DNA of 64,000 nt from the NCBI GenBank assembly GCA_030615175.1, contig JAUWZX010000001.1, positions 652,044 through 716,043 on the forward strand. The letters are read 5' to 3'. This DNA comes from Candidatus Parvarchaeota archaeon. Lineage in GTDB: Archaea; Nanobdellota; Nanobdellia; WJKC01. The notes beneath the pieces were generated by a model. That model was not told where the DNA came from and made no database searches. It saw only the letters and a list, made by a program, of their open reading frames with translations. Shown here piece after piece: positions 1 through 64,000 of the stretch; positions within the stretch are counted from its first letter, which is position 1; every line of letters starts with the position of its first letter. The translations under genes and the position numbers were made by a program.

Positions 1-2034
1 CTCATCCCTCCATATGTCAGGGTATCCTGGACCGTAAAGAATAATGTATAACCCAACCATTTTCGCTTCCTTCCTGTAAGCCTGAGTGAATCCTTCTAAT
101 TCAGAAGTTAAGATAATCGAATCATACTTTAACTGGTAAGCTTTATCGCTTGTAGGTTCCTTCTCAAAGTCAATTGCCTTAATCCTCAATGATTCAATTT
201 TTGCTATAATCTCATTGCCAAGGTCTTCCTGTTCAAGAGTGAAGTTATAATTCTTGCGTATTTCAATGACTGCCCTCTTCTTCTTTAACTTATCAGCCTC
301 TTCCCATCCATCATTGCGCGCCCTGTCAACTGCGTTAATATATTCATCGCCCAGTCCTCTTAGAACTGCTGCACTCCATTCACCATTAAAGTTAAACCAG
401 CTCCTGCCGCTCCACTCATCACAATTCCAGTTAATATTTAATCTTATGAAATCATTCTCAAGCACTTGCTTCCACTCGCTAAGACTTAATCCCTCAAATT
501 CATCTCCCCATATTTCAGCAGTTCCAGGAGTGTAAATCATGACGTAAGGACCTACCTGTCCCATGTCATCACAAAGCAGTGAGTCGCCAGTGCCTTGAAA
601 CTTTCCTTCAAGAAGAGTAATATTATATTGAAGCGCGTAAATGTTATCAGGAGTGAGTCCTGCTGCTTCAATAGCTTCAACTTGTTCAACAATTGCGTTA
701 ACGTCGTCAATGATTTCATTAGCAATCTCCCTGTTCTCAGGAGTAATCGTGAACGTTTCAAGATATTCTTTGAGTCTGCCGGCAACCTCTAACTCCTTTG
801 CTTCTTCTTCAGCATCACTCCTTCCGCGCTTAATGGCATCCCCATACGTTATCCTGCTGTCCCTGTCAAGGTCGCCTCCAAGCCACATATTAGTCCTGTC
901 CTCATAACTATCCTCCCAGCAGTTAAATCGTAATCTGAATCCCTGGCGCGTTGCGCTTTCATAGAATTCAAGGTCTCCAAATTCAATGTTGCCGAACTCG
1001 TTTTCCCATAGATTAGCCTTTCCAGGACCATTCAGTTTAGCATAATCACAAGCTTCCTTTACTCCTGAGCCTGAAGTACTGTCTGATATCCCTCTCAACA
1101 TTCCTTCAGCCACTCTCTGAGCATAAGCAAGGTTGTAAGCAGTCTCGTCTGAAGGGTTTGCGTCAAAAGCTTCTGCCTTAGCCCTTATGTCATTAATTAC
1201 TTCAAGCAATTGGTCGCCGAGTGATGAGGAAACAACAGTAACCTGTCCTTTCAAAGCATTCTTTCTCTGCTCATCCTCCCAATCCCAGTAATCCTGCTCA
1301 GCTCTCTTAACATCAGCCTCATTAACATCCGGGAACTCGTTCCATTGAATATTAAAATCAGCTCCAACCTTTTGCTCAAAATCATGCTCCCACCTGTTAA
1401 AGCCAAAGCGAAGTTTTTCATTAACATTCTTCCAATTACTAACCCTTATATTCCCATCCTCGGTCCAGTGGTCAGGCTCTCCTCTTGAATTAATCATTAT
1501 GTACGCCACGAATTCATCCCAGTCAGCATCACTTAGTCCTGCAAAGACTGAAGCACTTGCCCTGGCAAGGTAACTAAGTTTCCTGCACTCTAAATTCATG
1601 TCATAATAACTTCCTGAATCTACTTGAGCCGCGCAGTCACTAATATAGCCAATAATTACACTGGCAGCGTTCTGCTCGTCAGCGCTTAAAACAAGAGTTG
1701 CCGCGTAGTCCTCTATGCTTTCTTCACGCTTCACAACTTCTGTAGAAACACAGTCAAGAGGGCAATTATCATAACTCTCCCCCTTCTCTCTTTCGCAGAT
1801 AGTATCCCCGCACACTGCTCCGCAGTCATTTTCAGGGCTTATAATGCAAATCCATTCTCCATCTGAACAACCGCACCATGCAACTTCACTCCCGTCAGGG
1901 CAGGAGTAGTATTGCACGTCTCCTTCAATGCACGTGTCCTCTCCTGTTGGAGTCTCATTTGCATTTACAGCTGCCACGCCCTGAGGCATCATGGAAGTTA
2001 ATAGTATTAACATTAAAAACAGAGTCTTCCTCAT
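1..2034 (-). CDS. Large secreted cysteine-rich repeat surface protein (partial, runs off the left edge)
   Basis: The frame is open from the start codon to the left edge (678 codons), so the full protein is longer. A signal peptide (MRKT, then a leucine-rich core to about residue 20) is followed by a cysteine-rich stretch (about residues 33-85) with a CGD..C...GE...NCP.DC pattern common in DPANN surface proteins. A module of roughly 160 residues then recurs; its marker, a P/G-rich turn followed by W..E, lies near positions 1475, 1010, 515 and 20. I infer an exported or cell-surface protein; its ligand is unknown. A TATA box centred near 2064 predicts transcription start near 2038 and so favours the ATG at 2034 (leaderless) over in-frame ATGs at 2046 and 2055. 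Confidence 0.75.
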   Translation of the reverse strand, partial: MRKTLFLMLILLTSMMPQGVAAVNANETPTGEDTCIEGDVQYYSCPDGSEVAWCGCSDGEWICIISPENDCGAVCGDTICEREKGESYDNCPLDCVSTEVVKREESIEDYAATLVLSADEQNAASVIIGYISDCAAQVDSGSYYDMNLECRKLSYLARASASVFAGLSDADWDEFVAYIMINSRGEPDHWTEDGNIRVSNWKNVNEKLRFGFNRWEHDFEQKVGADFNIQWNEFPDVNEADVKRAEQDYWDWEDEQRKNALKGQVTVVSSSLGDQLLEVINDIRAKAEAFDANPSDETAYNLAYAQRVAEGMLRGISDSTSGSGVKEACDYAKLNGPGKANLWENEFGNIEFGDLEFYESATRQGFRLRFNCWEDSYEDRTNMWLGGDLDRDSRITYGDAIKRGRSDAEEEAKELEVAGRLKEYLETFTITPENREIANEIIDDVNAIVEQVEAIEAAGLTPDNIYALQYNITLLEGKFQGTGDSLLCDDMGQVGPYVMIYTPGTAEIWGDEFEGLSLSEWKQVLENDFIRLNINWNCDEWSGRSWFNFNGEWSAAVLRGLGDEYINAVDRARNDGWEEADKLKKKRAVIEIRKNYNFTLEQEDLGNEIIAKIESLRIKAIDFEKEPTSDKAYQLKYDSIILTSELEGFTQAYRKEAKMVGLYIILYGPGYPDIWRDE

Positions 2035-2058
2035 TAATGTAATCATAAGACTCATCAG

Positions 2059-2070
2059 GTATATAAATAT
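2059..2070 (-). promoter_or_regulatory. TATA box for the surface protein gene
   Basis: On the minus strand the sequence reads ATATTTATATAC. Its centre is about 30 bp before the ATG at 2034, the usual archaeal spacing for a leaderless or nearly leaderless mRNA. Confidence 0.55.
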
Positions 2071-2111
2071 TTTCAAAACTCTTAAAAGAGGATTTCACGT
2101 TTAATTCTTTC

Positions 2112-2717
2112 ATGCCTAAAAAGAAAAAAAAGGAAGAAGCCAAGGAGGTAGTTATTGACTTGTCAAGCCTTGCCAGGAAGCCGTGGCGCACTGCAGCAAT
2201 TATTCTTGGAATAACTTTAATGATTATAATATTAATACAGATTAATTCAACGCCGGTAAACACTGCATCAGCCCTGCCTGAAAGCATTCAATTAATAATA
2301 AATGACATTTACTCCGCATACCCTGAACACTTAGGATTACTGTTATATTTATTTGGGAATCCAATGGCTGAGAATAACTTCACTGAGACAAGTTTCCCTA
2401 ACTCAATGACTGATGACGTTGTTAACATTAAATTCTTTTACTCGCCTAGAAGTATTTCAAGCGTTAGAACTAAAGCGTTCACGATTAATGATTTAGAAGC
2501 ATTACTTGGCAATAAGACTGACATTGAATACATTAATGTTGAACGCGTAGACGTTGAAATAATTAATGAAACGCTTAATAAATTCATTGATTACTTAACA
2601 ATTGTTCCTGCATTAGTCATTAATGACAAATACATTGTTAACGGCGAGGTTGACACCCGCTCAGTGCTTGAATTAGTGTGCAATGAATATGCTGAGAAAC
2701 CATTAATTTGCACGTAA
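2112..2717 (+). CDS. Membrane-anchored thioredoxin-fold-like protein lacking the CxxC
   Basis: A 201-residue protein with a lysine-rich cytoplasmic start (MPKKKKKEEAK), one membrane segment (about residues 27-44) and an outer domain. That domain resembles a thioredoxin fold: a FFYSPR segment sits where the active-site strand and turn normally fall, and VPALVIND near the C-terminus resembles the cis-proline strand that precedes I/VNG. The CxxC cysteines are absent (YSPR instead), so disulfide exchange is unlikely; a structural or chaperone role is inferred. Two cysteines remain near the C-terminus. It is transcribed divergently from the surface protein gene and may serve the cell envelope. The fold assignment is tentative. 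Confidence 0.6.
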   Translation: MPKKKKKEEAKEVVIDLSSLARKPWRTAAIILGITLMIIILIQINSTPVNTASALPESIQLIINDIYSAYPEHLGLLLYLFGNPMAENNFTETSFPNSMTDDVVNIKFFYSPRSISSVRTKAFTINDLEALLGNKTDIEYINVERVDVEIINETLNKFIDYLTIVPALVINDKYIVNGEVDTRSVLELVCNEYAEKPLICT

Positions 2718-2762
2718 TAATAGAAAAACAATTATAAACAATTAATATATATTATTATCATT

Positions 2763-3326
2763 ATGGCTTACCCGCAGTCATGGACTTGCCCTGCTTGCGG
2801 TAACACTGTTTATAATTCAGGGCAATGCACTATCTGCACTTACAAGCCTAAGGATTTTAAAGGGAAGTTAAAAAAATCTAAATCAGTTAAGAAGGGCGGC
2901 GCCAAGTTATTGAAGCAGAGAATTCTTTCATTCATTATTGATTCATTAATAATTCTTGGAATCTCATTATTCGCGGTGCTGGGCTTCATCTTAAGCATTT
3001 ACATGTCAATTGGCAAGGATTTCATGACAATACTCTTTGCCTTCATAGTCCCTTTAATCTCAGTTCCAATAATAATGCATCCTTTTTACTTCTTATTCTT
3101 TGAAGGACGTTATAATGGACAGACTTATGGCAAGAAAATACTTAAGATAAAGGTTGTCAGGACTGACGGCTCTAAAATCGGCTTCAAAGAGTCAGTAATC
3201 AGGAATTTGGTGCGGATGATTGAGGCATTAACATTATATATTATATCTGTTGTTTTAATCATGAAGTCGCATGAAGGACAAAGACTTGGCGACATTGCAG
3301 CGAAGACCATTGTCGTCTCTGCTTAA
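2763..3326 (+). CDS. RDD family membrane protein with N-terminal zinc ribbon
   Basis: The first 30 residues hold two CxxC knuckles (CPAC and CTIC), a zinc-ribbon-like element. After a basic linker the RDD domain begins (KQRILSFIIDSLI, with R and D in the first membrane helix) and continues through about three more hydrophobic helices. The segment YGKKILKIKVVRTDG between helices and the terminal GQRLGDIAAKT motif are typical of RDD proteins. The family sits in the membrane and its transport role is mostly undefined. The C-terminus meets the convergent HD gene with a 4-bp overlap. Confidence 0.88.
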   Translation: MAYPQSWTCPACGNTVYNSGQCTICTYKPKDFKGKLKKSKSVKKGGAKLLKQRILSFIIDSLIILGISLFAVLGFILSIYMSIGKDFMTILFAFIVPLISVPIIMHPFYFLFFEGRYNGQTYGKKILKIKVVRTDGSKIGFKESVIRNLVRMIEALTLYIISVVLIMKSHEGQRLGDIAAKTIVVSA

Positions 3327-3970
3327 TTTTTCCCATCCCATTCATCAAGGAATTCTTTTAAGTATTGTTTCATGAATTCATGTCTTTTTTCAGCAATTTT
3401 ATTAGCAGTTTCAGTATTCATTAAATCCTTTAATAGTAATAATTTTTCGTAAAAATGATTAATGCTTGTTGTGGGCTTTTTATATTCATCAAAACTTTTA
3501 TGTAATCTGGGCTTAATTCCAGGGTCATGAATCATACGCTTTAATCTTGCCCCTGTTGCAAAACATCTGGCAATACCAATAGCGCCTAGAGCATCTAACC
3601 TGTCAGCATCCTGAACAATCATTCCTTCTTTTGTTTTCATTTCGGATTTAACGCCTGCACCCTTAAATGATAAATCCTTAATTATTTCACAAACGTGCAG
3701 GATATTATCTTCATCAACGCTTAAACTCTTAAGCAAGTCTCTTACTATTACTGGACCAGCAGGGTAATCACTTGAATGAAATTTCCAGTCAGCAATATCA
3801 TGTAATAATGATGCTAATTGAATAATAAATAAGTCAACACTGCCTTCTTGTTCAGCAATTCTTAGAGCCATCTTCCAAACTCTATAAGTATGATGCCAAT
3901 CATGACCAGTAACTTCACTGCCTAATCTTTCTTTAACATAAGTCAATGTTTTTTCAATAACTTCATTCAT
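3323..3970 (-). CDS. HD-domain phosphohydrolase
   Basis: A metal-dependent HD-superfamily phosphohydrolase of the YedJ-like type. The conserved ligands are visible: GHDWHHTYRVW near the N-terminus, LLHDIADWKF (the HD pair) and QDADRLDALGAIGIARCF. These proteins hydrolyse nucleotides or related phosphoesters; the substrate cannot be read here. A longer in-frame start at 4018 would overlap the uS9 coding region. The ATG at 3970 lies 2 bp past the uS9 stop and directly precedes the conserved domain, so I chose it. It is the last gene of the eL18-uL13-uS9 run and is probably co-transcribed. Confidence 0.88.
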   Translation of the reverse strand: MNEVIEKTLTYVKERLGSEVTGHDWHHTYRVWKMALRIAEQEGSVDLFIIQLASLLHDIADWKFHSSDYPAGPVIVRDLLKSLSVDEDNILHVCEIIKDLSFKGAGVKSEMKTKEGMIVQDADRLDALGAIGIARCFATGARLKRMIHDPGIKPRLHKSFDEYKKPTTSINHFYEKLLLLKDLMNTETANKIAEKRHEFMKQYLKEFLDEWDGKN

Positions 3971-3972
3971 TG

Positions 3973-4404
3973 CTATCTCTTGCTGGTCTGCTTGCCTCTT
4001 CTGGCGCTTGACCTGCATGGCTTATGCGGCTCTGTCTGCCTGTCATCAGCAATGAGCAAGTGCCTGTCATAAGATAAGTACTTCTTCCTTAACTCTTCAT
4101 CCTTAAAGAATTCAACTAATCCTTTAGCAATCGTAAGCCTCGCCGCCTCTGCCTGGCTCTGGAACCCGCCTCCTTTAACGTTAACATTAATATTAACTTT
4201 ATTAGCGTAATCACCGGCAAGCACTAAAGGCTCGTTAAGCCTTATCCTTATGAATTCATTGCCGTAAATGCTTAAAGGAATTGAATTTATCTTCACTAAT
4301 CCACTGCCTTTCTTTATTGTAGTCCTCGCTATCGCCCTCTTCCTCTTGCCTGAAACATGCACTACAATCGGCTTTACTTTCTTTACTTTTTTTACCTTCT
4401 TCAT
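3973..4404 (-). CDS. rps9: 30S ribosomal protein uS9
   Basis: Small-subunit protein whose C-terminal tail reaches the P-site tRNA. Diagnostic features are VSGKRKRAIARTTIKKG near the start, the GGGFQSQAEAARLTIAKGLV core and a basic tail ending in KR. At 143 residues it is of usual archaeal length, with a lysine/valine-rich N-terminal extension. The start codon overlaps the uL13 stop (ATGA), so translation is probably coupled. The next canonical gene, rpoN, does not follow; an HD hydrolase does. Confidence 0.97.
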   Translation of the reverse strand: MKKVKKVKKVKPIVVHVSGKRKRAIARTTIKKGSGLVKINSIPLSIYGNEFIRIRLNEPLVLAGDYANKVNINVNVKGGGFQSQAEAARLTIAKGLVEFFKDEELRKKYLSYDRHLLIADDRQTEPHKPCRSSARRGKQTSKR

Positions 4405-4823
4405 GATTTCATTCCACCAACCTGCCTGCTTAATTCTCCTATAGTCATGTACTTTAAAATATTACGCTTCTTCATGCTCGCATCTTCTAACTCAACAGCC
4501 CTGCCTTCATATTCCTTTGGCACTCCAATGAATACTTTAACGCGCTTAAATGCCTTAGCGCCATGACTCTTCTTGTAAGGCATCATACCTCTAATAATCC
4601 TCCTCAACATCCTGTCAGGACGCTTTGGAGTGTAAGGTCCTTTAAACGGGTTGCCCCTGTGAATCCTCTCCAAGTAATCTTTAAGTATTGATTTAGGATT
4701 GCCTGTAATAATTGCTTTCTCAGCATTAACAATGACTACGCTCTCGCCTTCCAGTGCCATCTTAGCAATCCTTGTAGCGAGCCTGCCAGCAATCGCGTTC
4801 TCAGCGTTAATTACTTTAACCAA
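4401..4823 (-). CDS. rpl13: 50S ribosomal protein uL13
   Basis: Large-subunit protein recognised by the N-terminal AIAGRLATRIAKMALEGESV, the NPFKGPYTPKRPDRMLRRI segment and GMMPYKKSHGAKAFKRVKV. Its 140 residues match archaeal uL13. It overlaps eL18 by 8 bp upstream and uS9 by 4 bp downstream, a tightly packed ribosomal operon. Confidence 0.97.
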   Translation of the reverse strand: MVKVINAENAIAGRLATRIAKMALEGESVVIVNAEKAIITGNPKSILKDYLERIHRGNPFKGPYTPKRPDRMLRRIIRGMMPYKKSHGAKAFKRVKVFIGVPKEYEGRAVELEDASMKKRNILKYMTIGELSRQVGGMKS

Positions 4824-5169
4824 TTATCCTCACCTTTTTAGTAGGCTTCTTTGAGTTAAGGAATTCATTAATGCTTATTAACTCACTCTTTGACTCCTTA
4901 ATCTTCTTTTTTGCCTGCTCACTTGCAGTGTAAGCAATGATTTTTAAAGCATGATTTAACTCGCCTGACCCGAGGACTTTCCCGGGCACTATCACTGTCT
5001 CGCCTTTCTTCGTGTTCCTATTTATCCGCGATAAATTAACTGCGCGCCTAATCCTTGAAGGCTTCTCCAGTTCCCTGGCCATCCTGCTCCAGAAACTCGT
5101 TTTCTGCTTCTTCAATTCCTTTATTAAAGCCATTAAGTGCTCATTACTTGGTCCAGTTCTCTTCACCAT
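4816..5169 (-). CDS. rpl18e: 50S ribosomal protein eL18
   Basis: Archaeal/eukaryotic-type large-subunit protein: residues FWSRMARELEKPSRIRRAVNLSRI and VIVPGKVLGSGELNHALKI are characteristic. An in-frame ATG at 5178 adds three residues (MDF). The TATA box centred near 5200 predicts transcription start near 5174, so the ATG at 5169 (MVKRTGPSN) is preferred. In most archaea eL18 follows rpoD in the uS13-uS4-uS11-rpoD-eL18-uL13-uS9 operon. Here rpoD ends about 21 kb away and eL18 has acquired its own promoter. Confidence 0.95.
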   Translation of the reverse strand: MVKRTGPSNEHLMALIKELKKQKTSFWSRMARELEKPSRIRRAVNLSRINRNTKKGETVIVPGKVLGSGELNHALKIIAYTASEQAKKKIKESKSELISINEFLNSKKPTKKVRIIG

Positions 5170-5194
5170 GAAGTCCATAGGATTAAAAATTCAT

Positions 5195-5207
5195 TTATAA
5201 ATATTGC
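5195..5207 (-). promoter_or_regulatory. TATA box for the eL18 ribosomal operon
   Basis: The minus strand reads AATATTTATAAATGA about 26 bp before the predicted eL18 transcription start. A second TATA-like run (plus strand, about 5213-5222, AAAACTTAAAAG) probably serves the divergent gene at 5248. Confidence 0.55.
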
Positions 5208-5247
5208 TGTGTAAAACTTAAAAGTAATTAATCCCTTATTAAATTTA

Positions 5248-5595
5248 ATGTCCAAGAAGATTCCTGTTAACGTGGAATTAGGTGATGAAGTATTCCTTGT
5301 CACTGGCATCACAATCAAGCATAATGTGCCCGGATTCTTTTTCATTGACTTTAAACAGGCAAAGGAAGTAACTGATAATGTATTCGGAGAAACGAGAACA
5401 GCAATCCAGATTAAGAGGCGTACAATAGCCATTAATGCAGTATTAATAAAGGATTTCATCAGGATTTTAAACCATGCATTAAATAAATACGAGAAATTTT
5501 ACGGAAACATTAAGATGCCTGAAATACCTAAGAAATTTAAGATTAAGCCGAAGAGCAAGGAAATAACTATTTCATCAGAGAATTACATTGGGTGA
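5248..5595 (+). CDS. DUF3467-like protein
   Basis: A 115-residue soluble protein resembling DUF3467 in pattern: a strand ending FFFIDFKQA, then RTAIQIKRRTIAINAVLIKDFIRIL and a helix ending NKYEKFYG. The alternation of a phenylalanine-aspartate strand, an arginine strand and a C-terminal helix with YE..YG is the family signature. Function is unknown; some bacterial homologues are small regulators. It starts leaderless after a TATA-like run and precedes the pspC-like gene by 8 bp, suggesting one transcript. Assignment rests on pattern only. Confidence 0.7.
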   Translation: MSKKIPVNVELGDEVFLVTGITIKHNVPGFFFIDFKQAKEVTDNVFGETRTAIQIKRRTIAINAVLIKDFIRILNHALNKYEKFYGNIKMPEIPKKFKIKPKSKEITISSENYIG

Positions 5596-5603
5596 GTGAT
5601 TAA

Positions 5604-6008
5604 ATGCCTAGAAGAATATTAACCCGCTCTAAAAAGAACAGAGTGATTGCAGGAGTATGCATTGGTATTAGTAAATACCTTAATGTTGAACCAGTACTAG
5701 TCAGGTTCGCATTCATACTTGCCTCACTCTTCGGTGGCTGGGGCATCATTACTTACATCCTCTGCTGGGTCTTAATACCAAAGCAGGGTTCAAAAATGAG
5801 TTTATGGGATGAATGGACTGTTAAGCCTGGTGAAATGAAGAGGCGCAGGAGTCCTGCAATGACTCTTGGAACAATAATGCTGTGCATGGGCGTGCTAATG
5901 CTGTTAAATAACTTAAACTTGTTCGGCCTGACTTGGAATTACACGTGGCCCATAATATTAATATTCATCGGGTTAATTATTACCTCATCAAGGAGGCGTA
6001 AAAAATGA
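5604..6008 (+). CDS. PspC-domain membrane protein
   Basis: The N-terminal PspC domain is clear: LTRSKKNRVIAGVCIGISKY, then NVEPVLVRFAFILASL and GIITYILCWVLIPK. It is followed by a basic linker and a second pair of membrane helices like the C-terminal domain of LiaF-type proteins (TLGTIMLCMGVLMLLNN). PspC proteins sense membrane or envelope stress in bacteria; the archaeal role is unknown. It overlaps the next small gene by ATGA, so the two are likely co-translated. Confidence 0.88.
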   Translation: MPRRILTRSKKNRVIAGVCIGISKYLNVEPVLVRFAFILASLFGGWGIITYILCWVLIPKQGSKMSLWDEWTVKPGEMKRRRSPAMTLGTIMLCMGVLMLLNNLNLFGLTWNYTWPIILIFIGLIITSSRRRKK

Positions 6009-6184
6009 GTGAAAAAAAAGGCGATCGGGTAATCACTTTCGGAATTATGACTTCATTAATCGGCGTATTATTCCTTATCAGCAATATTTTTGATTACAAT
6101 GCCTGGGAATTAATCAGCACTTACTGGCCCTTAATACTTATAGGGGTTGGCGCTTGGGTAATAATCAAGGAATTAAGAAGATGA
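6005..6184 (+). CDS. Small two-helix membrane protein, partner of PspC
   Basis: A 59-residue protein starting MSEKKGDRVITFGIMTSL and ending IIKELRR. Two hydrophobic helices are separated by a YNAWELISTYWPLILIGVG turn. This resembles the C-terminal membrane part of the preceding PspC protein and LiaF/DUF5668-type segments. Its ATG overlaps the stop of the pspC gene (ATGA), a strong sign of a real coupled gene despite its size. It may form a membrane complex with PspC. Confidence 0.75.
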   Translation: MSEKKGDRVITFGIMTSLIGVLFLISNIFDYNAWELISTYWPLILIGVGAWVIIKELRR

Positions 6185-6232
6185 TTATAAAATAATAGTC
6201 TTTATAAATGAAATCATTACTAGATTTAGAGA

Positions 6233-7135
6233 ATGGCTCTTGATGAAATTTTAAGCAAGCACTCCACTAACTGTAGTAATAAAGATTTTGAAGTTAATGG
6301 AGGATTCCACGTCTGCACTGTCTGCGGTTTATGCATTAAGCCATTACTCGTTAATAAGTTCAGAAGAACTTTTACTAAAGAAGAATCAGATAAGAAGCTT
6401 CATAATGAAAAAGTGTATAAATCTTATGGTTGCAGGACTAAGATTGGGGATTGGAAAATAAAGGATGTGTCAGGCAAGTATATTCCCGGAGAGCAAAAAG
6501 CATTGTATAAAAGACTTCAAAGTGTTCAGAAGTCCAGTAATAGTTCGCTTGAAGTTAATTTCAAAATCCGCGACTCAATGTTCAGGAATTTCGGGAGTAA
6601 AGCGCCCAGGCACATCTTGGATGCTGCACTAAAAATTTATAATACTTCTTACAGGAAGAATTTAATGAGGGGCAGGAGTATTGAAGGTTTTGTTATTTCA
6701 AGCATTTATGCCGGAATGAGGATTTTGAAGCATCCGGTATTCCTTGGACAATTCATTATTGATTCAGATTTTGACTTTGCTGCTAATGATGTGATGGGTT
6801 ACTTGTCAGTAATGAATAAAAATGGCGTTTTCAGGGAGTTAGGTTATAAACTGCAAAAACCAGTTATTCCCTGGGGGGAAATTGAAACTAAATTAAATAA
6901 GGGTTATGATAATCATGAACAAATAATTACTACAGGAGAAGTTTATTCTGTTATGAAGAAGTTTAATAAGATTCCTGAACAGCGCAAAATCGGCAAGGAC
7001 GTTAAAGGAGTTATTGCTGGCCTGGCTTACTTAGAGTTTAAGGATACTGATAAGAAGAGGACTCAGTCATTTCTTGCTAAAGCATTTAATATTACAGAGG
7101 TTACTTTAAGGAATAGAACTAATGATATAAACTAA
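6233..7135 (+). CDS. Divergent transcription factor B (TFB/TFIIB-like)
   Basis: TFB bridges TBP, promoter DNA and RNA polymerase. This 300-residue protein keeps an N-terminal zinc-binding element (C28-x2-C31 with a C14, and perhaps H10 in place of the usual first CxxC), a linker with GCRTKIGD like the B-reader, and two cyclin-like repeats (LMRGRSIEGFVISSIYAGMR is the GRS..V..A..Y.A pattern of repeat one). Repeat two is degenerate. A general TFB is normally more conserved, so this may be a secondary TFB. A TATA box at about 6199-6208 precedes it. Confidence 0.8.
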   Translation: MALDEILSKHSTNCSNKDFEVNGGFHVCTVCGLCIKPLLVNKFRRTFTKEESDKKLHNEKVYKSYGCRTKIGDWKIKDVSGKYIPGEQKALYKRLQSVQKSSNSSLEVNFKIRDSMFRNFGSKAPRHILDAALKIYNTSYRKNLMRGRSIEGFVISSIYAGMRILKHPVFLGQFIIDSDFDFAANDVMGYLSVMNKNGVFRELGYKLQKPVIPWGEIETKLNKGYDNHEQIITTGEVYSVMKKFNKIPEQRKIGKDVKGVIAGLAYLEFKDTDKKRTQSFLAKAFNITEVTLRNRTNDIN

Positions 7136-7173
7136 AAATTTATATTTACTGCACGTCTTAACTTTTTTAATCA

Positions 7174-7494
7174 ATGAAGTTGAAACCTGTTTTCAAGCCT
7201 GACTTGCTGAAAGTGATTATTACAATCACAATTTCCTGTTTCTTAATGGCTTTCTTAATTCTCTTTAACACGCGGTTCGTTCCATGCCTGTCCAAGCCAT
7301 TAGTCAGCCCTGAGTACGAACTGAATGTTACTTTCACGCCAAACCTTTGCTCGCTTGGAAGCCCTCTTATAGGAGTCACTATCGAGTTCTACTGGCTTTC
7401 TTATTTAACCATTATTGCCGCTACGGTCTTAGCGCCTTACCTTATTGTATGCTTATTAACTCATTACTTGCAGAAGCCGGGGAAGAAGCGTTAA
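7174..7494 (+). CDS. Small two-helix membrane protein, unknown
   Basis: 106 residues with an N-terminal helix (about 14-32), an outer segment with two cysteines and several prolines (about 33-70), and a C-terminal helix (about 72-97) before a basic tail QKPGKKR. Similar small proteins are frequent in DPANN genomes but I recognise no family. A TATA-like AATTTATATTTA near 7138-7147 supports the start at 7174. Confidence 0.65.
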   Translation: MKLKPVFKPDLLKVIITITISCFLMAFLILFNTRFVPCLSKPLVSPEYELNVTFTPNLCSLGSPLIGVTIEFYWLSYLTIIAATVLAPYLIVCLLTHYLQKPGKKR

Positions 7495-7925
7495 AATATT
7501 TTTTTAAGTTCTTCATACAGGATTGGGTATTTTTTCTCTGACAGGTATATGTAATTTTGCGGCGGAGCAAAGTTCGGATAATCTTTTCTAATCTCTAATA
7601 ACGTTATTGGTTTTTCCAGAGTTATGAATTCATTAATCTTTATTGCTAATCCTTCTTCATGGTTATTATAGTATTTCATGAAAAAGTTTTTTGTGATTCC
7701 TGCTTTATCTTTGCATTTATTCCATAAGTCATTAATATTATTCCTTATCATTTCTTCTTTCTTAATTATCATTGTTATTGCTTTAGTTGGTGATGATTCA
7801 TATATCACGAAGTATTCTTCTAATCGAGTGCCGGGTTTGTCGAATGAAATCTTCCTGAACTCATATTCTTTAAGCCCTCCTATTATTGACTTAACGTGTT
7901 CTGGATGAATGCTGATTAAAATCAT
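7491..7925 (-). CDS. ASCH/PUA-like RNA-binding domain protein
   Basis: The start MILISIHPEHVKSIIGGLKEYEFRK is the signature of ASCH/PUA-like proteins that contact RNA or modified nucleotides (SI.P...I..G.K.YEFR). The C-terminal half holds helices and an APPQNYIYLSEKKYP strand. A longer start at 7934 would be TTG; the ATG at 7925 fits a TATA box around 7950-7962. Ligand is unknown. It converges with the upstream membrane gene (4-bp overlap of ends). Confidence 0.75.
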   Translation of the reverse strand: MILISIHPEHVKSIIGGLKEYEFRKISFDKPGTRLEEYFVIYESSPTKAITMIIKKEEMIRNNINDLWNKCKDKAGITKNFFMKYYNNHEEGLAIKINEFITLEKPITLLEIRKDYPNFAPPQNYIYLSEKKYPILYEELKKIF

Positions 7926-7979
7926 AACACTCAATATTAGCTCCTAATTATAATAAGGATTTCGTTTTTAAAGTGTATA

Positions 7980-8201
7980 TTAAGTATTGTATTCTTCTTT
8001 CTTTACGTTAAAACCAATGCCTCTTTTGGCTAACGCATTTAACGCGTATCTTAGAACAATGTATTCATTATCCGGCAAGCAGACAAAGGAACTGCGTGTT
8101 CTTAATAAAGCATTAAAACCGTTAATTTCATCTTTGGAATCAAGTTTAATGCAGAAAGCCGAAGGCTTTCGGGTTTCAAGCCATTTTTCCAGTCCACTCA
8201 T
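7980..8201 (-). CDS. Small hypothetical protein
   Basis: 73 residues, charged and soluble, with no recognised domain. The minus frame is preferred over an overlapping plus-strand frame because its amino-acid mix is normal and a TATA box (CTAATTTAAAAACG, about 8224-8237) lies about 26 bp before the ATG at 8201. It is probably a small cytosolic protein. Confidence 0.55.
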   Translation of the reverse strand: MSGLEKWLETRKPSAFCIKLDSKDEINGFNALLRTRSSFVCLPDNEYIVLRYALNALAKRGIGFNVKKEEYNT

Positions 8202-8223
8202 TTCAATCGATTTTTATCAGACT

Positions 8224-8237
8224 CTAATTTAAAAACG
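8224..8237 (-). promoter_or_regulatory. TATA box for the 73-residue gene
   Basis: On the minus strand it reads CGTTTTTAAATTAG, spaced for leaderless initiation at 8201. This decides the strand of the downstream small gene. Confidence 0.45.
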
Positions 8238-8299
8238 TTTCGCCCCGGCGCGTTGGCTTTAAAAAACTTTTTTAATTCAGGGCGATTGTACTTTCATTT

Positions 8300-8590
8300 A
8301 TGGTTAAAGTAATTAAGAGGGATAAATCACTTCAAGGTTTCCAAAAGGCTAAGATTATCAGGGCTTGCAAGAGGTCAGGGACTCCTGAACCAGTCGCTAA
8401 AGCAATTGCTTTAATGATTTACAGGAAAGTTAAGAATAAGAAGACAGTCTCCTCTGTTCAGATAAAGAAAATGATTTTCATCATTTTCGCGAAGACGTCA
8501 AAGGCTCCTAAGGAATGGAAATCTTATGCAAAGAAGAAGTATGCAAAGAAACCCAAAAAGAAGAAGAAGAAGTCAAGGAAGAAAAGATAA
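8300..8590 (+). CDS. Stand-alone ATP-cone-like protein with lysine-rich tail
   Basis: Residues 1-70 follow the ATP-cone pattern found in NrdR and ribonucleotide reductases (VIKRDKSLQGFQKAKIIRAC, then helices with AKAIALMIYRKV). No zinc ribbon or reductase is attached, so this is neither NrdR nor NrdD. The last 30 residues are almost all lysine with arginine and serine, likely a nucleic-acid-binding tail. A (d)ATP-sensing DNA-binding protein is possible, but this is inference. Confidence 0.7.
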   Translation: MVKVIKRDKSLQGFQKAKIIRACKRSGTPEPVAKAIALMIYRKVKNKKTVSSVQIKKMIFIIFAKTSKAPKEWKSYAKKKYAKKPKKKKKKSRKKR

Positions 8591-8692
8591 GTAATCAATT
8601 ATTACTTCCTTTTTAAGTATTAATCCACTCTTGAGTGCTTTATATTCTTAAATTACAAAATATTTTAATAACTACAAACGTTTTTTCCTTTA

Positions 8693-9961
8693 ATGGTAAC
8701 TAATTATAGATTATTAACAACTGATAAATTTAATCCTCACGAATACACTGAAAAAGCTGTTGAATTCATAAAAAAATATGCAGAAGATGGGATGTTCTTA
8801 ATGCTGTCTGGCGGGGTGGATAGTTCAACTTGTTATAAATTATTTGAGAAAGCTGGAGAGTCAATTAAGGCTTACTTCTTAGACACTGGATTCATGAGGC
8901 TTGGCGAGCCAGAAAGAATAAAGGAATTATTTGGCGACAAAGTTAAAGTAATCAATTGCTCAGACGTCTTCTATCCTAAAGTCATGTTCAGGAGTGATGC
9001 TGAAGAGAAAAGAAAGAATTTCAAAAAAGCGTACACTGAAGTGATTAATGATTTAATCAGTAAAAATAATTTATCAATGCTTATTGACGGCACTATACTG
9101 CCTGACTTAGAGGAATCATTCGGGGTTAACATTAATTCATTAAGTGAAGTCATGAGTAGTGAAGAGGAAAAAGAAGTGATGAATGCTGAAAGCTTTATTA
9201 AAAGCCAGCACAACGTTGACATTGATTATAAAGGAATTAAATCAACTATTCAACCAATTGCTTCATTAACTAAGAATCAGGTGAGGAGCCTGGCATCATA
9301 CTTGAAACTGCCTCCTGAAGTAATATTAAGACAAGCGTTTCCAGGACCAGGCTTGTCAGTTAGGACTGTTGGCGAAATAACTCCTAACAAGTTAGAGGTT
9401 GAAAAGTATGCTCAGAAAATAGTTGATGAATCGTTCTTAGAATACTTTGGGAAGACCATGACCGTAAAGAGTGACGGAACCCAAGTCCCGTTCCAGAACT
9501 TTGCTGCAACAATGGATAATAAATCAGGAAGTTACTTTAAATTAAGCAACGTATTTGGTGATGATGATTTATTCAATGATTACGAGGGCTACATCATGAA
9601 GGATGTCAAGGCAACAGGCAAGCACCCGGAGGGCGGCGGCAGGGTTTACGCTAAAGCATTAATGATTCGCGGTCCTTACTATCTCAAGAAATTAAAAGAA
9701 ATTGGACGAGTAATACCTGAATTAACTGATTATGAAATTACTAAAGTTTTATACCAATTAAAGTACTTTAAACGCCTTAAAGAAAACTACTGCATCATCA
9801 TTAATTCATTTGACAGCAAGGACGCTCGTACTGCAACAATAACTGAATTAGATTATAAATTCTTATCAGATATTGCAAGGAAACTGATAAGGCACTCACG
9901 CGTCGACATGGTGGCTTTTAACGTAACTAATAAGCCTCCGGGAACCATTGAATTCGAGTGA
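8693..9961 (+). CDS. GMP synthase-like ATP pyrophosphatase
   Basis: Resembles the ATP-pyrophosphatase subunit of GMP synthase (XMP + NH3 + ATP to GMP). The PP-loop is LSGGVDSSTCYKLF; the RQAFPGPGLSVRTVGEIT motif and C-terminal NKPPGTIEFE are typical of the family. At 422 residues it is about 100 longer than archaeal GuaA subunit B, mainly through a segment of about residues 270-340 (GSYFKLSNVF to GGGRVYAK). The glutaminase domain is absent from this protein and from the window. It may be a diverged GMP synthase subunit or a related amidating enzyme. Confidence 0.82.
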   Translation: MVTNYRLLTTDKFNPHEYTEKAVEFIKKYAEDGMFLMLSGGVDSSTCYKLFEKAGESIKAYFLDTGFMRLGEPERIKELFGDKVKVINCSDVFYPKVMFRSDAEEKRKNFKKAYTEVINDLISKNNLSMLIDGTILPDLEESFGVNINSLSEVMSSEEEKEVMNAESFIKSQHNVDIDYKGIKSTIQPIASLTKNQVRSLASYLKLPPEVILRQAFPGPGLSVRTVGEITPNKLEVEKYAQKIVDESFLEYFGKTMTVKSDGTQVPFQNFAATMDNKSGSYFKLSNVFGDDDLFNDYEGYIMKDVKATGKHPEGGGRVYAKALMIRGPYYLKKLKEIGRVIPELTDYEITKVLYQLKYFKRLKENYCIIINSFDSKDARTATITELDYKFLSDIARKLIRHSRVDMVAFNVTNKPPGTIEFE

Positions 9962-9969
9962 TTAATTCA

Positions 9970-10932
9970 TTAATTATCTTTATGCTTTAAATACCATTTA
10001 ATGAATTTCCTGAAATAATAATTACTATTTCTCGCAGCATTAATGTTAAAGAATTTCTTAAGATTATTCAAGCCAATAAAATAATTAGTACTCGTCTCCC
10101 TGTTAAGAATGCAGTCAAAAATGTCAAGGTCAGAGTCAATCCCTGGTTTCTTAAGAATAGTGTAACCGCCGCCAACCTTAACAGAGTAATGAGCATCACT
10201 GCCCCCTGTCTCACAGCAATTAAGTACCCTGGCAAGCCCGTCCTTAAAATGAAAAGTTAAAGAATTAGTGATTTCAAGAGCGTGAAGGTAAAAACCTTTC
10301 TTATATAAATTCAAAATAGATTTAAGCCCAACACCATGAATTTCAGACAAGTAATGAGCAGGCATCACAGTAACAAAAAGACCCTGCCTCACCTCTTCAG
10401 GAATGGAGTAACCACGAATTACTTTATGACCATCATTTAATTTATCCTGAGCCTGAATTAATTCCTCTAAAGATAAGTTCTTATCCTTAAAGACTTTAGG
10501 AAGCATTTCAGCACTCTTAGCATTATCAGGATTAACACCCCAGAAGTGAACAAGCATGTGCCCTCCCTTAATGCCTGGACTATTCTTACTATCAATCTCC
10601 ATTCCATAAGTAACGATTAAGGATGAATCCAGCTCACGCTTAATGCGTTCAACTTCATTAACCACTTCCTTTAAATTAAACACGCTGTGATGAGGAGTCA
10701 TGCTGATAGCACTCAAACCCCTCTTATCAGCCAGGTAAATCAATTGTTTAATATCAGGCAGATTACTGCCAGAATCAGGAGTGTAGTCAGGGTGAACATG
10801 GTCATCCCAGCAGGGATGCCCTTCATTTAACACCTGCCTCTTAACATTTAATAATGATTTAAAGAAGTAGTTAACACCTAACTTAAATGTTTTAAAAGGC
10901 GTGAATTCATTTAAGAAAACAGTCATCTTCAA
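9970..10932 (-). CDS. PHP-domain metallo-phosphoesterase
   Basis: The PHP fold is shown by its metal ligands: DDHVHPDYTPDS near residue 42, MTPHHSVF, YGMEID with GGHMLVHFWG, MPAHYL and GGSDAHYSV near the C-terminus. PHP enzymes hydrolyse phosphate esters or act as amidohydrolase-like enzymes. Here it borders the glycoside hydrolase block and its promoter shares an element with its neighbour, so a role in sugar-phosphate metabolism is a plausible inference. An alternative start is two residues later. Confidence 0.85.
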   Translation of the reverse strand: MKMTVFLNEFTPFKTFKLGVNYFFKSLLNVKRQVLNEGHPCWDDHVHPDYTPDSGSNLPDIKQLIYLADKRGLSAISMTPHHSVFNLKEVVNEVERIKRELDSSLIVTYGMEIDSKNSPGIKGGHMLVHFWGVNPDNAKSAEMLPKVFKDKNLSLEELIQAQDKLNDGHKVIRGYSIPEEVRQGLFVTVMPAHYLSEIHGVGLKSILNLYKKGFYLHALEITNSLTFHFKDGLARVLNCCETGGSDAHYSVKVGGGYTILKKPGIDSDLDIFDCILNRETSTNYFIGLNNLKKFFNINAARNSNYYFRKFIKWYLKHKDN

Positions 10933-10964
10933 TTAAAAAAAGAGAGTATTAACTTTAAAATATT

Positions 10965-10986
10965 TATATACTCGCGACAGGCAATT
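10965..10986 (-). promoter_or_regulatory. Shared promoter element upstream of the PHP gene (copy 1)
   Basis: On the minus strand, AATTGCCTGTCGC followed by a TATA box (GTATATAAATA) about 30 bp before the PHP start codon. A copy with 20 of 22 identical positions lies at 11517-11538 in the same orientation, upstream of the next minus-strand gene. The part outside the TATA box covers the BRE and upstream region and could be a regulator site. Confidence 0.5.
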
Positions 10987-11436
10987 TTAACCTTTCTTTA
11001 ATTGATTAATAAGAGTCTTATACAAATTCTTATAAGTGCTCTTGTAAGACTTCCTGCGCTCTGCTTCCAAATCATCTATAACCTTTGTTCCACGCCAAGA
11101 AGTTCGTTTACTAACCCCTTTTAAAGGCTTGTACTCTTCTGTAAGTTCTCCACCATACCTGAAAAAGTCATCCAGGAACTCAGCCCAAGACACTTTTCTC
11201 TTATCTTTAAGAGCTAAATCATAACCCCTGCTGGTGATTACGTTAAAGGTTGCAAGATTAATAGATATTCCAACCTCTTTCTGGTATTCTAAGAAAATCT
11301 CATTTAAACCCATAACCTTTGGAACATACCAGTCAGGCAACTTAGCATCATACTTGTCAAAAACATCTTTAATAAAACCAGACCCTTGATTAATAACACC
11401 ATCCAAAAACTTCTTCTTACTCAAAACTTTTTCCAT
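10987..11436 (-). CDS. Hypothetical soluble protein
   Basis: 149 residues, mostly helical, with a basic C-terminus (ERRKSYKSTYKNLYKTLINQLKKG). I recognise no domain. The stop codon touches promoter-element copy 1, and copy 2 lies 80 bp before its start, so it is probably controlled together with the PHP gene. It sits between the PHP and GH4 genes. Confidence 0.65.
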   Translation of the reverse strand: MEKVLSKKKFLDGVINQGSGFIKDVFDKYDAKLPDWYVPKVMGLNEIFLEYQKEVGISINLATFNVITSRGYDLALKDKRKVSWAEFLDDFFRYGGELTEEYKPLKGVSKRTSWRGTKVIDDLEAERRKSYKSTYKNLYKTLINQLKKG

Positions 11437-11516
11437 AAATAATTAAACACAACAAAGATTTAAAAGATATTGCAAATGAGTATAAAGGATTTTTGTTAAA
11501 ATATTATGTTTATAAA

Positions 11517-11538
11517 TATATACCAGCGACAGGCAATT
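11517..11538 (-). promoter_or_regulatory. Shared promoter element (copy 2)
   Basis: On the minus strand, AATTGCCTGTCGC followed by a TATA-rich GGTATATATTTATAAA. Same orientation as copy 1 and differing from it in two bases between the conserved core and the TATA box. It sits between the divergent hypothetical gene and the GH4 gene. Confidence 0.5.
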
Positions 11539-11570
11539 AATAAAAAGGTTTAAAAAATTTAGATTAGACA

Positions 11571-13079
11571 ATGAAAATAGTTTACATTGGAGCAGGCTCA
11601 TTCCGCTTCTCAATATTCTTATTCTCAGACATCTGCCGGGCAGTAGAGATGTCACCCTTAGAAACCTGGTTAGTGGACATTGATAAAACATCATTAGAAC
11701 TCATGACAGGAGTGCTTAAGAATATGGCTGGAAAAGCAAAACGCAGAAACGGGATTGAAATTAAAGTACACTCCACAACAGACAGGATTAAAGCATTAGA
11801 AAACGCTGATGTAATATATAAGAGCATTTCAATTGGTATTCAGGCGCCTGAATGGTTTGATATTTACCTGCCATTAAAATTTGGAATCCCGCAGAATTCA
11901 GGCGGCGGATCAGGAGACTTACTTAGGAGTTTAAGAACTGACCCTGTAGTAGCTGACATAGTCCGCGACGTGAAGAAGTATTGCCCTAAAGCACTCTTAC
12001 TCAATTACACGAATCCAATGTGCACCGGCGTAATGACGGCGAAAACCACTGCACCTGAAGTTCAATTCATTGGCTTATGTCATGAATTATTTGGCGGAAT
12101 GAAAACACTAAATAAATGGTATAATAAGAAAATGAATGGTAAAGTAATGGATTGGAGGGATTTTGACATTGAATACGCTGGAATCAATCACTTCACTTTC
12201 TTAACAAAATTTGAATACCAGGGCAAAGACTTGTATCCGGAATTAAGAGCGCAGGCTCACCAATTAGTTCTTAAAAAATTCAATAAGAGAGGTTATAATT
12301 TTCACTTGCTGGAAAAGTATGGATACTTCCCTTACGCTGGCAGCCGGCACTTGGCAGAAGCCCTGCCTGATTATGATAATTACTTTAATTATAAAATACA
12401 GAGTCCTTACTGGAAGTTTCCGGTAATCCGCGACGTCTCAGGACTTAGCAGGATGAGGAAGTGGTTTTATAAATTCTATAAAATGATTGATAAAGGATTA
12501 ATCGTGCCAAAACCAAGGGATACCAGGGAAAAAGCAATAAACATGACTTTAGACTGGATGGATAGTTTTACAAACGACAATAATACTAATCACGTGGTAA
12601 ACATTCCTAACAAGCATCCGGGATTAGGAGTCATAGTCCCTCAACTGCCAGAGGACTGTATTGTTGAAGTGCCGGCTTACTTTAAAAACGGTGAAATCAC
12701 TCCAATAAAAAATATTGACCTGCCAGAAGAAGTAGCATGTCTTGTCCGCCCGCATGCAGAACAACAGAGGTGCAAGGTTAATGCCTCGCTTGGCAACAGT
12801 CTGGAATCATGCATAACTGCCATGCAGCATGACCTGATGGCTAATTGGATTGAAGATGATGATAAAATTGAATATTTAACCAAACTCATGTTATTCTATG
12901 AAAAACAATGGCTGCCAGAGGAGTGGAGTGAATGGATTCCAACCAGTGCAGAGCTTAAGGAATCAAAGTGGTGGGTGTCGCCAAAAGAACTCTCTAGAAA
13001 AGGAAACGCTTACCTGAAAATAAAATTCCCGCCAGACGAGAGATTAAGGAAAAAAGCATTCTTTTGGGATTATATATGA
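11571..13079 (+). CDS. Glycoside hydrolase family 4 enzyme
   Basis: GH4 enzymes cleave glycosides by an NAD- and metal-dependent redox mechanism. The NAD site is IGAGSFR (residues 6-12), with VDID closing the Rossmann strand. NYTNPM (145-150), GLCHE (168-172; C170 and H171 are metal ligands) and AGINHF (203-208) are family hallmarks. At 502 residues it is of full length. Which sugar it acts on (alpha-galactoside, alpha-glucuronide or phospho-glycoside) cannot be told. Its stop overlaps the sulfatase start (ATGA), so the two are co-translated. Confidence 0.92.
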   Translation: MKIVYIGAGSFRFSIFLFSDICRAVEMSPLETWLVDIDKTSLELMTGVLKNMAGKAKRRNGIEIKVHSTTDRIKALENADVIYKSISIGIQAPEWFDIYLPLKFGIPQNSGGGSGDLLRSLRTDPVVADIVRDVKKYCPKALLLNYTNPMCTGVMTAKTTAPEVQFIGLCHELFGGMKTLNKWYNKKMNGKVMDWRDFDIEYAGINHFTFLTKFEYQGKDLYPELRAQAHQLVLKKFNKRGYNFHLLEKYGYFPYAGSRHLAEALPDYDNYFNYKIQSPYWKFPVIRDVSGLSRMRKWFYKFYKMIDKGLIVPKPRDTREKAINMTLDWMDSFTNDNNTNHVVNIPNKHPGLGVIVPQLPEDCIVEVPAYFKNGEITPIKNIDLPEEVACLVRPHAEQQRCKVNASLGNSLESCITAMQHDLMANWIEDDDKIEYLTKLMLFYEKQWLPEEWSEWIPTSAELKESKWWVSPKELSRKGNAYLKIKFPPDERLRKKAFFWDYI

Positions 13080-14494
13080 ATACCATTGTTATTCTTGCTG
13101 ACAGTTTCAGAGCAGACCATCTCGGGTGTTATGCAAAATATATAGATGAATCCAAGAACAAGGGTCTTGGTCCTACACTGCCTGTGAAGACGCCCAGTCT
13201 TGACAGACTAGCGAAAGAAAGCTCATTATTTTATCATGCTTATCCGGAAAGCATGCCTTCAATTCCTGTGAGGACTTCATTATTCACAGGGAGATATACT
13301 TTTCCTTTCAGGAGGATTCTTAAGAAGAAAGATATACTCTTGTCAGACGTTCTTGGAAGGAATGGTGTGGAAACAGGATTAGTTACAGACTTGTGGGTTT
13401 TGTTCCGGTTTAATTATGATAGGGGTTTTAAATCAAAGAAGTTCATTCAGGGCCAGAAATATGATTTTGCAAAGACTTCCAGCTGCTATAAATACAAAAA
13501 GAAAGAGGGAGGAACTCTGGAGAAATTTTTATTGAAATTAAACGGCTTAAAAGAGTTTGGAAGAGAATTAACTAATAAACCTACCATAAACTGGCTGAAA
13601 GGGCTTGTAAAGGATGGTATATTCAAGCGCGAGCAGGATACTTTTGTTGCAAGGACGATGAGGGCAGCAGAATCCTATCTTGACAATCATAAAGGAGAAG
13701 ATAATCTGTTCCTGTGGGTTGACAGTCTTGACCCTCATGAACCGTGGAATCCTCCGCCTCCTTTTAACAGAATGTACAACAAGGATTATGATGGTATGGA
13801 CATCATTTCTCCTGAGCAAGGACTTATTAAAAATTATTTAAGCAGGGAAGAATTATTTAACACGCGCTCCCTTTACGCAGGTGAAATAAGTCTTGTTGAC
13901 AAATACGTCGGCAAGTTCGTGACATACTTAAAAGAGGAAGGGTTGCTGGACAACTCACTTCTCATATTCCTTTCCGACCACGGCGAACCCCTTGGCGAGA
14001 AACATGGAGAACTTCATGAACGAATAATAAAGAAAGCAAGACCATGGCTGTATCAGGAATTAATAAGGATTCCTCTTATGATAAGGCATCCTGAAGGTTA
14101 TGGTGCGGGGGAAAGCATTGGCAGCATGGTACAGACTTGTGACATAATGCCTACAATACTTGATTACATGAATGTGGAAGGGCCTTCAGTGATGGACGGG
14201 GAAAGCCTTATCCCGCTAATTAAGGGAGAGAAGGATAAAATCAGGGATTATGCTTACATTGGGAAATTCGGTCAGTCCTGGAGTATCAGGACGCCGGAAT
14301 ACAGTTTCCACAGGTGGATGAAAGACCCTCCTGAATTATATAACCTGACTAATGACTTATATGAAAAAAATAATATAATCAGGGAAGAGTTCGGCATTGC
14401 AAAAAAACTTGATTCCGAGCTTGAAGGTTTCATAAAAGAATTATGGAAAAAGCATTCTCATGAAAAGAAAAGACAAAGGTTCGGTTTATGGTGA
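13076..14494 (+). CDS. Sulfatase / alkaline-phosphatase-superfamily hydrolase (Ser-type site)
   Basis: The start MNTIVILADSFRADHLGCY carries the metal-binding aspartates of sulfatases. The active-site block is S62-I-P64-V-R66 with T71-G72, matching the (C/S)xPxR....TG pattern whose Ser or Cys is converted to formylglycine. LSDHGEPLGEKH supplies the second metal set. There is no signal peptide, so a cytosolic role is likely. The start at 13076 overlaps the GH4 stop. It probably removes sulfate from a sugar, though a phosphoester substrate is possible if Ser62 is unmodified. Confidence 0.87.
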   Translation: MNTIVILADSFRADHLGCYAKYIDESKNKGLGPTLPVKTPSLDRLAKESSLFYHAYPESMPSIPVRTSLFTGRYTFPFRRILKKKDILLSDVLGRNGVETGLVTDLWVLFRFNYDRGFKSKKFIQGQKYDFAKTSSCYKYKKKEGGTLEKFLLKLNGLKEFGRELTNKPTINWLKGLVKDGIFKREQDTFVARTMRAAESYLDNHKGEDNLFLWVDSLDPHEPWNPPPPFNRMYNKDYDGMDIISPEQGLIKNYLSREELFNTRSLYAGEISLVDKYVGKFVTYLKEEGLLDNSLLIFLSDHGEPLGEKHGELHERIIKKARPWLYQELIRIPLMIRHPEGYGAGESIGSMVQTCDIMPTILDYMNVEGPSVMDGESLIPLIKGEKDKIRDYAYIGKFGQSWSIRTPEYSFHRWMKDPPELYNLTNDLYEKNNIIREEFGIAKKLDSELEGFIKELWKKHSHEKKRQRFGLW

Positions 14495-14499
14495 TAACC

Positions 14500-16971
14500 T
14501 TATTTGTTTTTCAAACATTTTTTCATCACAGTATAAATGCCAAAAGGCTCTATTTCTAATTCATCTGCCTGCTCTTCATCTTCCTCTAACAGGTTAACAA
14601 GAGAAAACCCTTCAGGCAAAGAGATTTTTCTTTCATTATTAGTATAATTGAACAGTCTGTACACAATTGAATCCGAATCCTCTGCTTTTTTCACAGCAGA
14701 AACCATAACTCCGTCTACTCCAAAATCCAGGAAACAGTTTTCCAGGGGCAGTTTCCCATCCTGGGAAGATATTCTCTCCGCGTGTATAGGATTATTAAAT
14801 TCCTCTCCTGTCTTGTAAGAATCACTTTTTGAAATACAGTACTCAAACACGTACTCTCCTTTCATCATGCCTTTTGGTGTTGGTAATCCCAAATCCGGGC
14901 TCATACACTTCTCTCCAACAACCCTCATACTCCTCAATAACCCCATCTCCAGCACGCCGTGCTCCAGTTTATGCTCAACAACACCCTTGTTCGCAACAGT
15001 AACGCCGCCCACTCTCACATAATTCACTGCTGGAAAAATCTGCCCTTCCCTTGTCTCCAGCTCGCCATAAGGAATCTGCCTGTAGAAATCACCTTCCACG
15101 CCCTCAAAGCATGCATTAATTTTTGAAAGACTTCCATCATGAACTATCCTTGTCTTAAAATCTATTCTTCCAAAATCCCTTAAAACAACTTCCTGCACCA
15201 CCTCGTCCCCGCCAATCATGCCTTTTATAACTATTTTCCCGGAACCAGATTCGCACTCCACACTTGACAAACCCTCAACTCTTTTTCTTTTCTTATCATA
15301 AAAATACCCGCCGCCCCTCTTCAATTCATCCAATGAAAGATAACTATTATACACTTTACTGGTGCTCTTGTCAGTTATTTCCACTGCTCCATTTTCCCCA
15401 ACTTCAACTTTAAAGTCATTGTTTTCCATCAACCCTTTAACTTCACTATTTCCTTCCACTACCCTGACAGTAGTATACCCTATTGCAGGGATTTCTGGTG
15501 AAACAAACTCAACAATATTACCATCTCTTTGATAACTAATCTCTTCATCATTAACGTCAACCAGACTGAAATCACCATCAAAATCAACCTCCACTTTTAC
15601 AATACCCTTCCTGCTCCAACCTAACTGGTTAAAAAGAACAATGCCTTCCCCGTCACAATCAATGCTGCCAGCAATGAAACCGCCAGCTCTTTCAATAATG
15701 CTATCAAGAATAGAGTCGCACCTTCCATATCTCTCCATTGCCCTGTCATAAACCTCGTCAACATGACATCCGCATATCACGTCATGGAACTGGTTGACCA
15801 TGATTAATTCAAGAGAATTATCCAAACACTCTTTATCATATTCCTTTCCAAGAATGAAGGCTATTGTCCCCATTGTCTCAGCCAGTTTATACTTATTCTC
15901 CATCTCCCGGTTCTTCGTCTTGATATCCATTCTGGACGTGTACACGCCTGAAAGAGCAGGATTCAAGTCCCCGCTTAATATTGGAAGCCTGTTTCCTGCA
16001 TCTTTAAAATACTCCTCTATGCTTCCGTGAACAATATCATAACCCTTGTTTTTCAATGCCTTCATAATATTCTTCATTCTAGGGTGGGGGCGGCTGAAAT
16101 CAGCACCAAGCGGCAGGAGCACTGGCATGGACTCAAGCATGCCTAAACTCTTCTCAAGATGCATTTTTTCCGTAACCTTTGGCAGAAACCTGCCTGCACG
16201 CAGGAATTTATCCAGAACCTTTCTTAAACCCGGACGGTCATCAAGCACGCTCTCTGGTATTTTTTCAGGATAACGCAGATGCGCAATACCATACCCTGCT
16301 TTAATGAAATTGAAGATAACCTTATCCTCATTCAAACCCTTCCAGTAAAAATTTTCAGGGGTGCTCTCATGAACTCCTCTCCTGCCAACATAATAATCAA
16401 TACCTGATTTCTTCAATATCTGGGGAAGATTATTTGAGTGCCCGAAACTGTCAATATTCCAGCCAACTTTCACGTCCTTGCCAAATATCTTCCTTATCCT
16501 CTTCTTTCCAACAAGGACCTGCCTCACAAGGCTTTCACCGCAGGGGATATTCAAATCAGGCTGCACAAACATGCCTCCTACCGGCTCTACTCTCCCTTCA
16601 TCAACAAGTTTTTTTAAAAGCGTGAACTCAGCTTCCCTTCTCGGCAGGTGTGAAAGATTGTTATTGTTTATTATGTAATCCAACTCTTCTTTGGGCGGGT
16701 CATCCCTGTAATTGAGAAACAAGTTCCTGATAAATTCACTAAGATTCACTGGCTTCTCTCTTTCACCCTTAACGTATTCTTGAGACATTAAAGCATTATA
16801 AGCAAACAATGGCTGGTCCAGCACGAAATGCCTGTCAGGCTCTTTGTAAAGGGTGACAATAACATCCCTCATGATTGAAGAAGTGATTCTTGAGTAGCCT
16901 CCTTCCCATGTCTTAAGCCAGTCATGGTCCAGGTGCGAGTGCTCTGCCAGGAAGGCTTTTTTCTTTGGCAT
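14500..16971 (-). CDS. GH38 alpha-mannosidase (copy 1)
   Basis: Class II alpha-mannosidase: HSHLDHDW near the N-terminus gives the zinc ligands, and WNIDSFGHS contains the catalytic Asp nucleophile (about residue 174 counted from this start). The C-terminal half matches the beta-sandwich domains of the family, including HDVICGCHVDEV. No signal peptide is seen. An upstream ATG at 16992 exists, but a TATA box centred near 16998 places transcription start near 16972, so the ATG at 16971 (MPKKK) is preferred. It converges with the sulfatase gene. A paralogue is encoded at 43235-45700. Confidence 0.94.
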   Translation of the reverse strand: MPKKKAFLAEHSHLDHDWLKTWEGGYSRITSSIMRDVIVTLYKEPDRHFVLDQPLFAYNALMSQEYVKGEREKPVNLSEFIRNLFLNYRDDPPKEELDYIINNNNLSHLPRREAEFTLLKKLVDEGRVEPVGGMFVQPDLNIPCGESLVRQVLVGKKRIRKIFGKDVKVGWNIDSFGHSNNLPQILKKSGIDYYVGRRGVHESTPENFYWKGLNEDKVIFNFIKAGYGIAHLRYPEKIPESVLDDRPGLRKVLDKFLRAGRFLPKVTEKMHLEKSLGMLESMPVLLPLGADFSRPHPRMKNIMKALKNKGYDIVHGSIEEYFKDAGNRLPILSGDLNPALSGVYTSRMDIKTKNREMENKYKLAETMGTIAFILGKEYDKECLDNSLELIMVNQFHDVICGCHVDEVYDRAMERYGRCDSILDSIIERAGGFIAGSIDCDGEGIVLFNQLGWSRKGIVKVEVDFDGDFSLVDVNDEEISYQRDGNIVEFVSPEIPAIGYTTVRVVEGNSEVKGLMENNDFKVEVGENGAVEITDKSTSKVYNSYLSLDELKRGGGYFYDKKRKRVEGLSSVECESGSGKIVIKGMIGGDEVVQEVVLRDFGRIDFKTRIVHDGSLSKINACFEGVEGDFYRQIPYGELETREGQIFPAVNYVRVGGVTVANKGVVEHKLEHGVLEMGLLRSMRVVGEKCMSPDLGLPTPKGMMKGEYVFEYCISKSDSYKTGEEFNNPIHAERISSQDGKLPLENCFLDFGVDGVMVSAVKKAEDSDSIVYRLFNYTNNERKISLPEGFSLVNLLEEDEEQADELEIEPFGIYTVMKKCLKNK

Positions 16972-17036
16972 AAAAAATTGATAAATCAGCATAATATAAA
17001 AGTTTATAATTTTGAGGAATACTAAAAGAGTCAGAA

Positions 17037-19430
17037 ATGAAAGCAGTAATAATTGATAAATTAAAAGGCTTGGATGACTGCTTATTCACTGAACCTGTTT
17101 TAATACCAAAACCAAAAGAGGTTCATAAATTAAGTAATCATGCGTACTCACTAACACCTGAATCAACAATTAGTCACGTTAATATTGAAGAAAGCAATGA
17201 CTTGGAAGGCTTATTAGATGCTGATAATGAGGAAGCATATAATTTAGAAGTTAAGGATGAAAGAGTAAGGATTTACTCTAATCATGAGAAAGGACTGTAT
17301 TATGGAATGCAGACTTTAATCCAGTTAATGAAGAATACGCGTTTAATTCCTGAAATAAGAATAAGGGATGCGCCTGACTTTAAAGTCAGGGGAGTGGCGC
17401 AGGACATATCACGAGGACAGGTTTTCACTATTGAAAACGCTAAGAGGTACATCAAGGTTTTAAGCCATTATAAGATGAACACGTACTGCCTCTACCTTGA
17501 AGACATGTTCGCTCACCCGAAACACCCTTTAATAGGCAGTAACCGCGGGGCACTGACAGTAGAGGAAGTAAAGGAATTAGATGAGTATGCAAGAAAACAT
17601 TACATTGAATTAATACCTATTTTCGAATGTTTCGGGCATGCAGATAACATATTAACTCATAAGGAATACGCGCATTTAGGCGAGTTCCCTGGAGCTCAAT
17701 GCTTTGATGCTTCAAACCCTGAGTATTATTCATTCATTAATGATTATATTTCATTATTAAGTGAAACGTTCTCCACTGACTGCTTTCATATAGGGTGTGA
17801 TGAGAGTTTTGATTTTGGCAGGCTGCGAACCAGAGGCTTGGTTAAGGAAAAAGGCAGGAGCACAGCATTAACTGAGGTGTATGAGAGGATATATGAAATC
17901 ACTAAAAGGAATGGTAATAAACACATCATAATGTATGATGATGTATTAAGACTGGATAAGGGGATTCAAAGAAAATTGAATAAGGACATAATCTTAATGT
18001 ACTGGAATTATGCTTCTAAAAAAAGGCATCCAAGTTTAAAGAAGTATTTAAACGCAGGCTTTAAAGTCATAGTCAGTCCATCAATGCTTAATTTACAGAG
18101 AAATTTTCCTGACAATAAGAATTCAAGCAGTAACATAATAAATTTTGTGAAAACAGCTTATGATTACAGGGATAGGGGCTGCCTGGGCGTGTTGACTTCC
18201 ACATGGCAGGGTCAGAGGTTTCATTCACTGCGGGAAAACGAGGTATTCGGGGCAGTTCTCACTGCAGGGGTTTCATGGAGTACTAAAGGATTTGATTATG
18301 AAACATTTAAACAGGATTACGGGCACTTATTTTACGGTATTAAGAAAGAAAAATTAAAGTCATTTAATGAATTATTCACTCTTTTAAGTTCATCTGCATC
18401 AAAGTATTATTTAAAATTCCTTAATATACCATTAACTACAATACACCCTCCGTTTGGCACTTACATGTTTAAACATCCTTTAATTAGGAAGAATGATTTT
18501 GAAGAATTAGGTGATTTAGGCGTTAAGTGTTTAAGGTTATATGATGAACTTAAGCCAGGCGTGTTATTTGAACGTGAAAACTTTGAGTGCATGGAATTCG
18601 GCGCTGAACTGGCAAAGTACTTGGGGAATAATAAGAAAGAGGATGCCAGTTACATTAGGGATAGATATGAGGAATTATGGTTGAGAGCTGCTAAGAGGCC
18701 TGGTCTGGATGAAATACTGAAACGCTTTGACACGTTAATCAGGCAGTATGATGAGGAAGCCGTTAAAGATCCTTATCTGCCATCTGAATGGATTTGGGCT
18801 AGAGAGAAGACCTGCCCTGTTAAACCGCGTTATTTCAGGAAGGTAATTGAGATTGATGGGCCGGTAAAGAAAGCGGTTATTCAGGGGGTTGCCTGCAATC
18901 AAATGAATGTTTATGTAAACAATCATTATGTTGGGGATGTTTTTTCAAGATTCTCATTATCCGTTCTCCCTGTTAAGAACAGGGTTAAGGCGTGGGATGT
19001 GACAAGATATTTGAATGAGGGTAAGAATGTTATTGCTATCAAAGCATTTAATTATGAGGGATTTAAGGGTGCTGTTAATCTTTATGGTCAAATCCAATTA
19101 AGCGGTGATTCATTAATTAAGGAAATAAAAACTGACAGGACGTGGGTTACTCAGAAGAAGATGATATATAATAGTGATGATTGGAGGCAGTTAAGTTTTA
19201 ATGATGATGACTGGAGAACAGCTAGATCTTACGGTCGCCCGCCAGAGTATAATGGCGACATCTATACGCCTGATTTATTAAGCGGAGAAGTTTCAGATAC
19301 TCAGGATTATTTTGGAGTGCAGGGGCATTTTTATCATTTATTAAGGAATACTGCAGGCAGTTTCCTGACTCGTTTAATAAAGCCATTTATTCCAAAAATC
19401 ATTAAGAGTTTAAAGCCTCGCATTAACTGA
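17037..19430 (+). CDS. GH20-like beta-N-acetylhexosaminidase
   Basis: An N-terminal GH20b-like domain (LPxP-type start, EKGLYYGMQTLIQL) precedes a TIM barrel with H251-I-G-C-D255-E256, the Asp-Glu pair of GH20 substrate-assisted catalysis, and GVAQDISRGQVFTIEN at the first strand. A C-terminal beta-sandwich (about 590-760) resembles the sugar-binding domain of GH2-type enzymes (VYVNNHYVGDV, WDVTRYLNEGKNVIAIKA). It probably removes terminal GlcNAc/GalNAc. No signal peptide is visible. It ends 17 bp before the copied tRNA-Leu end. Confidence 0.87.
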   Translation: MKAVIIDKLKGLDDCLFTEPVLIPKPKEVHKLSNHAYSLTPESTISHVNIEESNDLEGLLDADNEEAYNLEVKDERVRIYSNHEKGLYYGMQTLIQLMKNTRLIPEIRIRDAPDFKVRGVAQDISRGQVFTIENAKRYIKVLSHYKMNTYCLYLEDMFAHPKHPLIGSNRGALTVEEVKELDEYARKHYIELIPIFECFGHADNILTHKEYAHLGEFPGAQCFDASNPEYYSFINDYISLLSETFSTDCFHIGCDESFDFGRLRTRGLVKEKGRSTALTEVYERIYEITKRNGNKHIIMYDDVLRLDKGIQRKLNKDIILMYWNYASKKRHPSLKKYLNAGFKVIVSPSMLNLQRNFPDNKNSSSNIINFVKTAYDYRDRGCLGVLTSTWQGQRFHSLRENEVFGAVLTAGVSWSTKGFDYETFKQDYGHLFYGIKKEKLKSFNELFTLLSSSASKYYLKFLNIPLTTIHPPFGTYMFKHPLIRKNDFEELGDLGVKCLRLYDELKPGVLFERENFECMEFGAELAKYLGNNKKEDASYIRDRYEELWLRAAKRPGLDEILKRFDTLIRQYDEEAVKDPYLPSEWIWAREKTCPVKPRYFRKVIEIDGPVKKAVIQGVACNQMNVYVNNHYVGDVFSRFSLSVLPVKNRVKAWDVTRYLNEGKNVIAIKAFNYEGFKGAVNLYGQIQLSGDSLIKEIKTDRTWVTQKKMIYNSDDWRQLSFNDDDWRTARSYGRPPEYNGDIYTPDLLSGEVSDTQDYFGVQGHFYHLLRNTAGSFLTRLIKPFIPKIIKSLKPRIN

Positions 19431-19447
19431 CTCATATATTATAAAAA

Positions 19448-19465
19448 ATGAGTGTGGGGGACGTG
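19448..19465. repeat. Copied 3' end of tRNA-Leu (candidate att site, distal copy)
   Basis: ATGAGTGTGGGGGACGTG matches 16 of 18 bases of 20992-21009, which covers the 3' acceptor and T-stem of the tRNA-Leu gene. Both copies point the same way and enclose the RHH/HEPN pair, as expected for integration at a tRNA 3' end. Confidence 0.6.
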
Positions 19466-19491
19466 GAATAACAAAAATAGAAGTTCACGAA

Positions 19492-20226
19492 TCACTTTTC
19501 ATCTTCCGTTCTCTTTGCTTCATCAACCTTTCTTGCTAAAAGACTCGTAAACATTATATATTCTAATGCCTTGTCAAGATTATCAAGTGTTATATCACTA
19601 TGAGCTTTGGGGTCACGTACACCCATAACAGCACCAGCAAAAAGACTTTGAAATCCTTGTTGCTCCGTTTTTTCAGTATCTGTTCTTAATTCATTAATTT
19701 TTAATTTTGGGTGAGTAACACTAAAGACCTTACGCATTAACTTCGCCCCATCTAATTCCTTTCCACTTTTTTTGTCCTTAGGCCTGCCAGTCTTTTCCTT
19801 AACTAAATTAATGATTCGCTTACTTGAAGCAAAGATGGCCTCAGCATAATGACCATTTCGAAATAACTTTTCTGAAACTTTTTTAATTTCAGGATGGATA
19901 TCCAGTATTTTATAAAGTTCATATGGATTGCTTGCTTTAATAACTTCAACCTTTCCACTCTTACTCCAAGGATATGGTTTTCCGCATTTATGACAAAATT
20001 TTGGAACGGGCACAGAGTAAACAGAAGCAACCCCACCCCTAACCCAAAGTTTTCCTTTGATTCCTTCTTGGCAGTTAGGGCATCTATGAATTGTTTCTGC
20101 ACCACATTCCTCACAAAAATTTCTGCGTAGTCTTGGATTCGATATATGATACTGTGTAATCTTGTGACCATTCAGACATACTTGCATAGTATCCTGAAAT
20201 CTTCCATCATGTCCATAATGAATCAT
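19492..20226 (-). CDS. Zinc-finger-HEPN fusion (DUF2321-like plus TIGR02391/Ymh), likely toxin
   Basis: The N-terminal 100 residues hold several zinc knuckles (FCEECG, CPNCQ, FCHKCGKPYPW) resembling DUF2321. The C-terminal 130 residues match the TIGR02391/Ymh family (NGHYAEAIFASSKRI, LDGAKLMRKVFS, QGFQSLFAGAVMGVRDPKAH), a HEPN-type fold. R204-D-P-K-A-H209 is the RxxxxH motif of HEPN RNases. It overlaps the upstream RHH gene by ATGA. I infer an RNase toxin or defence effector; the zinc part may recognise nucleic acid. Confidence 0.82.
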   Translation of the reverse strand: MIHYGHDGRFQDTMQVCLNGHKITQYHISNPRLRRNFCEECGAETIHRCPNCQEGIKGKLWVRGGVASVYSVPVPKFCHKCGKPYPWSKSGKVEVIKASNPYELYKILDIHPEIKKVSEKLFRNGHYAEAIFASSKRIINLVKEKTGRPKDKKSGKELDGAKLMRKVFSVTHPKLKINELRTDTEKTEQQGFQSLFAGAVMGVRDPKAHSDITLDNLDKALEYIMFTSLLARKVDEAKRTEDEK

Positions 20227-20876
20227 ACGTCACACGCCCTTCGTGCGGCCTTTACTGTTGGCGCCCTTCCCTCAGGAGCATTAATTGAATCACTCATTGA
20301 CTTTACAATTTGTTTAACTTTTTCAATTTCCTTTAATCTACTGGCGAATTTTTCTTTGCCCCTAGTTATGGCTTTATTGAGCTCCATTAAAATGATTTTT
20401 GGGTGTGATAACTCTGAGAGATTAATATATTCAAGGTTGACAGTTTCTTCAACCCTATCCATCCAAACATACCAGCCCTCAAGTCCTCTTGGAAATAAGA
20501 AGAAATTAAATATAACTTCATGACTAACACCTTCCTCATCTTCAAAAGAGTCAGACGTTTGCCCTATTTTTACTGATGCATCAAACTTTTTAAGAATAGG
20601 AGCTATCAAGTCAAATAATTCTTTATACTTCTTGTGAATACTTTCTTCAGTGATTGTTTTTTCAATGTCCATCGTAATGCTTTTTAAGACATCCTCAGTT
20701 AATTTAGAAATATTGATATTTTGGCTGCGAGCTCTTTCAATTACTCTTTTATCAACACTCAAGTTCAACTTTTGCTTTTCAGGTCTTTCGCCCATGAATA
20801 AAGGGAAATTGAATCTATTTAAATACTTTTTGATTTTGTCAAATTTATTTAAATAGTTTTCGATACTTTTCGGCAC
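20223..20876 (-). CDS. Ribbon-helix-helix (CcdA-like) protein, likely antitoxin/autoregulator
   Basis: Residues about 35-68 (KLNLSVDKRVIERARSQNIN, then SKLTEDVLKSI) are a CcdA-like ribbon-helix-helix DNA-binding domain. The remaining 150 residues form an unfamiliar alpha/beta domain that may bind the partner. The start is GTG, supported by an AAGGAG sequence six bases before it. Upstream are a perfect 21-bp palindrome and two half-palindromes, probable operators. The downstream HEPN gene overlaps by 4 bp. Confidence 0.78.
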   Translation of the reverse strand: MPKSIENYLNKFDKIKKYLNRFNFPLFMGERPEKQKLNLSVDKRVIERARSQNINISKLTEDVLKSITMDIEKTITEESIHKKYKELFDLIAPILKKFDASVKIGQTSDSFEDEEGVSHEVIFNFFLFPRGLEGWYVWMDRVEETVNLEYINLSELSHPKIILMELNKAITRGKEKFASRLKEIEKVKQIVKSMSDSINAPEGRAPTVKAARRACDV

Positions 20877-20883
20877 TTATACT

Positions 20884-20903
20884 CCTTACAAGGTCTTACA
20901 AGG
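20884..20903. promoter_or_regulatory. Tandem operator-like repeats before the RHH gene
   Basis: CCTTACAAGG followed directly by TCTTACAAGG: two near-identical 10-bp units, each almost palindromic. They lie between the TATA region and the GTG start, a repressing position. The spacing of one helical turn suits cooperative ribbon-helix-helix dimers. Confidence 0.55.
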
Positions 20904-20906
20904 CGC

Positions 20907-20927
20907 ATTCATTATAGTATAATGAAT
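20907..20927. promoter_or_regulatory. Perfect 21-bp palindrome in the RHH-HEPN promoter
   Basis: Two perfect 10-bp arms (ATTCATTATA and its inverted copy TATAATGAAT) flank a single G at 20917. The palindrome contains the TATA-like sequence for the minus-strand operon, so a bound repressor would block TBP. Best candidate binding site for the RHH protein. Confidence 0.65.
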
Positions 20928-20991
20928 GGGAGAAGTAACACAGACCTAAGCGAGCAAGCCACTCATAAATGTTTCGTAGAGTTACTTAAGT

Positions 20992-21009
20992 ATGAATGCG
21001 GGGGACGTG
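20992..21009. repeat. Candidate att site inside the 3' end of tRNA-Leu
   Basis: ATGAATGCGGGGGACGTG covers the tRNA 3' end and has a copy with two mismatches at 19448-19465. The 1.5 kb between them holds only the RHH and HEPN genes. Confidence 0.6.
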
Positions 21010-21140
21010 ATTTGAACACGCGCAGACACTAAGTCACAGGATGTCTCACCTTTATGCTGGTCTTAAGTATAGCACTCAAAGTCCAGTCATTATTCCTGGC
21101 TCTGAGTCCTGCCCCTTTGACCAGGCTCGGGCACCCCCGC
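20997..21140 (-). tRNA. tRNA-Leu (CAG) with anticodon-loop intron
   Basis: Acceptor strands GCGGGGG (21140-21134) and CCCCCGC (21004-20998) pair fully; the discriminator is A at 20997. The D-loop has GCCTGGTCAAA, the anticodon stem is CAGGA/TCCTG, the anticodon CAG is at 21104-21102, a long variable arm (GAC...GTC) follows, and the T-arm is GCGTG-TTCAAAT-CACGT. An intron of about 58 nt (21043-21100) interrupts the anticodon loop after position 37 and can pair with it (CTCAGAG with CTTTGAG), as expected for a bulge-helix-bulge site. Mature length is about 86 nt. CCA is not encoded. Confidence 0.93.
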
Positions 21141-21196
21141 GTTAAGGAATAAAAAATAAGTAATGATATTAAAAAAGTTTTGGTTAAATCCCCTTG

Positions 21197-21982
21197 CTAC
21201 AAGAACATTCTCTCTGGATCATCACTGAACTTGCCCTTACTGTTAATAAAGGCTTCACGCTCCTTCTTTAAACTGTAAAAAGCAAAATACTTTCTTTTCT
21301 TATCCTCAAGAAAACCAGTTAATTCATCCTTCTTATCTGGAAATGAATTAATAATGCATGCTCTAAGCGGCTTCTCAATGAACTGGGGGTCAACTCTTTC
21401 AACATTAATGCATGATTCCAAATCCATTATTAACTTGGCAGAGTAATCATAGAAAGAGTAATACAATTTGACAGCTTCATGATTCATCCCGCCTAACTTC
21501 TTAAGCATGTTATTAAATAAAATAGCATAATAATTATTATCTATTTCATAATCCAATTCATTTTTTACTTCATTAAAGAGTTTATAATTCTTCTCCTCTA
21601 AATCAAAAAACTCTAATTTACCGCTGCGTTGCTGTTTAATCAAAAAATTTAAAAGAGTGTCATAAACAGAACATAATTCATCAAAAAGCAGAGACCTTAA
21701 ACAAACATTAAGATGCCTGTCACTAGTGTAATCAGTCAATGACTCATTAATGTAATCCCTGATTGAATCATCACTCATTATTTCAAAAAAGTTCTTACTA
21801 TCATTCCAGTTAACTAATCTTCTCATGCCAGCTATAAAACCCATCTTCCAGTAAAGCTGGTGAACGTCAGAGTAAATCTGATTAATTTCCTTGAAAGAAT
21901 CAGAATCATTCTTAACGCACTTCCTGACCTCCCTAATCAGCCGCCGGTAACCCCTAATGCATCTTTTTAATTCCTTAAACAT
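21197..21982 (-). CDS. Hypothetical alpha-helical protein (paralogue of 30005-30814)
   Basis: 261 residues, helical, no signal peptide or recognised domain. It is clearly related to the protein encoded at 30005-30814: both begin with a short basic helix, carry a W-containing helix near residue 58, and share I..SFP.K..EL...LE.....Y..FYS near the end. The divergent neighbour is the proteasome-like operon, with about 125 bp of AT-rich promoter region between. A link to that operon is possible but unproven. Confidence 0.7.
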   Translation of the reverse strand: MFKELKRCIRGYRRLIREVRKCVKNDSDSFKEINQIYSDVHQLYWKMGFIAGMRRLVNWNDSKNFFEIMSDDSIRDYINESLTDYTSDRHLNVCLRSLLFDELCSVYDTLLNFLIKQQRSGKLEFFDLEEKNYKLFNEVKNELDYEIDNNYYAILFNNMLKKLGGMNHEAVKLYYSFYDYSAKLIMDLESCINVERVDPQFIEKPLRACIINSFPDKKDELTGFLEDKKRKYFAFYSLKKEREAFINSKGKFSDDPERMFL

Positions 21983-22107
21983 TAATAATTAATAGTGCAT
22001 CATAATATTTTAAGATTTATGCTGCTAAAAGCACCTGAATGAGGTACTATAAACATTATGTTATAACAGATAAATATTTTAAAGGAATTATAGGATAAAA
22101 TTCCGTG

Positions 22108-24135
22108 ATGCCTGAAAACATTATTAAATCAGATTTTATAGAAAGAAAGATTAATAGTTTGAAGAAGAAAAAATTCAAGAATGAGAACTCAAGAAAAACG
22201 GGTACAGTAATTTTATCCATACCTGCATTAGATGTAAAAAAAAATGACAGGGCGATTATCTCAGCAACTGATACAATGATATCCGGCAGTTTTGGTCCGC
22301 AGGACTATAATTACCGGAAAGTATATTTCTTAAACCCGTACACAAGCATTCTGACAACAGGCGATTGCATGTACATAGATTACATAGCAGTCACGGCAAA
22401 TTACTTATCAAGGTATATTCAATCAATAAATCAGTTTGAAAAAGGAATCAATAATCCTGAAGCAAGCCCTAAACTGGATGACTTCATAAGATGGATTCAT
22501 GAACTCATGTCATACGAAGAGGATAAAGGAGGAGTATTCATATTAAATGGTCAGTACAGGAATGGTAAAATGGACACGCTAAAAATAGACTGGGATGCAT
22601 TAATTGACTACATGGAAACTGACATGGAAGGACAGAATCAGGGAGAAGTCGGTGATTACCCGGTAAAGTACCCGGCAAGTGGTTGCGGGCAGGGGGAAGC
22701 ACTGCCAGTGCTGAATTACAACTTCGCATTAGAGGATAATGCTTACAATAAGATACCGCAAAAAAATGTAAGCAAGGCAAAAGCAAAATTAACAGCCCTG
22801 CTGTCCGTTTTTAGCGCTTTTAACTCGCAGCAGCATGCAACGGCTTTCGTTGGAGGGCATGGAGTGCTCAGTTCAATGGAGCATGGTAAGAGCTCGTCAC
22901 CAGACATAGGTTACTCAATACATGATGGCAGAAAATTATCATCACTAAAGGGATTGCAATTATTCCTGCAGGAAAGATACACAAGAGGTAATAGAACAGG
23001 GGATGTGGAGGAATTATTTGAATTAAAAGCTGATGATGATACGATAGATAAGAAAATTGAAGAAAAAATAGAGGAAACAATACTGGAATATGAAAATCAC
23101 AAGCACAAGTATGATATCAGGGACACGCTAATCTCTGTTGGCAGTTATAATAAAAACCTGGCAATATCAAGATGGAAGAAGCCTGATGAGATAAGAATAA
23201 ATGATGACGCAAGCGAGAGGACGTTGAAAACACTGAATAACTTGTACAAGAACATTAAAATTGATGAGATTAACCTTGAAGAAATAGATATTGGCACAGA
23301 ACCGCAAACAGAATTGGGGACTGCAATACAATTATATGAAGACGCGGTTGAAGAATTTAATAACATGATAATTGCTTACAAAGCAAAATGCAAGGCAGAC
23401 CCTGACGAAAAGGGATTCTATAAGGGCAAAAAATCATTTGACGGCGTAGTAATACTAAGATACTTATCACCCGCAGAGTTAAAATTCAAAGAGCATATTG
23501 GAGCAGTAGAATTAATTGATAAATCAAAAGCAGGATTCACTTCAATAGCAAGCGACGGGGGATTAATATCAAGGCAGTTAGAAAGGGATTTATACATGAG
23601 TTTCATAAATGAGTTATCAGACCATGAAGAAAGCAATCTTGAATCAATCATAGGTGACGCGTATGAATTCCCAATAAAACAAATTTTCTTTATTGACAGC
23701 GCTAAGTTCGAGAACAGGTACAATGTTGCGGGTTTTGAAGCAATAGGAGTGAAAGTAGGAGAAAATTCATCAGACATAATAAAAATGGACTTGCAGGGAT
23801 TATCAGAACAGGAAGATATTAAAGTAGCAGGACCAGTAAGTAACTGGTATATTGCAGAAGAATACTTAAAAGCACTGCCAAAAAAAGCATTTAATGAAGA
23901 TGTATGTTATCATTCAGGAATCATGGCATTATACACAGCCTTATGCAATAATATTGAAGCGGACGGGGACTTGGAAACAATAAAAAAAGAGAAGAAGATG
24001 ATTCTTGAAGACATGAAAAAGAAAGTAGAGATAGTGCATTTAACGTATCAAAGAGATACTTATAACTCTAAACTGAGTCAGGGAAGAATCAGCAACATCA
24101 TAGGCAACATAATTGGCATTGAAGAGCTGGGGTGA
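22108..24135 (+). CDS. Tandem proteasome-fold (Ntn hydrolase-like) protein
   Basis: 675 residues. Counting from the alternative GTG start at 22105, residues 32-62 run TGTVILSIPAL... DRAIISATDTMISGS, matching the first strands of proteasome beta subunits: a Thr near a would-be N-terminus, an Asp at the D17 place (D56), then RKVYFL (a Lys33-like lysine) and a TTGD turn. Further on, KLTALLSVFSAFN, TAFVGGHG, PDIGYSIHDG and LQLFLQERY follow the later strands. A second weaker copy begins at FDGVVILRYLSPAE, continues with TSIASDGG and ends near the C-terminus. I infer two fused Ntn domains. Catalysis is uncertain because no propeptide glycine precedes the Thr. A TATA box near 22072-22080 supports this start. 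Confidence 0.5.
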   Translation: MPENIIKSDFIERKINSLKKKKFKNENSRKTGTVILSIPALDVKKNDRAIISATDTMISGSFGPQDYNYRKVYFLNPYTSILTTGDCMYIDYIAVTANYLSRYIQSINQFEKGINNPEASPKLDDFIRWIHELMSYEEDKGGVFILNGQYRNGKMDTLKIDWDALIDYMETDMEGQNQGEVGDYPVKYPASGCGQGEALPVLNYNFALEDNAYNKIPQKNVSKAKAKLTALLSVFSAFNSQQHATAFVGGHGVLSSMEHGKSSSPDIGYSIHDGRKLSSLKGLQLFLQERYTRGNRTGDVEELFELKADDDTIDKKIEEKIEETILEYENHKHKYDIRDTLISVGSYNKNLAISRWKKPDEIRINDDASERTLKTLNNLYKNIKIDEINLEEIDIGTEPQTELGTAIQLYEDAVEEFNNMIIAYKAKCKADPDEKGFYKGKKSFDGVVILRYLSPAELKFKEHIGAVELIDKSKAGFTSIASDGGLISRQLERDLYMSFINELSDHEESNLESIIGDAYEFPIKQIFFIDSAKFENRYNVAGFEAIGVKVGENSSDIIKMDLQGLSEQEDIKVAGPVSNWYIAEEYLKALPKKAFNEDVCYHSGIMALYTALCNNIEADGDLETIKKEKKMILEDMKKKVEIVHLTYQRDTYNSKLSQGRISNIIGNIIGIEELG

Positions 24136-24145
24136 TTATTAAATC

Positions 24146-26272
24146 ATGAAACAAGAATTAGAAGACATACTTAATATGGCCAGGAAGAAGCTGAAGGATT
24201 CAATAAGCATATTTGACGAAATACACTCTTATTCAAAATCAAATGGTGAAGATGAAGACCAGGCAAGAGCCTTCGCCTCATACATTATAGAATCTAAAAT
24301 AACTGAATCAGACACGTTATTAAGATTATTTGCAATAATTAATGGTTATAAGAGAGATGACCAGAAAGTTTTTTTCAGGGCAAACAATTGCATTAGTTAC
24401 TTATCAGACGTCCTTGAATTAATTGATTCAACATACCCTGTAATAAAGGAAATACACGGGAACAGGGGAAGAATAATGAATCGGGTAAAAAAAGAAATGA
24501 GTTTAGAAGAATTTAATGATGAAGTATTCAAGGAGTACAAATCATGGAATGAAGTTAATAAAGACATAAATAATTTAGGCAACACTCACACAAAAGTTGC
24601 AGCATTATACATTCTTGACTTCATTAAATTCATGGACTTCTTCGTGGAGAATTATGAAAAAGTAATATTTGATGAATCAGAATTTGAACAAGCAGACGCA
24701 TTGTTTGAATACATAGCGAATACGGTTACTGTGCTGAAAATTAAGAGAGGAGATAAAATGTTTTATAAAAAATACGGTATAGTGCCTAACAAGGATATCA
24801 GGATACAAAAATTAAGGAATATGTTAAGGAATGTGAAAATCACGGGATTCAAAACAGCTAAGAAAACAATTATTGATGATGATGGTTCAAAAATTATTAT
24901 GGATATAGATAATGCATGGGATTTTTTAAAAGATAAACTTATAGGTCGTTACAAGCACTCGCAGAATGAATTCTTTATTTCAGATATTAATCTTGTTCAA
25001 GAAACATTAAGCATTCTTGGAGACAGGACGACAGGACTCAGCAATGAAATAGAACTGAATTTAAAAACGGGAAATAAAAGTATTCTGGAAGATTTTAATG
25101 ATAAATACAGTAAAATAAAGTTAAGCGGGGAAGTAATTGAGGGGGATAATATAATTAACAGCTGGTATTTCGAACTGCACAGTGGTTTATACATGCTGCA
25201 TAAATCCTTATATCACATTTTCCTTGGCAGAGGAGAGGATAGAAGAGGTGACTTTGGATTGCCTGAAATGAATGAAGAGGAAGAAAAGGACAGGATGAAC
25301 AAGGAGTTAATAATCAGATTAGCAAAGAATTATGCAATTACTTCTTTAGATGATTACATTAAAACAAATGAGGTTTTTGACAGGATTACAAGGCAAATGT
25401 TAAATAATGAATTAAGGATACCTGTAGAATTCACTGAGGATAAATTAAAAATAATGATTGAAATACACTCAAAAATTGATGATTACTTAAGGGAATTAAA
25501 AGAAGGTCTTGAAAGCACTGAAGAAACAGAAGAGCCGGGGCAATGCCTGCTTAAACCACTTGTTTGTGCTAATGGTTTATCATTACTCTTATTAACGAAC
25601 ACGGAAACTTATATTGATAGATGGAATGACCTGCTGAATCATGTGGAAGCAAACTTCTCTAAAGAAATTACTTGGGCAACTGCGCAGGGAGCGGAAATGA
25701 CCATAGACACCTTAATAAATAAGGATTACAGAATACCATTAAAGCATAGGGGTATGGAAAAGTTCACTGACTTATTCATAATAAATGAAATCACTTATGA
25801 TACTTCAGATATAACAACAATAACAGGCAATATAGAAGATGGCATAAAAGAGTATGACAGTAAGAAAAGAATATATGACCAGTCAAAAAAGTATATGAAG
25901 AAAATTAAAAAATTATTATACCAGAGACTTTTGAAAACTGAACAGGAAATAAATGATTATTATGACATAGGAATAGAAATACTAAAAGGACTGCTTGAAT
26001 TTCAAGCTAAAATAAATGAAATAGAAGTTCCAATGATTTTAGAGCCGGGAAACCCTAATGAAAGATTTAATAATATTATAGAATGCATTCCAAGCTTGAA
26101 TTATGAGAATGATTATTTAAATGAGTGGAGCGGGCTCTTAGAGTCAGCGGCAAGCATAACTTCTGGGAAAAACTTATTTTATTATAAGGAGAAAATAAAA
26201 GGCATAAAAGCTCCTCTGGCAGGGCAAAAAAAATTAAAATTAAAGTATGCTTACAGGAATAAATTAGATTAA
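24146..26272 (+). CDS. Large alpha-helical protein, partner of the Ntn-like protein
   Basis: 708 residues, charged and almost wholly helical, without signal peptide or membrane helices. I recognise no family. Its start lies 10 bp after the stop of the Ntn-like gene, so the two form an operon and may form a complex. The C-terminus (KAPLAGQKKLKLKYAYRNKLD) is basic. The last codons lie in a 29-bp sequence duplicated just beyond the stop. It may be an adaptor or scaffold, but this is context inference only. Confidence 0.65.
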   Translation: MKQELEDILNMARKKLKDSISIFDEIHSYSKSNGEDEDQARAFASYIIESKITESDTLLRLFAIINGYKRDDQKVFFRANNCISYLSDVLELIDSTYPVIKEIHGNRGRIMNRVKKEMSLEEFNDEVFKEYKSWNEVNKDINNLGNTHTKVAALYILDFIKFMDFFVENYEKVIFDESEFEQADALFEYIANTVTVLKIKRGDKMFYKKYGIVPNKDIRIQKLRNMLRNVKITGFKTAKKTIIDDDGSKIIMDIDNAWDFLKDKLIGRYKHSQNEFFISDINLVQETLSILGDRTTGLSNEIELNLKTGNKSILEDFNDKYSKIKLSGEVIEGDNIINSWYFELHSGLYMLHKSLYHIFLGRGEDRRGDFGLPEMNEEEEKDRMNKELIIRLAKNYAITSLDDYIKTNEVFDRITRQMLNNELRIPVEFTEDKLKIMIEIHSKIDDYLRELKEGLESTEETEEPGQCLLKPLVCANGLSLLLLTNTETYIDRWNDLLNHVEANFSKEITWATAQGAEMTIDTLINKDYRIPLKHRGMEKFTDLFIINEITYDTSDITTITGNIEDGIKEYDSKKRIYDQSKKYMKKIKKLLYQRLLKTEQEINDYYDIGIEILKGLLEFQAKINEIEVPMILEPGNPNERFNNIIECIPSLNYENDYLNEWSGLLESAASITSGKNLFYYKEKIKGIKAPLAGQKKLKLKYAYRNKLD

Positions 26273-26312
26273 TAAGTATACTCACAGGAATAAATTAGAT
26301 TAATAAGTATAC
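26253..26312. repeat. Tandem 29-bp repeat across a stop codon
   Basis: ACAGGAATAAATTAGATTAA-containing units at 26253-26281 and 26284-26312 are identical over 29 bp and spaced 31 bp apart. A decayed third unit (AGAAATTAGATTAATT) begins near 26320. The first unit encodes the last residues and stop of the 708-residue protein; the others are untranslated. Probably a recent slippage duplication. Confidence 0.85.
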
Positions 26313-26342
26313 TTAAAGAAAGAAATTAGATTAATTCTCTTA

Positions 26343-27113
26343 CTATAAGGCCTTGCTGAACTCGTCAACCTTGGCTTTTAATGCTTGAAGACCTAGTTTC
26401 ACGAGTGCTTTAGGATTATGCTGTCCCCAGGATTCAATGCTGAAAATGAATTTAGAGTCGTCACCTTTAACTCTTAACGCATCTTTAGGGCATGCTTCAA
26501 CGCATGCAAGGCATAAATCGCAGGCATCTAAATCCTTAATTAATAACTTCCTGTTCTTGAATTCGAAAACCTTTTTAGGGCATACACTCACTGCTTTAAG
26601 GCAGTTCTTCAAAACATTAATCTGAGGGTAGTACCTGTAAGTTGCTGCACATGGAGTCCACTTCGCATGCTCCTTGCCGAATCCTAATTCAGCAATTGCT
26701 TCAATCTTAATGGACTGGTTTTCGAATAATTTAATGACAGGCAGGTCATTAATTGCTGGCACTACTTTATGGTCGCTTGACTTTAAGTCACTGGAGTAAA
26801 CAGTGCATGGACCTGTTTTGTCAAGAGTTAATTTGACAGTGCATTTAGGGCAGCCCTTCCTGCACTTGCATTTGCTTCTTAAATTATAATTCTTTAAGTC
26901 CGTTTTTAATGGGATGAGTCCAAACCTTAAAGCAATTACTTCATCATATAATGCACTGTTATTAGCGCTGATGTTAACTTCCTCAATAGCCATTACTGGT
27001 ACTTCAGCAATCATCGCCCTTCTTAAACTGTTAGCGAATTCAAAGTAAGAATTGCTTAATATGAATTTAAGCCTTAAAGGACTGTCCGTTTTCAAGTATT
27101 TAATTTTCATCAT
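26343..27113 (-). CDS. rpoD: DNA-directed RNA polymerase subunit Rpo3 (D), with Fe-S domain
   Basis: Assembly subunit that pairs with Rpo11, like Rpb3/alpha. [20 protein letters not shown] is the conserved dimerisation motif. A zinc-type [10 protein letters not shown] lies near residue 85. The ferredoxin-like insertion has one complete CxxCxxCxxxC set ([12 protein letters not shown]) and a partial one ([10 protein letters not shown]), so at most one [4Fe-4S] cluster is expected. It is the last gene of the uS13-uS4-uS11-rpoD run; its stop faces the repeated region. The genes usually next (eL18, uL13, uS9) lie 21 kb away. Confidence 0.95.
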
Positions 27114-27538
27114 ACTCTTCTCCCCCTCCTGCCGCCTTTCTTCTTAGTGCCATCCTCAGGTATTGGAGTCACATCCTCTATTAAACCAATCCTTAAGCCA
27201 GACCTGGTTAATGCCCTGATAGCTGCTTGAGCGCCCGGTCCCTGATACTTCTGCTTATTGCCTCCTGGAGCCCTGATTTTTATGTGAACAGCGTTAATGC
27301 CTGCATTTCTTGCTTCAAGCGCTGCCTTCTTAGCAGCCATCATTGCTGCTGCAGGGCTTGATTCAAGTCTGTCAGCCTTAACTACTTGTCCTCCTGAACT
27401 CCTGCTAATAGTTTCAGCGCCTGAAATATCAGTTATGTGAATAATAGTGTTGTTATGACTGCTGTAAATATGAGCTAAACCCCACTTTAAATTATTTTTT
27501 TTCCTTTCTGCCAACCTTAACACCTCCGCTCCTGCCAA
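27110..27538 (-). CDS. rps11: 30S ribosomal protein uS11
   Basis: Platform protein of the small subunit. [29 protein letters not shown] and [20 protein letters not shown] are diagnostic, and the GRRGRRV tail binds rRNA. The start at 27538 overlaps the uS4 gene by 47 bp, unusually long; a slightly later start would shorten the overlap but would cut near the conserved domain. It overlaps rpoD by 4 bp. Confidence 0.96.
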
Positions 27539-28004
27539 GTTTGAATTTTTTAATGCTTATCTCTTTCTCCTCTTTAATCATTAATAACTTGCTCGGACTC
27601 GTGACTTTCCTGCCTGAAACGAATACATGTCCATGAGTGATTAACTGCCTTGCCTGCTTAACCGTGTTAGCATATCCTTTCTTGTACACTAGTGTTTGAA
27701 GTCTTCTGCCAGACACGTCATTAATCATTAAACCGAGCACTGCATCAACAGTTGCGCCTTCATTTATGAGTCCTAACCTAATTAGTTTCGCGAGTAATTC
27801 ATTCTTCTCCTTTTCCTGCTGCTTTGTCCTGATATTCACCAGTCTTTTCGCAATGTCCCTGTACTTCTTTACAATTGCCTGCATCTTCCAAATCTCGCGC
27901 TTATTCTTGTAAGCGAATTCTTCAATTAATGCTTTCTCCGCTAATATCCTCTGCTTTTCCCATGGATGCACTGGCTTCCTGTACTTCTTCCTGAAACGTA
28001 TCAT
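27492..28004 (-). CDS. rps4: 30S ribosomal protein uS4
   Basis: Primary 16S rRNA-binding protein with an S4 domain. [23 protein letters not shown] opens the archaeal form, and [30 protein letters not shown]... is the S4 domain. 170 residues, usual archaeal size. It lies 2 bp after uS13. Confidence 0.97.
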
Positions 28005-28006
28005 AA

Positions 28007-28465
28007 TTAATTACCTTTTTTGCCTTTTCTTCTCTTAACACCTAAAGCCCTTCCCTTCCTTGGATGAGCCCTGGTTCTCTGTCCTCTAACTTTTAATCCT
28101 ACTCCATGCCTGAAACCCTTGTATGACCTTGTTGCCTGCATTCTCTTAATATCCTCTCTTACTTGCAGTCCAATGTTAACGCCTATTAAGTGCTTGTCTT
28201 CTCCTGTCATTAAGTCCTTGCGCCTGTTATAAAGCCATGATGGAATCCCATGCTTTGATGGGTTTTCAAGAATATCCTTTATTTTATTTAATTGAACTTC
28301 ACTTAACGCGCCTAACTGCTCGTCAGGGTTTAATTTTAAGGCATTAATAATGGCATTATTTAACATGAAACTAACGCCTTTAATCTTAGTCAGGGCTATG
28401 CACAGTTTCTTATCTCCTTTTAAGTCAACTTTTGCAATCCTGACTATTTTCTTAATTTCAGCCAT
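28007..28465 (-). CDS. rps13: 30S ribosomal protein uS13
   Basis: Small-subunit head protein contacting the P-site tRNA. The motifs LNPDEQLGALSE, RRKDLMTGEDKHLIG and the tail GVGLKVRGQRTRAHPRKGRALGV are typical. It leads the operon; a TATA-like TTTAAAAAACC at 28488-28500 fits a leaderless start at 28465. Confidence 0.97.
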   Translation of the reverse strand: MAEIKKIVRIAKVDLKGDKKLCIALTKIKGVSFMLNNAIINALKLNPDEQLGALSEVQLNKIKDILENPSKHGIPSWLYNRRKDLMTGEDKHLIGVNIGLQVREDIKRMQATRSYKGFRHGVGLKVRGQRTRAHPRKGRALGVKRRKGKKGN

Positions 28466-28487
28466 TAATAAGGAAAGAATTGAGTAA

Positions 28488-28500
28488 GGTTTTTTAAACC
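28488..28500 (-). promoter_or_regulatory. TATA box of the uS13-uS4-uS11-rpoD operon
   Basis: GGTTTAAAAAACC on the minus strand, about 27 bp before the uS13 start. It overlaps the stop codon of the upstream Dph6-fusion gene, so the two transcription units abut. Confidence 0.55.
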
Positions 28501-29948
28501 TTTCGAAAAACAGTCTTCTTAATTAGTAATTTATAAGAACCGCTTCCTTCGTCAATTACTTCAGATTCCTTTATTACAATTTTCTTCTTAAACCCTGGAG
28601 CATTAAGGACTAGTGTTTCGTACTCGCCTCCCTCGCCTGCAACGTTAAAGCCGGCATTATCGCGTAACTTGCATAACTCGTCAGCGTCTTCCTTAGTAAT
28701 CACTCTGCCAAGCCATGATGCATCCAATCCTTCTGCTGCAGTGCGCGTCATTATGAACTCGTAGCCATTGCTTAACAGGATTCTTAACTCTTCTTCCTGA
28801 TTCATATGCCATAAAGGGGAGAAAACTTTAAGCCCTAAATCCATGCAGACCCGCTTAATGCGCGTTACCTGATAATTAGAGTGTAATGCACCGTTAACTA
28901 TGCCTGAAATGCCATAATCCTTCTTTGCTCTCATTAAAGCTTTCTTTAAATCCTTTAATTCTCTTTCTTTAATGCCTTTAGAGTTCTGAAGAATAACGGG
29001 TAATTCAAGCGCTTCTGCTTGTAATTTAACGAGTTCAATGTTAGGCGTGTGGTACATGTAGGAGTCAGGATTCTCTGATTTAATCGTGATTAAACAGGAT
29101 ATTTCAAATCCTTTTTCCTTCATTAAGTCAAGCGCTAAGTTAGAGTCCTTGCCTGAACTGTAAAGCACTCCTAATTTCATTAATGACTTCAAGTACTCGC
29201 TCTTGTACTTAAAACCATTATTTTTGGCAATTCTTAGTATTGCCTTATCAGCATTACTTCCGTACTGCGCTGCCTTCTTGCGCCTTAAAGCAAATTCTTT
29301 GCTAACCCCTAACTTCATTGCTGCTTCCCTGAATACTGCTTTCTTAAGTCCATTCTTAATCTTTAATTTATCAGGAATCCTCATGCCTGTCTTAATTAAT
29401 TCCAAGTCAAGGTAAGGCTTTATTAATTTAATGCCAAAGCACTGAGCAACTGCGTCATCCCTTAATGCTTCCTTGCTTAAGTTAGCAATGCCTTTGTTTA
29501 ATTCACTCTTCAAGTCACTGGCTTTTAAGTGGCGGTGGTAACCGGCGAACACGTCCTCAACACCAATGCCAATTAATACTTGTTTAATCATTAATTTCTC
29601 TGCAGTCCTGAGCGACGGGTAAAGCGTTAATGCAATGCCAGCGTCCACAACGTTAGGACCAATTAGTGACACAACCTCTTTTAAATCCTTCTCCGCCTGT
29701 TTTAAGGAAACATTTGTCACCACTAACTTGAATCCGTACTCCTGAGCAGCCTTTCTTGCCCACGCTAAGTCAGGCGATTCCATGCCAGCTCTAAAATTAG
29801 TTGTGAAACAAGTGAATTCCATGCCTGCCTGCCTGCATAAGTAAGCGAGGAGTAATGAATCAATGCCTCCGGAGAATAAAATGCCGAAGTAACTTCTTGG
29901 CAGATGCTTTAACACTGCTTTTTTAATAACTTCGCTTAACTCATTCAT
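28494..29948 (-). CDS. Asparagine synthetase-like / diphthine-ammonia ligase (Dph6) fusion
   Basis: Two PP-loop ATP-pyrophosphatase domains in one chain. Residues about 1-250 have LFSGGIDSLLLAYL and, further on, RRKKAAQYGS, typical of the asparagine-synthetase C-terminal domain; the glutaminase domain is absent. Residues about 255-484 carry GVLYSSGKDSNLALDLM and EGGEYETLVLNAPGF, hallmarks of Dph6, which amidates diphthine on elongation factor 2 in the last step of diphthamide formation. The front domain might form or channel ammonia or act as a second adenylating unit; this is inference. Confidence 0.9.
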   Translation of the reverse strand: MNELSEVIKKAVLKHLPRSYFGILFSGGIDSLLLAYLCRQAGMEFTCFTTNFRAGMESPDLAWARKAAQEYGFKLVVTNVSLKQAEKDLKEVVSLIGPNVVDAGIALTLYPSLRTAEKLMIKQVLIGIGVEDVFAGYHRHLKASDLKSELNKGIANLSKEALRDDAVAQCFGIKLIKPYLDLELIKTGMRIPDKLKIKNGLKKAVFREAAMKLGVSKEFALRRKKAAQYGSNADKAILRIAKNNGFKYKSEYLKSLMKLGVLYSSGKDSNLALDLMKEKGFEISCLITIKSENPDSYMYHTPNIELVKLQAEALELPVILQNSKGIKERELKDLKKALMRAKKDYGISGIVNGALHSNYQVTRIKRVCMDLGLKVFSPLWHMNQEEELRILLSNGYEFIMTRTAAEGLDASWLGRVITKEDADELCKLRDNAGFNVAGEGGEYETLVLNAPGFKKKIVIKESEVIDEGSGSYKLLIKKTVFRKV

Positions 29949-30004
29949 ACTTATTACTATTAAGTTAAACTTTGCTTTATAAATCTTCTAAAAGGGAATT
30001 GGGA

Positions 30005-30814
30005 TTAACTGTACAAGTGTTTTACATCATCACTAAGCTGATTATCATCACTAAGCTGATTACTTTCATCATCACTTATTTTAAACCTGTTAAAGCGTTT
30101 ACTAACCATTGCGTTAGATGCGTTAACAAAGCTGTAAAACTTGCAGTAAATCACTTTAAAATTTTCTAATAACTTAATTAATTCACCGCTCTTTTCAGGA
30201 AAACTCTTTTTAATATTGCTTATAAACAAGTCCTCAAGTGAGAGGTCAAATTTGTAATCCTTTAAACCCTTTATGAATTCAGAAAAAAATTCAGTGAAAG
30301 ATTCATATAAATTAAACGCGTTTTCACTGTGCTTATTAAGTTTAATATTAAAGTCGTACAAAATAATGTTCTGCTTGCTAAGAGATGCATTATAATCTAA
30401 CTCATTTAATTTCTGGTAAATCTGTTCATTCTTTTTTAATAATTCATAAAACTTGTTTTTCTTTTCAGGATTCCCATTCATAAGTTCCTGCCTTAAGAAT
30501 TCTCCAAGGTCGCGATTTACACTTGTTAAATAACGAAATAATTTGGTGTTTAAGAAGTATTCAAGACCTGTCTTACCAGCGAATTCATTAAAACCCAAAT
30601 CTTCAAAACCCATTATGCTTAAATATTCATTAGCCATTGTCCAATTAATTAAAGTGCTTGCTTTATCAAACTCCAGTTTCCTATTACAACTTAGGCACTC
30701 ATAACTAAGCTTCTTTAATGAATTTAATTTTTCAGCATCACACTCAACGCTTGCCTGAACCTCTTTAATGAAATTCCTTAAGTCCTTAACACGTTTTTTA
30801 TATTCATTCAGCAT
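30005..30814 (-). CDS. Hypothetical alpha-helical protein (paralogue of 21197-21982)
   Basis: 269 residues, helical, with C..C..  cysteines near residue 40 (YECLSCN). It shares overall layout and the I..SFP.K..EL...LE motif with the 21197-21982 protein. The C-terminus has an in-frame duplication of NQLSDD encoded by two 18-bp repeats, and so is probably flexible. No recognised function. Confidence 0.7.
   Translation of the reverse strand: MLNEYKKRVKDLRNFIKEVQASVECDAEKLNSLKKLSYECLSCNRKLEFDKASTLINWTMANEYLSIMGFEDLGFNEFAGKTGLEYFLNTKLFRYLTSVNRDLGEFLRQELMNGNPEKKNKFYELLKKNEQIYQKLNELDYNASLSKQNIILYDFNIKLNKHSENAFNLYESFTEFFSEFIKGLKDYKFDLSLEDLFISNIKKSFPEKSGELIKLLENFKVIYCKFYSFVNASNAMVSKRFNRFKISDDESNQLSDDNQLSDDVKHLYS
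30027..30062. repeat. Two 18-bp tandem repeats within a coding region
   Basis: TCATCACTAAGCTGATTA occurs twice in direct succession (30027-30044 and 30045-30062), in frame with the minus-strand hypothetical gene, adding six residues to its acidic tail. Confidence 0.9.
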
Positions 30815-30900
30815 AATTTAAATAGTTAATAGAGATATTATATAAAACTTGTGTTATACTAAAATTTTAATAGTCATTAATCCATTAAAGGAGATTACTA

Positions 30901-31632
30901 ATGAAATTCTATGAATTAAGCAGGGAGGAAAGGACTAAGTTAAGGACTGGGATAATCAATGAAGTGAAAAGAAGGCAGGGATTCTTAAAATACGCGGCCA
31001 ACGAAGATGTGTATATTAGGAAGATTGCTGCAAGGACTATTGGTAAGGTTAAAAATTTAGGATTTCTGAATTCGCATATGAATGATGATAATGAATTTGT
31101 AAGACAGACTATTGGTTATGCATTATTATGGATTGGGAAGAAGAATCCTGTACAGGTTATTAGTAATTTAAAAGAACTTGCAAGTGATGGCAGCAAGCAT
31201 GTTAGGAGCGCGTGCATTGAAGCATTAAGGGGGATTGGAAAGAGCAGTCCAGGCCGGATGGTGAATTTATTAAAGCCATGGCTTAAAAGTGACAATCCTA
31301 ATATCAGGGCGTGCGCTGTGAATGGTGTTGAATTGGTTGGCAGGGATGTTGACCCTGATATTGCATTTAAGTTATTAAGGCTTGTTCGAAATGATGCTGA
31401 CGTGCAGTGTGAATTAATCCGCGTGCTTGTGCAAGCAAGTTATAAGTATGGTCCTAAGAAGACTTTTATTGAATTAAGGAAGTGGAAGGTGAATGCAAGC
31501 GACTCTGTCTTAAAAATCATTAATGAGGCAGTGAGTGAAATCCTTTCAATTCATAAGGACAAACCAAGACTATGCATCAAGTCATACAGGGAAGTTTTAG
31601 AACTTTCAAAAAAATATAAATTAACTACTTAA
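30901..31632 (+). CDS. HEAT-repeat protein
   Basis: 243 residues made of paired helices typical of HEAT/armadillo repeats: DVYIRKIAARTIGKV, NEFVRQTIGYALLWIG, KHVRSACIEALRGIG and NPNIRACAVNGVELVG each contain the R...A...L..IG pattern. About six repeats fill the chain. HEAT proteins serve as binding scaffolds; some are DNA glycosylases (AlkD type), but the needed residues cannot be assigned here. It stands alone between two other transcription units. Confidence 0.82.
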   Translation: MKFYELSREERTKLRTGIINEVKRRQGFLKYAANEDVYIRKIAARTIGKVKNLGFLNSHMNDDNEFVRQTIGYALLWIGKKNPVQVISNLKELASDGSKHVRSACIEALRGIGKSSPGRMVNLLKPWLKSDNPNIRACAVNGVELVGRDVDPDIAFKLLRLVRNDADVQCELIRVLVQASYKYGPKKTFIELRKWKVNASDSVLKIINEAVSEILSIHKDKPRLCIKSYREVLELSKKYKLTT

Positions 31633-31693
31633 AAGTAATAAAAATAGTAAGGTTTATAAATGCCCTTTGTGTTACTACCTATTGGTGATTAAT

Positions 31694-31849
31694 ATGTTGA
31701 TTAGGGATTTTGAAACTTTCAGGGTAAGGTGCAGGATTTGTAAAGTAGTTAAAGAAAGAGAGGATTTCAAGAGGATGTCCTACAGGATTTGCACTCAGTG
31801 CAAGGATGCTTACTACAAGAGGATGGCTAAAAGCGTTATGGCATCCTAA
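31694..31849 (+). CDS. Small zinc-finger protein
   Basis: 51 residues from the ATG at 31694, preceded by GGTGATT. Two knuckles, CRICK and CTQCK, are 22 residues apart, forming a compact treble-clef-like zinc finger, followed by a basic helix YYKRMAK. Probably nucleic-acid binding. A longer start at 31667 would add nine hydrophobic residues and lacks support. The next gene follows after 20 bp with a strong ribosome binding site. Confidence 0.7.
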   Translation: MLIRDFETFRVRCRICKVVKEREDFKRMSYRICTQCKDAYYKRMAKSVMAS

Positions 31850-31855
31850 AGAAAG

Positions 31856-31861
31856 GAGGTG
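31856..31861 (+). promoter_or_regulatory. Strong Shine-Dalgarno site
   Basis: AGGAGG(TG) lies about 9 bp before the ATG at 31870. It is a near-perfect anti-16S match in a genome where leaderless starts seem usual, marking an internal operon gene. Confidence 0.7.
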
Positions 31862-31869
31862 TAGTTAAA

Positions 31870-32169
31870 ATGACTGAAGAGAAAGTTATCAAAGAATATA
31901 TAAAAGGAACTGAAGAGATGGGCGGAGCTCCTAAATATATATGGTGTGATGAGGATTTTAATTCTTACGAAAACCCGGAAAAAGCATTATGTGGAATAAA
32001 TAATGATGATAAAGGAGAATATATTTTATTTTATAGAAAAGATCTTCCGGAAATCATTAAAGCTCTAGGTAATCTTTCTACCAGATTAAAAAGACTTGAA
32101 GATAGTACTGAAGATGAACGAATTGACCGCACTAAAATAAAAGCATTATTTGAGGCTCGGTACGGTTAA
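31870..32169 (+). CDS. Hypothetical acidic small protein
   Basis: 99 residues, acidic and soluble, with a strong upstream Shine-Dalgarno site that fixes the start. A beta-rich middle (GEYILFYRKDLPEII) is followed by a charged helix with heptad spacing (LSTRLKRLEDSTEDERIDRTK). No family recognised. Likely co-transcribed with the zinc-finger gene. Confidence 0.68.
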   Translation: MTEEKVIKEYIKGTEEMGGAPKYIWCDEDFNSYENPEKALCGINNDDKGEYILFYRKDLPEIIKALGNLSTRLKRLEDSTEDERIDRTKIKALFEARYG

Positions 32170-32186
32170 TAATCAATATAATGAGC

Positions 32187-32621
32187 CTAACTTCTTTTAT
32201 ACCTTCCAATTACTTCTGTTTTTGCAAGGATGATGCCTCTTATTTTATCCAGAAAGTTCTGCTTAGTCACTCCTTCCAATTCCTCAACGCTTAAAGCGTA
32301 CACTATGAAGTAATACCTGTGAACCCCGCTGGGAGGGCATGGACCGCCGTAAGATGTCCTGCCAAAGTCATTAATTACTTCAACTCCAGGCACGGGACCA
32401 TGTTTAGGAATGCGGTTCTCATCCGCCGGGATGTTAATAATTATCCAGTGAATCCAGTTGCCTGCAGGGGCATCAGGGTCATGGCAGTAAAGTGCAAAAC
32501 TCTTAGTTTCAGGAGGAGCCCTGCTCCAAATTATTTCAGGTGATGCGCCGTCGCCGTCGCAAGTGTACTCGGGCTTTATCAGGCCATTCTCTCCAATTAA
32601 ATCAGGCATTTCAAGTTTCAT
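32187..32621 (-). CDS. YbhB/YbcL-type PEBP family protein
   Basis: Phosphatidylethanolamine-binding protein (Raf kinase inhibitor-like) family. The ligand-binding blocks are YTCDGDGASPEIIW, ALYCHDPDAPAGNWIHWI and YGGPCPPSGVHRYYF, all well preserved. 144 residues, no signal peptide. Prokaryotic members have no settled role; some bind small phosphorylated ligands. Confidence 0.95.
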   Translation of the reverse strand: MKLEMPDLIGENGLIKPEYTCDGDGASPEIIWSRAPPETKSFALYCHDPDAPAGNWIHWIIINIPADENRIPKHGPVPGVEVINDFGRTSYGGPCPPSGVHRYYFIVYALSVEELEGVTKQNFLDKIRGIILAKTEVIGRYKRS

Positions 32622-32646
32622 GTTTAATAACAGAACAAGTAATTGC

Positions 32647-33639
32647 TTAAATAAGTTTAAGCCCTAACTTCTTTGCAAGATTATACACTTTCTTAAATTC
32701 ATCACTTGTTAAGCACCTGTTAATCTCAGGGTAATTGTAAGCCTTAAAGCAAGGTCTGTACTGAGACATTACATTAATCACTGCCTTGCCTTTGACGTTC
32801 TCAGCCAGCCACTTAATTATTGGCACTGCATCACACTCAACGTGGTTAGGAATAATTAATACTCTTACTAATAAATCACCCCGCTTCACAGCAAGTTTAT
32901 GATTCCTCGCAGCAATCTCAGGGTAATTCCTCGTATCACTTAATTTCATGCCGCACGCGTCACTGAAGTATCTGAAGTCAAACAAATACAAGTCAATAAC
33001 TTTGCTGAGCAATTCCATGCATTTACTTGAACAGTAAGCATTACTGTTAAAAATGATTGGGATATTCACGTCTAATAATTTTAATGCCTTTAGTATTGCT
33101 GGCACGTTGGGGGTTGGGTCCCCGCCCACTAAGTTAATGTTGCGGCAGCCTCCAAGCCGCATATCCTTCATCCATTCAGCCATCATTAACGGATTCCACG
33201 GCTCGCCTGCCTTGTAAGTAATGCTTTCAGGAGCGTTCTGGCAGTATAAGCACTTCATTGTACAGCCAGCAAAGAATATCGTCGCGCTGGGAGTGATAAA
33301 GGACTCTTCACCCCAGTGAGTGTGCGCTCCGAAAACGCGTGGATTAGGACCTACACCGCAGAAACCTTTTGTTTTATGTCTATTAATCATGCATTTACGC
33401 TCGCATAACTCGCACTTCTTAAGCATTCTCTCTCCTAACTCAATTTTCAAGTCCAAGAGACTCTTCTTAACGCTCTTTTTTGAAGGCGCCTTTTTTAGTG
33501 ATTGTTTGTGAATCCTCCATAACTCATCATCACTCATTCTCTTATTAAAATTAACGCTCACTTTCTTGGACTGCAGGAACTTCGCTGTTTCTTCATTATT
33601 AACTATTTTAGTATAATGGGAGTGCACTTCTCGAATCAT
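32647..33639 (-). CDS. Radical SAM protein (COG1313, PflA-like)
   Basis: The radical SAM cluster motif is CTMKCLYC within IFFAGCTMKCLYCQNAPE, and GGDPTPN is the GGE-like loop. An N-terminal cysteine set, CELCERKCMINR...GFCG, may hold a second iron-sulfur or zinc site. 330 residues, typical for COG1313 proteins, which resemble pyruvate formate-lyase activating enzymes; their substrates are unknown. Its ATG overlaps the stop of the upstream DUF421 gene (TAATG). Confidence 0.92.
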   Translation of the reverse strand: MIREVHSHYTKIVNNEETAKFLQSKKVSVNFNKRMSDDELWRIHKQSLKKAPSKKSVKKSLLDLKIELGERMLKKCELCERKCMINRHKTKGFCGVGPNPRVFGAHTHWGEESFITPSATIFFAGCTMKCLYCQNAPESITYKAGEPWNPLMMAEWMKDMRLGGCRNINLVGGDPTPNVPAILKALKLLDVNIPIIFNSNAYCSSKCMELLSKVIDLYLFDFRYFSDACGMKLSDTRNYPEIAARNHKLAVKRGDLLVRVLIIPNHVECDAVPIIKWLAENVKGKAVINVMSQYRPCFKAYNYPEINRCLTSDEFKKVYNLAKKLGLKLI

Positions 33640-34121
33640 TATTTTACCCTATGATTCCTCTTCTTCCTTTTAACACTTATTTGCCCGTCCGGCTCTAACC
33701 GCGCAATCCTTGCTTCTGAAAAATGCTCAACATTTTTCTCCCTTAAGCGTGAGCGCAGCTCTCCCTCCGTCATCTTTGACTTCTTAAGATTCTCCTTGAT
33801 TAATTTGCCGTTCTTAACTAATATTATAACGTCGCCTTCAATTAACTTGCCTATGCTAAGCGGCGCCTTAAATAATAACTTCTCAATAAAATAGATTAAG
33901 AAAACTATTGTTGTAATAGCAGTCATTGACCTCACGATTGAAGTAACATTATCAGGGTAAATCATCACGTCACCCACTGCAGAGCCTAAAGCGATTATTA
34001 TTATTATGTCAAATATGGTGAACTGGACTAACTGCCTCCTGCCCCTGACGCGCATGACGAGGAAGGTGAAGAAGAATATTAATGCTGTTCTAATAATTAC
34101 TTCAATAACTATGTTAATCAT
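33639..34121 (-). CDS. DUF421/YetF-like membrane protein
   Basis: Three N-terminal membrane helices followed by the small cytoplasmic YetF domain (GKLIEGDVIILVKNGKLIKENL, MTEGELRSRLREKNV). VMRVRGRRQLVQFTIFD after helix one is typical of the family. It is shorter at the C-terminus than Bacillus YetF. Function is unknown; coupled to the radical SAM gene. Confidence 0.9.
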   Translation of the reverse strand: MINIVIEVIIRTALIFFFTFLVMRVRGRRQLVQFTIFDIIIIIALGSAVGDVMIYPDNVTSIVRSMTAITTIVFLIYFIEKLLFKAPLSIGKLIEGDVIILVKNGKLIKENLKKSKMTEGELRSRLREKNVEHFSEARIARLEPDGQISVKRKKRNHRVK

Positions 34122-34207
34122 TAGAGATTACTTAATGACTGCATAGTATTTAAAATTTTATAATTCTCCCGCAACACTTTAATTCCTGTAATTACTTTAC
34201 TGTTTTC

Positions 34208-35515
34208 ATGCGCGTCATTCATGAACGCGAGTTCAAGAATAAGTTATCATTATTTGACGCGGTCATGCTTGGTGTTGGCTCAACTATTGGGGCTGGCATT
34301 TTTATCCTGTTATCTCCTGCAATTAATCTTGCTGGTCCTGCAGTCATTATTGCATTCATCTTTAATGCATTTATTGCATTTATCATTGCAGGCAATTACG
34401 CTGAAGCAGCAAGTTTCTCGCCTGTTGAGGGGGGCGGGTTTAGTTTTGTTGAAGAAGTTTACGGCAGGAAGGCGTTATTCCTTGGATGGATTATATGGCT
34501 TGGCAACGCTAGTTACGCCGCGCTCGTATCCATTGGCGTGGCTAAATTAGTTTCGAGTTTCCTGCCAATTAATGAATTATTCATCTCGGTTTCAACACTC
34601 CTATTATTCACTTTCTTGAACACTGTTGGCGTTAAAAAAGTTGCATTAATAGAGAAGCCTCTTGCCCTATTACTAATCATTGCATTATTAGCAATTACTT
34701 TATTCCTCTTCATGAACCCTGCGAATGACGGCTTCACTTCTTTCTCTGCTAATGAAGTGTTGTTAATTATTCCTGCAACCAGTTTATTATTCGTATGCTT
34801 CACTGGTTTTGAAGCAATAGCGACTATTTCTGCTGAAATTAAGAAGCCGAGAATTAATGTGCCTAAAGCTCTTCTCTACACTGTCGGGATAGTCACTATT
34901 ATTTACTTAACCTTAATTACTGCAATGTTTTACTCAACAAGCACTGATGCTCTTTCCGGCAGCAAGATTGCCTTGCTTGAAGCAGTGAAGTCGTCAAGCA
35001 TTATGCAAGTGGTTGTCATTGCAAGCGCTGTTATTGCAATGCTGTCAGTCTTGAACGTGACGTTAATGGCTGCTTCAAGAAATATTTATGCTCTTTCAAG
35101 GGATGGTTTCCTGCCTAAATCATTAAGTGATATTAACCAGCGCTTTGAGTCTCCATTAAAAGCGGTTCTGTTAACATTTTTTATTTCCCTGATACTGGTG
35201 TTTTCAAACCAGGTTGGGTTTGTAGCGTCAGTGTCAAATCTTTCTTACATGATTATTGTATCCAGTGTCGGTTTCGCTGTTTTAAAATTAAGGAAGTTTG
35301 AAGATAAGGATACTTTTAAGCTGCCGTTTCACCCTCTTGGTTCAATATTATGCATTATTCTGCCAATAATCCTTATTCCATTCCTTGAATGGCATAGTTT
35401 GTTAATCGGGCTTGCATGGTTAATAATTGGATTAATCATTAACAGGTATAACAAGCAAAGGCTTAGGAAGCCTAAAGGAATGCTCTCACCTGCTAAGTTA
35501 TCAGGCAGGCCATAA
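34208..35515 (+). CDS. APC-superfamily amino acid permease
   Basis: 435 residues with about 12 membrane helices. The first helix carries the substrate-binding GVGSTIGAGIFILL motif of APC transporters, and SPVEGGGFSFVEEVYG and FVCFTGFEAIATISAEIKKPRINVPKA are equally typical. It probably imports amino acids, useful to an organism with limited biosynthesis. It starts with a TATA-less AT-poor leader, so its promoter is unclear. Confidence 0.94.
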   Translation: MRVIHEREFKNKLSLFDAVMLGVGSTIGAGIFILLSPAINLAGPAVIIAFIFNAFIAFIIAGNYAEAASFSPVEGGGFSFVEEVYGRKALFLGWIIWLGNASYAALVSIGVAKLVSSFLPINELFISVSTLLLFTFLNTVGVKKVALIEKPLALLLIIALLAITLFLFMNPANDGFTSFSANEVLLIIPATSLLFVCFTGFEAIATISAEIKKPRINVPKALLYTVGIVTIIYLTLITAMFYSTSTDALSGSKIALLEAVKSSSIMQVVVIASAVIAMLSVLNVTLMAASRNIYALSRDGFLPKSLSDINQRFESPLKAVLLTFFISLILVFSNQVGFVASVSNLSYMIIVSSVGFAVLKLRKFEDKDTFKLPFHPLGSILCIILPIILIPFLEWHSLLIGLAWLIIGLIINRYNKQRLRKPKGMLSPAKLSGRP

Positions 35516-35520
35516 AGACT

Positions 35521-36393
35521 TTAAATTGCCAGTAAACTCAGCCCTGTTAGTATTATTCCTCCGCCAATTAACCTTGTAGTCACGTGTTTTTCCTTGAATA
35601 CTAACCAGCCCATGAGCACTATTAAGAGGATGCCTGAATAACTTATAGGGATTACGAGTGAAGCGTTGGCCATGTCAAGTGCTGCTACATACGGCGGCCA
35701 CTGCATGAAGGCGAAAACGCTTGCAATCACCATTATTAACAAAGTATTTCTTCTTATTGATTTCATATGCCTTAATGCTCTGTTCTTATTCTTTATTAAA
35801 ATTGAAATCCAGAATCCCAGGCTAAAGGCGTAAATCACTATTAGGAATGCTGTTGTATTAATGTATGATAACACTATTTTTTGCAGTGCATGGGCGATTC
35901 CGTAAATAATTGCAACTACGAGGAATGGAATGCCTTTGCTAGTGAAGATGAACTTTATTGGTTGAAGAATGTCTTTTTTCATTATTGAGGCAGTATAAAT
36001 TCCTATTATTAACAAGATAATTGCTATTCCCTGGATTAATGTCATGGTTTCCATCATTAATGTCACTGCAATTAGAACAGTGAATAAAGGGGCTGTTGAG
36101 GTGATTGGCGTGTAAAGGGATACGTCTTCTTTTTTAAATAAGAATGTGGCAGTGTATTCTCCTGATATTAAAAATGCTTCCATTAGTATCAGCCAAACCC
36201 ATCCTTCCAGTGTTTGCGGGAATACTGGTGCTTTAATAAAAAAAGAGTATAGTGTTAATGCCAATAGCCCGACCGCGTTTATTATTAACCCGTATTCAAG
36301 TGGTTTTAAGTTCTTAATAGCTGCTTTGGAGATTATTGTGCTGGCAGCCCATATTAAAGTAGATGCAAGTGCCAGTAAAAACCATGGTTCCAT
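35521..36393 (-). CDS. EamA/DMT-superfamily transporter
   Basis: 290 residues and about ten membrane helices arranged as two EamA repeats of five. The first repeat begins LASTLIWAASTIISKAAIK and the second ends ILIVLMGWLVFKEKHVTTRLIGGGIILTGL, with the E..H pattern common in the family. Substrate unknown (metabolite or drug efflux). It converges with the permease gene. Confidence 0.92.
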   Translation of the reverse strand: MEPWFLLALASTLIWAASTIISKAAIKNLKPLEYGLIINAVGLLALTLYSFFIKAPVFPQTLEGWVWLILMEAFLISGEYTATFLFKKEDVSLYTPITSTAPLFTVLIAVTLMMETMTLIQGIAIILLIIGIYTASIMKKDILQPIKFIFTSKGIPFLVVAIIYGIAHALQKIVLSYINTTAFLIVIYAFSLGFWISILIKNKNRALRHMKSIRRNTLLIMVIASVFAFMQWPPYVAALDMANASLVIPISYSGILLIVLMGWLVFKEKHVTTRLIGGGIILTGLSLLAI

Positions 36394-36403
36394 AAGTGGT
36401 TAT

Positions 36404-36919
36404 TCACCTCTTCTTCCATTTCAGGATTACTGCTTCCCTTCCTTTACTGTCAGTCATTGTTTCACTGGTTTCTTTAATAATGTATTGCCCGGTGATATTC
36501 TTGTTTTCTGCAAAATCATTTAAGTAAAATATTACTGGCTTGCTTGACTGGAAAAGCATGTTTCCGCCGTGCAATCCTTTGGGCGGTTCATTTCTGTATA
36601 ACGAGTTTTGGCTTCTTTTAAAGAATTTTTTTAATCCTTCATCACTTGTTTCAGCATCGCAGAGTATTGATTTCATGTCAATTTCTCCCTGTACCTTGTT
36701 ACTGGTGAATAATGAGTTGAATAGTAAGTCAACTTCATTGCTTCCCAACCGCGCTTCCCAGTCATTGCCTTTTATCTCTGCTGTGAATTGCGTTTCAGAG
36801 TCCATTAATACTTTAAGCAGTGTCCGGCCGCCAGGGTATTGCTGTACTGAAAACAGTTTAGCAGTTTCAAGGCATTGCGTTACTTTATTCAGGAAAGCCA
36901 TGTACTCTTCATGATTCAT
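36404..36919 (-). CDS. Hypothetical soluble protein
   Basis: 171 residues with mixed alpha/beta character; no recognised domain. The minus frame is chosen over an overlapping plus frame because its composition is normal, it lies 10 bp before the EamA gene on the same strand, and a TATA-like CATATAAAAGG (about 36951-36962) precedes it. Possibly in one transcript with the transporter. Confidence 0.62.
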   Translation of the reverse strand: MNHEEYMAFLNKVTQCLETAKLFSVQQYPGGRTLLKVLMDSETQFTAEIKGNDWEARLGSNEVDLLFNSLFTSNKVQGEIDMKSILCDAETSDEGLKKFFKRSQNSLYRNEPPKGLHGGNMLFQSSKPVIFYLNDFAENKNITGQYIIKETSETMTDSKGREAVILKWKKR

Positions 36920-37027
36920 TAAGGAAGATTGATTACTGAACTTGCTTAAATCCTTTTATATGCTAAGAGAGGGATAAATGTTGCTGAACAATAATTCTTA
37001 TAAGTGATTTATTCATTATTTCGTGTT

Positions 37028-37630
37028 ATGAGTGGCCTGCCTGACAGGACAAATTTATTGTTTATTATAGACGCTTTAGAGGTGAACAATAAAGTTGTGA
37101 AGAATGCATATTCCTTATACGCATTAGTTAAGAGATTAGAGAAGAAGAAGGGATTAAGGTTTGGTTATATTAAGTATTATGAGGATGAGGATGAAGTGGG
37201 AAAGTATAATGGGCTTCTTAACAGGGACATTAGTGTTTTGCGCGACGCGGGCGAGGTGTCGCCAAGGGGCGGTGAGATAGTGATGACTGAATTTGGACAA
37301 GGAATCACATCATATTTAAAAGGTTTTTATTCCAGTGCTTATGAGTCTATTAAGGATTTCATTGATGGGGAAGTTAAAGAGAGTCCTGAAAGTTTTTATG
37401 ACAGGGATGGAATGACTGTTAGAGGTATTAATACGCTTAACGGCGGAAAAGTTGATTTAAGTCTTTACAAAGTTGGTTTTCCTGATGGTAATGTCGTGTA
37501 TATTATTGGCAGGTGGGAGAAGGAAGTTGCGGAGAAATTGACTGAACACTTTGGCGTTAGTGATTTAGAGATTAAATTGCTTGATGAGGATTCTTACTTG
37601 ATTAATGATAAACTTATGCGTATTTATTAA
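37028..37630 (+). CDS. Hypothetical protein, possible winged-helix regulator
   Basis: 200 residues from the ATG at 37028; the upstream GTG at 37004 precedes the transcription start predicted from a TATA box at about 36990-37000. The N-terminal part (LLFIIDALEVNNKVVKNAYS, then LNRDISVLRDAGEVSPRGGEIVMTEFG) has the rhythm of a winged-helix domain with a beta wing. The C-terminus is alpha/beta. It overlaps the convergent ferritin-like gene by 17 bp. Confidence 0.65.
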   Translation: MSGLPDRTNLLFIIDALEVNNKVVKNAYSLYALVKRLEKKKGLRFGYIKYYEDEDEVGKYNGLLNRDISVLRDAGEVSPRGGEIVMTEFGQGITSYLKGFYSSAYESIKDFIDGEVKESPESFYDRDGMTVRGINTLNGGKVDLSLYKVGFPDGNVVYIIGRWEKEVAEKLTEHFGVSDLEIKLLDEDSYLINDKLMRIY

Positions 37631-37922
37631 TAATTTCTTCAACTTCTTTCTTGCCTTTCTTTAATTCTTTTTCCTGTTCTTCATCAAGTCTTAATAATAA
37701 TTCCTGCAACTCGCCTACATGAGTTTTCTCTTCTTTTGCAATGTCAAGGAGGACTTTTTTAATGAGGTCGTCGCTGGATATTGCAGCCATTTGTTCATAA
37801 AGATTAATTGCATCTAATTCAGCGATTATTCCAGTCCTTAGTATTTCCTTGTTCAAATTTTCCTTGCTCACTTTCTTAAGATTAACTGGTATGACTGATA
37901 GCATATCCTTTTCATTAATCAT
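37614..37922 (-). CDS. Ferritin-like protein (encapsulated-ferritin type)
   Basis: 102 residues. ELDAINLYEQMAA and DIAKEEKTHVGELQELL supply the iron-binding Glu...ExxH residues of the ferritin-like fold. The compact two-helix subunit resembles encapsulated ferritin, which must dimerise to form a four-helix site. No encapsulin shell gene is in the window. It may detoxify iron or peroxide. Confidence 0.82.
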   Translation of the reverse strand: MINEKDMLSVIPVNLKKVSKENLNKEILRTGIIAELDAINLYEQMAAISSDDLIKKVLLDIAKEEKTHVGELQELLLRLDEEQEKELKKGKKEVEEIINKYA

Positions 37923-38076
37923 TTCTTGTTTATTTCTTTTTCGTAATCTTTTAGTCTAAAAGAGTTCGGCAAACAACATATTAATGATTATCATGGCTTT
38001 AAGCATATCCTTATTAGAATAAAAGAAAAATAGTCAGAGGAAAGATATAAATTACTATGATTATTATAAGTAATTT

Positions 38077-38355
38077 ATGGTAATGAAGAAAATGGATAAA
38101 AAACAGTGCTGTACAATGATACCGAAAATACTGGTTTTCATGGCAATAGCATTCATAACAACATTACTATTGATAAAATTATTATGGGACTGGATAATAC
38201 CAGATTTATTCCCGGGACTGGTAGCGCAAGGATTATTAATTGGGATAATGAGCTGGGACACGGCATTTAAGATGGCCATACTAGCAACAATAATAATGGT
38301 AATAAAAGTAATGAAGAAAAAGCACTATATGTTGAAACACTATAAAGGAAAATAA
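38077..38355 (+). CDS. Small membrane protein
   Basis: 92 residues, two hydrophobic helices (about 16-38 and 44-78) separated by WDWIIPDLFPGL, a turn found in many small archaeal and bacterial membrane proteins. Basic ends place both termini in the cytoplasm. A T-rich terminator follows. Function unknown. Confidence 0.75.
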   Translation: MVMKKMDKKQCCTMIPKILVFMAIAFITTLLLIKLLWDWIIPDLFPGLVAQGLLIGIMSWDTAFKMAILATIIMVIKVMKKKHYMLKHYKGK

Positions 38356-38358
38356 TTC

Positions 38359-38370
38359 TTTTTTTTTTAA
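38359..38370 (+). terminator. Poly-T terminator
   Basis: A run of ten T within an AT-rich inverted repeat (AATAATT...AATTATT), just after the stop of the small membrane protein gene; typical archaeal termination signal. Confidence 0.7.
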
Positions 38371-38473
38371 ATTATTTCACGTAAACAAGGAATCAATATC
38401 ATTCCTGCAGGCAAAGTAATTATTATAAGGTTTAAATACCAAGGAATTCTTGGTTTAATAAGTGGTTGATTAA

Positions 38474-38671
38474 ATGACTCAAAAAATTAAGATTTCAAAA
38501 TTTCCTTTTATTAAAAAGGCAGGCAGGAGTAAGTTAGTTGATAAAGAGAAAATAATTTGCTTTAAATGCAATTATAAGAAGATTCACACATGGGCTTGCA
38601 CTATTAATGTTGTATCAAAGTTAGATTATAAAAATAATGCTTGCAAATATTTTAAGGACTCTGGAAAATAA
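38474..38671 (+). CDS. Small cysteine-containing protein
   Basis: 65 residues with CFKC and two more cysteines (WACTINV, NACKYF) that may bind zinc. It is basic, with no known family. A TATA box (GGTTTAAATACC, about 38429-38440) precedes it, leaving a short leader with GGTTGATT before the ATG. Confidence 0.62.
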   Translation: MTQKIKISKFPFIKKAGRSKLVDKEKIICFKCNYKKIHTWACTINVVSKLDYKNNACKYFKDSGK

Positions 38672-38715
38672 CAATAACAGAAATACTTTTAAATAATTTC
38701 AAGTTTAGTTTTATA

Positions 38716-38898
38716 ATGCCTGTTGGATATTCAGAGTATAAGGGACATAAATTAATTGTTTTAAAAAGTGATGAGGAATCCAGATATCCTTTTAGTTTTG
38801 GCAAGAAGAAGGCTAAACTGATTGTTGAAAACTTTGAAGCAATTAAGGTCTTTGCAGAGGAAGAGTCCCGTACGGAAGAAGTTGTAAAAGAAGATTAA
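38716..38898 (+). CDS. Small conserved hypothetical protein
   Basis: 60 residues. The pattern GYSEYKGHKLIVLKSDEESR followed by YPFSFGKKKAKLIVEN recalls short archaeal and bacterial proteins of unknown function that are often annotated only as hypothetical. A TATA box at about 38682-38692 and a poly-T run after the stop mark it as a single-gene unit. Confidence 0.72.
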   Translation: MPVGYSEYKGHKLIVLKSDEESRYPFSFGKKKAKLIVENFEAIKVFAEEESRTEEVVKED

Positions 38899-38904
38899 AA
38901 ATAA

Positions 38905-38913
38905 TTTTTTTTT
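38905..38913 (+). terminator. Poly-T terminator
   Basis: Nine T immediately after the 60-residue gene, a likely archaeal termination signal. Confidence 0.65.
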
Positions 38914-38982
38914 AATTAACTTCTTAACTGTAGACTTGAAGATTCAAGTATAACGTGATTGCATAATTACTTACTGTTTCAG

Positions 38983-39288
38983 TTATTTTTTGCTTTTTGC
39001 TTTTTTCTTTTTCTTAGGTTTTACTTCTTCTTTCACTTCTTCCTTTACTTCTTCTTTCACTTCTTCTATTATTTCAACTTCTTCAGCTTTGGGTCCTCTA
39101 TCCCCCATAACTGTTTTAAAGGAAACTCTGTCTCCTTCTTTAATGATTTTTCCTTCTCGCCACTCGTTTATTCCGCTTGGGCCGTGGACAAAGTAATCTT
39201 TGCCATCATCCCCTGAAATAAATCCGAATTTTCTTAAAGTGTCAAAAAATTTTACAGTCCCTTCTTGCTTTACATCGTTTTTTGCCAT
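38983..39288 (-). CDS. Cold-shock-domain protein with acidic-basic repeat tail
   Basis: Residues about 6-70 form a cold-shock domain: GTVKFFDTLRKFGFISGDDGKDYFVH carries the RNP-1-like and RNP-2-like motifs, though RNP-1 is altered (KFGFISG). The tail repeats KEEV four times and ends in lysines. Probably an RNA chaperone. The ATG at 39288 is chosen over 39312, as the extra residues (MCPHITLF) do not fit the fold. Confidence 0.87.
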   Translation of the reverse strand: MAKNDVKQEGTVKFFDTLRKFGFISGDDGKDYFVHGPSGINEWREGKIIKEGDRVSFKTVMGDRGPKAEEVEIIEEVKEEVKEEVKEEVKPKKKKKAKSKK

Positions 39289-39439
39289 AAAAAGGGTTAT
39301 ATGTGGGCACAATTTATAAACATTTTTATTATATGCCCGCGCAACGCCATGAGTTAAGAAAGAGCTTAATAAAGATTTTTTTAAAAAAATAATAATAATT
39401 TAATATTGTTTTATTCTGCTATTTTAAGTAGTTACTAAT

Positions 39440-39742
39440 TTAGAAGTTCTCAGATTCTTCTTTAGCTTCTGCAGGTTTTTCTTCTTTAACTTCTGCAGGT
39501 GGTTCTTCTATTCTTTGTTGCCTTGGTTCTATTCCTTTTCTCTTTAAGTAACATTCTTTACAATAGACAGGTCTGTCGCCGCTTGGCTTAAACGGTACTT
39601 CGCATTCTTTTCCGCATTCAGCGCAGGTTGCTTTATGCATTTCTCTTGGTCTGAAACCACCGCTTCTGTACCCGCCGCCTCCTCCGCCTCTGTAACCGCC
39701 GCCGCCTCTGCCGCCGCTTCTTCTGCCTTGATTATACGCCAT
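39440..39742 (-). CDS. CxxC-x17-CxxC zinc-ribbon protein with Gly/Arg-rich N-terminus
   Basis: Residues about 2-33 are an RGG-like stretch (GRRSGGRGGGGYRGGGG), then a zinc ribbon: C..C..ECEVPFKPSGDRPVYCKECY. The tail is rich in E, K and P. This is the small family often called CxxC-x17-CxxC domain protein and is probably RNA-binding. The start at 39742 (MAYNQG) replaces a longer start at 39778. Confidence 0.85.
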   Translation of the reverse strand: MAYNQGRRSGGRGGGGYRGGGGGGYRSGGFRPREMHKATCAECGKECEVPFKPSGDRPVYCKECYLKRKGIEPRQQRIEEPPAEVKEEKPAEAKEESENF

Positions 39743-39880
39743 ATACATCCTCCTTTTTGTTTTTATAGAGATAGACAATCATTAAACTAATTGCTATTCT
39801 TGTCTAAATAAATTTTCCACCCCTTTATAAATCTATTTCTTTAAGTTAATTTAATAATTCTTATTAAAAGATGACGCTAG

Positions 39881-40006
39881 GGGCAGGAGAGGCACCAGGA
39901 ATTACATGAAGAAGTTTTAAGAAGTAAAATAAGAAAATTATGTAATTATACAGTACAATTTACAAATGAAGAAATTAAAGCATTGCCCAAGGACTTCACA
40001 CTATAA
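39881..40006 (+). pseudogene. Possible decayed gene fragment
   Basis: The 330-bp gap between 39743 and 40071 has no intact gene. One frame in it is open for 41 codons from a stop at 39878 and looks protein-like (LHEEVLRSKIRKLCNYTVQF, ending LPKDFTL) but has no start codon. It could be the remnant of a lost gene. Just before it, GCTAGGGGCAGGA resembles the tRNA-Ser 3' end. Confidence 0.25.
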
Positions 40007-40071
40007 AAGATGATATCCTGCCCGCAACTAACGCATTTATTAGATTAAATTTATTTTTATATTAAGACAAC

Positions 40072-42351
40072 ATGAAATTTGATTATATGATGAAGAACAA
40101 ACACTATCTTGGCATCTTTTTAATATCACTCGCAACCCTGATGCTTGAAGTCGGACTCGTAAAACTCTTTTCAATAATACAATTCTACTACTTTGCTTTC
40201 CTGATTGTAAGCGTAGCCATGTTCGGCACTGCAGCAGCAGGAACATTCCTCTACATAAAAAAATTAAAGAAACCACTACTAGCATCTGCAATACTATTCT
40301 CTATAACAACACTAATAGGATTCTTATTCCTAAATAACTACGCCTTTAGTCCAATAGAGGCATCAGTCAGTTACGTACATTGCACAGGACTAATTCTTTA
40401 CTACATCCTGCTCGGACTGCCATTCTTTTTCTCAGGAATCATAATAACACATATATTAATGGAGCACAAAGAAGAGTCAGGTAAAATATATTTCTGCAAC
40501 CTATCAGGCGCAGCATTCGGAAGCCTGGGGGTATTACCAATAATTTCCTTACTAGGAGAGAAAATAATATTCCTTGTTTTCATAACTGGCCTGCTAGCAA
40601 GCGCTTTATTCGCAGAGAAAACAAGAAAAGCATTAATAATGGTTCTAGCAAGTTCATTAATTCTCCTAGCCCCAATACAACTAAATCTTTCTCCATACAA
40701 AGAACTAGAACGAGCCCTTGATTACCCTGAATCAAACCATTTAAGCACTGAATGGAATTCTTACTCAAGAGTTGATGTTGTAAACAGTTCTTTTGCCAGG
40801 TACGCGCCAGGCTTAAGCTCAGAGTACAGGACGCGGCTCCCAAATCAGGTCGGGGTCTTCGTGGACGGCTCAAACATGAATCCAATAACAGAGTACAAGG
40901 ATTTAGGATTTATTGATTACCTGCCAACTTCAATTGGTTATAATCTAATAGAAAAACCGAGAACACTGATTATTAATGCAGGTGCAGGTCTTGATGTCTT
41001 AATAGCATTAGAGAAAAACGCGAATGTCACAGCCGTTGAATCAAATCCGCTCGTAATAGACTTGTTAAAGGAAGAGTACAAGGATTACTCAGGCAATATT
41101 TATAACAAAGCCGGCATCCATGTTGAGGAAGGCAGGGGTTTCATAAAGGGACGCGGAGAGTATGATATAATCATTCTCTCACTAGCCGGCAGCGTCTTAG
41201 GCTCAGGATTCTACGGCTTATCTGAAAATTACTTACTCACAGTTGAAGCATTCAGAGAGTATTACGACCACTTAAGCGATGAAGGCATCTTAATTATTAC
41301 AAGATGGCTTTATTACCCGCCAAAAGAATCCTTAAGACTGTTCTCCTTAGCCCTTGAAGTTAACGAATCAGCAAAGAATATAGGGTTATTCAGGACCTGG
41401 ACAACAGTCACATTATTATTAGGCAGGAAAGAGTTTAGTGAAAACAGGATAAAGAAGATAATGGATTTTGTTGAAAAAAACAAGTTCGACATAATATATC
41501 TGCCAGCAGAGTTTGAACCAAACAAGCATGGCGAGTTTGAAGAACCATATTATTATGAAAGCGTGAATAACCTGCTTGAAGACAGAGAAGGATTCTACAA
41601 CAACTACTTATTTGATGTCAGCCCGGTTTATGATGACAAACCATTCTACTTTAACTTCTTCAAATTAAACAAGGCAGGAGCGCTCTATGAAATAATCGGA
41701 GAGTCCTGGCAGCCGTTCATGGACCAAGGATTCCTGCTATTATTTCTGCTAGCCCAAGCAGCACTCTTAAGTTCAGCTTTCATCTTACTGCCCTTAAAAT
41801 TTTTAAAGAATACGAAGATTAAAAAGAAGCCTCTAGTATTCTTCTTCTGTATTGGCTTAGCTTACATGTTTGTTGAAATAGTTTTCATCCAGAAATTCAT
41901 ATTATTATTCGGCATGGTTATCTACTCTGTTTCAACAGTCATATTCTCCACACTATTATCCTCAAGTATTGGAAGCCTGTACTCACGGAAGCTTAAAGTA
42001 AAGGATACTTCTAAAATAATAATCATCATATCCACTTTAATTATCCTATACTACTTCTTGACGCCGGTAATAATTAATTCAATCATTAGTTTTAGCATGG
42101 CAGCAAAAATGATTATTGTATTCCTAATAATTGCCCTGCCTGCTTTTTTCATGGGCATGTTATTCCCTATCGCAATAAAGAGTATAAATAAGAATCTTGT
42201 TCCATGGGCGTTTGCTGTTAACGGCTCCGCCTCTGTCTTAAGCTCAGTGCTCGCCATCCTGCTTGCCTTATCCTATGGTTACTCAATAGTCCTGGTCTTA
42301 GCTGCAATCTCTTACCTATTCAGTTCATTATTCCTGAAAAGAAATGCATGA
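40072..42351 (+). CDS. Spermidine-synthase-like membrane protein
   Basis: 759 residues: about six N-terminal membrane helices (MLEVGLVKLFSIIQFYYFAF), a Rossmann SAM-binding domain (LIINAGAGLDVLIALEKNANVTAVE..., IILSLAG) and about seven C-terminal helices. This matches the fused spermidine synthase/MFS-like proteins of unknown function. No aminopropyltransferase residues can be confirmed. Probably an envelope or lipid-related enzyme. Confidence 0.85.
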   Translation: MKFDYMMKNKHYLGIFLISLATLMLEVGLVKLFSIIQFYYFAFLIVSVAMFGTAAAGTFLYIKKLKKPLLASAILFSITTLIGFLFLNNYAFSPIEASVSYVHCTGLILYYILLGLPFFFSGIIITHILMEHKEESGKIYFCNLSGAAFGSLGVLPIISLLGEKIIFLVFITGLLASALFAEKTRKALIMVLASSLILLAPIQLNLSPYKELERALDYPESNHLSTEWNSYSRVDVVNSSFARYAPGLSSEYRTRLPNQVGVFVDGSNMNPITEYKDLGFIDYLPTSIGYNLIEKPRTLIINAGAGLDVLIALEKNANVTAVESNPLVIDLLKEEYKDYSGNIYNKAGIHVEEGRGFIKGRGEYDIIILSLAGSVLGSGFYGLSENYLLTVEAFREYYDHLSDEGILIITRWLYYPPKESLRLFSLALEVNESAKNIGLFRTWTTVTLLLGRKEFSENRIKKIMDFVEKNKFDIIYLPAEFEPNKHGEFEEPYYYESVNNLLEDREGFYNNYLFDVSPVYDDKPFYFNFFKLNKAGALYEIIGESWQPFMDQGFLLLFLLAQAALLSSAFILLPLKFLKNTKIKKKPLVFFFCIGLAYMFVEIVFIQKFILLFGMVIYSVSTVIFSTLLSSSIGSLYSRKLKVKDTSKIIIIISTLIILYYFLTPVIINSIISFSMAAKMIIVFLIIALPAFFMGMLFPIAIKSINKNLVPWAFAVNGSASVLSSVLAILLALSYGYSIVLVLAAISYLFSSLFLKRNA

Positions 42352-42353
42352 AT

Positions 42354-43103
42354 TCACGTTTTTTGAGCTTCGCCTGTCATTGGCACGAATCGAACGCCAG
42401 TAATGACTTTTGTCTCCAAGTCATCCCCTTTCTTCGTGATTAAATTCAATGTTTGAAACCCGGTAATGCTTCCAAGAGGGATTATTAACCTGCCGCCATC
42501 CTTAAGTTGTTCACTGAGTGTGGGCGGCACGTGATTAGATGCTGCTGTAATAATTATCACGTCAAAAGGCGCTTCATCCTCCCATCCAAAGTAGCCGTCA
42601 GCATGCATTACTTCAACGTTATCATAGCCAAGGCGTTCCAGAGTTTCATTAGCCCTGCCTGCAAGAGCTTCAATAATCTCTATTGTGTAAACCCTGTCAA
42701 CGAGTTCAGCCAGGACTGCTGCCTGATAACCTGAGCCTGTGCCAATCTCTAGAACCTTGTATGAATCATTCACTTCCAGTGCCTGCGTCATTAACGCAAC
42801 GATGTAGGGCTGACTTATTGTCTGGCCATAACCAATCGGCACTGGACGGTCTTCATAAGCTTGCTCTATATAATCATTCATGAATTTATGTCTTGGCACT
42901 GCCTCCATGGCTTGAAGGACTCTTAAGTCATCAATATCCCTTGTCTTTAATTGCGTTTCAACCATTTGCTTTCTTAATTCAGAATACTCATCAAGCTCTC
43001 CTGTAATTGTATCAGTAATTTCTTCTGGACTTATTTGGGTCAGGACTAAGACAACGAGGAGTAAGGATGCGCATATAATGAAGACTTTTTTCTTGTTTTT
43101 CAC
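42354..43103 (-). CDS. pcm: Membrane-anchored protein-L-isoaspartate O-methyltransferase
   Basis: The PIMT core is clear: MEAVPRHKFMNDYIEQAYEDRPVPIGYGQTISQP, then LEIGTGSGYQAAVLAEL (SAM site). The enzyme methylates damaged isoaspartyl residues for repair. Unusually, the first 20 residues are a hydrophobic anchor (KKVFIICASLLLVVLVL), so the domain should face outside; cytosolic SAM would not normally reach it there. The family is usually soluble. Confidence 0.9.
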   Translation of the reverse strand: MKNKKKVFIICASLLLVVLVLTQISPEEITDTITGELDEYSELRKQMVETQLKTRDIDDLRVLQAMEAVPRHKFMNDYIEQAYEDRPVPIGYGQTISQPYIVALMTQALEVNDSYKVLEIGTGSGYQAAVLAELVDRVYTIEIIEALAGRANETLERLGYDNVEVMHADGYFGWEDEAPFDVIIITAASNHVPPTLSEQLKDGGRLIIPLGSITGFQTLNLITKKGDDLETKVITGVRFVPMTGEAQKT

Positions 43104-43234
43104 ACCAAGAATTAGAAGGTAGTTGTTAATAAAAATTTAGAATCCCTGCCAGCACCAGCATTAATCCATCCCGTGCCACCACAAGTAATGCCATATAGAA
43201 CGCCGAGTATAAAGACTAACAAGGATGTAAAGTT

Positions 43235-45700
43235 TTAAAGCAACTTCTTTAATGTATAAATCCCGAACGATTCAACACATAATTCATTAATGCTCTCACC
43301 GTTCTCCTCTAATAAGTCAGTCAGTAAGTAATCATTCACTTGAATGCTTTCAGGATGATTAGTTGGATTAAATAACCTGTAAATTAGGCTGTCATCAACT
43401 TCGGCTTTCTTCACAGCAGTGACTGCAAGCCTGCCAGGATTAAAGTCAAGAAAACTATAAGACTTTGGCAGTGAGCCATTACTGCCATTAATGTTAACAG
43501 CGAATAAAGGATTATTAAATTCCTCACCGCACCTGTAAGCATCACCAGTACAGAAAGCATAATCAAAAGATTGCAGTCCGCGCATCAAAGCTAAAGGAGT
43601 AGGAATAGAAGGACCCTGAAAGAATAAGGATTCGCTGACAACTCTGGACCCGCGCAGTAAACCAAGTTCAAGGCAGCCGTCACGCAGCACGTGCTCGACC
43701 ACTCCTTTATTAAGAATTGAGTAATCATCAAGACGGACATAATTTAGTGCAGGGAAAGCGCGTTCTCCGCTAGTCCTTAATTCGCCGTAAGGAATCTGCC
43801 TGTGAAAATGAGAATTCTTAAAACCATTGAATACGGCATTAACTTTAGAGATGCTGCCATCATGCTTAATCCATGTCTTGAAATCAATCCATGGCAGGCC
43901 ATGCAGCGATACTTCCTGAACTACCTCATCCCTGCCAAGAAAACCTCTGACAAGAAGTTTATCAAAAGAGTTGCCGTGAAGAACATTAAACTCAACACTG
44001 GATAAGCCGTTAATGCTGGCACCGCTCTTCTCATAAGAGTAACCGCCGCTGCGTACTAAATCATTAATAGATAAGTAACTGCGTAATCCTTTATTCAGGA
44101 TGAGAGTGCCGTTATCAGAAATCCCAACACTAAATAATTCATCCTGGATAAAATTAGTCCTGGACGTTGAAGCAGCAGGATTCGGAGTGCTGGAAGGAAT
44201 AATTCTTATAACATGATAACCAAGTGCTGGTACTGTAGGGGAAGTGAATTCAATAAAGTCATCATTAACAAAATCATAAGGCACTGCCATGCCATTTGAA
44301 TCAAGCAAGTTAAAAAAGCCATTAGAATTAACGCGCGTCCTGACAACGCCTCTGCGCGGCCATGATAACTGGTTAAACAGGATTAAAGCATTACCATTAC
44401 ATTCTACATTGTCACTGATGAAGGTGGAGGAATGATTAATAAGCGAGTCAAGGATGGATTCAGCTTTCTCAAACCTGTTCATGGCATCCAGGTAAACACT
44501 GTCAATACAGCACCCGCAGATAGTGTCATGAGAATGATTTAATAAGATTAAGTCAAGGGATGAATCAAGACTGTCACTGTCATATTCTTTGCCTATTGAT
44601 GAAGCCATGGATTCAAGAATTTCAGCAAGCCTGTACTTGCCTTCAACCTCGTTATTCATGATTTTGAAATCAGACCTGCATGAATAAACGCCTTCAAAAA
44701 CAGGATTAAAGTCGCCGCTTAAAACAGGCAAATCACTATCAGACACTTCCTTAAAGTAACCATTCAGGTCGCCGTGCCTGACAGCATAATCCTTGCGCTT
44801 GAAGAAATCCAAAATCATTTTAAGCCTTGGATGGGGTTCAGTGAAATCAGAGCCGAGAGGGATAAAGAGGTAATCATTTAGGCTAATATGTTTAAAGTGT
44901 TTGAGAGTCTTTTTTAAGTTAAGTTTTTCAAGGATGCCGGGAATGAATTTGAAGAATTTTAAACACTTATTCAGGATTTTCAATATGCCAGGATGCCCTG
45001 ATAAGTAATCATCAGGAAGCCTTTCAGGGAAGGGTATTCTGCCAATAGAGTAGCCGCTGGCAAGAAAGCTGGTAAGGATTTCATCACCATTCAAACCCTT
45101 CCAGTAGAATTCAGTTGGTGTGGACTTGACTTCACTGCCGGATTTATAATATTCAGGTATGCCTCTCCACGCCACGTAAGCATTAAAACCTGCTTTCTTA
45201 AGAATCTGGGGCAGGTTGTTAGAGTGCCCGAAGCTGTCAATATTCCAGCCCACTTTCACGTCCTTGCCAAACACCTTTCTTATCCTCTTCTTGCCAATAA
45301 GGACCTGCCTCACAAGGCTTTCACCGCAGGGCATGTTCAGGTCAGGCTGGACGCGCATGCCTCCGGTAAGAATGACGCGGTCATCCAGGACTAAGTCCTT
45401 TAATGATTCAAGCAGTGAGTTGCCGGGCTTAACGCTTTTATCATAATTAATGAATGCGTCAGTTAATAATTCAGAAAGGTTTCTGGAGTAAGAAAATCTG
45501 TCACCAGTGAATTCAGGACTGTTCAGGGCGTCAGCAACCACTAATGGCTGTCCAAGGATATAGCGCCTGTCATCATCACTGCGCAATGTAGTGATTACGT
45601 TGTTAATAATGCCTTTAATGTAGTCAGAGTAAACGCCTGCCCTCTTAATCCATTCCAAGTCAATATGACCATGTTCAAACAAGTAAATAACTGGCACCAT
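43235..45700 (-). CDS. GH38 alpha-mannosidase (copy 2)
   Basis: 821 residues, homologous throughout to the copy at 14500-16971. Active-site motifs are HGHIDLEW (residues 10-17) and WNIDSFGHS with catalytic D155; HDTICGCCIDSV and the C-terminal sandwich domains are conserved. No signal peptide. The two copies share long identical blocks near the catalytic core (for example CGESLVRQVL.GKKRIRK), so they arose by duplication, but they sit 27 kb apart and may differ in linkage preference. Confidence 0.94.
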   Translation of the reverse strand: MVPVIYLFEHGHIDLEWIKRAGVYSDYIKGIINNVITTLRSDDDRRYILGQPLVVADALNSPEFTGDRFSYSRNLSELLTDAFINYDKSVKPGNSLLESLKDLVLDDRVILTGGMRVQPDLNMPCGESLVRQVLIGKKRIRKVFGKDVKVGWNIDSFGHSNNLPQILKKAGFNAYVAWRGIPEYYKSGSEVKSTPTEFYWKGLNGDEILTSFLASGYSIGRIPFPERLPDDYLSGHPGILKILNKCLKFFKFIPGILEKLNLKKTLKHFKHISLNDYLFIPLGSDFTEPHPRLKMILDFFKRKDYAVRHGDLNGYFKEVSDSDLPVLSGDFNPVFEGVYSCRSDFKIMNNEVEGKYRLAEILESMASSIGKEYDSDSLDSSLDLILLNHSHDTICGCCIDSVYLDAMNRFEKAESILDSLINHSSTFISDNVECNGNALILFNQLSWPRRGVVRTRVNSNGFFNLLDSNGMAVPYDFVNDDFIEFTSPTVPALGYHVIRIIPSSTPNPAASTSRTNFIQDELFSVGISDNGTLILNKGLRSYLSINDLVRSGGYSYEKSGASINGLSSVEFNVLHGNSFDKLLVRGFLGRDEVVQEVSLHGLPWIDFKTWIKHDGSISKVNAVFNGFKNSHFHRQIPYGELRTSGERAFPALNYVRLDDYSILNKGVVEHVLRDGCLELGLLRGSRVVSESLFFQGPSIPTPLALMRGLQSFDYAFCTGDAYRCGEEFNNPLFAVNINGSNGSLPKSYSFLDFNPGRLAVTAVKKAEVDDSLIYRLFNPTNHPESIQVNDYLLTDLLEENGESINELCVESFGIYTLKKLL

Positions 45701-45756
45701 AATGAAAATGATTTCATAAAATTTAAGGATATTGGCTTTAGTACTTAGAATAATAT

Positions 45757-45784
45757 GCCAGGGGCGGGATTTTCAATCCTTTTT
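45757..45784. repeat. Copied 3' end of tRNA-Ser (candidate att site, distal copy)
   Basis: A 28-bp sequence beginning GCCAGGGGCGGGATTTTCAA matches 27 of 28 bases of 46940-46967, which is the acceptor, T-stem and part of the T-loop intron of the tRNA-Ser. Both copies point the same way and bound the small transporter cassette. Confidence 0.65.
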
Positions 45785-45788
45785 TAAA
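45780..45788 (+). promoter_or_regulatory. TATA box inside the copied tRNA end
   Basis: TTTTTTAAAT lies about 26 bp before the ATG at 45807 and starts within the copied tRNA-Ser sequence, so the attachment sequence itself may supply the promoter for the cassette. Confidence 0.45.
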
Positions 45789-45806
45789 TCTCTTACTTCT
45801 TATAGT

Positions 45807-46193
45807 ATGTTAAAGATGTTGACTTTTATTCTTGCAATAATAACGGCTATTCTTATAGGCGTCGCAGCCAGTTTGCAGAAGGCGGGATTAAATAAGCTTG
45901 GCAGGGTTAGATTCAGGGGCTTTAACAAGAAGTCTATTAAAGGGTTAGCTAAGCAGTTATTAAAAGCGCGTTTATGGATTTTCGGGTTATTGATTTCAAT
46001 TATTCCTGGATTGCTTTACATGTGGTTATTATCAGTTGAGGATGTGTCAGTGATTAATCCATTAATTAGTTTATCACTTGTAGTAATCCTGTTTAACGGC
46101 TATTTCTTCTTAAAGGAGAGGTTAAATATTAAGCAGTTAATCGGCGCTGTTGGCTTAATAATCGGTGCCGTATTAATGGGGTTGGCTGCATGA
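45807..46193 (+). CDS. Half-size DMT/SMR-type transporter subunit A
   Basis: 128 residues with four membrane helices (LTFILAIITAILIGVAASLQKAG, then WIFGLLISIIPGLLYMWLL, and two more), the size of an EmrE-like or half-EamA unit. E and K residues sit in INPLISLSLVVILFNGYFFLKE. It overlaps the next gene by ATGA and likely forms a heterodimer with it. The ATG at 45807 fits the TATA box; a longer start at 45732 would run through the copied tRNA end. Confidence 0.78.
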   Translation: MLKMLTFILAIITAILIGVAASLQKAGLNKLGRVRFRGFNKKSIKGLAKQLLKARLWIFGLLISIIPGLLYMWLLSVEDVSVINPLISLSLVVILFNGYFFLKERLNIKQLIGAVGLIIGAVLMGLAA

Positions 46194-46501
46194 AGGGAGT
46201 TCACTTAGGGATAATAGCGAGTATACTAATCTCAATGAGTACTGTATTAATGAAGATTGCTTTAAGCGGCGGATTCTCAATATTCCCTTTCCTGCTCGCC
46301 GGCGTTTGCGGTTTCTCAGGCATGGTATTACTGCAGGTTGCCTTGAAAAAGGAGAAGTCTGTTATAATAATGCCGTTAGCCTCTAGCCTGGCAGTCCTGA
46401 TTCCTTCATTGATTGGCATGGCTTTGCTGGGTGAAGCATTCAACACGTTAAAACTTGGTTCAATAATCTTAATAATTATTGGCGGCATCCTCGTTAGTTA
46501 A
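46190..46501 (+). CDS. Half-size DMT/SMR-type transporter subunit B
   Basis: 103 residues and four membrane helices, with LLQVALKKEKSVIIMPLASS and ALLGEAFNTLKLGSIILIIIGG matching the second half of DMT-family transporters. Its start overlaps the previous gene by 4 bp. The pair resembles two-component small multidrug or lipid-carrier flippases. Confidence 0.78.
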   Translation: MKGVHLGIIASILISMSTVLMKIALSGGFSIFPFLLAGVCGFSGMVLLQVALKKEKSVIIMPLASSLAVLIPSLIGMALLGEAFNTLKLGSIILIIIGGILVS

Positions 46502-46544
46502 AGCTGCCAGAAATTTTTTATACACAAGAAAATTACTTATTAGC

Positions 46545-46937
46545 GTGGTTGACTGGAATAAATTTGCAAAAAAGAGAAGGTTTTATGTTTACGCTCCAAT
46601 ATCAATTATTTTCGGCATTGCATCATTATATTATGCTTTTATTCTTTGGGATTGTAACATTATTGCTAGTGTTTTGTTAGGTGTTTGCGGCGCCCTTCCT
46701 TTAATAAAAGCAGTTATTTTAGTATTTATTTTTAAATCCAAGGTTGACTGGAATAAGCTTGCCAGGAAAGGGAGGATATTCACTCCGATACCAATTATTT
46801 TTGGCATCGCATTATTGTATTACGCTTTCACTGCATGGGATTGTAATAGTGTTGCTAGTGCTTTATTAGGGTTTTTCGGCATTCTTTACCCGTTAGGAGG
46901 ATTCTTAGTGCTTTTCACCAGCAGAAAAGTGAATTAG
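46545..46937 (+). CDS. Membrane protein with internal duplication
   Basis: From the GTG at 46545 the protein has 130 residues built from two similar halves. Each starts VDWNK(F/L)A(K/R)K, continues with (I/P)IIFGIA.LYYAF..WDCN and ends with a hydrophobic helix. About four membrane helices are expected. A TATA box (TTTTTATAC, about 46514-46523) lies 26 bp upstream, favouring the GTG over a longer start at 46479 that would overlap the transporter gene. Its stop is 1 bp from the tRNA-Ser end. Confidence 0.65.
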   Translation: MVDWNKFAKKRRFYVYAPISIIFGIASLYYAFILWDCNIIASVLLGVCGALPLIKAVILVFIFKSKVDWNKLARKGRIFTPIPIIFGIALLYYAFTAWDCNSVASALLGFFGILYPLGGFLVLFTSRKVN

Positions 46938-46938
46938 G

Positions 46939-47172
46939 CGCCAGGGGCAGGATTTTCAATCCTTTTTGGTGAAGCTTTTTTGACTTGCTTCGCATAAAAA
47001 GGTTCTTTGAACCTGCGAGTGCTTGCGCACATCTGGTCTCAGGCACAGTCCTTACCATTTCACTTTCCCGCTCCACTGGGTGGGGGGAGGTAATGCGCTA
47101 GGATGGGGGAGGGTACTCCTCCCCCGCCTGCGTCTCAAGCCAGACGCCTTAACCGGGCTGGGCTACCCTGGC
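46939..47172 (-). tRNA. tRNA-Ser (UGA) with anticodon-loop and T-loop introns
   Basis: Acceptor strands GCCAGGG (47172-47166) and CCCTGGC (46946-46940) pair fully, with discriminator G at 46939. D-arm GCC..GGC, anticodon stem TCTGG/CCAGA, loop CTTGAGA giving anticodon TGA at 47138-47136, and variable arm GTGC-GCAA-GCAC follow. An intron of about 97 nt (about 47038-47134) sits at the canonical anticodon-loop place. The T-stem GCAGG/CCTGC is separated by a further 53 nt (about 46953-47005) inserted in the TTCAAAT loop. That insert folds into CCTTTTT...AAAAAGG and GAAGC...GCTTC helices with a TTCAA/TTGAA core, as expected for a second intron. Confidence 0.87.
46940..46967. repeat. Candidate att site within the 3' part of tRNA-Ser
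   Basis: Proximal copy of the 28-bp sequence also found at 45757-45784 (one mismatch). It spans the acceptor, T-stem and the first part of the T-loop intron. Confidence 0.65.
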
Positions 47173-47223
47173 ATTAATAATAAAAATATACATAATACTT
47201 TTTAAAGATTTACTAAACCGTCT

Positions 47224-47457
47224 TCACCTTAACTCTGGCGGAAGCATTATTGGAATCCCATCTTCAATAGGGTAAATTATCCCGCATTTCTTGCTCTTGC
47301 ATACTAGTTTACCATCCCATTTCTTTTCCTTAGAACTCTTCTTCTTGCCTCTTAAATCCACTAGTTTAACGTCAGCCTTGCATACAGGGCAGGCGAGAAT
47401 GTCAAGTAATGCCTTATCAACTAAAGGCTTCTTTTTCTTAACTGTTTTTTTAGGCAT
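47224..47457 (-). CDS. Trm112-like zinc protein
   Basis: 77 residues. After a lysine-rich N-terminus, LLDILACPVCKADVKLV and LVCKSKKCGIIYPIEDGIPIMLP give the two zinc-knuckle halves and the YPI..GIP.ML signature of Trm112/UPF0434 proteins. Trm112 activates several tRNA and protein methyltransferases. Next to it on the same strand is a methyltransferase gene, a likely partner. Confidence 0.9.
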   Translation of the reverse strand: MPKKTVKKKKPLVDKALLDILACPVCKADVKLVDLRGKKKSSKEKKWDGKLVCKSKKCGIIYPIEDGIPIMLPPELR

Positions 47458-47483
47458 GAAGATTAAATATTATTGAATAGTAT

Positions 47484-48074
47484 TTAAAGTTTTTTACTAT
47501 AATAAACCCTGAATCCGCCGCTCCTGCATAATTCCTCCGCATTACCGTAAACTTCAAGCATTCGCTCCTTAAGCCGCTTACCGCCTTTATTGTGCCTGGC
47601 AACTAATTGCAATGAACCTCCTTTCTTTAAGTGATTAATTGATTCATTGATTAATTTATAATTAAATTTTAAGCCCCTGGCAATTGGCGGGTTAGTAATG
47701 ATTGAATCAAACAATCCTTCAATATTATTAAACAAATCACTTTTTATCACTCTTGCCTTAACATTATTCAACTTCACATTCTTCCTTGCAAGCATTAAAG
47801 CCCTCTCATTCACGTCGCTCATAATGACTTCACATCCTAATTTTGCAGTTATTATTCCTATTACTCCATAACCGCAGCCTAAGTCAAGGACTCTCATTCC
47901 ATGCTTCACTTTCAAGTGCTTGATTAATACTATAGTGGCCCTGTCAACGCGCTTGTAATTGAAAACTCCTGTCGCAGAGTATAATGAAACGTTAAATCCT
48001 AATAAATTAGTTGTTAACTTGAATAATTTAAGCCTTGAAGTAGGCTTTTCAGTGTAGTAATGCTCTGCCTTCAT
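47484..48074 (-). CDS. SAM-dependent methyltransferase (RsmC/MTS-like)
   Basis: 196 residues with a class I SAM domain: VLDLGCGYGVIGIITAKLGC (motif I), a MSDVNERALMLARKN segment and TNPPI, an N-(D/N)PP(Y/F/I) motif of enzymes that methylate an amino nitrogen. A basic face suggests an RNA substrate, perhaps rRNA guanine as for RsmC. It overlaps the upstream FKBP gene by 4 bp and precedes the Trm112-like gene by 26 bp. Confidence 0.88.
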   Translation of the reverse strand: MKAEHYYTEKPTSRLKLFKLTTNLLGFNVSLYSATGVFNYKRVDRATIVLIKHLKVKHGMRVLDLGCGYGVIGIITAKLGCEVIMSDVNERALMLARKNVKLNNVKARVIKSDLFNNIEGLFDSIITNPPIARGLKFNYKLINESINHLKKGGSLQLVARHNKGGKRLKERMLEVYGNAEELCRSGGFRVYYSKKL

Positions 48075-48532
48075 ATTTTCTCAATTGTCATGATTTTAAC
48101 ATTAAATATTATGTCTTGACCTACCAGTAGGTGGTTAAAGTCAACAAACACCAATTCATCTGAAATGTTAATAATTCTTCCATCCCCGCTGCTTGTTTTA
48201 ACCTCATCATTAAGTTCTGGTTCCGGATCCCTGAATATTTCCCTGTCAAAACCAATTATTTTTGATTCATCATACTCGCCGTAAGCAAGGCTTGGAGGCA
48301 CTGTGAATGTTTTCTCCTCGCCAAGCTTCATGCCAACAACTCCTACTTCAAGTCCTGGCAGGACACTGTGCTCGCCAACTATGAATGATATGGTTCCTGT
48401 ATCAAAAGTATGATTCTGCACTGTTACTGTGAATTCAATTAAAATCTTGTTACCGTTATTCACCACCATGCCGCCAGTAATGCATCCCATGAATAATGCA
48501 ATAGTTAATAATGAAACAACTTCTTTACGCAT
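48071..48532 (-). CDS. FKBP/SlyD-type peptidyl-prolyl isomerase lipoprotein
   Basis: A signal sequence with lipobox-like LFMGC suggests a lipid-anchored outer protein. The FKBP domain follows: FTVTVQNHTFDTG, FIVGEHSVLPGLEVGVVGMKLGEEKTFTVPP and LAYGEYD, the archaeal SlyD-like pattern with an inserted domain. It would help fold exported proteins. It overlaps the methyltransferase gene by 4 bp. Confidence 0.88.
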   Translation of the reverse strand: MRKEVVSLLTIALFMGCITGGMVVNNGNKILIEFTVTVQNHTFDTGTISFIVGEHSVLPGLEVGVVGMKLGEEKTFTVPPSLAYGEYDESKIIGFDREIFRDPEPELNDEVKTSSGDGRIINISDELVFVDFNHLLVGQDIIFNVKIMTIEKI

Positions 48533-48592
48533 ACTCAGTTCTGAGATTTGAATTACTTAAAAAAGTTTTGTCTTGAGGAAAAGTTTATAATG

Positions 48593-48606
48593 TTAACCGC
48601 GGTTAA
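48593..48606. promoter_or_regulatory. Perfect palindrome before the NifU-like gene
   Basis: TTAACCGCGGTTAA, a perfect 14-bp palindrome between a TATA box (GTTTATAATG, about 48583-48591) and the ATG at 48616. A regulator bound here would cover the transcription start, suggesting repression. Confidence 0.5.
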
Positions 48607-48615
48607 TCCTCTTTC

Positions 48616-48843
48616 ATGAAGTCTAAAGTCATGAATGCAATTAATGAAATCAGGCCTTCATTGCAGGCTGATGGCGGTGACATAAAGTTAGTCAGTGTTA
48701 ATGAGAAGACCGGCATCGTTAAAGTTGAATTGCAGGGCGCTTGCAGGGGCTGCCCAATGGCTCAAGTAACTCTTAAGCAGGGAGTTGAAGCATTCCTGAA
48801 GAATAAAGTGCCTGAAGTTAAGAAAGTCGTTGCAGTGGATTAA
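48616..48843 (+). CDS. NifU C-terminal-domain Fe-S scaffold protein
   Basis: 75 residues: a stand-alone Nfu domain with INEIRPSLQADGGDIKLVSV and the CRGCPMAQ motif whose two cysteines carry the cluster in a dimer. It delivers Fe-S clusters to target proteins such as the radical SAM protein and Rpo3. The IscU scaffold is encoded separately at 63608-63970. Single gene with a palindromic promoter. Confidence 0.95.
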   Translation: MKSKVMNAINEIRPSLQADGGDIKLVSVNEKTGIVKVELQGACRGCPMAQVTLKQGVEAFLKNKVPEVKKVVAVD

Positions 48844-48851
48844 GACCTGTC

Positions 48852-49685
48852 TTATGAAAATATTAAGTTGCATGCAGTTTTTGTTTGCGCGTCAATAATT
48901 TTTTCGCAAAGAGTCTCGTCAAGCAGTTCTTCTGCTAAACGCTTATAACATTCATCCCTGTACAAGTAAATGTTTATTCTCTCGCAATGAGATTCATCCT
49001 TTGTTTCTACAGCAATTTCTGAATAACAGGTGTCACGGTAATCCCCTCTTATTTCCTCACAATAAGAGCTATTCAATAATTCGACAGCGAATTCAAAGTA
49101 ACATAAATCTTTTTTATCCATACTTACTATTATTTTCTCGCAAGTTGATTCACCGGTATGACGGCCTACTTTCTGATAGCAGTACTCCATTAAATTAGTG
49201 CTGTCAAGAAGCTCGCACCATGAATCATTTTTAAAGTATGATCCTGCTACTGCATAGCATTTCTCCTTGTTAACAGGCAGTAATTCGCAGATTAACGGGT
49301 CATTCTTCTTAAAAGCAATCATTCCATAGCAAAAACTCTTGGTTTCACTAACTATTATTAAATCGCAGTATGAGTAATTAACTGTTGCATTTGCCCTGTC
49401 CCAGTAATAAGTTTCATCATACTCATCCTCCTCCATTAACAGGAAGGGAGGCAGAAAGATTATTGCTATAATAATGACTCCTGCAAGTATTCCTGCTGGC
49501 AGTAATAAATTACTTATTTTCCTGGATTTAGTGCCTGAATTCTTAAAATATTCTTCAGGCTTCACTGATTCCTCTTTTGTTTCAGCAGGCTGCTCCTCTG
49601 CTAAGTATTCCTTACAATTAGAACAATAATGTTTCTCATAATCCTTTATAAAGAGTGCTTCTCGACCGCACTTAGGGCACTTCAT
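48852..49685 (-). CDS. Zinc-ribbon membrane protein with outer Cys-pair repeats
   Basis: An N-terminal zinc ribbon (CPKCGREA...HYCSNC), an acidic-basic linker and one membrane helix (about residues 59-81) precede an outer region with seven repeats of about 25 residues. Each contains C(E)xI or CELL, about 8-13 residues, then C(Y/F), as in ICELLPVNKEKC and HCERINIYLYRDEC. The paired cysteines likely form one disulfide per repeat. Function unknown, but the layout suggests a sensor or anchored binding protein. Confidence 0.78.
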   Translation of the reverse strand: MKCPKCGREALFIKDYEKHYCSNCKEYLAEEQPAETKEESVKPEEYFKNSGTKSRKISNLLLPAGILAGVIIIAIIFLPPFLLMEEDEYDETYYWDRANATVNYSYCDLIIVSETKSFCYGMIAFKKNDPLICELLPVNKEKCYAVAGSYFKNDSWCELLDSTNLMEYCYQKVGRHTGESTCEKIIVSMDKKDLCYFEFAVELLNSSYCEEIRGDYRDTCYSEIAVETKDESHCERINIYLYRDECYKRLAEELLDETLCEKIIDAQTKTACNLIFS

Positions 49686-49771
49686 TATTTTTTTATTTAA
49701 TCATCATAGTTATTTAAATATTTCATGAGAACAGTAATATTTAATATCTTAAAAAGCATTATCACAATGCA

Positions 49772-50092
49772 ATGGATGCTGTTAAACTTAAGGCAATGCT
49801 TAACACTTTTTCGCAGATGCTTACTGCTCAGAGCATTTTCGGCAAGCCAGTAACTCATGCAGGTAAAACAATTATTCCTGTTTGCGCTATCGGATTCGGT
49901 TTTGGCAGCGGCAAGGATGTTGGAGGCGGCGGAGGCGGAGGAGTCCTGCCTGTTGCTTTAATAATAATTGACAAGAGTGATGTGCGAATAGAGCCTTTAG
50001 GTCCTGCAGGCGTTTTAATTGATAATTTAATTGAAAGATTATTTGAAGGTGTTAAGAGCATTGTCGAAAAAAAAGGCAAAAAAAGTGCTTGA
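49772..50092 (+). CDS. GerW/YtfJ family protein
   Basis: 106 residues matching the sporulation protein YtfJ/GerW family: SIFGKPVTHAGKTIIPVCAI, FGFGSGKDVGGGGGGG and VLPVALIIIDKSDVRIEPL. Despite the name, the family occurs in non-sporulating archaea and has no settled function. A helix-rich basic end closes the protein. Confidence 0.92.
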   Translation: MDAVKLKAMLNTFSQMLTAQSIFGKPVTHAGKTIIPVCAIGFGFGSGKDVGGGGGGGVLPVALIIIDKSDVRIEPLGPAGVLIDNLIERLFEGVKSIVEKKGKKSA

Positions 50093-50237
50093 AGTAATTA
50101 AGAGCACTAGGAGTGAAGGGAAGTACTCGTTTATTATTAAATCACAGAAGATTATTTGGGATTCAAGCTTCATATGCTTTTACTTATTAAAGCCTGACAG
50201 CGTTAAATTAAATGGCGTGGAGTACAGGATTACATAA
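50085..50237 (+). CDS. Small hypothetical protein overlapping GerW
   Basis: 50 residues from a GTG at 50085 that overlaps the GerW stop by 8 bp. An ATG at 50031 in the same frame would overlap GerW by 62 bp. The sequence contains IIKSQKIIWDSSFICFYLL and ends VEYRIT. Real translation is plausible given the tight packing but not certain. Confidence 0.42.
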   Translation: MLEVIKSTRSEGKYSFIIKSQKIIWDSSFICFYLLKPDSVKLNGVEYRIT

Positions 50238-51108
50238 CTCTTTCAAGGCTCGCGACTAATCCTTTAGTTTTCTTCCTGATTTCCTTGCTAGTCATTTCCG
50301 CCTTGCCCAGGGCTATTAATTCATCATCAATGCTTATTAATGCTATAAGTTCTCCTCTAATTATTCCTTTATTATACTTGCATACGCCTGGCGCGTAGAC
50401 TTTTGAGCCGTGCCCTACTCTTTGAACTGTTTTATCATCAATCCATACTTTCTTTAAGTGCTGTACTGCCCTCTCAACTGGTGCTAAGTATTTCTTAGGA
50501 TTCTTTTTGAATTCTTCCAGCGGCACTGCATTCTTCAGCGTGAACGGTCCTGCCTTAGTTCTGCGCAAGTGCTTCATGTGTGCTTTAGTGTTCATTAATT
50601 CACCCCAGTCTGAACAAATCTTCCTGATGTAAGTTCCTGCTTCGCATCCTATGGTGAAGTAAACTTCCCTGCCTTCTATTTTAGTGATTTTTAAGTAGTA
50701 TACTTCCCTCTCCCTTTCCTGTCTCTTCACTGCTGAGCGTACTGGCGGCACTTGCTTGATTATGCCGGTAAATTCCTTCCTGGTCTCGCGTATCTTCTTC
50801 TTCGTGACGTCTGAGTGCACGTGCATCACGCACTCGTATTCCTTGTCAGTTCTTAATGCTGTAAGCACTTTAGTGCTGTCATTAAATCCTATTGGCAGGA
50901 CTCCTGAAGCTTTAGGGTCTAATGTGCCTGCATGACCTGCCTTCCTTGCATGAAGTGCTTTCTTTACTTTATCAGTCACCCAGTATGAGAATGGTCCTGA
51001 AGGCTTGTCAATGATTATTAATTCACTTCTTGGCTTGAATGCCTTCTTAGCCCTGCACTTCTTCTTAGCCAGCTCTTTATATTTCTTTTCAATTGGCAGT
51101 TTATTCAT
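50230..51108 (-). CDS. cbf5: tRNA/rRNA pseudouridine synthase Cbf5 (TruB family)
   Basis: Catalytic subunit of H/ACA RNPs and tRNA pseudouridine-55 synthase. GHAGTLDPKASGVLPIGF contains the catalytic Asp, and GCEAGTYIRKICSDWGELM and HMKHLRRTKAGPF are diagnostic. A PUA domain fills the last 80 residues (VWIDDKTVQRVGHGSKVYAPG). 292 residues, a little shorter than typical archaeal Cbf5. It follows eL14 in the usual cmk-eL14-cbf5 order, but two Ras-like genes intervene. Confidence 0.95.
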   Translation of the reverse strand: MNKLPIEKKYKELAKKKCRAKKAFKPRSELIIIDKPSGPFSYWVTDKVKKALHARKAGHAGTLDPKASGVLPIGFNDSTKVLTALRTDKEYECVMHVHSDVTKKKIRETRKEFTGIIKQVPPVRSAVKRQEREREVYYLKITKIEGREVYFTIGCEAGTYIRKICSDWGELMNTKAHMKHLRRTKAGPFTLKNAVPLEEFKKNPKKYLAPVERAVQHLKKVWIDDKTVQRVGHGSKVYAPGVCKYNKGIIRGELIALISIDDELIALGKAEMTSKEIRKKTKGLVASLERVM

Positions 51109-51132
51109 CTATTATTAATTAGATTTCATTCT

Positions 51133-51522
51133 TTAAAAATAGTTTTGCTTAATGCTTTCTCGCAGTACGTCAAGAAGTTCTTCAGGCTTTTTTATTAATT
51201 TTACTTCCTTTAAAATTTTTGTTAAGTCGCTTGCCATTTCATCTACTTTATCTGCATTGTCTCCAATAATGATTCCGATATGCCCTCCGCGCGCGTACCC
51301 TTCCTGCATTTCTTTAAACCTTTCATCAGGATATAGTATCCATATCTGGTACTTGACTGAATGCCCTTCTATGTTCTGCGTTAGGGTTGCGAAATCCGTT
51401 CCAACAATGTTTCCATTATTGCTCATTAAATTTTCATATTCATTAATGTAGTCTTTAATCTCAGTATAGTATTTCTCGTCTTGCGGTTTTATTACTATTT
51501 TAAACAGTGAGTCATAAGTCAT
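51133..51522 (-). CDS. Ras-like pseudo-GTPase domain protein (copy 1)
   Basis: 129 residues aligning with small GTPases of the Rab/Ras type: LFKIVIKP (strand 1), VGTDFATLTQNIEGHSVKYQIW and an ARGGHIGIIIGD strand. Where Ras proteins have GxxxxGKS after strand 1, this one has PQDEKYYTE. Where they have DTAGQERF after QIW, it has ILYPDERF. The G4 NKxD motif is also missing. It keeps the fold signature but no nucleotide site, so it is unlikely to bind GTP and may be a scaffold. Paralogue of the next gene. Confidence 0.7.
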   Translation of the reverse strand: MTYDSLFKIVIKPQDEKYYTEIKDYINEYENLMSNNGNIVGTDFATLTQNIEGHSVKYQIWILYPDERFKEMQEGYARGGHIGIIIGDNADKVDEMASDLTKILKEVKLIKKPEELLDVLRESIKQNYF

Positions 51523-51559
51523 TTTTAAATCACCATTTTAGTATTAAAAATATTCCTTT

Positions 51560-51970
51560 TTAAAGGTTTCTTTTTCTAATAACTGCTTCAAGGGTTTCGT
51601 AAGTCGCTTTAATCAGGTTTTCAGGTTTGTTTATTATAGTTGCTCTGTCAATATACTGCATTAATTCGTCTGTCATTTCATTTAATTTATCCGCGTCGCT
51701 TCCAATAATGATTCCAAGCGCTGCACCCCCGTAATAATCTTTGCGCAGGGATTTGAATTTGTCATCAGGAGATATTATCCATATCTGTCCTGTGACTGTT
51801 CGCCCTTCTAATTCTTTTGTTATGGTGGCGAAGTCTACGCCAAGACTGTTTTTATACCCGAATAAGCAGCCGCTCTTCCTGTAAGCCTTAATGTATTGTT
51901 TAACGTTATTATATAATTTCTTGCCCTGGACTCGAATCACTACTTTCAGTAGTATGTTTTTTTTGTTCAT
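51560..51970 (-). CDS. Ras-like pseudo-GTPase domain protein (copy 2)
   Basis: 136 residues from the ATG at 51970; a TATA box (GTTTTTAAACTT on the minus strand, about 52006-52017) supports this over 52030. The Rab-like pattern is stronger than in copy 1: LGVDFATITKELEGRTVTGQIW and FKSLRKDYYGGAALGIIIG mirror the switch and strand blocks of Rab proteins. The P-loop is replaced by RVQGKKLYNNV, and the DxxG by SPDDKF. Between eL14 and cbf5. Confidence 0.72.
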   Translation of the reverse strand: MNKKNILLKVVIRVQGKKLYNNVKQYIKAYRKSGCLFGYKNSLGVDFATITKELEGRTVTGQIWIISPDDKFKSLRKDYYGGAALGIIIGSDADKLNEMTDELMQYIDRATIINKPENLIKATYETLEAVIRKRNL

Positions 51971-52040
51971 TGCAATTAGTTGCCCCGATAATTTATGCCT
52001 GATTAAGTTTAAAAATCTTCCCCTTTCCATTGCTTTGCAA

Positions 52041-52571
52041 CTATTTCTTCTTCACGGCTTTTTTCTTTGCAGGCTTCTTCACTACTTTCTTCTTGGCCTT
52101 CTTCTTAACTGCTTTCTTCTTCACAGGAGCTTTCTTCTTCACTGCTTTCTTCTTTGGCACTTTCTTAGCTGCCTTCTTCTTTACAGGCTTCTTAACTGCT
52201 TTTTTCTTGGCTTTCTTCTTGGGTTTCTTCTTGGCTTTCTTCTTCGGCACTTCCTCAAAAATTTTCTTTACTGCATGCTTCTTCCTTGGCCTCTCAGTCT
52301 TCTTCTCCTTCTTATCTTTCTTCCTAATCTTCTTAATCTCAGTCTTCCATAACCCTGCCTTTTTCAACGCTACCTTAACGTCTTCAGTTTTTGCTTTGCC
52401 CTTAATTTCCAGTTTAAACTCAAGAGGTATTAAGTGATTCACATTGCACCTGCGCCTCTTAACTTCACCATCAATTAGTACAAAATTATCATTTATTTTT
52501 TCAACAATCACTGCTTTAAGCCCTGCTTCTTTACCAGCAATCTTCACGTAAACTCTTCCAATTTCAATCAA
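52041..52571 (-). CDS. rpl14e: Ribosomal protein eL14 with a long lysine/alanine-rich tail
   Basis: Residues 1-80 are eL14: IEIGRVYVKIAGKEAGLKAV, VLIDGEVKRRRCNVNHLIPL. Archaeal eL14 is usually about 90 residues; here a further 90 residues consist of KKKA, KKKP and KKKV repeats like histone H1 or bacterial Hc tails. The tail may bind rRNA or DNA. It overlaps cmk by 4 bp. Confidence 0.93.
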   Translation of the reverse strand: MIEIGRVYVKIAGKEAGLKAVIVEKINDNFVLIDGEVKRRRCNVNHLIPLEFKLEIKGKAKTEDVKVALKKAGLWKTEIKKIRKKDKKEKKTERPRKKHAVKKIFEEVPKKKAKKKPKKKAKKKAVKKPVKKKAAKKVPKKKAVKKKAPVKKKAVKKKAKKKVVKKPAKKKAVKKK

Positions 52572-53119
52572 TTCACAGCACCCCCTTTGGACTTTAATAA
52601 TTCCTTTATTATGAACTCAATTATTTTATTCATCTCATTAATCGTCCACTGACTTGTGTCAAGGATTAAGTTATAAGGGTTTAAATCATTTATGTCTATG
52701 CCGTAAATGCGCTTCCAGCGCTTCCTGTTACCATTCCAGCGCGTTTTAATATCAGTTAACGCTTCCTTAATGCTTGCCTTCTCTCTTCCAGCAATCCTTT
52801 CAGCAGCCTCTGTTTCAGTTAATTTAAGAAATATTTTATAATCCGCTTTCTTAACAGTGTATCCTGCCAGTACGCCGTCAATAATCACGTTTCCTTTACG
52901 CGCCTCACGAATTATCATTGAATCAATTTTCCTGTCAATTTCATCATGCTTTTTTAAATAATCATGAAACTCGTTAAACTCTGCAATACTTAAGCCGCCC
53001 GCTATTCCGCGCATCTTGTCGCCAGCACTCACATGCCTTAACTTTAACTTCTTCGCCAGGTGCTTTGCAACCGTTGACTTACCTGAACCCGGCATGCCGG
53101 ATATAATTATGGTAACCAT
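52568..53119 (-). CDS. cmk: Cytidylate kinase
   Basis: 183 residues from the ATG at 53119: IIISGMPGSGKSTVAKHLAKKL is the P-loop, and HVSAGDKMRGIA is typical of archaeal Cmk, which phosphorylates CMP and dCMP. It precedes eL14 in the same transcript, the usual archaeal order. A longer start at 53167 adds residues not found in the family. Confidence 0.93.
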   Translation of the reverse strand: MVTIIISGMPGSGKSTVAKHLAKKLKLRHVSAGDKMRGIAGGLSIAEFNEFHDYLKKHDEIDRKIDSMIIREARKGNVIIDGVLAGYTVKKADYKIFLKLTETEAAERIAGREKASIKEALTDIKTRWNGNRKRWKRIYGIDINDLNPYNLILDTSQWTINEMNKIIEFIIKELLKSKGGAVN

Positions 53120-53183
53120 TACTATTCCTAAGGAATCCTGTAATAAAAAGTTTTTTAAATAGAGCATTTATATTCCTTCACTC

Positions 53184-53474
53184 ATGGTGAAATCATCGCA
53201 TGGCCCTAGACGCGGGACTCGAAAGAAGTTAAGGAAGAAACTGCGCGAGAAAGGTAAAGTAAACATTGCAAAACGATTGCAGAAATTCAAGACTGGTGAC
53301 AGAGTCGTGATAAAACCTGAACCAGCAGTGCATAAAGGCATGCCTGGAAAACGCTTCTTCGGTCGCGTAGGCGTAATCATTAACAAGAGAGGCAAGGCTT
53401 ACATGTTAAGCGTTAAGGACGGCAATGCAGTCAAGCAGGTAATAAGCTTGCCTGTTCACTTAAAGAAGGTGTAA
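53184..53474 (+). CDS. rpl21e: 50S ribosomal protein eL21
   Basis: 96 residues: SHGPRRGTRKKLRKKLREKGK, KFKTGDRVVIKPEPAVHKGMP and RFFGRVGVIINKRGKAYML are diagnostic. A TATA box at about 53149-53160 precedes it. It leads eL21-rpoF-DUF655, the conserved archaeal order. Confidence 0.97.
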   Translation: MVKSSHGPRRGTRKKLRKKLREKGKVNIAKRLQKFKTGDRVVIKPEPAVHKGMPGKRFFGRVGVIINKRGKAYMLSVKDGNAVKQVISLPVHLKKV

Positions 53475-53480
53475 TAATTA

Positions 53481-53825
53481 ATGCCATTACATTTTGAGAT
53501 AACGGATGAGAAATTCGTCACCCTGAATACTGTTAAGAAGGTCTTAGGCAAGCGCAAGAAGAGTGAAATGACTTATGAGCAGAAAATGGCTTACGAGAAT
53601 GCCAAAAACTTCTCAAAGTTAAGTGATAAGAACGTGAACGCCTTGCATGAAGAATTAATGAATCTTGAGATGAGAAAGTTAACTGATAAACTCATAATTA
53701 AGATTATTGACATCGTACCTGAAACCATTGATGATTTAAAAGTAATATTTAAGTTAAGCAAGATTAGTTTTAAGAAAAATGAGTTAGACAATGTTTTTGA
53801 AATAGTGAAAAAGTATGTTAAATGA
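53481..53825 (+). CDS. rpoF: RNA polymerase subunit Rpo4 (F)
   Basis: 114 residues; the HRDC-like helical Rpo4 fold that pairs with Rpo7 in the polymerase stalk. EQKMAYENAKNFSKLS and MRKLTDKLIIKIIDIVPETIDDLKVIF fit archaeal RpoF. It sits 6 bp after eL21. Confidence 0.92.
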   Translation: MPLHFEITDEKFVTLNTVKKVLGKRKKSEMTYEQKMAYENAKNFSKLSDKNVNALHEELMNLEMRKLTDKLIIKIIDIVPETIDDLKVIFKLSKISFKKNELDNVFEIVKKYVK

Positions 53826-53839
53826 GTTAATGATTAATT

Positions 53840-54493
53840 ATGTACGAAATCTTTGGCTACGAGAGAAGAAGAGAAAGGTTAGCGCGAGAAAGTAAATCAT
53901 TATACGTTAAGAGGCGCGACCCAAGGGTTAGGGAAGATTTCGGCATTATACTGGATTTCCTGCCTCACGGTCACATCGGGCAGTCACGCAGGATGCCTGT
54001 TGCCCAGTTAGTAGGCACTAAACACTTAAGCCTGCTTGAAGTAGTGCCTAAGAAAGACATTTTCTTAAAGCCTGGTGAAAAGGTTTACATTGGCCCTGAC
54101 AAGCGTGACAAGATTCATCATATTAGTAATAAAATTTCTTATCAGAGTCTTACCAAGACTGCTAAGCTTGAATTAGATTCCTTGATTAAGGATGCTGTTA
54201 ATAAGAATCCTGACAGGATTCTGGAATTCTTTAATAAGTGCGGTCCAATTAGTACCAGACTTCATCAATTGGAGTTAATCCCGGGTATTGGCAAGAAGCA
54301 TATGTGGAAGATTATTGAGGAACGCGAAGAAAAACCTTTTGAAAACATTAATGAGTTGAAAAAGAGGATTCCATTAATCCCTGACCCTGTTAAAGCAGTT
54401 CTTAACAGGATTACTGACGAGTTAGGTGGAAAGGATAAATATAAATTATTATTAAACTTAATAAGTATTGATGAGGAAGAAGAAAAAAAATGA
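53840..54493 (+). CDS. DUF655 RNA-binding protein
   Basis: 217 residues; archaeal DUF655 family with EDFGIILDFLPHG, AQLVGTKHLSLLEVVPK and a helix-hairpin-helix unit (LELIPGIGKKHMWKIIEERE). It is almost always encoded beside rpoF and is thought to bind RNA. It overlaps the next membrane gene by about 20 bp. Confidence 0.93.
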   Translation: MYEIFGYERRRERLARESKSLYVKRRDPRVREDFGIILDFLPHGHIGQSRRMPVAQLVGTKHLSLLEVVPKKDIFLKPGEKVYIGPDKRDKIHHISNKISYQSLTKTAKLELDSLIKDAVNKNPDRILEFFNKCGPISTRLHQLELIPGIGKKHMWKIIEEREEKPFENINELKKRIPLIPDPVKAVLNRITDELGGKDKYKLLLNLISIDEEEEKK

Positions 54494-55283
54494 TGGTGGA
54501 ATTATTGACCGGCTGTCATTCCCAACTGAATTTAATAATGTTAAGGAATTAAAATTAAATATTATTGTTTTATTCCTTACCTGTCTTGCATTCTTCATTA
54601 CCAGCACCATAGTGATTAGTTTTAACTTAATCTTATTCACTAAAGTCCTGCTCGTTGGCACTATTGCTTATGAATTAATCCTTTTCTACTTATTATTCGA
54701 GTACACTAAGAAGTTCATCATGGTTAACATTAAAGGGTCTGGCAGGACTGCTGTTAACCTGCTGACTTACCTCATTTTTGGAGGACTGCTCTTAATCACT
54801 GCCCTGAACCTTATTTACACGATGGCTACTGTCGCGCCGACTAGTGAGGATAAATTCATTAGTTTAAGCGTTGCATTATTAATCATTGTTTTACCTACTT
54901 TTTTCTGGCATGAATTCGTTCAATTATTTGATAAAAGTTACTTTAAGTACCTTAAATTCATAGTTCTTTCAGGATTAATTATTGGCTTGTTCTTTAATCC
55001 AGTATTAGCTGAGGGGAATGAAACTATTAACGCAACCCAGCAGGGCGTTTTTAACTGGTTTTCTCAGGGCATTGACTTCTTTTCCTCTGCTTCAAACATG
55101 TTTAATTCTTTCAAGTCAACTATTGAAGGAACCCTTAGTCTTGACCCGTGGACTTCCCAGATGGTCATGATTATTTTAATTCTCATCCTGGCATTCCTCT
55201 TATTCAAGTTCCTGTCACTAGTTATTAAGTGGGTTGTGGTAGGATTAATTATCTGGGTTGTCGCACAGTTATTCTTCCTTTAA
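54471..55283 (+). CDS. Multi-helix membrane protein
   Basis: 270 residues from the ATG at 54471. About six membrane helices: two in the first 80 residues, two in the middle, then an extracellular asparagine-rich loop (ETINATQQGVFNW) and two C-terminal helices. A basic start (MRKKKKNDGG) fixes the N-terminus inside. No recognised family. It overlaps DUF655. Confidence 0.7.
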   Translation: MRKKKKNDGGIIDRLSFPTEFNNVKELKLNIIVLFLTCLAFFITSTIVISFNLILFTKVLLVGTIAYELILFYLLFEYTKKFIMVNIKGSGRTAVNLLTYLIFGGLLLITALNLIYTMATVAPTSEDKFISLSVALLIIVLPTFFWHEFVQLFDKSYFKYLKFIVLSGLIIGLFFNPVLAEGNETINATQQGVFNWFSQGIDFFSSASNMFNSFKSTIEGTLSLDPWTSQMVMIILILILAFLLFKFLSLVIKWVVVGLIIWVVAQLFFL

Positions 55284-55300
55284 GCACTTAATAATGGTTT

Positions 55301-55750
55301 TTATAAATTGTTTTCGAACGTGATGACTGCTCCTATTGAAGGGTTATTATCACCAACAAGCAGTATTTCCGTTCCTGATAAGTAATTGCCTGTTAGCATT
55401 GAATTCGTTGAGTAATTAAGGCATCTGGTCATTACAACATCCCCTGTACTCCTGGCGCATAACCTGTTACCGTCCACGAAAACCCTGTAAGAGCTTCTAT
55501 CAATTTTTGACGGCATGCCTCCGGTTATTGTGAAAGTCGTGTTAACTCCGCTCCTCATCTGATAATCAACCCTTACTATCATTGAATTAACCTGGTTGAT
55601 TATGCCTTCTAACTGCTCGTTATAACTAAACCTTTTTATTTCAGGAATCATTGTCGTGTTGAACATGGCTGTGACTGTTACGAGCACTAGGACTCCGAAC
55701 GTGAAAGCAAATACTTCCCTTAGGACTACCATCATTGATTTACGGTTCAT
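55301..55750 (-). CDS. Membrane-anchored pilin-like protein
   Basis: 149 residues from the ATG at 55750 with one N-terminal hydrophobic helix (REVFAFTFGVLVLVTVTAMF) followed by a beta-rich outer domain. The arrangement resembles archaeal class III pilin-like or DUF1628-type proteins, but no prepilin-peptidase site is certain. A GTG at 55759 overlapping the upstream stop (GTGA) is an alternative start. Confidence 0.6.
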   Translation of the reverse strand: MNRKSMMVVLREVFAFTFGVLVLVTVTAMFNTTMIPEIKRFSYNEQLEGIINQVNSMIVRVDYQMRSGVNTTFTITGGMPSKIDRSSYRVFVDGNRLCARSTGDVVMTRCLNYSTNSMLTGNYLSGTEILLVGDNNPSIGAVITFENNL

Positions 55751-55755
55751 TGCAA

Positions 55756-56580
55756 TCACAGAGTTATTAAGTCAAGTATTGTTTCCATTTTATCTTTCTT
55801 CTTTTCAAGGCTTCTCATCACGTCCTTATAAATTTCCTCTGACACCCTGCTGTTAACTAACTTCTCTCTTAGCATGTCCATTTGATTATTTAACTTAGTT
55901 ATTTCCTGCACTACCTTCACTGTCTTGTCCTGAGGCACTTCCTTTATCATTCTATCCTCTGGCTTGACTTTCTTCATGTATTTCCTTGCTAAGTCATCAT
56001 ATACGTAGCTCATGTCATCTTTCAGTTTGTTAAGTATTTCTTTCTTATCCTTATCAGTGTCAGCGCTTATAACCACTCTTAAATCTGCCTTTAATCCTTC
56101 AACATCATATACGCCTACCATTTTCACCCAGGCCATTGACTTAACGCTTTCCTTCATTAAGAATACCATTAATCCTAATGGTAGTGTTATCATTGTGGTC
56201 CAGAATAATAAGTCTTTGTTTAATTCCTCGTACGGCAGGAAGTAGCCTATGAGTGCTATCACGAATACTGTTAACAGTATTTTCCAGATTGCAGGGTACT
56301 TGGCGCCTATTGACTTGCTTTTCACTCCTTTAATAATGCTTTTTATTGGCTTTAAACGCCCTCCTCTGAAGAAGTTTTTGAATTCAGTGCTTTCGAATTC
56401 AGTCATCTCGTTTAAGCTTATTCTGTAGCCATTATCAGTTAGTGTTTCAACGCACCTGCGTCTGAATTCCTCAGGGTCCTGCACCCTGATGTTTAAGTCG
56501 TGGAATACCCTCTTATCTCTTAACTTGTCTGTTTTAAACTCTTTTTCCAGGTCCTCAACGTATGGTCTTCTCCAAAACAT
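55756..56580 (-). CDS. Two-helix membrane protein with C-terminal coiled coil
   Basis: 274 residues: a charged N-terminal region (about 1-95), two membrane helices (about 99-140), then a cytoplasmic part ending in a coiled coil. Its last 35 residues (LNNQMDMLREKLVNSRVSEE) recall SHOCT-like helical hairpins, which promote oligomerisation. Directly upstream of the pilin-like gene, so the two may act together at the membrane. Confidence 0.65.
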   Translation of the reverse strand: MFWRRPYVEDLEKEFKTDKLRDKRVFHDLNIRVQDPEEFRRRCVETLTDNGYRISLNEMTEFESTEFKNFFRGGRLKPIKSIIKGVKSKSIGAKYPAIWKILLTVFVIALIGYFLPYEELNKDLLFWTTMITLPLGLMVFLMKESVKSMAWVKMVGVYDVEGLKADLRVVISADTDKDKKEILNKLKDDMSYVYDDLARKYMKKVKPEDRMIKEVPQDKTVKVVQEITKLNNQMDMLREKLVNSRVSEEIYKDVMRSLEKKKDKMETILDLITL

Positions 56581-56615
56581 GTCAGTTATTAATATATCAT
56601 TTAGTACTTATATAA

Positions 56616-57176
56616 TTATTCAAGCCACTGCTTTTCGCGCAGCAGGTCATATAATTCTTTTTCAAATCCTTTTAATTCTTTGGGCTCTATTCTTTTTAAA
56701 TCATTTACGTAATCTAGTGGGAATTCATGTTTTTCAGCTGCCTTTATTATCAGGTTTAAGTAATCCTTTATTACAGGCACTTCTTTGTTTTCCTCTTTTT
56801 CTTTTTTCACCTTGAATGTTTTTACTTTAATCTCTGTTCCTTCAACAATTGAGGTTAATTCTAATTCATAATAATCCCCTATAGGGTCTTCTTTGCTTTT
56901 TATTTTATCATAATCCTCGTTAGTTAATTGCAGGATTAACCCCCATAAGTCTTTTTTAGAGCTGAACGTCATATTGGCTGCTCCAGTGTACCATTTAGTT
57001 GAGTAGTAATTAAATGTTATTGTTGCTTTCTCAATTCTTGCTTTAACTGCATTATACTTTATTGGTTCGTACCCTTTATTTATGAGCCATTGCTTTACGT
57101 TTTCTTCATTCATGTTCGGGCCGTACACGAAGTAGTTTACTCCATTATTCAATAATAACTCACGTACTGCATCCAT
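56616..57176 (-). CDS. Gamma-glutamylcyclotransferase-like protein
   Basis: The start NYFVYGPNMNEENVKQWL is the YGSNM-type motif of the GGCT fold; KDLWGLILQLTNEDYDKIKSKED contains the acidic residue in the catalytic position (LD..E-like). The last 60 residues are a helical extension. GGCT-type enzymes act on gamma-glutamyl amines or modified amino acids; the substrate is unknown. A TATA box at about 57203-57213 fits the start. Confidence 0.72.
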   Translation of the reverse strand: MDAVRELLLNNGVNYFVYGPNMNEENVKQWLINKGYEPIKYNAVKARIEKATITFNYYSTKWYTGAANMTFSSKKDLWGLILQLTNEDYDKIKSKEDPIGDYYELELTSIVEGTEIKVKTFKVKKEKEENKEVPVIKDYLNLIIKAAEKHEFPLDYVNDLKRIEPKELKGFEKELYDLLREKQWLE

Positions 57177-57232
57177 TGTCTAATCATTTCTTAGTGTTTA
57201 GAATGTTATTTAAATACTTTATGCACACTAAT

Positions 57233-58210
57233 TTATATTATTTTGACATCTCTTCGCTTTAAAATTTTTATTGACTTCGGGAGAGTTTCTAATTTATTAT
57301 CATGTAACTCTAGTCTTTCGAGAGATTTTAGGTTTTTTATAGAATCCGGAAGAGTCGTTAACTGATTATACCCTAAATTTAGTGATTGGAGTGATTCTAA
57401 ATCTCCTATTGACTCAGGGAGAGCCGTTAATTGATTATAACTCAAATCTAGTTTCTGGAGTGATTTTAGGTTGCCTATAGATTCCGGAAGAGTCGTTAAC
57501 TGATTATACCCTACACTTAGTGATTGAAGTGATTCTAAGCCTCCCATTAACTCCGGGAGAGCTGATAATTGATTCTTATACAAATGTAGTTCTTCGAGAG
57601 ATTTCAGGTTTCTTATAGACTCTGGGAAAGTCCCTAATTTATTATCATGTAAATCTAGTTTTTGAAGTGATTCTAAATTTCTTACTGACTCCGGGAGGGT
57701 TTCTAATTTATTACCATGTAACTCTAGTTTTTGAAGCGATTCTAAGTTTCCCATTGACTCCGGGAGAGTCTTTAACTGATTATTATATAACAATAGTCTC
57801 TGGAGTGATTTTAAGTCGCCTATCGACTCTGGAAGAGCCGTTAACTGATTATACCCTACACTTAGTGATTGAAGTGATTCCAAGTCTCCCATTGATTCTG
57901 GGAGAGTCTTTAATTGATTATTATACAAATCTATTTTCTTGAGATATTTTAGGTTGCCTATTGACTCAGGAAGAGTTGATAACTGATTACCATGTAAATT
58001 TAGTGATTGGAGTGATTCTAAGTCTCCTATTGATTCAGGGAGAGCTGATAATTGTGTTTCATTTAATCCTAAACCAATAATGTCACCATCCTTAACTTTA
58101 AATCCGGTAGTGTCAATTTCTTCTACTTGCGGAATGGATTTACCAATAATCTTTTCCAATTCTTCCAGGACTTTCGCTTGATCGGGTTTTACATCATCTT
58201 TTTCAGTCAT
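57233..58210 (-). CDS. Leucine-rich-repeat protein (12 repeats)
   Basis: 325 residues. After a short cap (about residues 1-55, with [12 protein letters not shown]) come twelve 23-residue repeats of the LPxSIG.L.SL..L.L..N.L type. The units are nearly identical in protein and DNA, a sign of recent expansion or homogenisation. No signal peptide or membrane helix. Such repeats bind proteins; LRRs are uncommon in DPANN, so lateral transfer is plausible. SD-like AGGAG precedes the start. Confidence 0.93.
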
Positions 58211-58233
58211 TAGTTTTTCTCCTCATTATTCTT

Positions 58234-58743
58234 TTATAAGTCTTTGCTTAACCGCCAGACGTAATTTCTTGATAACCCCGTGATTCTTGCGAGTTTCCTT
58301 AATGACACCCTGCATGCCTTGTTCAGTGCTGCGCAGGCAATTCCAGTTCCATACGCATCATTGCATAACTTTATTGCTTCACTTATCTCTTTTTCACTTA
58401 ACCTTAATTCCCATCCTATCCTGCTGGCGTACATGTGAGCTTCCACTCGCCTTTGCTTTAATCCTGTCACCCTGTTCACGTATCGTTTCTGCCTCATTAA
58501 TTCCCTGCTCTTCCATTCCTTAATCATTAAAGGGTAATTCAGGTTATCGCTTGCTATCATAATGCATGCCTTAACTAACTCATCCCTGTTCCTGCCCCTG
58601 GTTCCTTTACTGTTCATTAACTTCTTGTATACTTCCAGTGCTGTTCTAACTACTCTTTCAGGCAGGTAGTGTTCGCCTTTTAATTGCTGGATGATAGCGT
58701 ATGCTGGCATGAATGCTTTTTTGAATGATTCCTGCTTTGTCAT
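58234..58743 (-). CDS. TFB-like cyclin-fold protein without zinc ribbon
   Basis: 169 residues. LPERVVRTALEVYKKLMNSKGTRGRNRDELVKACIMIASD follows the first cyclin repeat of TFB (GRS..V..A..Y.A), and the C-terminal part resembles the second with an HTH-like LRKLARITGLSRNYVWRL. The zinc ribbon and B-reader are absent. It may compete with or modulate TFB. A second TFB-like gene is at 6233. Confidence 0.75.
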   Translation of the reverse strand: MTKQESFKKAFMPAYAIIQQLKGEHYLPERVVRTALEVYKKLMNSKGTRGRNRDELVKACIMIASDNLNYPLMIKEWKSRELMRQKRYVNRVTGLKQRRVEAHMYASRIGWELRLSEKEISEAIKLCNDAYGTGIACAALNKACRVSLRKLARITGLSRNYVWRLSKDL

Positions 58744-58787
58744 TGCTTTTCCTGCTTGTCTGATTCTTTATTTAAATATTTTCTTTT

Positions 58788-59477
58788 TTATAGGACTCGG
58801 TTCTTGATGTATGATTTCTTTATGCTTTTAATCTGGTTAAGGATTCTTTTGATTACGAGTTCACTGCTTAAACTGTTTATAATCAGGAAGCTCTTGTTTT
58901 CTTTCACTTCTTTAAGAAAGTCTTCCAAGCTGTCTTCTTTTCTCTTGTATAATTGTCTGGGCGACACTTGCGCTAGTGAAAGCATGTTTTCCGACATGAC
59001 TGTTAAGGTTTTCATTATATTATTAGCCCATTGAGGAGTATTTTTTTCAATTAGAAAATAAAAGTGATTTAAGATTCTGCGCCGCCCGTCAAGGTAAGAT
59101 TTCCATAACGTGTTATCCCCATCGCATAACACTATGTCGTATGATTTCTCTTCTCTTATTAATGATGATAATTCTTTAAGGCTTGTCACTGTGTAATCTG
59201 CCAGTTCATGCGCGCCGCCATTCCTGTCTATTAGCACGTTGTCAGTGATTACTTTTCCTTTCCACTTGCCTGCTTCCAGTGCTTCCTTTAAGTTGCTACC
59301 CTGTTTCAGGTCCCTGTAATTATCGCCTGCCACCATTATCTTCACAGGGTTATGTCCTTTCTTCTTATAGTATTCAATTACTTTGTAATTATCCAGGAAT
59401 TTAATTACTGCTTTAATATTTGGTTTATACCCGCGGTGCATGATGCCGTCTTCATAAGTTATTAAACCTATATTCAT
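58788..59477 (-). CDS. Hypothetical protein with DGDNTLW motif
   Basis: 229 residues. The middle contains DIVLCDGDNTLWKS, like the first motif of HAD-superfamily enzymes, but it lies near residue 118, not at the N-terminus, and no later HAD motif is evident. The N-terminal part has an alpha/beta look. Function unknown. The basic helical C-terminus may be flexible. Confidence 0.6.
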   Translation of the reverse strand: MNIGLITYEDGIMHRGYKPNIKAVIKFLDNYKVIEYYKKKGHNPVKIMVAGDNYRDLKQGSNLKEALEAGKWKGKVITDNVLIDRNGGAHELADYTVTSLKELSSLIREEKSYDIVLCDGDNTLWKSYLDGRRRILNHFYFLIEKNTPQWANNIMKTLTVMSENMLSLAQVSPRQLYKRKEDSLEDFLKEVKENKSFLIINSLSSELVIKRILNQIKSIKKSYIKNRVL

Positions 59478-59582
59478 GCTGGTATAATTTAAGAGCCTAG
59501 TTATAAACGTTGCGATTACGTTCTTTCTTATTTACTTTGTCCCTTATTTAAATAGTTCTTCTTCCCATCTTATTTTACTGGG

Positions 59583-59978
59583 ATGCTGTTCTACTCTCAT
59601 GTTTTCTTTGCAGCGTTAATCTCCAGAATGCTTGGTCTAAGCCCTTTCCTTTTCATTCTTGGTTCCTTGCTGCCTGATGTGGATAATCCTAACTCTAATG
59701 TCGGCTCCTTGTGCAAGCGCTTGTCTTATTATTTGAAGGAGAATTATTCTCACCGGGGCTTGACTCATTCATTATTATTCGCCGTGCCATGCCTGTTAAT
59801 TCCTTCTTTTGGCTTGGGCGTTTTATCCCATATTCTTCTGGATTTACTGAATAAGCGCGGGGTTAGGTTATTGTATCCTAGTAAGTCATGTTTTGTTCTC
59901 CTTGGAGGCCCTTTGGTTACTGGAAAGCATGATTTCATTTTTTCAGTGTCATGCCTGGTGGTGATGCTTTTATTCTAG
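59583..59978 (+). CDS. YdjM/DUF457 membrane metal-dependent hydrolase
   Basis: 131 residues, three to four membrane helices. H (YSHVFFAA), LPDVDN and SHRGLTHSLLF provide the metal-ligand motifs, and LSHILLDLLNKRGVRLLYP closes the signature. The family is membrane-bound; it is thought to act on lipids. It overlaps the downstream ATPase by 28 bp. Confidence 0.9.
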   Translation: MLFYSHVFFAALISRMLGLSPFLFILGSLLPDVDNPNSNVGSLCKRLSYYLKENYSHRGLTHSLLFAVPCLLIPSFGLGVLSHILLDLLNKRGVRLLYPSKSCFVLLGGPLVTGKHDFIFSVSCLVVMLLF

Positions 59979-60730
59979 TTGGTCGTGAGGAATTAATCAG
60001 TAAAGTATTAGGTTACGTTAGTCATCGACGTTCGCTTTTCATTAAGGCTTGCGCTGGCAGCGGGAAGACTGCTTTACTGACTCATCTTGAATTAATTATT
60101 TACAGGGCTGCTTACGCTCTTCCTCATTCTAAGAAGGAGATTCTTTCATGCATTGCTAAACCATTAAGAGTTCCTGTTAAAGGCAGGCGCGTTTTCGAGT
60201 TGTACAGGGATGTTATTTTCGAATTAGAGTATTCTTCATGCATTTTATTACTGGATGATGTTCATGAATTAACTAAGTCTGTTAAAGCAGTTGTTATTAA
60301 GTTATTAAGTCATGGGCTCGTAGTCATCTGCGCGGGCGAGCGCAACGTTCTTGGCCTGCCTGAGACTAATATGCCTTCATTGTCCAGGGAGGAGGTTGAG
60401 TTAATTATTAATTCAGGGCTTGAGAGGCCTGATCCTTTGCTTGCTAAATTAATCATTAATGAATGCTCTACGCCTCAGGAGGTTAATCTTGTTTTGCGCA
60501 GAGTGAAGCGTTATGATTTATCTTCCCGTGATAAGATTCATTCATTTATTGATTCAATGCGCCGCAGGAAGAGGGAGTTAATGCCTGTATGGTCTCTGGC
60601 AATCATTATTTCATTAATGCTTTCAATGCGTTACTTTTTTTACATGAAGCGTGAATTCCAGACTGGTTACGTTATTGCTTTCACTGCTTATTTATTAAGG
60701 GCTTTAACCAGTTTCAGGAAGCGCGGTTAG
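59951..60730 (+). CDS. AAA-type ATPase with C-terminal membrane helices
   Basis: 259 residues. Walker A is KACAGSGKTALL, Walker B is CILLLDDVHEL; GREELISKVLGYVS before it is typical of STAND/Orc-like AAA ATPases. A winged-like region follows and the C-terminus has two hydrophobic helices (WSLAIIISLMLSM, YVIAFTAYLL). It may be a membrane-bound signalling ATPase. It overlaps ydjM. Confidence 0.82.
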   Translation: MPGGDAFILVGREELISKVLGYVSHRRSLFIKACAGSGKTALLTHLELIIYRAAYALPHSKKEILSCIAKPLRVPVKGRRVFELYRDVIFELEYSSCILLLDDVHELTKSVKAVVIKLLSHGLVVICAGERNVLGLPETNMPSLSREEVELIINSGLERPDPLLAKLIINECSTPQEVNLVLRRVKRYDLSSRDKIHSFIDSMRRRKRELMPVWSLAIIISLMLSMRYFFYMKREFQTGYVIAFTAYLLRALTSFRKRG

Positions 60731-60771
60731 AAGTAATAATTAATAAATTCAGAATACCTTGTTAATATTTA

Positions 60772-61122
60772 ATGGTTGTAACTGGTCACATAATACATAA
60801 AAGATTAAGAATTAAGGATTTTGTAGATATAATTAAGTATTACAGTACAGAACAAATTAAATGTACTGACCATACTTTTTTCAGGCTTAGTGAAAAGCAA
60901 AGAAAGGAATTCTTAAATTGTGAAAAACTAAAAATTTATATAACTGAAAAAATACCAATATTTGTTGGAATACAAAATAACGGGTGTTATGCCATTTATT
61001 ATTCATTTAATAAGATGAACGCGTTAAAGATGATTTTGGACGTAAAACCAAATAATATATCAATAATAACATTTTATATTATTAATAAGGTAACTATACC
61101 AAAGATGAAGTATGAAAAGTAG
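60772..61122 (+). CDS. RelE/DUF4258-like toxin candidate
   Basis: 116 residues, small and basic. IKCTDHTFFRLSEKQRKEF, PIFVGIQNNGCYAIYYSF and the closing beta strands resemble the compact RNase-like fold of DUF4258/RelE-type toxins, which archaea often pair with a DUF2283 protein. The next gene is that type and overlaps by 11 bp. A TATA box at about 60738-60748 precedes it. Confidence 0.72.
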   Translation: MVVTGHIIHKRLRIKDFVDIIKYYSTEQIKCTDHTFFRLSEKQRKEFLNCEKLKIYITEKIPIFVGIQNNGCYAIYYSFNKMNALKMILDVKPNNISIITFYIINKVTIPKMKYEK

Positions 61123-61492
61123 ACATTTAAAAGGTAAAGGAATATTCGATTATGATTACATTAATGATATTCTTTTTTTTAAAACCAAAAACAGAGAGTA
61201 CGCGAGGTCTGTTGAATTCGGTAACATGGTATTTGACATAGACCCTGAAAATTTCATTATCAACATACAAATATTTGAAGCATCAAAATTCTTAGGTATT
61301 AAAAAAGTATATTTAAGGAAGGTTCCTAAATGGCGTTTTAACGCTATCGTCCATGATGGAATTGTTGAAATTAGATTATTCTTTCAAGTGTTAATAAGGA
61401 ATAAAATAATAGAGAAGAATCCTATAATCCAGCAACCAACGAATTTGCCGAATTCTAGATTGGAATGCGTTGCCGTGCCTATTAATAAATAA
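61112..61492 (+). CDS. DUF2283 antitoxin candidate
   Basis: 126 residues. The first half is DUF2283: DYDYINDILFFKTKN, EFGNMVFDIDPENFIINIQI and FEASKFL (a Y.DI..LY...D.D.....I.I..AS pattern). The second half is a basic extension. It is the usual antitoxin-like partner of DUF4258 proteins. Overlap with the toxin gene suggests one transcript. Confidence 0.78.
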   Translation: MKSRHLKGKGIFDYDYINDILFFKTKNREYARSVEFGNMVFDIDPENFIINIQIFEASKFLGIKKVYLRKVPKWRFNAIVHDGIVEIRLFFQVLIRNKIIEKNPIIQQPTNLPNSRLECVAVPINK

Positions 61493-61541
61493 TCTCCTGC
61501 ACAGGGTAATTCTTAAGTAGTGTTCACGCTTATTAATTATT

Positions 61542-61883
61542 ATGAGTAAATTAAGCATGATTGCAGTTCTCGGGTTGTTAGTAATCCTGGGCTGCACGCA
61601 GGCGGATAGTGCTGGGTTGGCTAATCCTTCTGCAGTTCATTGTGAGGAGCAGGGTTATTCTTATGAAGTGAGGGTTACGCCTGCTGGCAGTAAGGGTTTC
61701 TGCGTTTTCAGTGACCTGACTGAGTGTCCTGGCTGGGATTATTATAATGGCATCTGCACTCTTGAGACCGCGTTTGTTTGTAAGGATGTGTGCGGTGACG
61801 GTGAGTGCCAGGAGATTGTCTGCATGGCTGTGGGTTGTCCTTGCAGTGAGAGTGTTAGTTCATGTCCTGATGACTGTGCTTAG
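61542..61883 (+). CDS. DUF333 cysteine-rich lipoprotein
   Basis: 113 residues: signal sequence with lipobox LVILGC, then GLANPSAVHCEEQGYSYEVR and GFCVFSDLTECPGWDYYNGIC, the DUF333 motif. The C-terminal half is cysteine-rich (CGDGECQEIVC, SSCPDDC). Likely outer-face lipid-anchored. One of three small lipoproteins here. Confidence 0.85.
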   Translation: MSKLSMIAVLGLLVILGCTQADSAGLANPSAVHCEEQGYSYEVRVTPAGSKGFCVFSDLTECPGWDYYNGICTLETAFVCKDVCGDGECQEIVCMAVGCPCSESVSSCPDDCA

Positions 61884-61890
61884 AAAATTT

Positions 61891-62160
61891 TTATTGGCAG
61901 AATATTTGCATTGGGTATGATTCAGCGATAGTGCATTCTCCTGAGTTGCAGCGGGTGCATGGGTTTCCTGCCCAGCAGATTGGTGTTGTCTGGTCCCGGA
62001 ACTTGTAGCAGTCCATTCCTCCGGGGCATGGCGTTAACGCGTCGCATGTGATTTTTTCAAAGTCATCGCTTAACTCTCCTAAGCCATTGCCAGTCACTTC
62101 TGTGCTGGTGCATCCTGCTATTAATATTAGTAATGTTATTGCTCCGAAAATCTTTTTCAT
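61891..62160 (-). CDS. Small cysteine-rich lipoprotein
   Basis: 89 residues with lipobox LILIAGC and eight further cysteines (CPGGMDCYKF, CWAGNPCTRCNSGEC). No known domain, but the outer location is clear. A TATA region at about 62178-62192 serves this gene and the divergent one. Confidence 0.78.
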   Translation of the reverse strand: MKKIFGAITLLILIAGCTSTEVTGNGLGELSDDFEKITCDALTPCPGGMDCYKFRDQTTPICWAGNPCTRCNSGECTIAESYPMQIFCQ

Positions 62161-62218
62161 CTGACAAAAAAGTAATTAGTAATGATTTAAATAATCTTTG
62201 ATGATTATATTATTAATC

Positions 62219-62623
62219 ATGAAGGTTTTCGGCAAGTCATTGAGCGAGTACTTATTGCCGGTTAAGTTTTACGTTATTGGCTGTATTATAGTCGTGTTAT
62301 CACAGTACCTTATCGGCATCCCTGTGCAGGACGCGTTTCCTTTGTTCCTGAATTTAACTCAGGCTGCCTGGGCTTTACTGGTTGCCTTGTCAGTGGTTAA
62401 ATTAATTAAGCATTATGATTTCAGTTTTAAGAATGTTTTATTCCTTGGCGTTCTTTACTCCTTGATTATTCATGGCTTAAAGGTTTCCATCAGGGCAGTC
62501 TTTTACGCCAAGCCTCTTGATTACCTTATTAACCGGTTCCTTTATGGCAGTTCACTGGTAATGATGATAGTCTTAATCCTTGGTCCTTGCTTTATTTACT
62601 TTAAGCGTAAGAGGTTATTATGA
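62219..62623 (+). CDS. Four-helix membrane protein
   Basis: 134 residues from the ATG at 62219 with about four hydrophobic helices and no charged catalytic motif. Unknown. It overlaps the following lipoprotein gene by ATGA. Confidence 0.7.
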   Translation: MKVFGKSLSEYLLPVKFYVIGCIIVVLSQYLIGIPVQDAFPLFLNLTQAAWALLVALSVVKLIKHYDFSFKNVLFLGVLYSLIIHGLKVSIRAVFYAKPLDYLINRFLYGSSLVMMIVLILGPCFIYFKRKRLL

Positions 62624-62841
62624 CAGGCTTAATGATGTTTAAGGCATTATTCTTATTGTTATTATTAGTTATTGTTAGCGGGTGCACTTCAACTGGAGGC
62701 ATTGACTGCGTTCTTAATGGTGACTGCGTGGTTTACGGTGAGTCTGGTGACTGTAATTGCGGGTGCTATAATAAGGATAATCTTCCTGTAGGGACTGGCG
62801 GCGAGTGCGTTAACGGTGAGTGTCAGGGCATTTTTGAGTAG
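62620..62841 (+). CDS. Small cysteine-rich lipoprotein
   Basis: 73 residues with lipobox LVIVSGC, then an eight-cysteine outer part (CVLNGDCVVYGESGDCNCGC and two more). Coupled to the preceding membrane gene by ATGA. Function unknown. Confidence 0.78.
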   Translation: MTGLMMFKALFLLLLLVIVSGCTSTGGIDCVLNGDCVVYGESGDCNCGCYNKDNLPVGTGGECVNGECQGIFE

Positions 62842-63215
62842 AGGTCTTTCCTTCTTATCTTCTCTGTGTATGATAAGTAAACGTCAATGTCAGATACTCG
62901 CTTATCCTGTTTGTTCGTTTCCAGTTTAATGCATGTTTTCTTTAATTCGTATGGGTTTATGTTTGGCGTGACTTTTAAGACGTAGCCTTTTCTTTGGCCT
63001 GCTATGAATGGGTGCCTGAAGTTCCTGAGGCAGTCTGTTTTTTTAGTGCGCAGGAATTCAATTTCAGGATATTCTTTCTCCAAGTAATGCTTTACCCGGT
63101 TAACGTATGGTTTCATGTATTTAGCCCAGCGGTCTTCTTTAACCCAGATTTCAATGACTAATGGTTCAACAGTGCATAACCTCTTTATTCTCTGGAACAG
63201 GTTTAACCGCGTCAT
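62823..63215 (-). CDS. Hypothetical basic protein
   Basis: 130 residues from the ATG at 63215, chosen because a TATA box (about 63240-63250) places transcription start just before it; a start at 63236 adds seven residues. Mixed alpha/beta, basic. No recognised domain. It converges with the lipoprotein gene. Confidence 0.6.
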   Translation of the reverse strand: MTRLNLFQRIKRLCTVEPLVIEIWVKEDRWAKYMKPYVNRVKHYLEKEYPEIEFLRTKKTDCLRNFRHPFIAGQRKGYVLKVTPNINPYELKKTCIKLETNKQDKRVSDIDVYLSYTEKIRRKDLYSKMP

Positions 63216-63285
63216 CGAGCAAAGTGATGATTTCATTAATTTAAAAATGTTTTTATATTAATTCCTTCCTTAAGTGGGAGTAATT

Positions 63286-63594
63286 ATGCGTGAACTGGAT
63301 TTTTATAACTTCCATAAGGGTTGTATCTGTTATAATGAGAAGAAAGAGGCAGGAGTCCTTCTCTCAATTGAATTAAAGGATGAGTTAAAAGGATTATATC
63401 ATGCTGTTGGAGTTTATCTTGATGGAAGATTTGACTGCGAGTACAGGCGTACATGGATTAAGGATGTTAAGACGCGTTCAGGGTGGACCGGGAATAAGTT
63501 GAGGATGGTTGGTTTCATAAATCATGAGGACCTGGAGGATGCCATAAGATTAGCTGATACTGGTCAGAGTTTCGGCACTGAAGTTGAGGAATAA
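63286..63594 (+). CDS. Hypothetical protein
   Basis: 102 residues from the ATG at 63286. A compact alpha/beta start (GCICYNEKKEAGVLLSIELK) and acidic end; no recognised family. A TATA box at about 63250-63260 fits this start better than the GTG at 63274. Confidence 0.6.
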   Translation: MRELDFYNFHKGCICYNEKKEAGVLLSIELKDELKGLYHAVGVYLDGRFDCEYRRTWIKDVKTRSGWTGNKLRMVGFINHEDLEDAIRLADTGQSFGTEVEE

Positions 63595-63607
63595 TAAAAT
63601 TTTTTAC

Positions 63608-63970
63608 TTATTTCTTCTTTTCCCGGTATTTTTTTATCGCATCATGCAAGCCATCGGCAGCTAAATTGCTGCAATGCATTTTTATAGGCGGAAGCCCGTC
63701 CAGGTTCTTTGCAACATCTGCTCTTGTAATCTCTAAAGCTTCATCTAATGTTTTCCCTTTCGCTAACTCTGTTACCATTGATGATGTGGCGATAGCTGCG
63801 GCGCATCCAAACGTTTGGAAAGATATATCTTCAATAATCTCTTTACCGTTCTCTTCTTTGACTTTAATGTATATTTTCATCAAGTCACCGCATACAGGAT
63901 TACCTACTTCTCCAAATGAATCTGCATCCTTCATTTCTCCTATATTATGGGGATTTCTAAAATGCTCCAT
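63608..63970 (-). CDS. iscU: Fe-S cluster scaffold IscU/NifU N-terminal
   Basis: 120 residues: HFRNPHNIGEMKDADSFGEVGNPVCGD (first cluster ligand), FQTFGCAAAIATSSMVTEL (second) and IKMHCSNLAADGLHDAI (third) give the three Cys of IscU. It assembles Fe-S clusters. The start overlaps an upstream stop (TAATG), so the sulfur donor IscS is expected beyond the edge. Confidence 0.96.
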   Translation of the reverse strand: MEHFRNPHNIGEMKDADSFGEVGNPVCGDLMKIYIKVKEENGKEIIEDISFQTFGCAAAIATSSMVTELAKGKTLDEALEITRADVAKNLDGLPPIKMHCSNLAADGLHDAIKKYREKKK

Positions 63971-64000
63971 TACTTTTTCTGAGTAAATTTTGACTCACCT
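63970..64000 (-). CDS. End of an upstream gene, possibly cysteine desulfurase (partial)
   Basis: The last nine codons before a TAA that overlaps the IscU start (GESKFTQKK). Only the C-terminus is in the window. By gene order this is most likely IscS/NifS, but the fragment is too short to identify. Confidence 0.4.
   Translation of the reverse strand, partial: GESKFTQKK

Follow-up and report, generated by a model that had tools for sequence, protein, structure and literature searches.

The proteasome-like (Ntn) family extends from the 20S protease to connectase, a monomeric protein ligase of archaea, and for most of its recently discovered members no partner is known. Fuchs, Alva and Lupas (2021; PMC8665760) described 22 uncharacterised proteasome-like families, including WPH, PHI, ACC, PMI-1 to -6, FC1-5, DAH, RPC and others. 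In their survey the triad defines the family, propeptides occur only in beta and HslV, connectase is found only in methanogens, and some families (RPC, DAH, FC4 and connectase) carry added C-terminal domains; neither a tandem form nor a gene-context partner is reported. When we searched the literature ourselves, no relevant report of a tandem or fused proteasome protein came up.

Our analysis of a 64,000 nt stretch of archaeal DNA (hereafter the window) revealed a pair of genes, A and B (Table 1), that is best compared with this family. We consider it probable that A is a divergent, beta-derived proteasome-like Ntn enzyme with the triad Thr33/Asp55/Lys71, for which its own C-terminal region and B are accessory parts and which works beside the 20S proteasome, probably outside the barrel. 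The computed support consists of homology, a conserved triad, the conservation of A and B as a pair, and canonical 20S genes in each of the two genomes that carry this pair. Both reading frames are open, lie on the same strand and are spaced by 10 nt, in agreement with the initial annotation, which had described a two-gene operon of a 675-residue and a 708-residue protein. The start codon of gene A is the ATG at 22108, and an in-frame GTG is found at 22105. The host genome is archaeal (DPANN-like), about 1.0 Mb in size, in 5 contigs and 87% complete. An orphan helical gene flanks the pair on one side and the end of a ribosomal/RNA-polymerase operon (RpoD, S11, S4 and S13, all on the minus strand) on the other. 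In the one genome of the same family as the host the RpoD operon is kept and A-B does not adjoin it, so the pair is a variable addition here. Proteasome ring genes are absent from the vicinity, as also stated initially, and the canonical 20S alpha and beta genes of the host are encoded far from A-B on the same contig.

Table 1. Features of the A-B locus, in window coordinates.
Feature	Coordinates	Strand	Description	Basis
Gene A	22108..24135	+	675 aa; proteasome-beta-like domain and long C-terminal region	ORF; homologue A'
Predicted propeptide	22108..22203	+	residues 1-32, ending ..KTG before Thr33	alignment with canonical betas; cleavage predicted
Domain 1	22204..23007	+	residues 33 to about 300; proteasome beta (Ntn) fold	hhalign, NCBIfam (A'), AF2, Foldseek
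Thr33 (Thr1)	22204..22206	+	predicted N-terminal nucleophile	invariant in 24/24 aligned proteins
Asp55 (Asp17)	22270..22272	+		invariant in 24/24 aligned proteins
Lys71 (Lys33)	22318..22320	+		invariant in 24/24 aligned proteins
Gly85 (Gly47)	22360..22362	+	oxyanion hole	invariant in 24/24 aligned proteins
Cys193	22684..22686	+	at the Ser129 position (GCG for GSG)	hhalign, GCGQGEALP with GSGMPYVLG; column counts
C-terminal region	23305..24132	+	residues 400-675; conserved block 442-492; no detectable Ntn similarity	
Gene B	24146..26272	+	708 aa; soluble; no known family	ORF; homologue B'

By sequence comparison, the N-terminal domain of A (domain 1; residues about 29-300 in the comparison) is a homologue of the proteasome beta subunit, and much more of beta than of alpha. 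When domain 1 of A and of its relative A' (see below) was aligned with 25 betas by hhalign, the score was 66.5 (E 3.5e-9), compared to 23.8 for the best of 150 column-shuffled controls and only 20.9 against the alpha profile. A separate profile comparison of A with betas from the same class gave E 2e-7, and with these values the motif run TGTVILSIP..SATDTMISG..RKVYFL..TTGD, on which the initial annotation had relied, can be accepted as a genuine proteasome-beta signature. In many genomes of the class, the A+A' profile also retrieved beta subunits of the ordinary, single-domain type. A' scored 28.8 bits with the beta HMM and 5.7 bits with the alpha HMM, and an earlier beta HMM gave it 26.1 bits compared to 10.1 for the best of 4000 shuffled sequences; A alone reached only 2-3 bits with beta HMMs, its link to the betas running through A'. 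The sole NCBIfam match of A' was arc_protsome_B (TIGR03634; E 9.1e-4, 18.9 of 224 bits), and in the Pfam scan A' stayed below the cut-off for PF00227 (14.4 of 22.4 bits). For A itself no family was found in the Pfam, PHROGs and NCBIfam scans and nothing in a PDB sequence search. In a PDB profile search beta7 chains came first, weakly (E 0.03). Since the beta score lies far above the alpha score, descent of domain 1 from a beta subunit is suggested, following the reasoning applied to other families in PMC8665760. In an AF2 model of residues 1-328, pLDDT lies at about 80-87 in the core and most of the S1-S11 sandwich and H1-H4 is visible, with low confidence at residues 169-185 and 242-282, and the matches listed by Foldseek for this model were all proteasome subunits (best E 6.9e-9); because the underlying alignment contained 22 betas, the model is compatible with the beta fold but no independent proof of it. 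Conservation between A and A' is clear for domain 1 (none of 400 shuffles as good) and marginal for the remainder of A.

Of all columns in an alignment of 24 proteins (A, A' and 22 canonical betas), just six were invariant, namely T33, D55, K71, G85, G148 and G252. The Thr/Lys/Asp triad that had been predicted for domain 1 was thereby recovered, with T33, D55 and K71 on Thr1, Asp17 and Lys33. The initial annotation had named loss of these residues in homologues as an argument against its proposal; they are conserved in A', where the spacing is exactly 1/17/33, and in the 22 betas. Because the A family has two members only, selection on the triad is poorly measurable. Canonical betas are cleaved at G|T, and the position before Thr1 is Gly in A and Arg in A', in which 43 residues, ending ..ESR, precede Thr1. 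The accessory residues Asp166 and Ser169 are, by column counts in a part of the alignment that is uncertain, not clearly kept in A.

A was searched in 93 and B in 87 related genomes, and either search gave the same single other positive, genome G002, which belongs to the same class. Here A' (L007 9126-11135, E 2.2e-9 to A) and B' (L007 11139-13148, E 1.3e-10 to B) are adjacent, 669 and 669 aa long and 3 nt apart, each about 20% identical to its counterpart. Their neighbours are L35Ae and nucleotidyltransferase genes, so that the surroundings differ from those of A-B and the pair is kept. The co-occurrence that the initial annotation had proposed as a check is thus found, in that both genomes with A or B carry the other gene next to it. 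It is this adjacency in two distant genomes, together with the fact that neither gene was found alone in the genomes searched, that links A to B, and the co-occurrence suggests a joint function. No third A-B pair was detected with the A+A' or B+B' profiles in sets of 371, 378, 378 and 377 genomes, which are overlapping draws from the phylum, the class and relatives. Two further matches were taken as spurious, one in G332 containing three stops and one in G104 lying in a frame that by eye is acetyltransferase-like. Searches with A, A+A', A' and B+B' against genome and viral contigs, and tblastn against phages and plasmids, gave no relatives; a phage or plasmid origin is therefore unsupported. 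Canonical 20S alpha and beta genes are present in the host and in G002, and A would therefore be an extra enzyme and not the proteasome of the cell.

The product of gene B has few Gly and Pro residues and lacks the hydrophobic stretches that membrane spans typically show, and to judge from composition it would be mostly helical. Residues 1-230 are strongly conserved in comparison with B' (0/400 shuffles as good), and the rest marginally. The Pfam, PHROGs and NCBIfam scans returned no family above any cut-off, only a sub-cut-off match to an AAA fragment (E 0.15), and the B profile had no match in the PDB up to E 10; homology to PA28, PA200, AAA+ or PAC proteins was not seen in the PDB profile search or the family scans. 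With no homologue of any kind and no marks of a cap, the earlier suggestion that B is a regulator or cap finds no backing.

The initial annotation had furthermore read two Ntn sandwiches into A, of which the first is upheld as domain 1 and the second is without sequence support. In hhalign residues 400-675 scored 15.6 against beta, with shuffled controls at a median of 13.8 and a best of 23.2, and 16.9 against alpha, which is likewise within the range of the controls. Against domain 1, 278 of 400 shuffles were as good as this second half, i.e. it did worse than the average shuffle. The pattern said to be repeated in the C-terminal half therefore scores like shuffled sequence, and the strings VGGHG and SIHDG lie at the end of domain 1 and not in a second copy. 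We regard it as unlikely that A is a true tandem, in which the C-terminal half would be a second, inactive Ntn sandwich and A a covalent heterodimer resembling a beta/alpha pair, with B regulating it. The order of elements predicted in residues 421-619 (four strands, two helices, strands, two helices) is Ntn-like, and to the eye a hairpin-like 'AGFEAIGVKVGENSSDIIKMDLQG' looks similar to S5-S6 of betas. However, this order comes from an AF2 model of whole A on a two-sequence alignment that was discarded, since at a pLDDT of 28.6 it is meaningless as a fold, an S9/S10 strand pair is not evident, and the scores within shuffle range speak against a second sandwich as well. We give slightly less credence still to the more specific proposal that an active beta-like half and an inactive Ntn half in a single chain form, with helical B, a non-barrel threonine protease or ligase of DPANN archaea. 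The best conserved C-terminal stretch, block 442-492, with the conserved residues R451, L453, P455, E462, H463, D471, G476, F477, S488, R489 and E492, suggests a real functional site of some kind.

A could also be a beta-like scaffold devoid of catalytic activity, with its Ntn domain acting as a module for binding or assembly. Given the Arg at -1 in A', the replacement of Ser129 (by Cys in A) and the accessory Asp166/Ser169 that are not clearly kept, processing and activity may indeed have been lost, and the fast evolution of the C-terminal parts would fit a scaffold. That Thr1, Asp17, Lys33 and Gly47 are nevertheless kept in both A and A' despite about 20% identity makes this reading doubtful in our view, though it deserves consideration. 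We see very little prospect that A is instead a specialised beta subunit joining the 20S core of the host. Its domain is beta-derived and the host does have a canonical 20S, but A carries about 375 extra residues and a private partner gene, and the A-B genes lie far from those of the 20S. Moreover, A and A' both have insertions between H3 and H4, where beta rings contact each other (PMC8665760), and at the C-terminus; by the argument of that study, a normal double beta ring is therefore unlikely.

In the reading that we favour, that of an Ntn enzyme beside the 20S proteasome, domain 1 would fold like a proteasome beta subunit and the 32-residue propeptide would be removed by autocleavage at Gly32-Thr33. 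The freed Thr33, together with Asp55 and Lys71, would then constitute an N-terminal-threonine hydrolase or peptide ligase. As dedicated accessories, the C-terminal region and the B product might bind the substrate, present it, or determine the state of assembly. Such an enzyme would act alongside the canonical 20S without replacing it, and its assembly would probably be found outside the normal alpha/beta barrel.

With the archaeal 20S beta subunit (PF00227, TIGR03634) A shares Thr1/Asp17/Lys33, Gly47 and a predicted propeptide ending TG|T, and S1-S6, H1 and H2 are in register. It differs in length (675 aa compared to about 210), in the insertions between H3 and H4 and at the C-terminus, in the change of Ser129 to Cys, in scores that fall far short of the Pfam and NCBIfam cut-offs and in its conserved partner gene. 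A canonical 20S beta is a single domain of about 200-250 aa with Ser129, Asp166 and Ser169, which A is not; the triad, the oxyanion Gly47 and the significant profile similarity place A in the proteasome-like (Ntn) family. Connectase resembles A in being archaeal and proteasome-like, in its place outside the barrel, which for A is probable, and, in some variants, in a C-terminal addition. Connectase is however marked by the absence of H1 and H2 and by an insertion between S3 and S4, features not found in A, which keeps both helices (88-112 and 123-135 in the domain-1 model, aligned to beta H1/H2). The families of PMC8665760 likewise include divergent members with insertions, some with C-terminal additions, but A stands apart by its likely propeptide, a C-terminal region some 375 residues long and the co-occurring gene B. 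As 22 uncharacterised families had already been catalogued in 2021, the term undescribed system in the initial annotation is too strong; compared with these families by description, A-B is most likely a new, rare variant of the proteasome-like family. With its intact triad and its co-inherited partner gene, this archaeal member of the family, present in cells that also retain an ordinary 20S, offers a well-defined pair of genes for tests of autoprocessing, of the choice of substrate and of assembly outside the barrel.

Some additional observations were made in the window and in G002. A 31-bp tandem repeat in three copies (26243-26335) spans the stop codon of B, its first copy coding for the C-terminus of B. 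The A-B and RpoD operons are flanked by genes for two paralogous proteins of 261 and 269 aa (21197-21982 and 30005-30814, both on the minus strand) that are 27% identical; neither gave anything above cut-off in the Pfam scan, the upstream 261-aa protein had no relative among 36 other genomes, and it was rejected as a relative of B, to which it shows no similarity. In G002 RpoD appears in two pieces (C4:34409-34699 and C3:1-351, the second of which opens C3), which may reflect a break between contigs or a gene that is split. A 484-aa protein (28494-29948, minus strand) combines an asparagine-synthase-like domain with a diphthamide synthase domain, and at 19492-20876 (minus strand) a Hypoth_Ymh/DUF2321 protein adjoins a gene with a CcdA-like antitoxin match. 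Finally, a glycan-degrading gene cluster at 11571-19430 encodes GH4, a sulfatase, a GH38 mannosidase-like protein and a GH20 hexosaminidase, which is unusual in an archaeon with a small genome.
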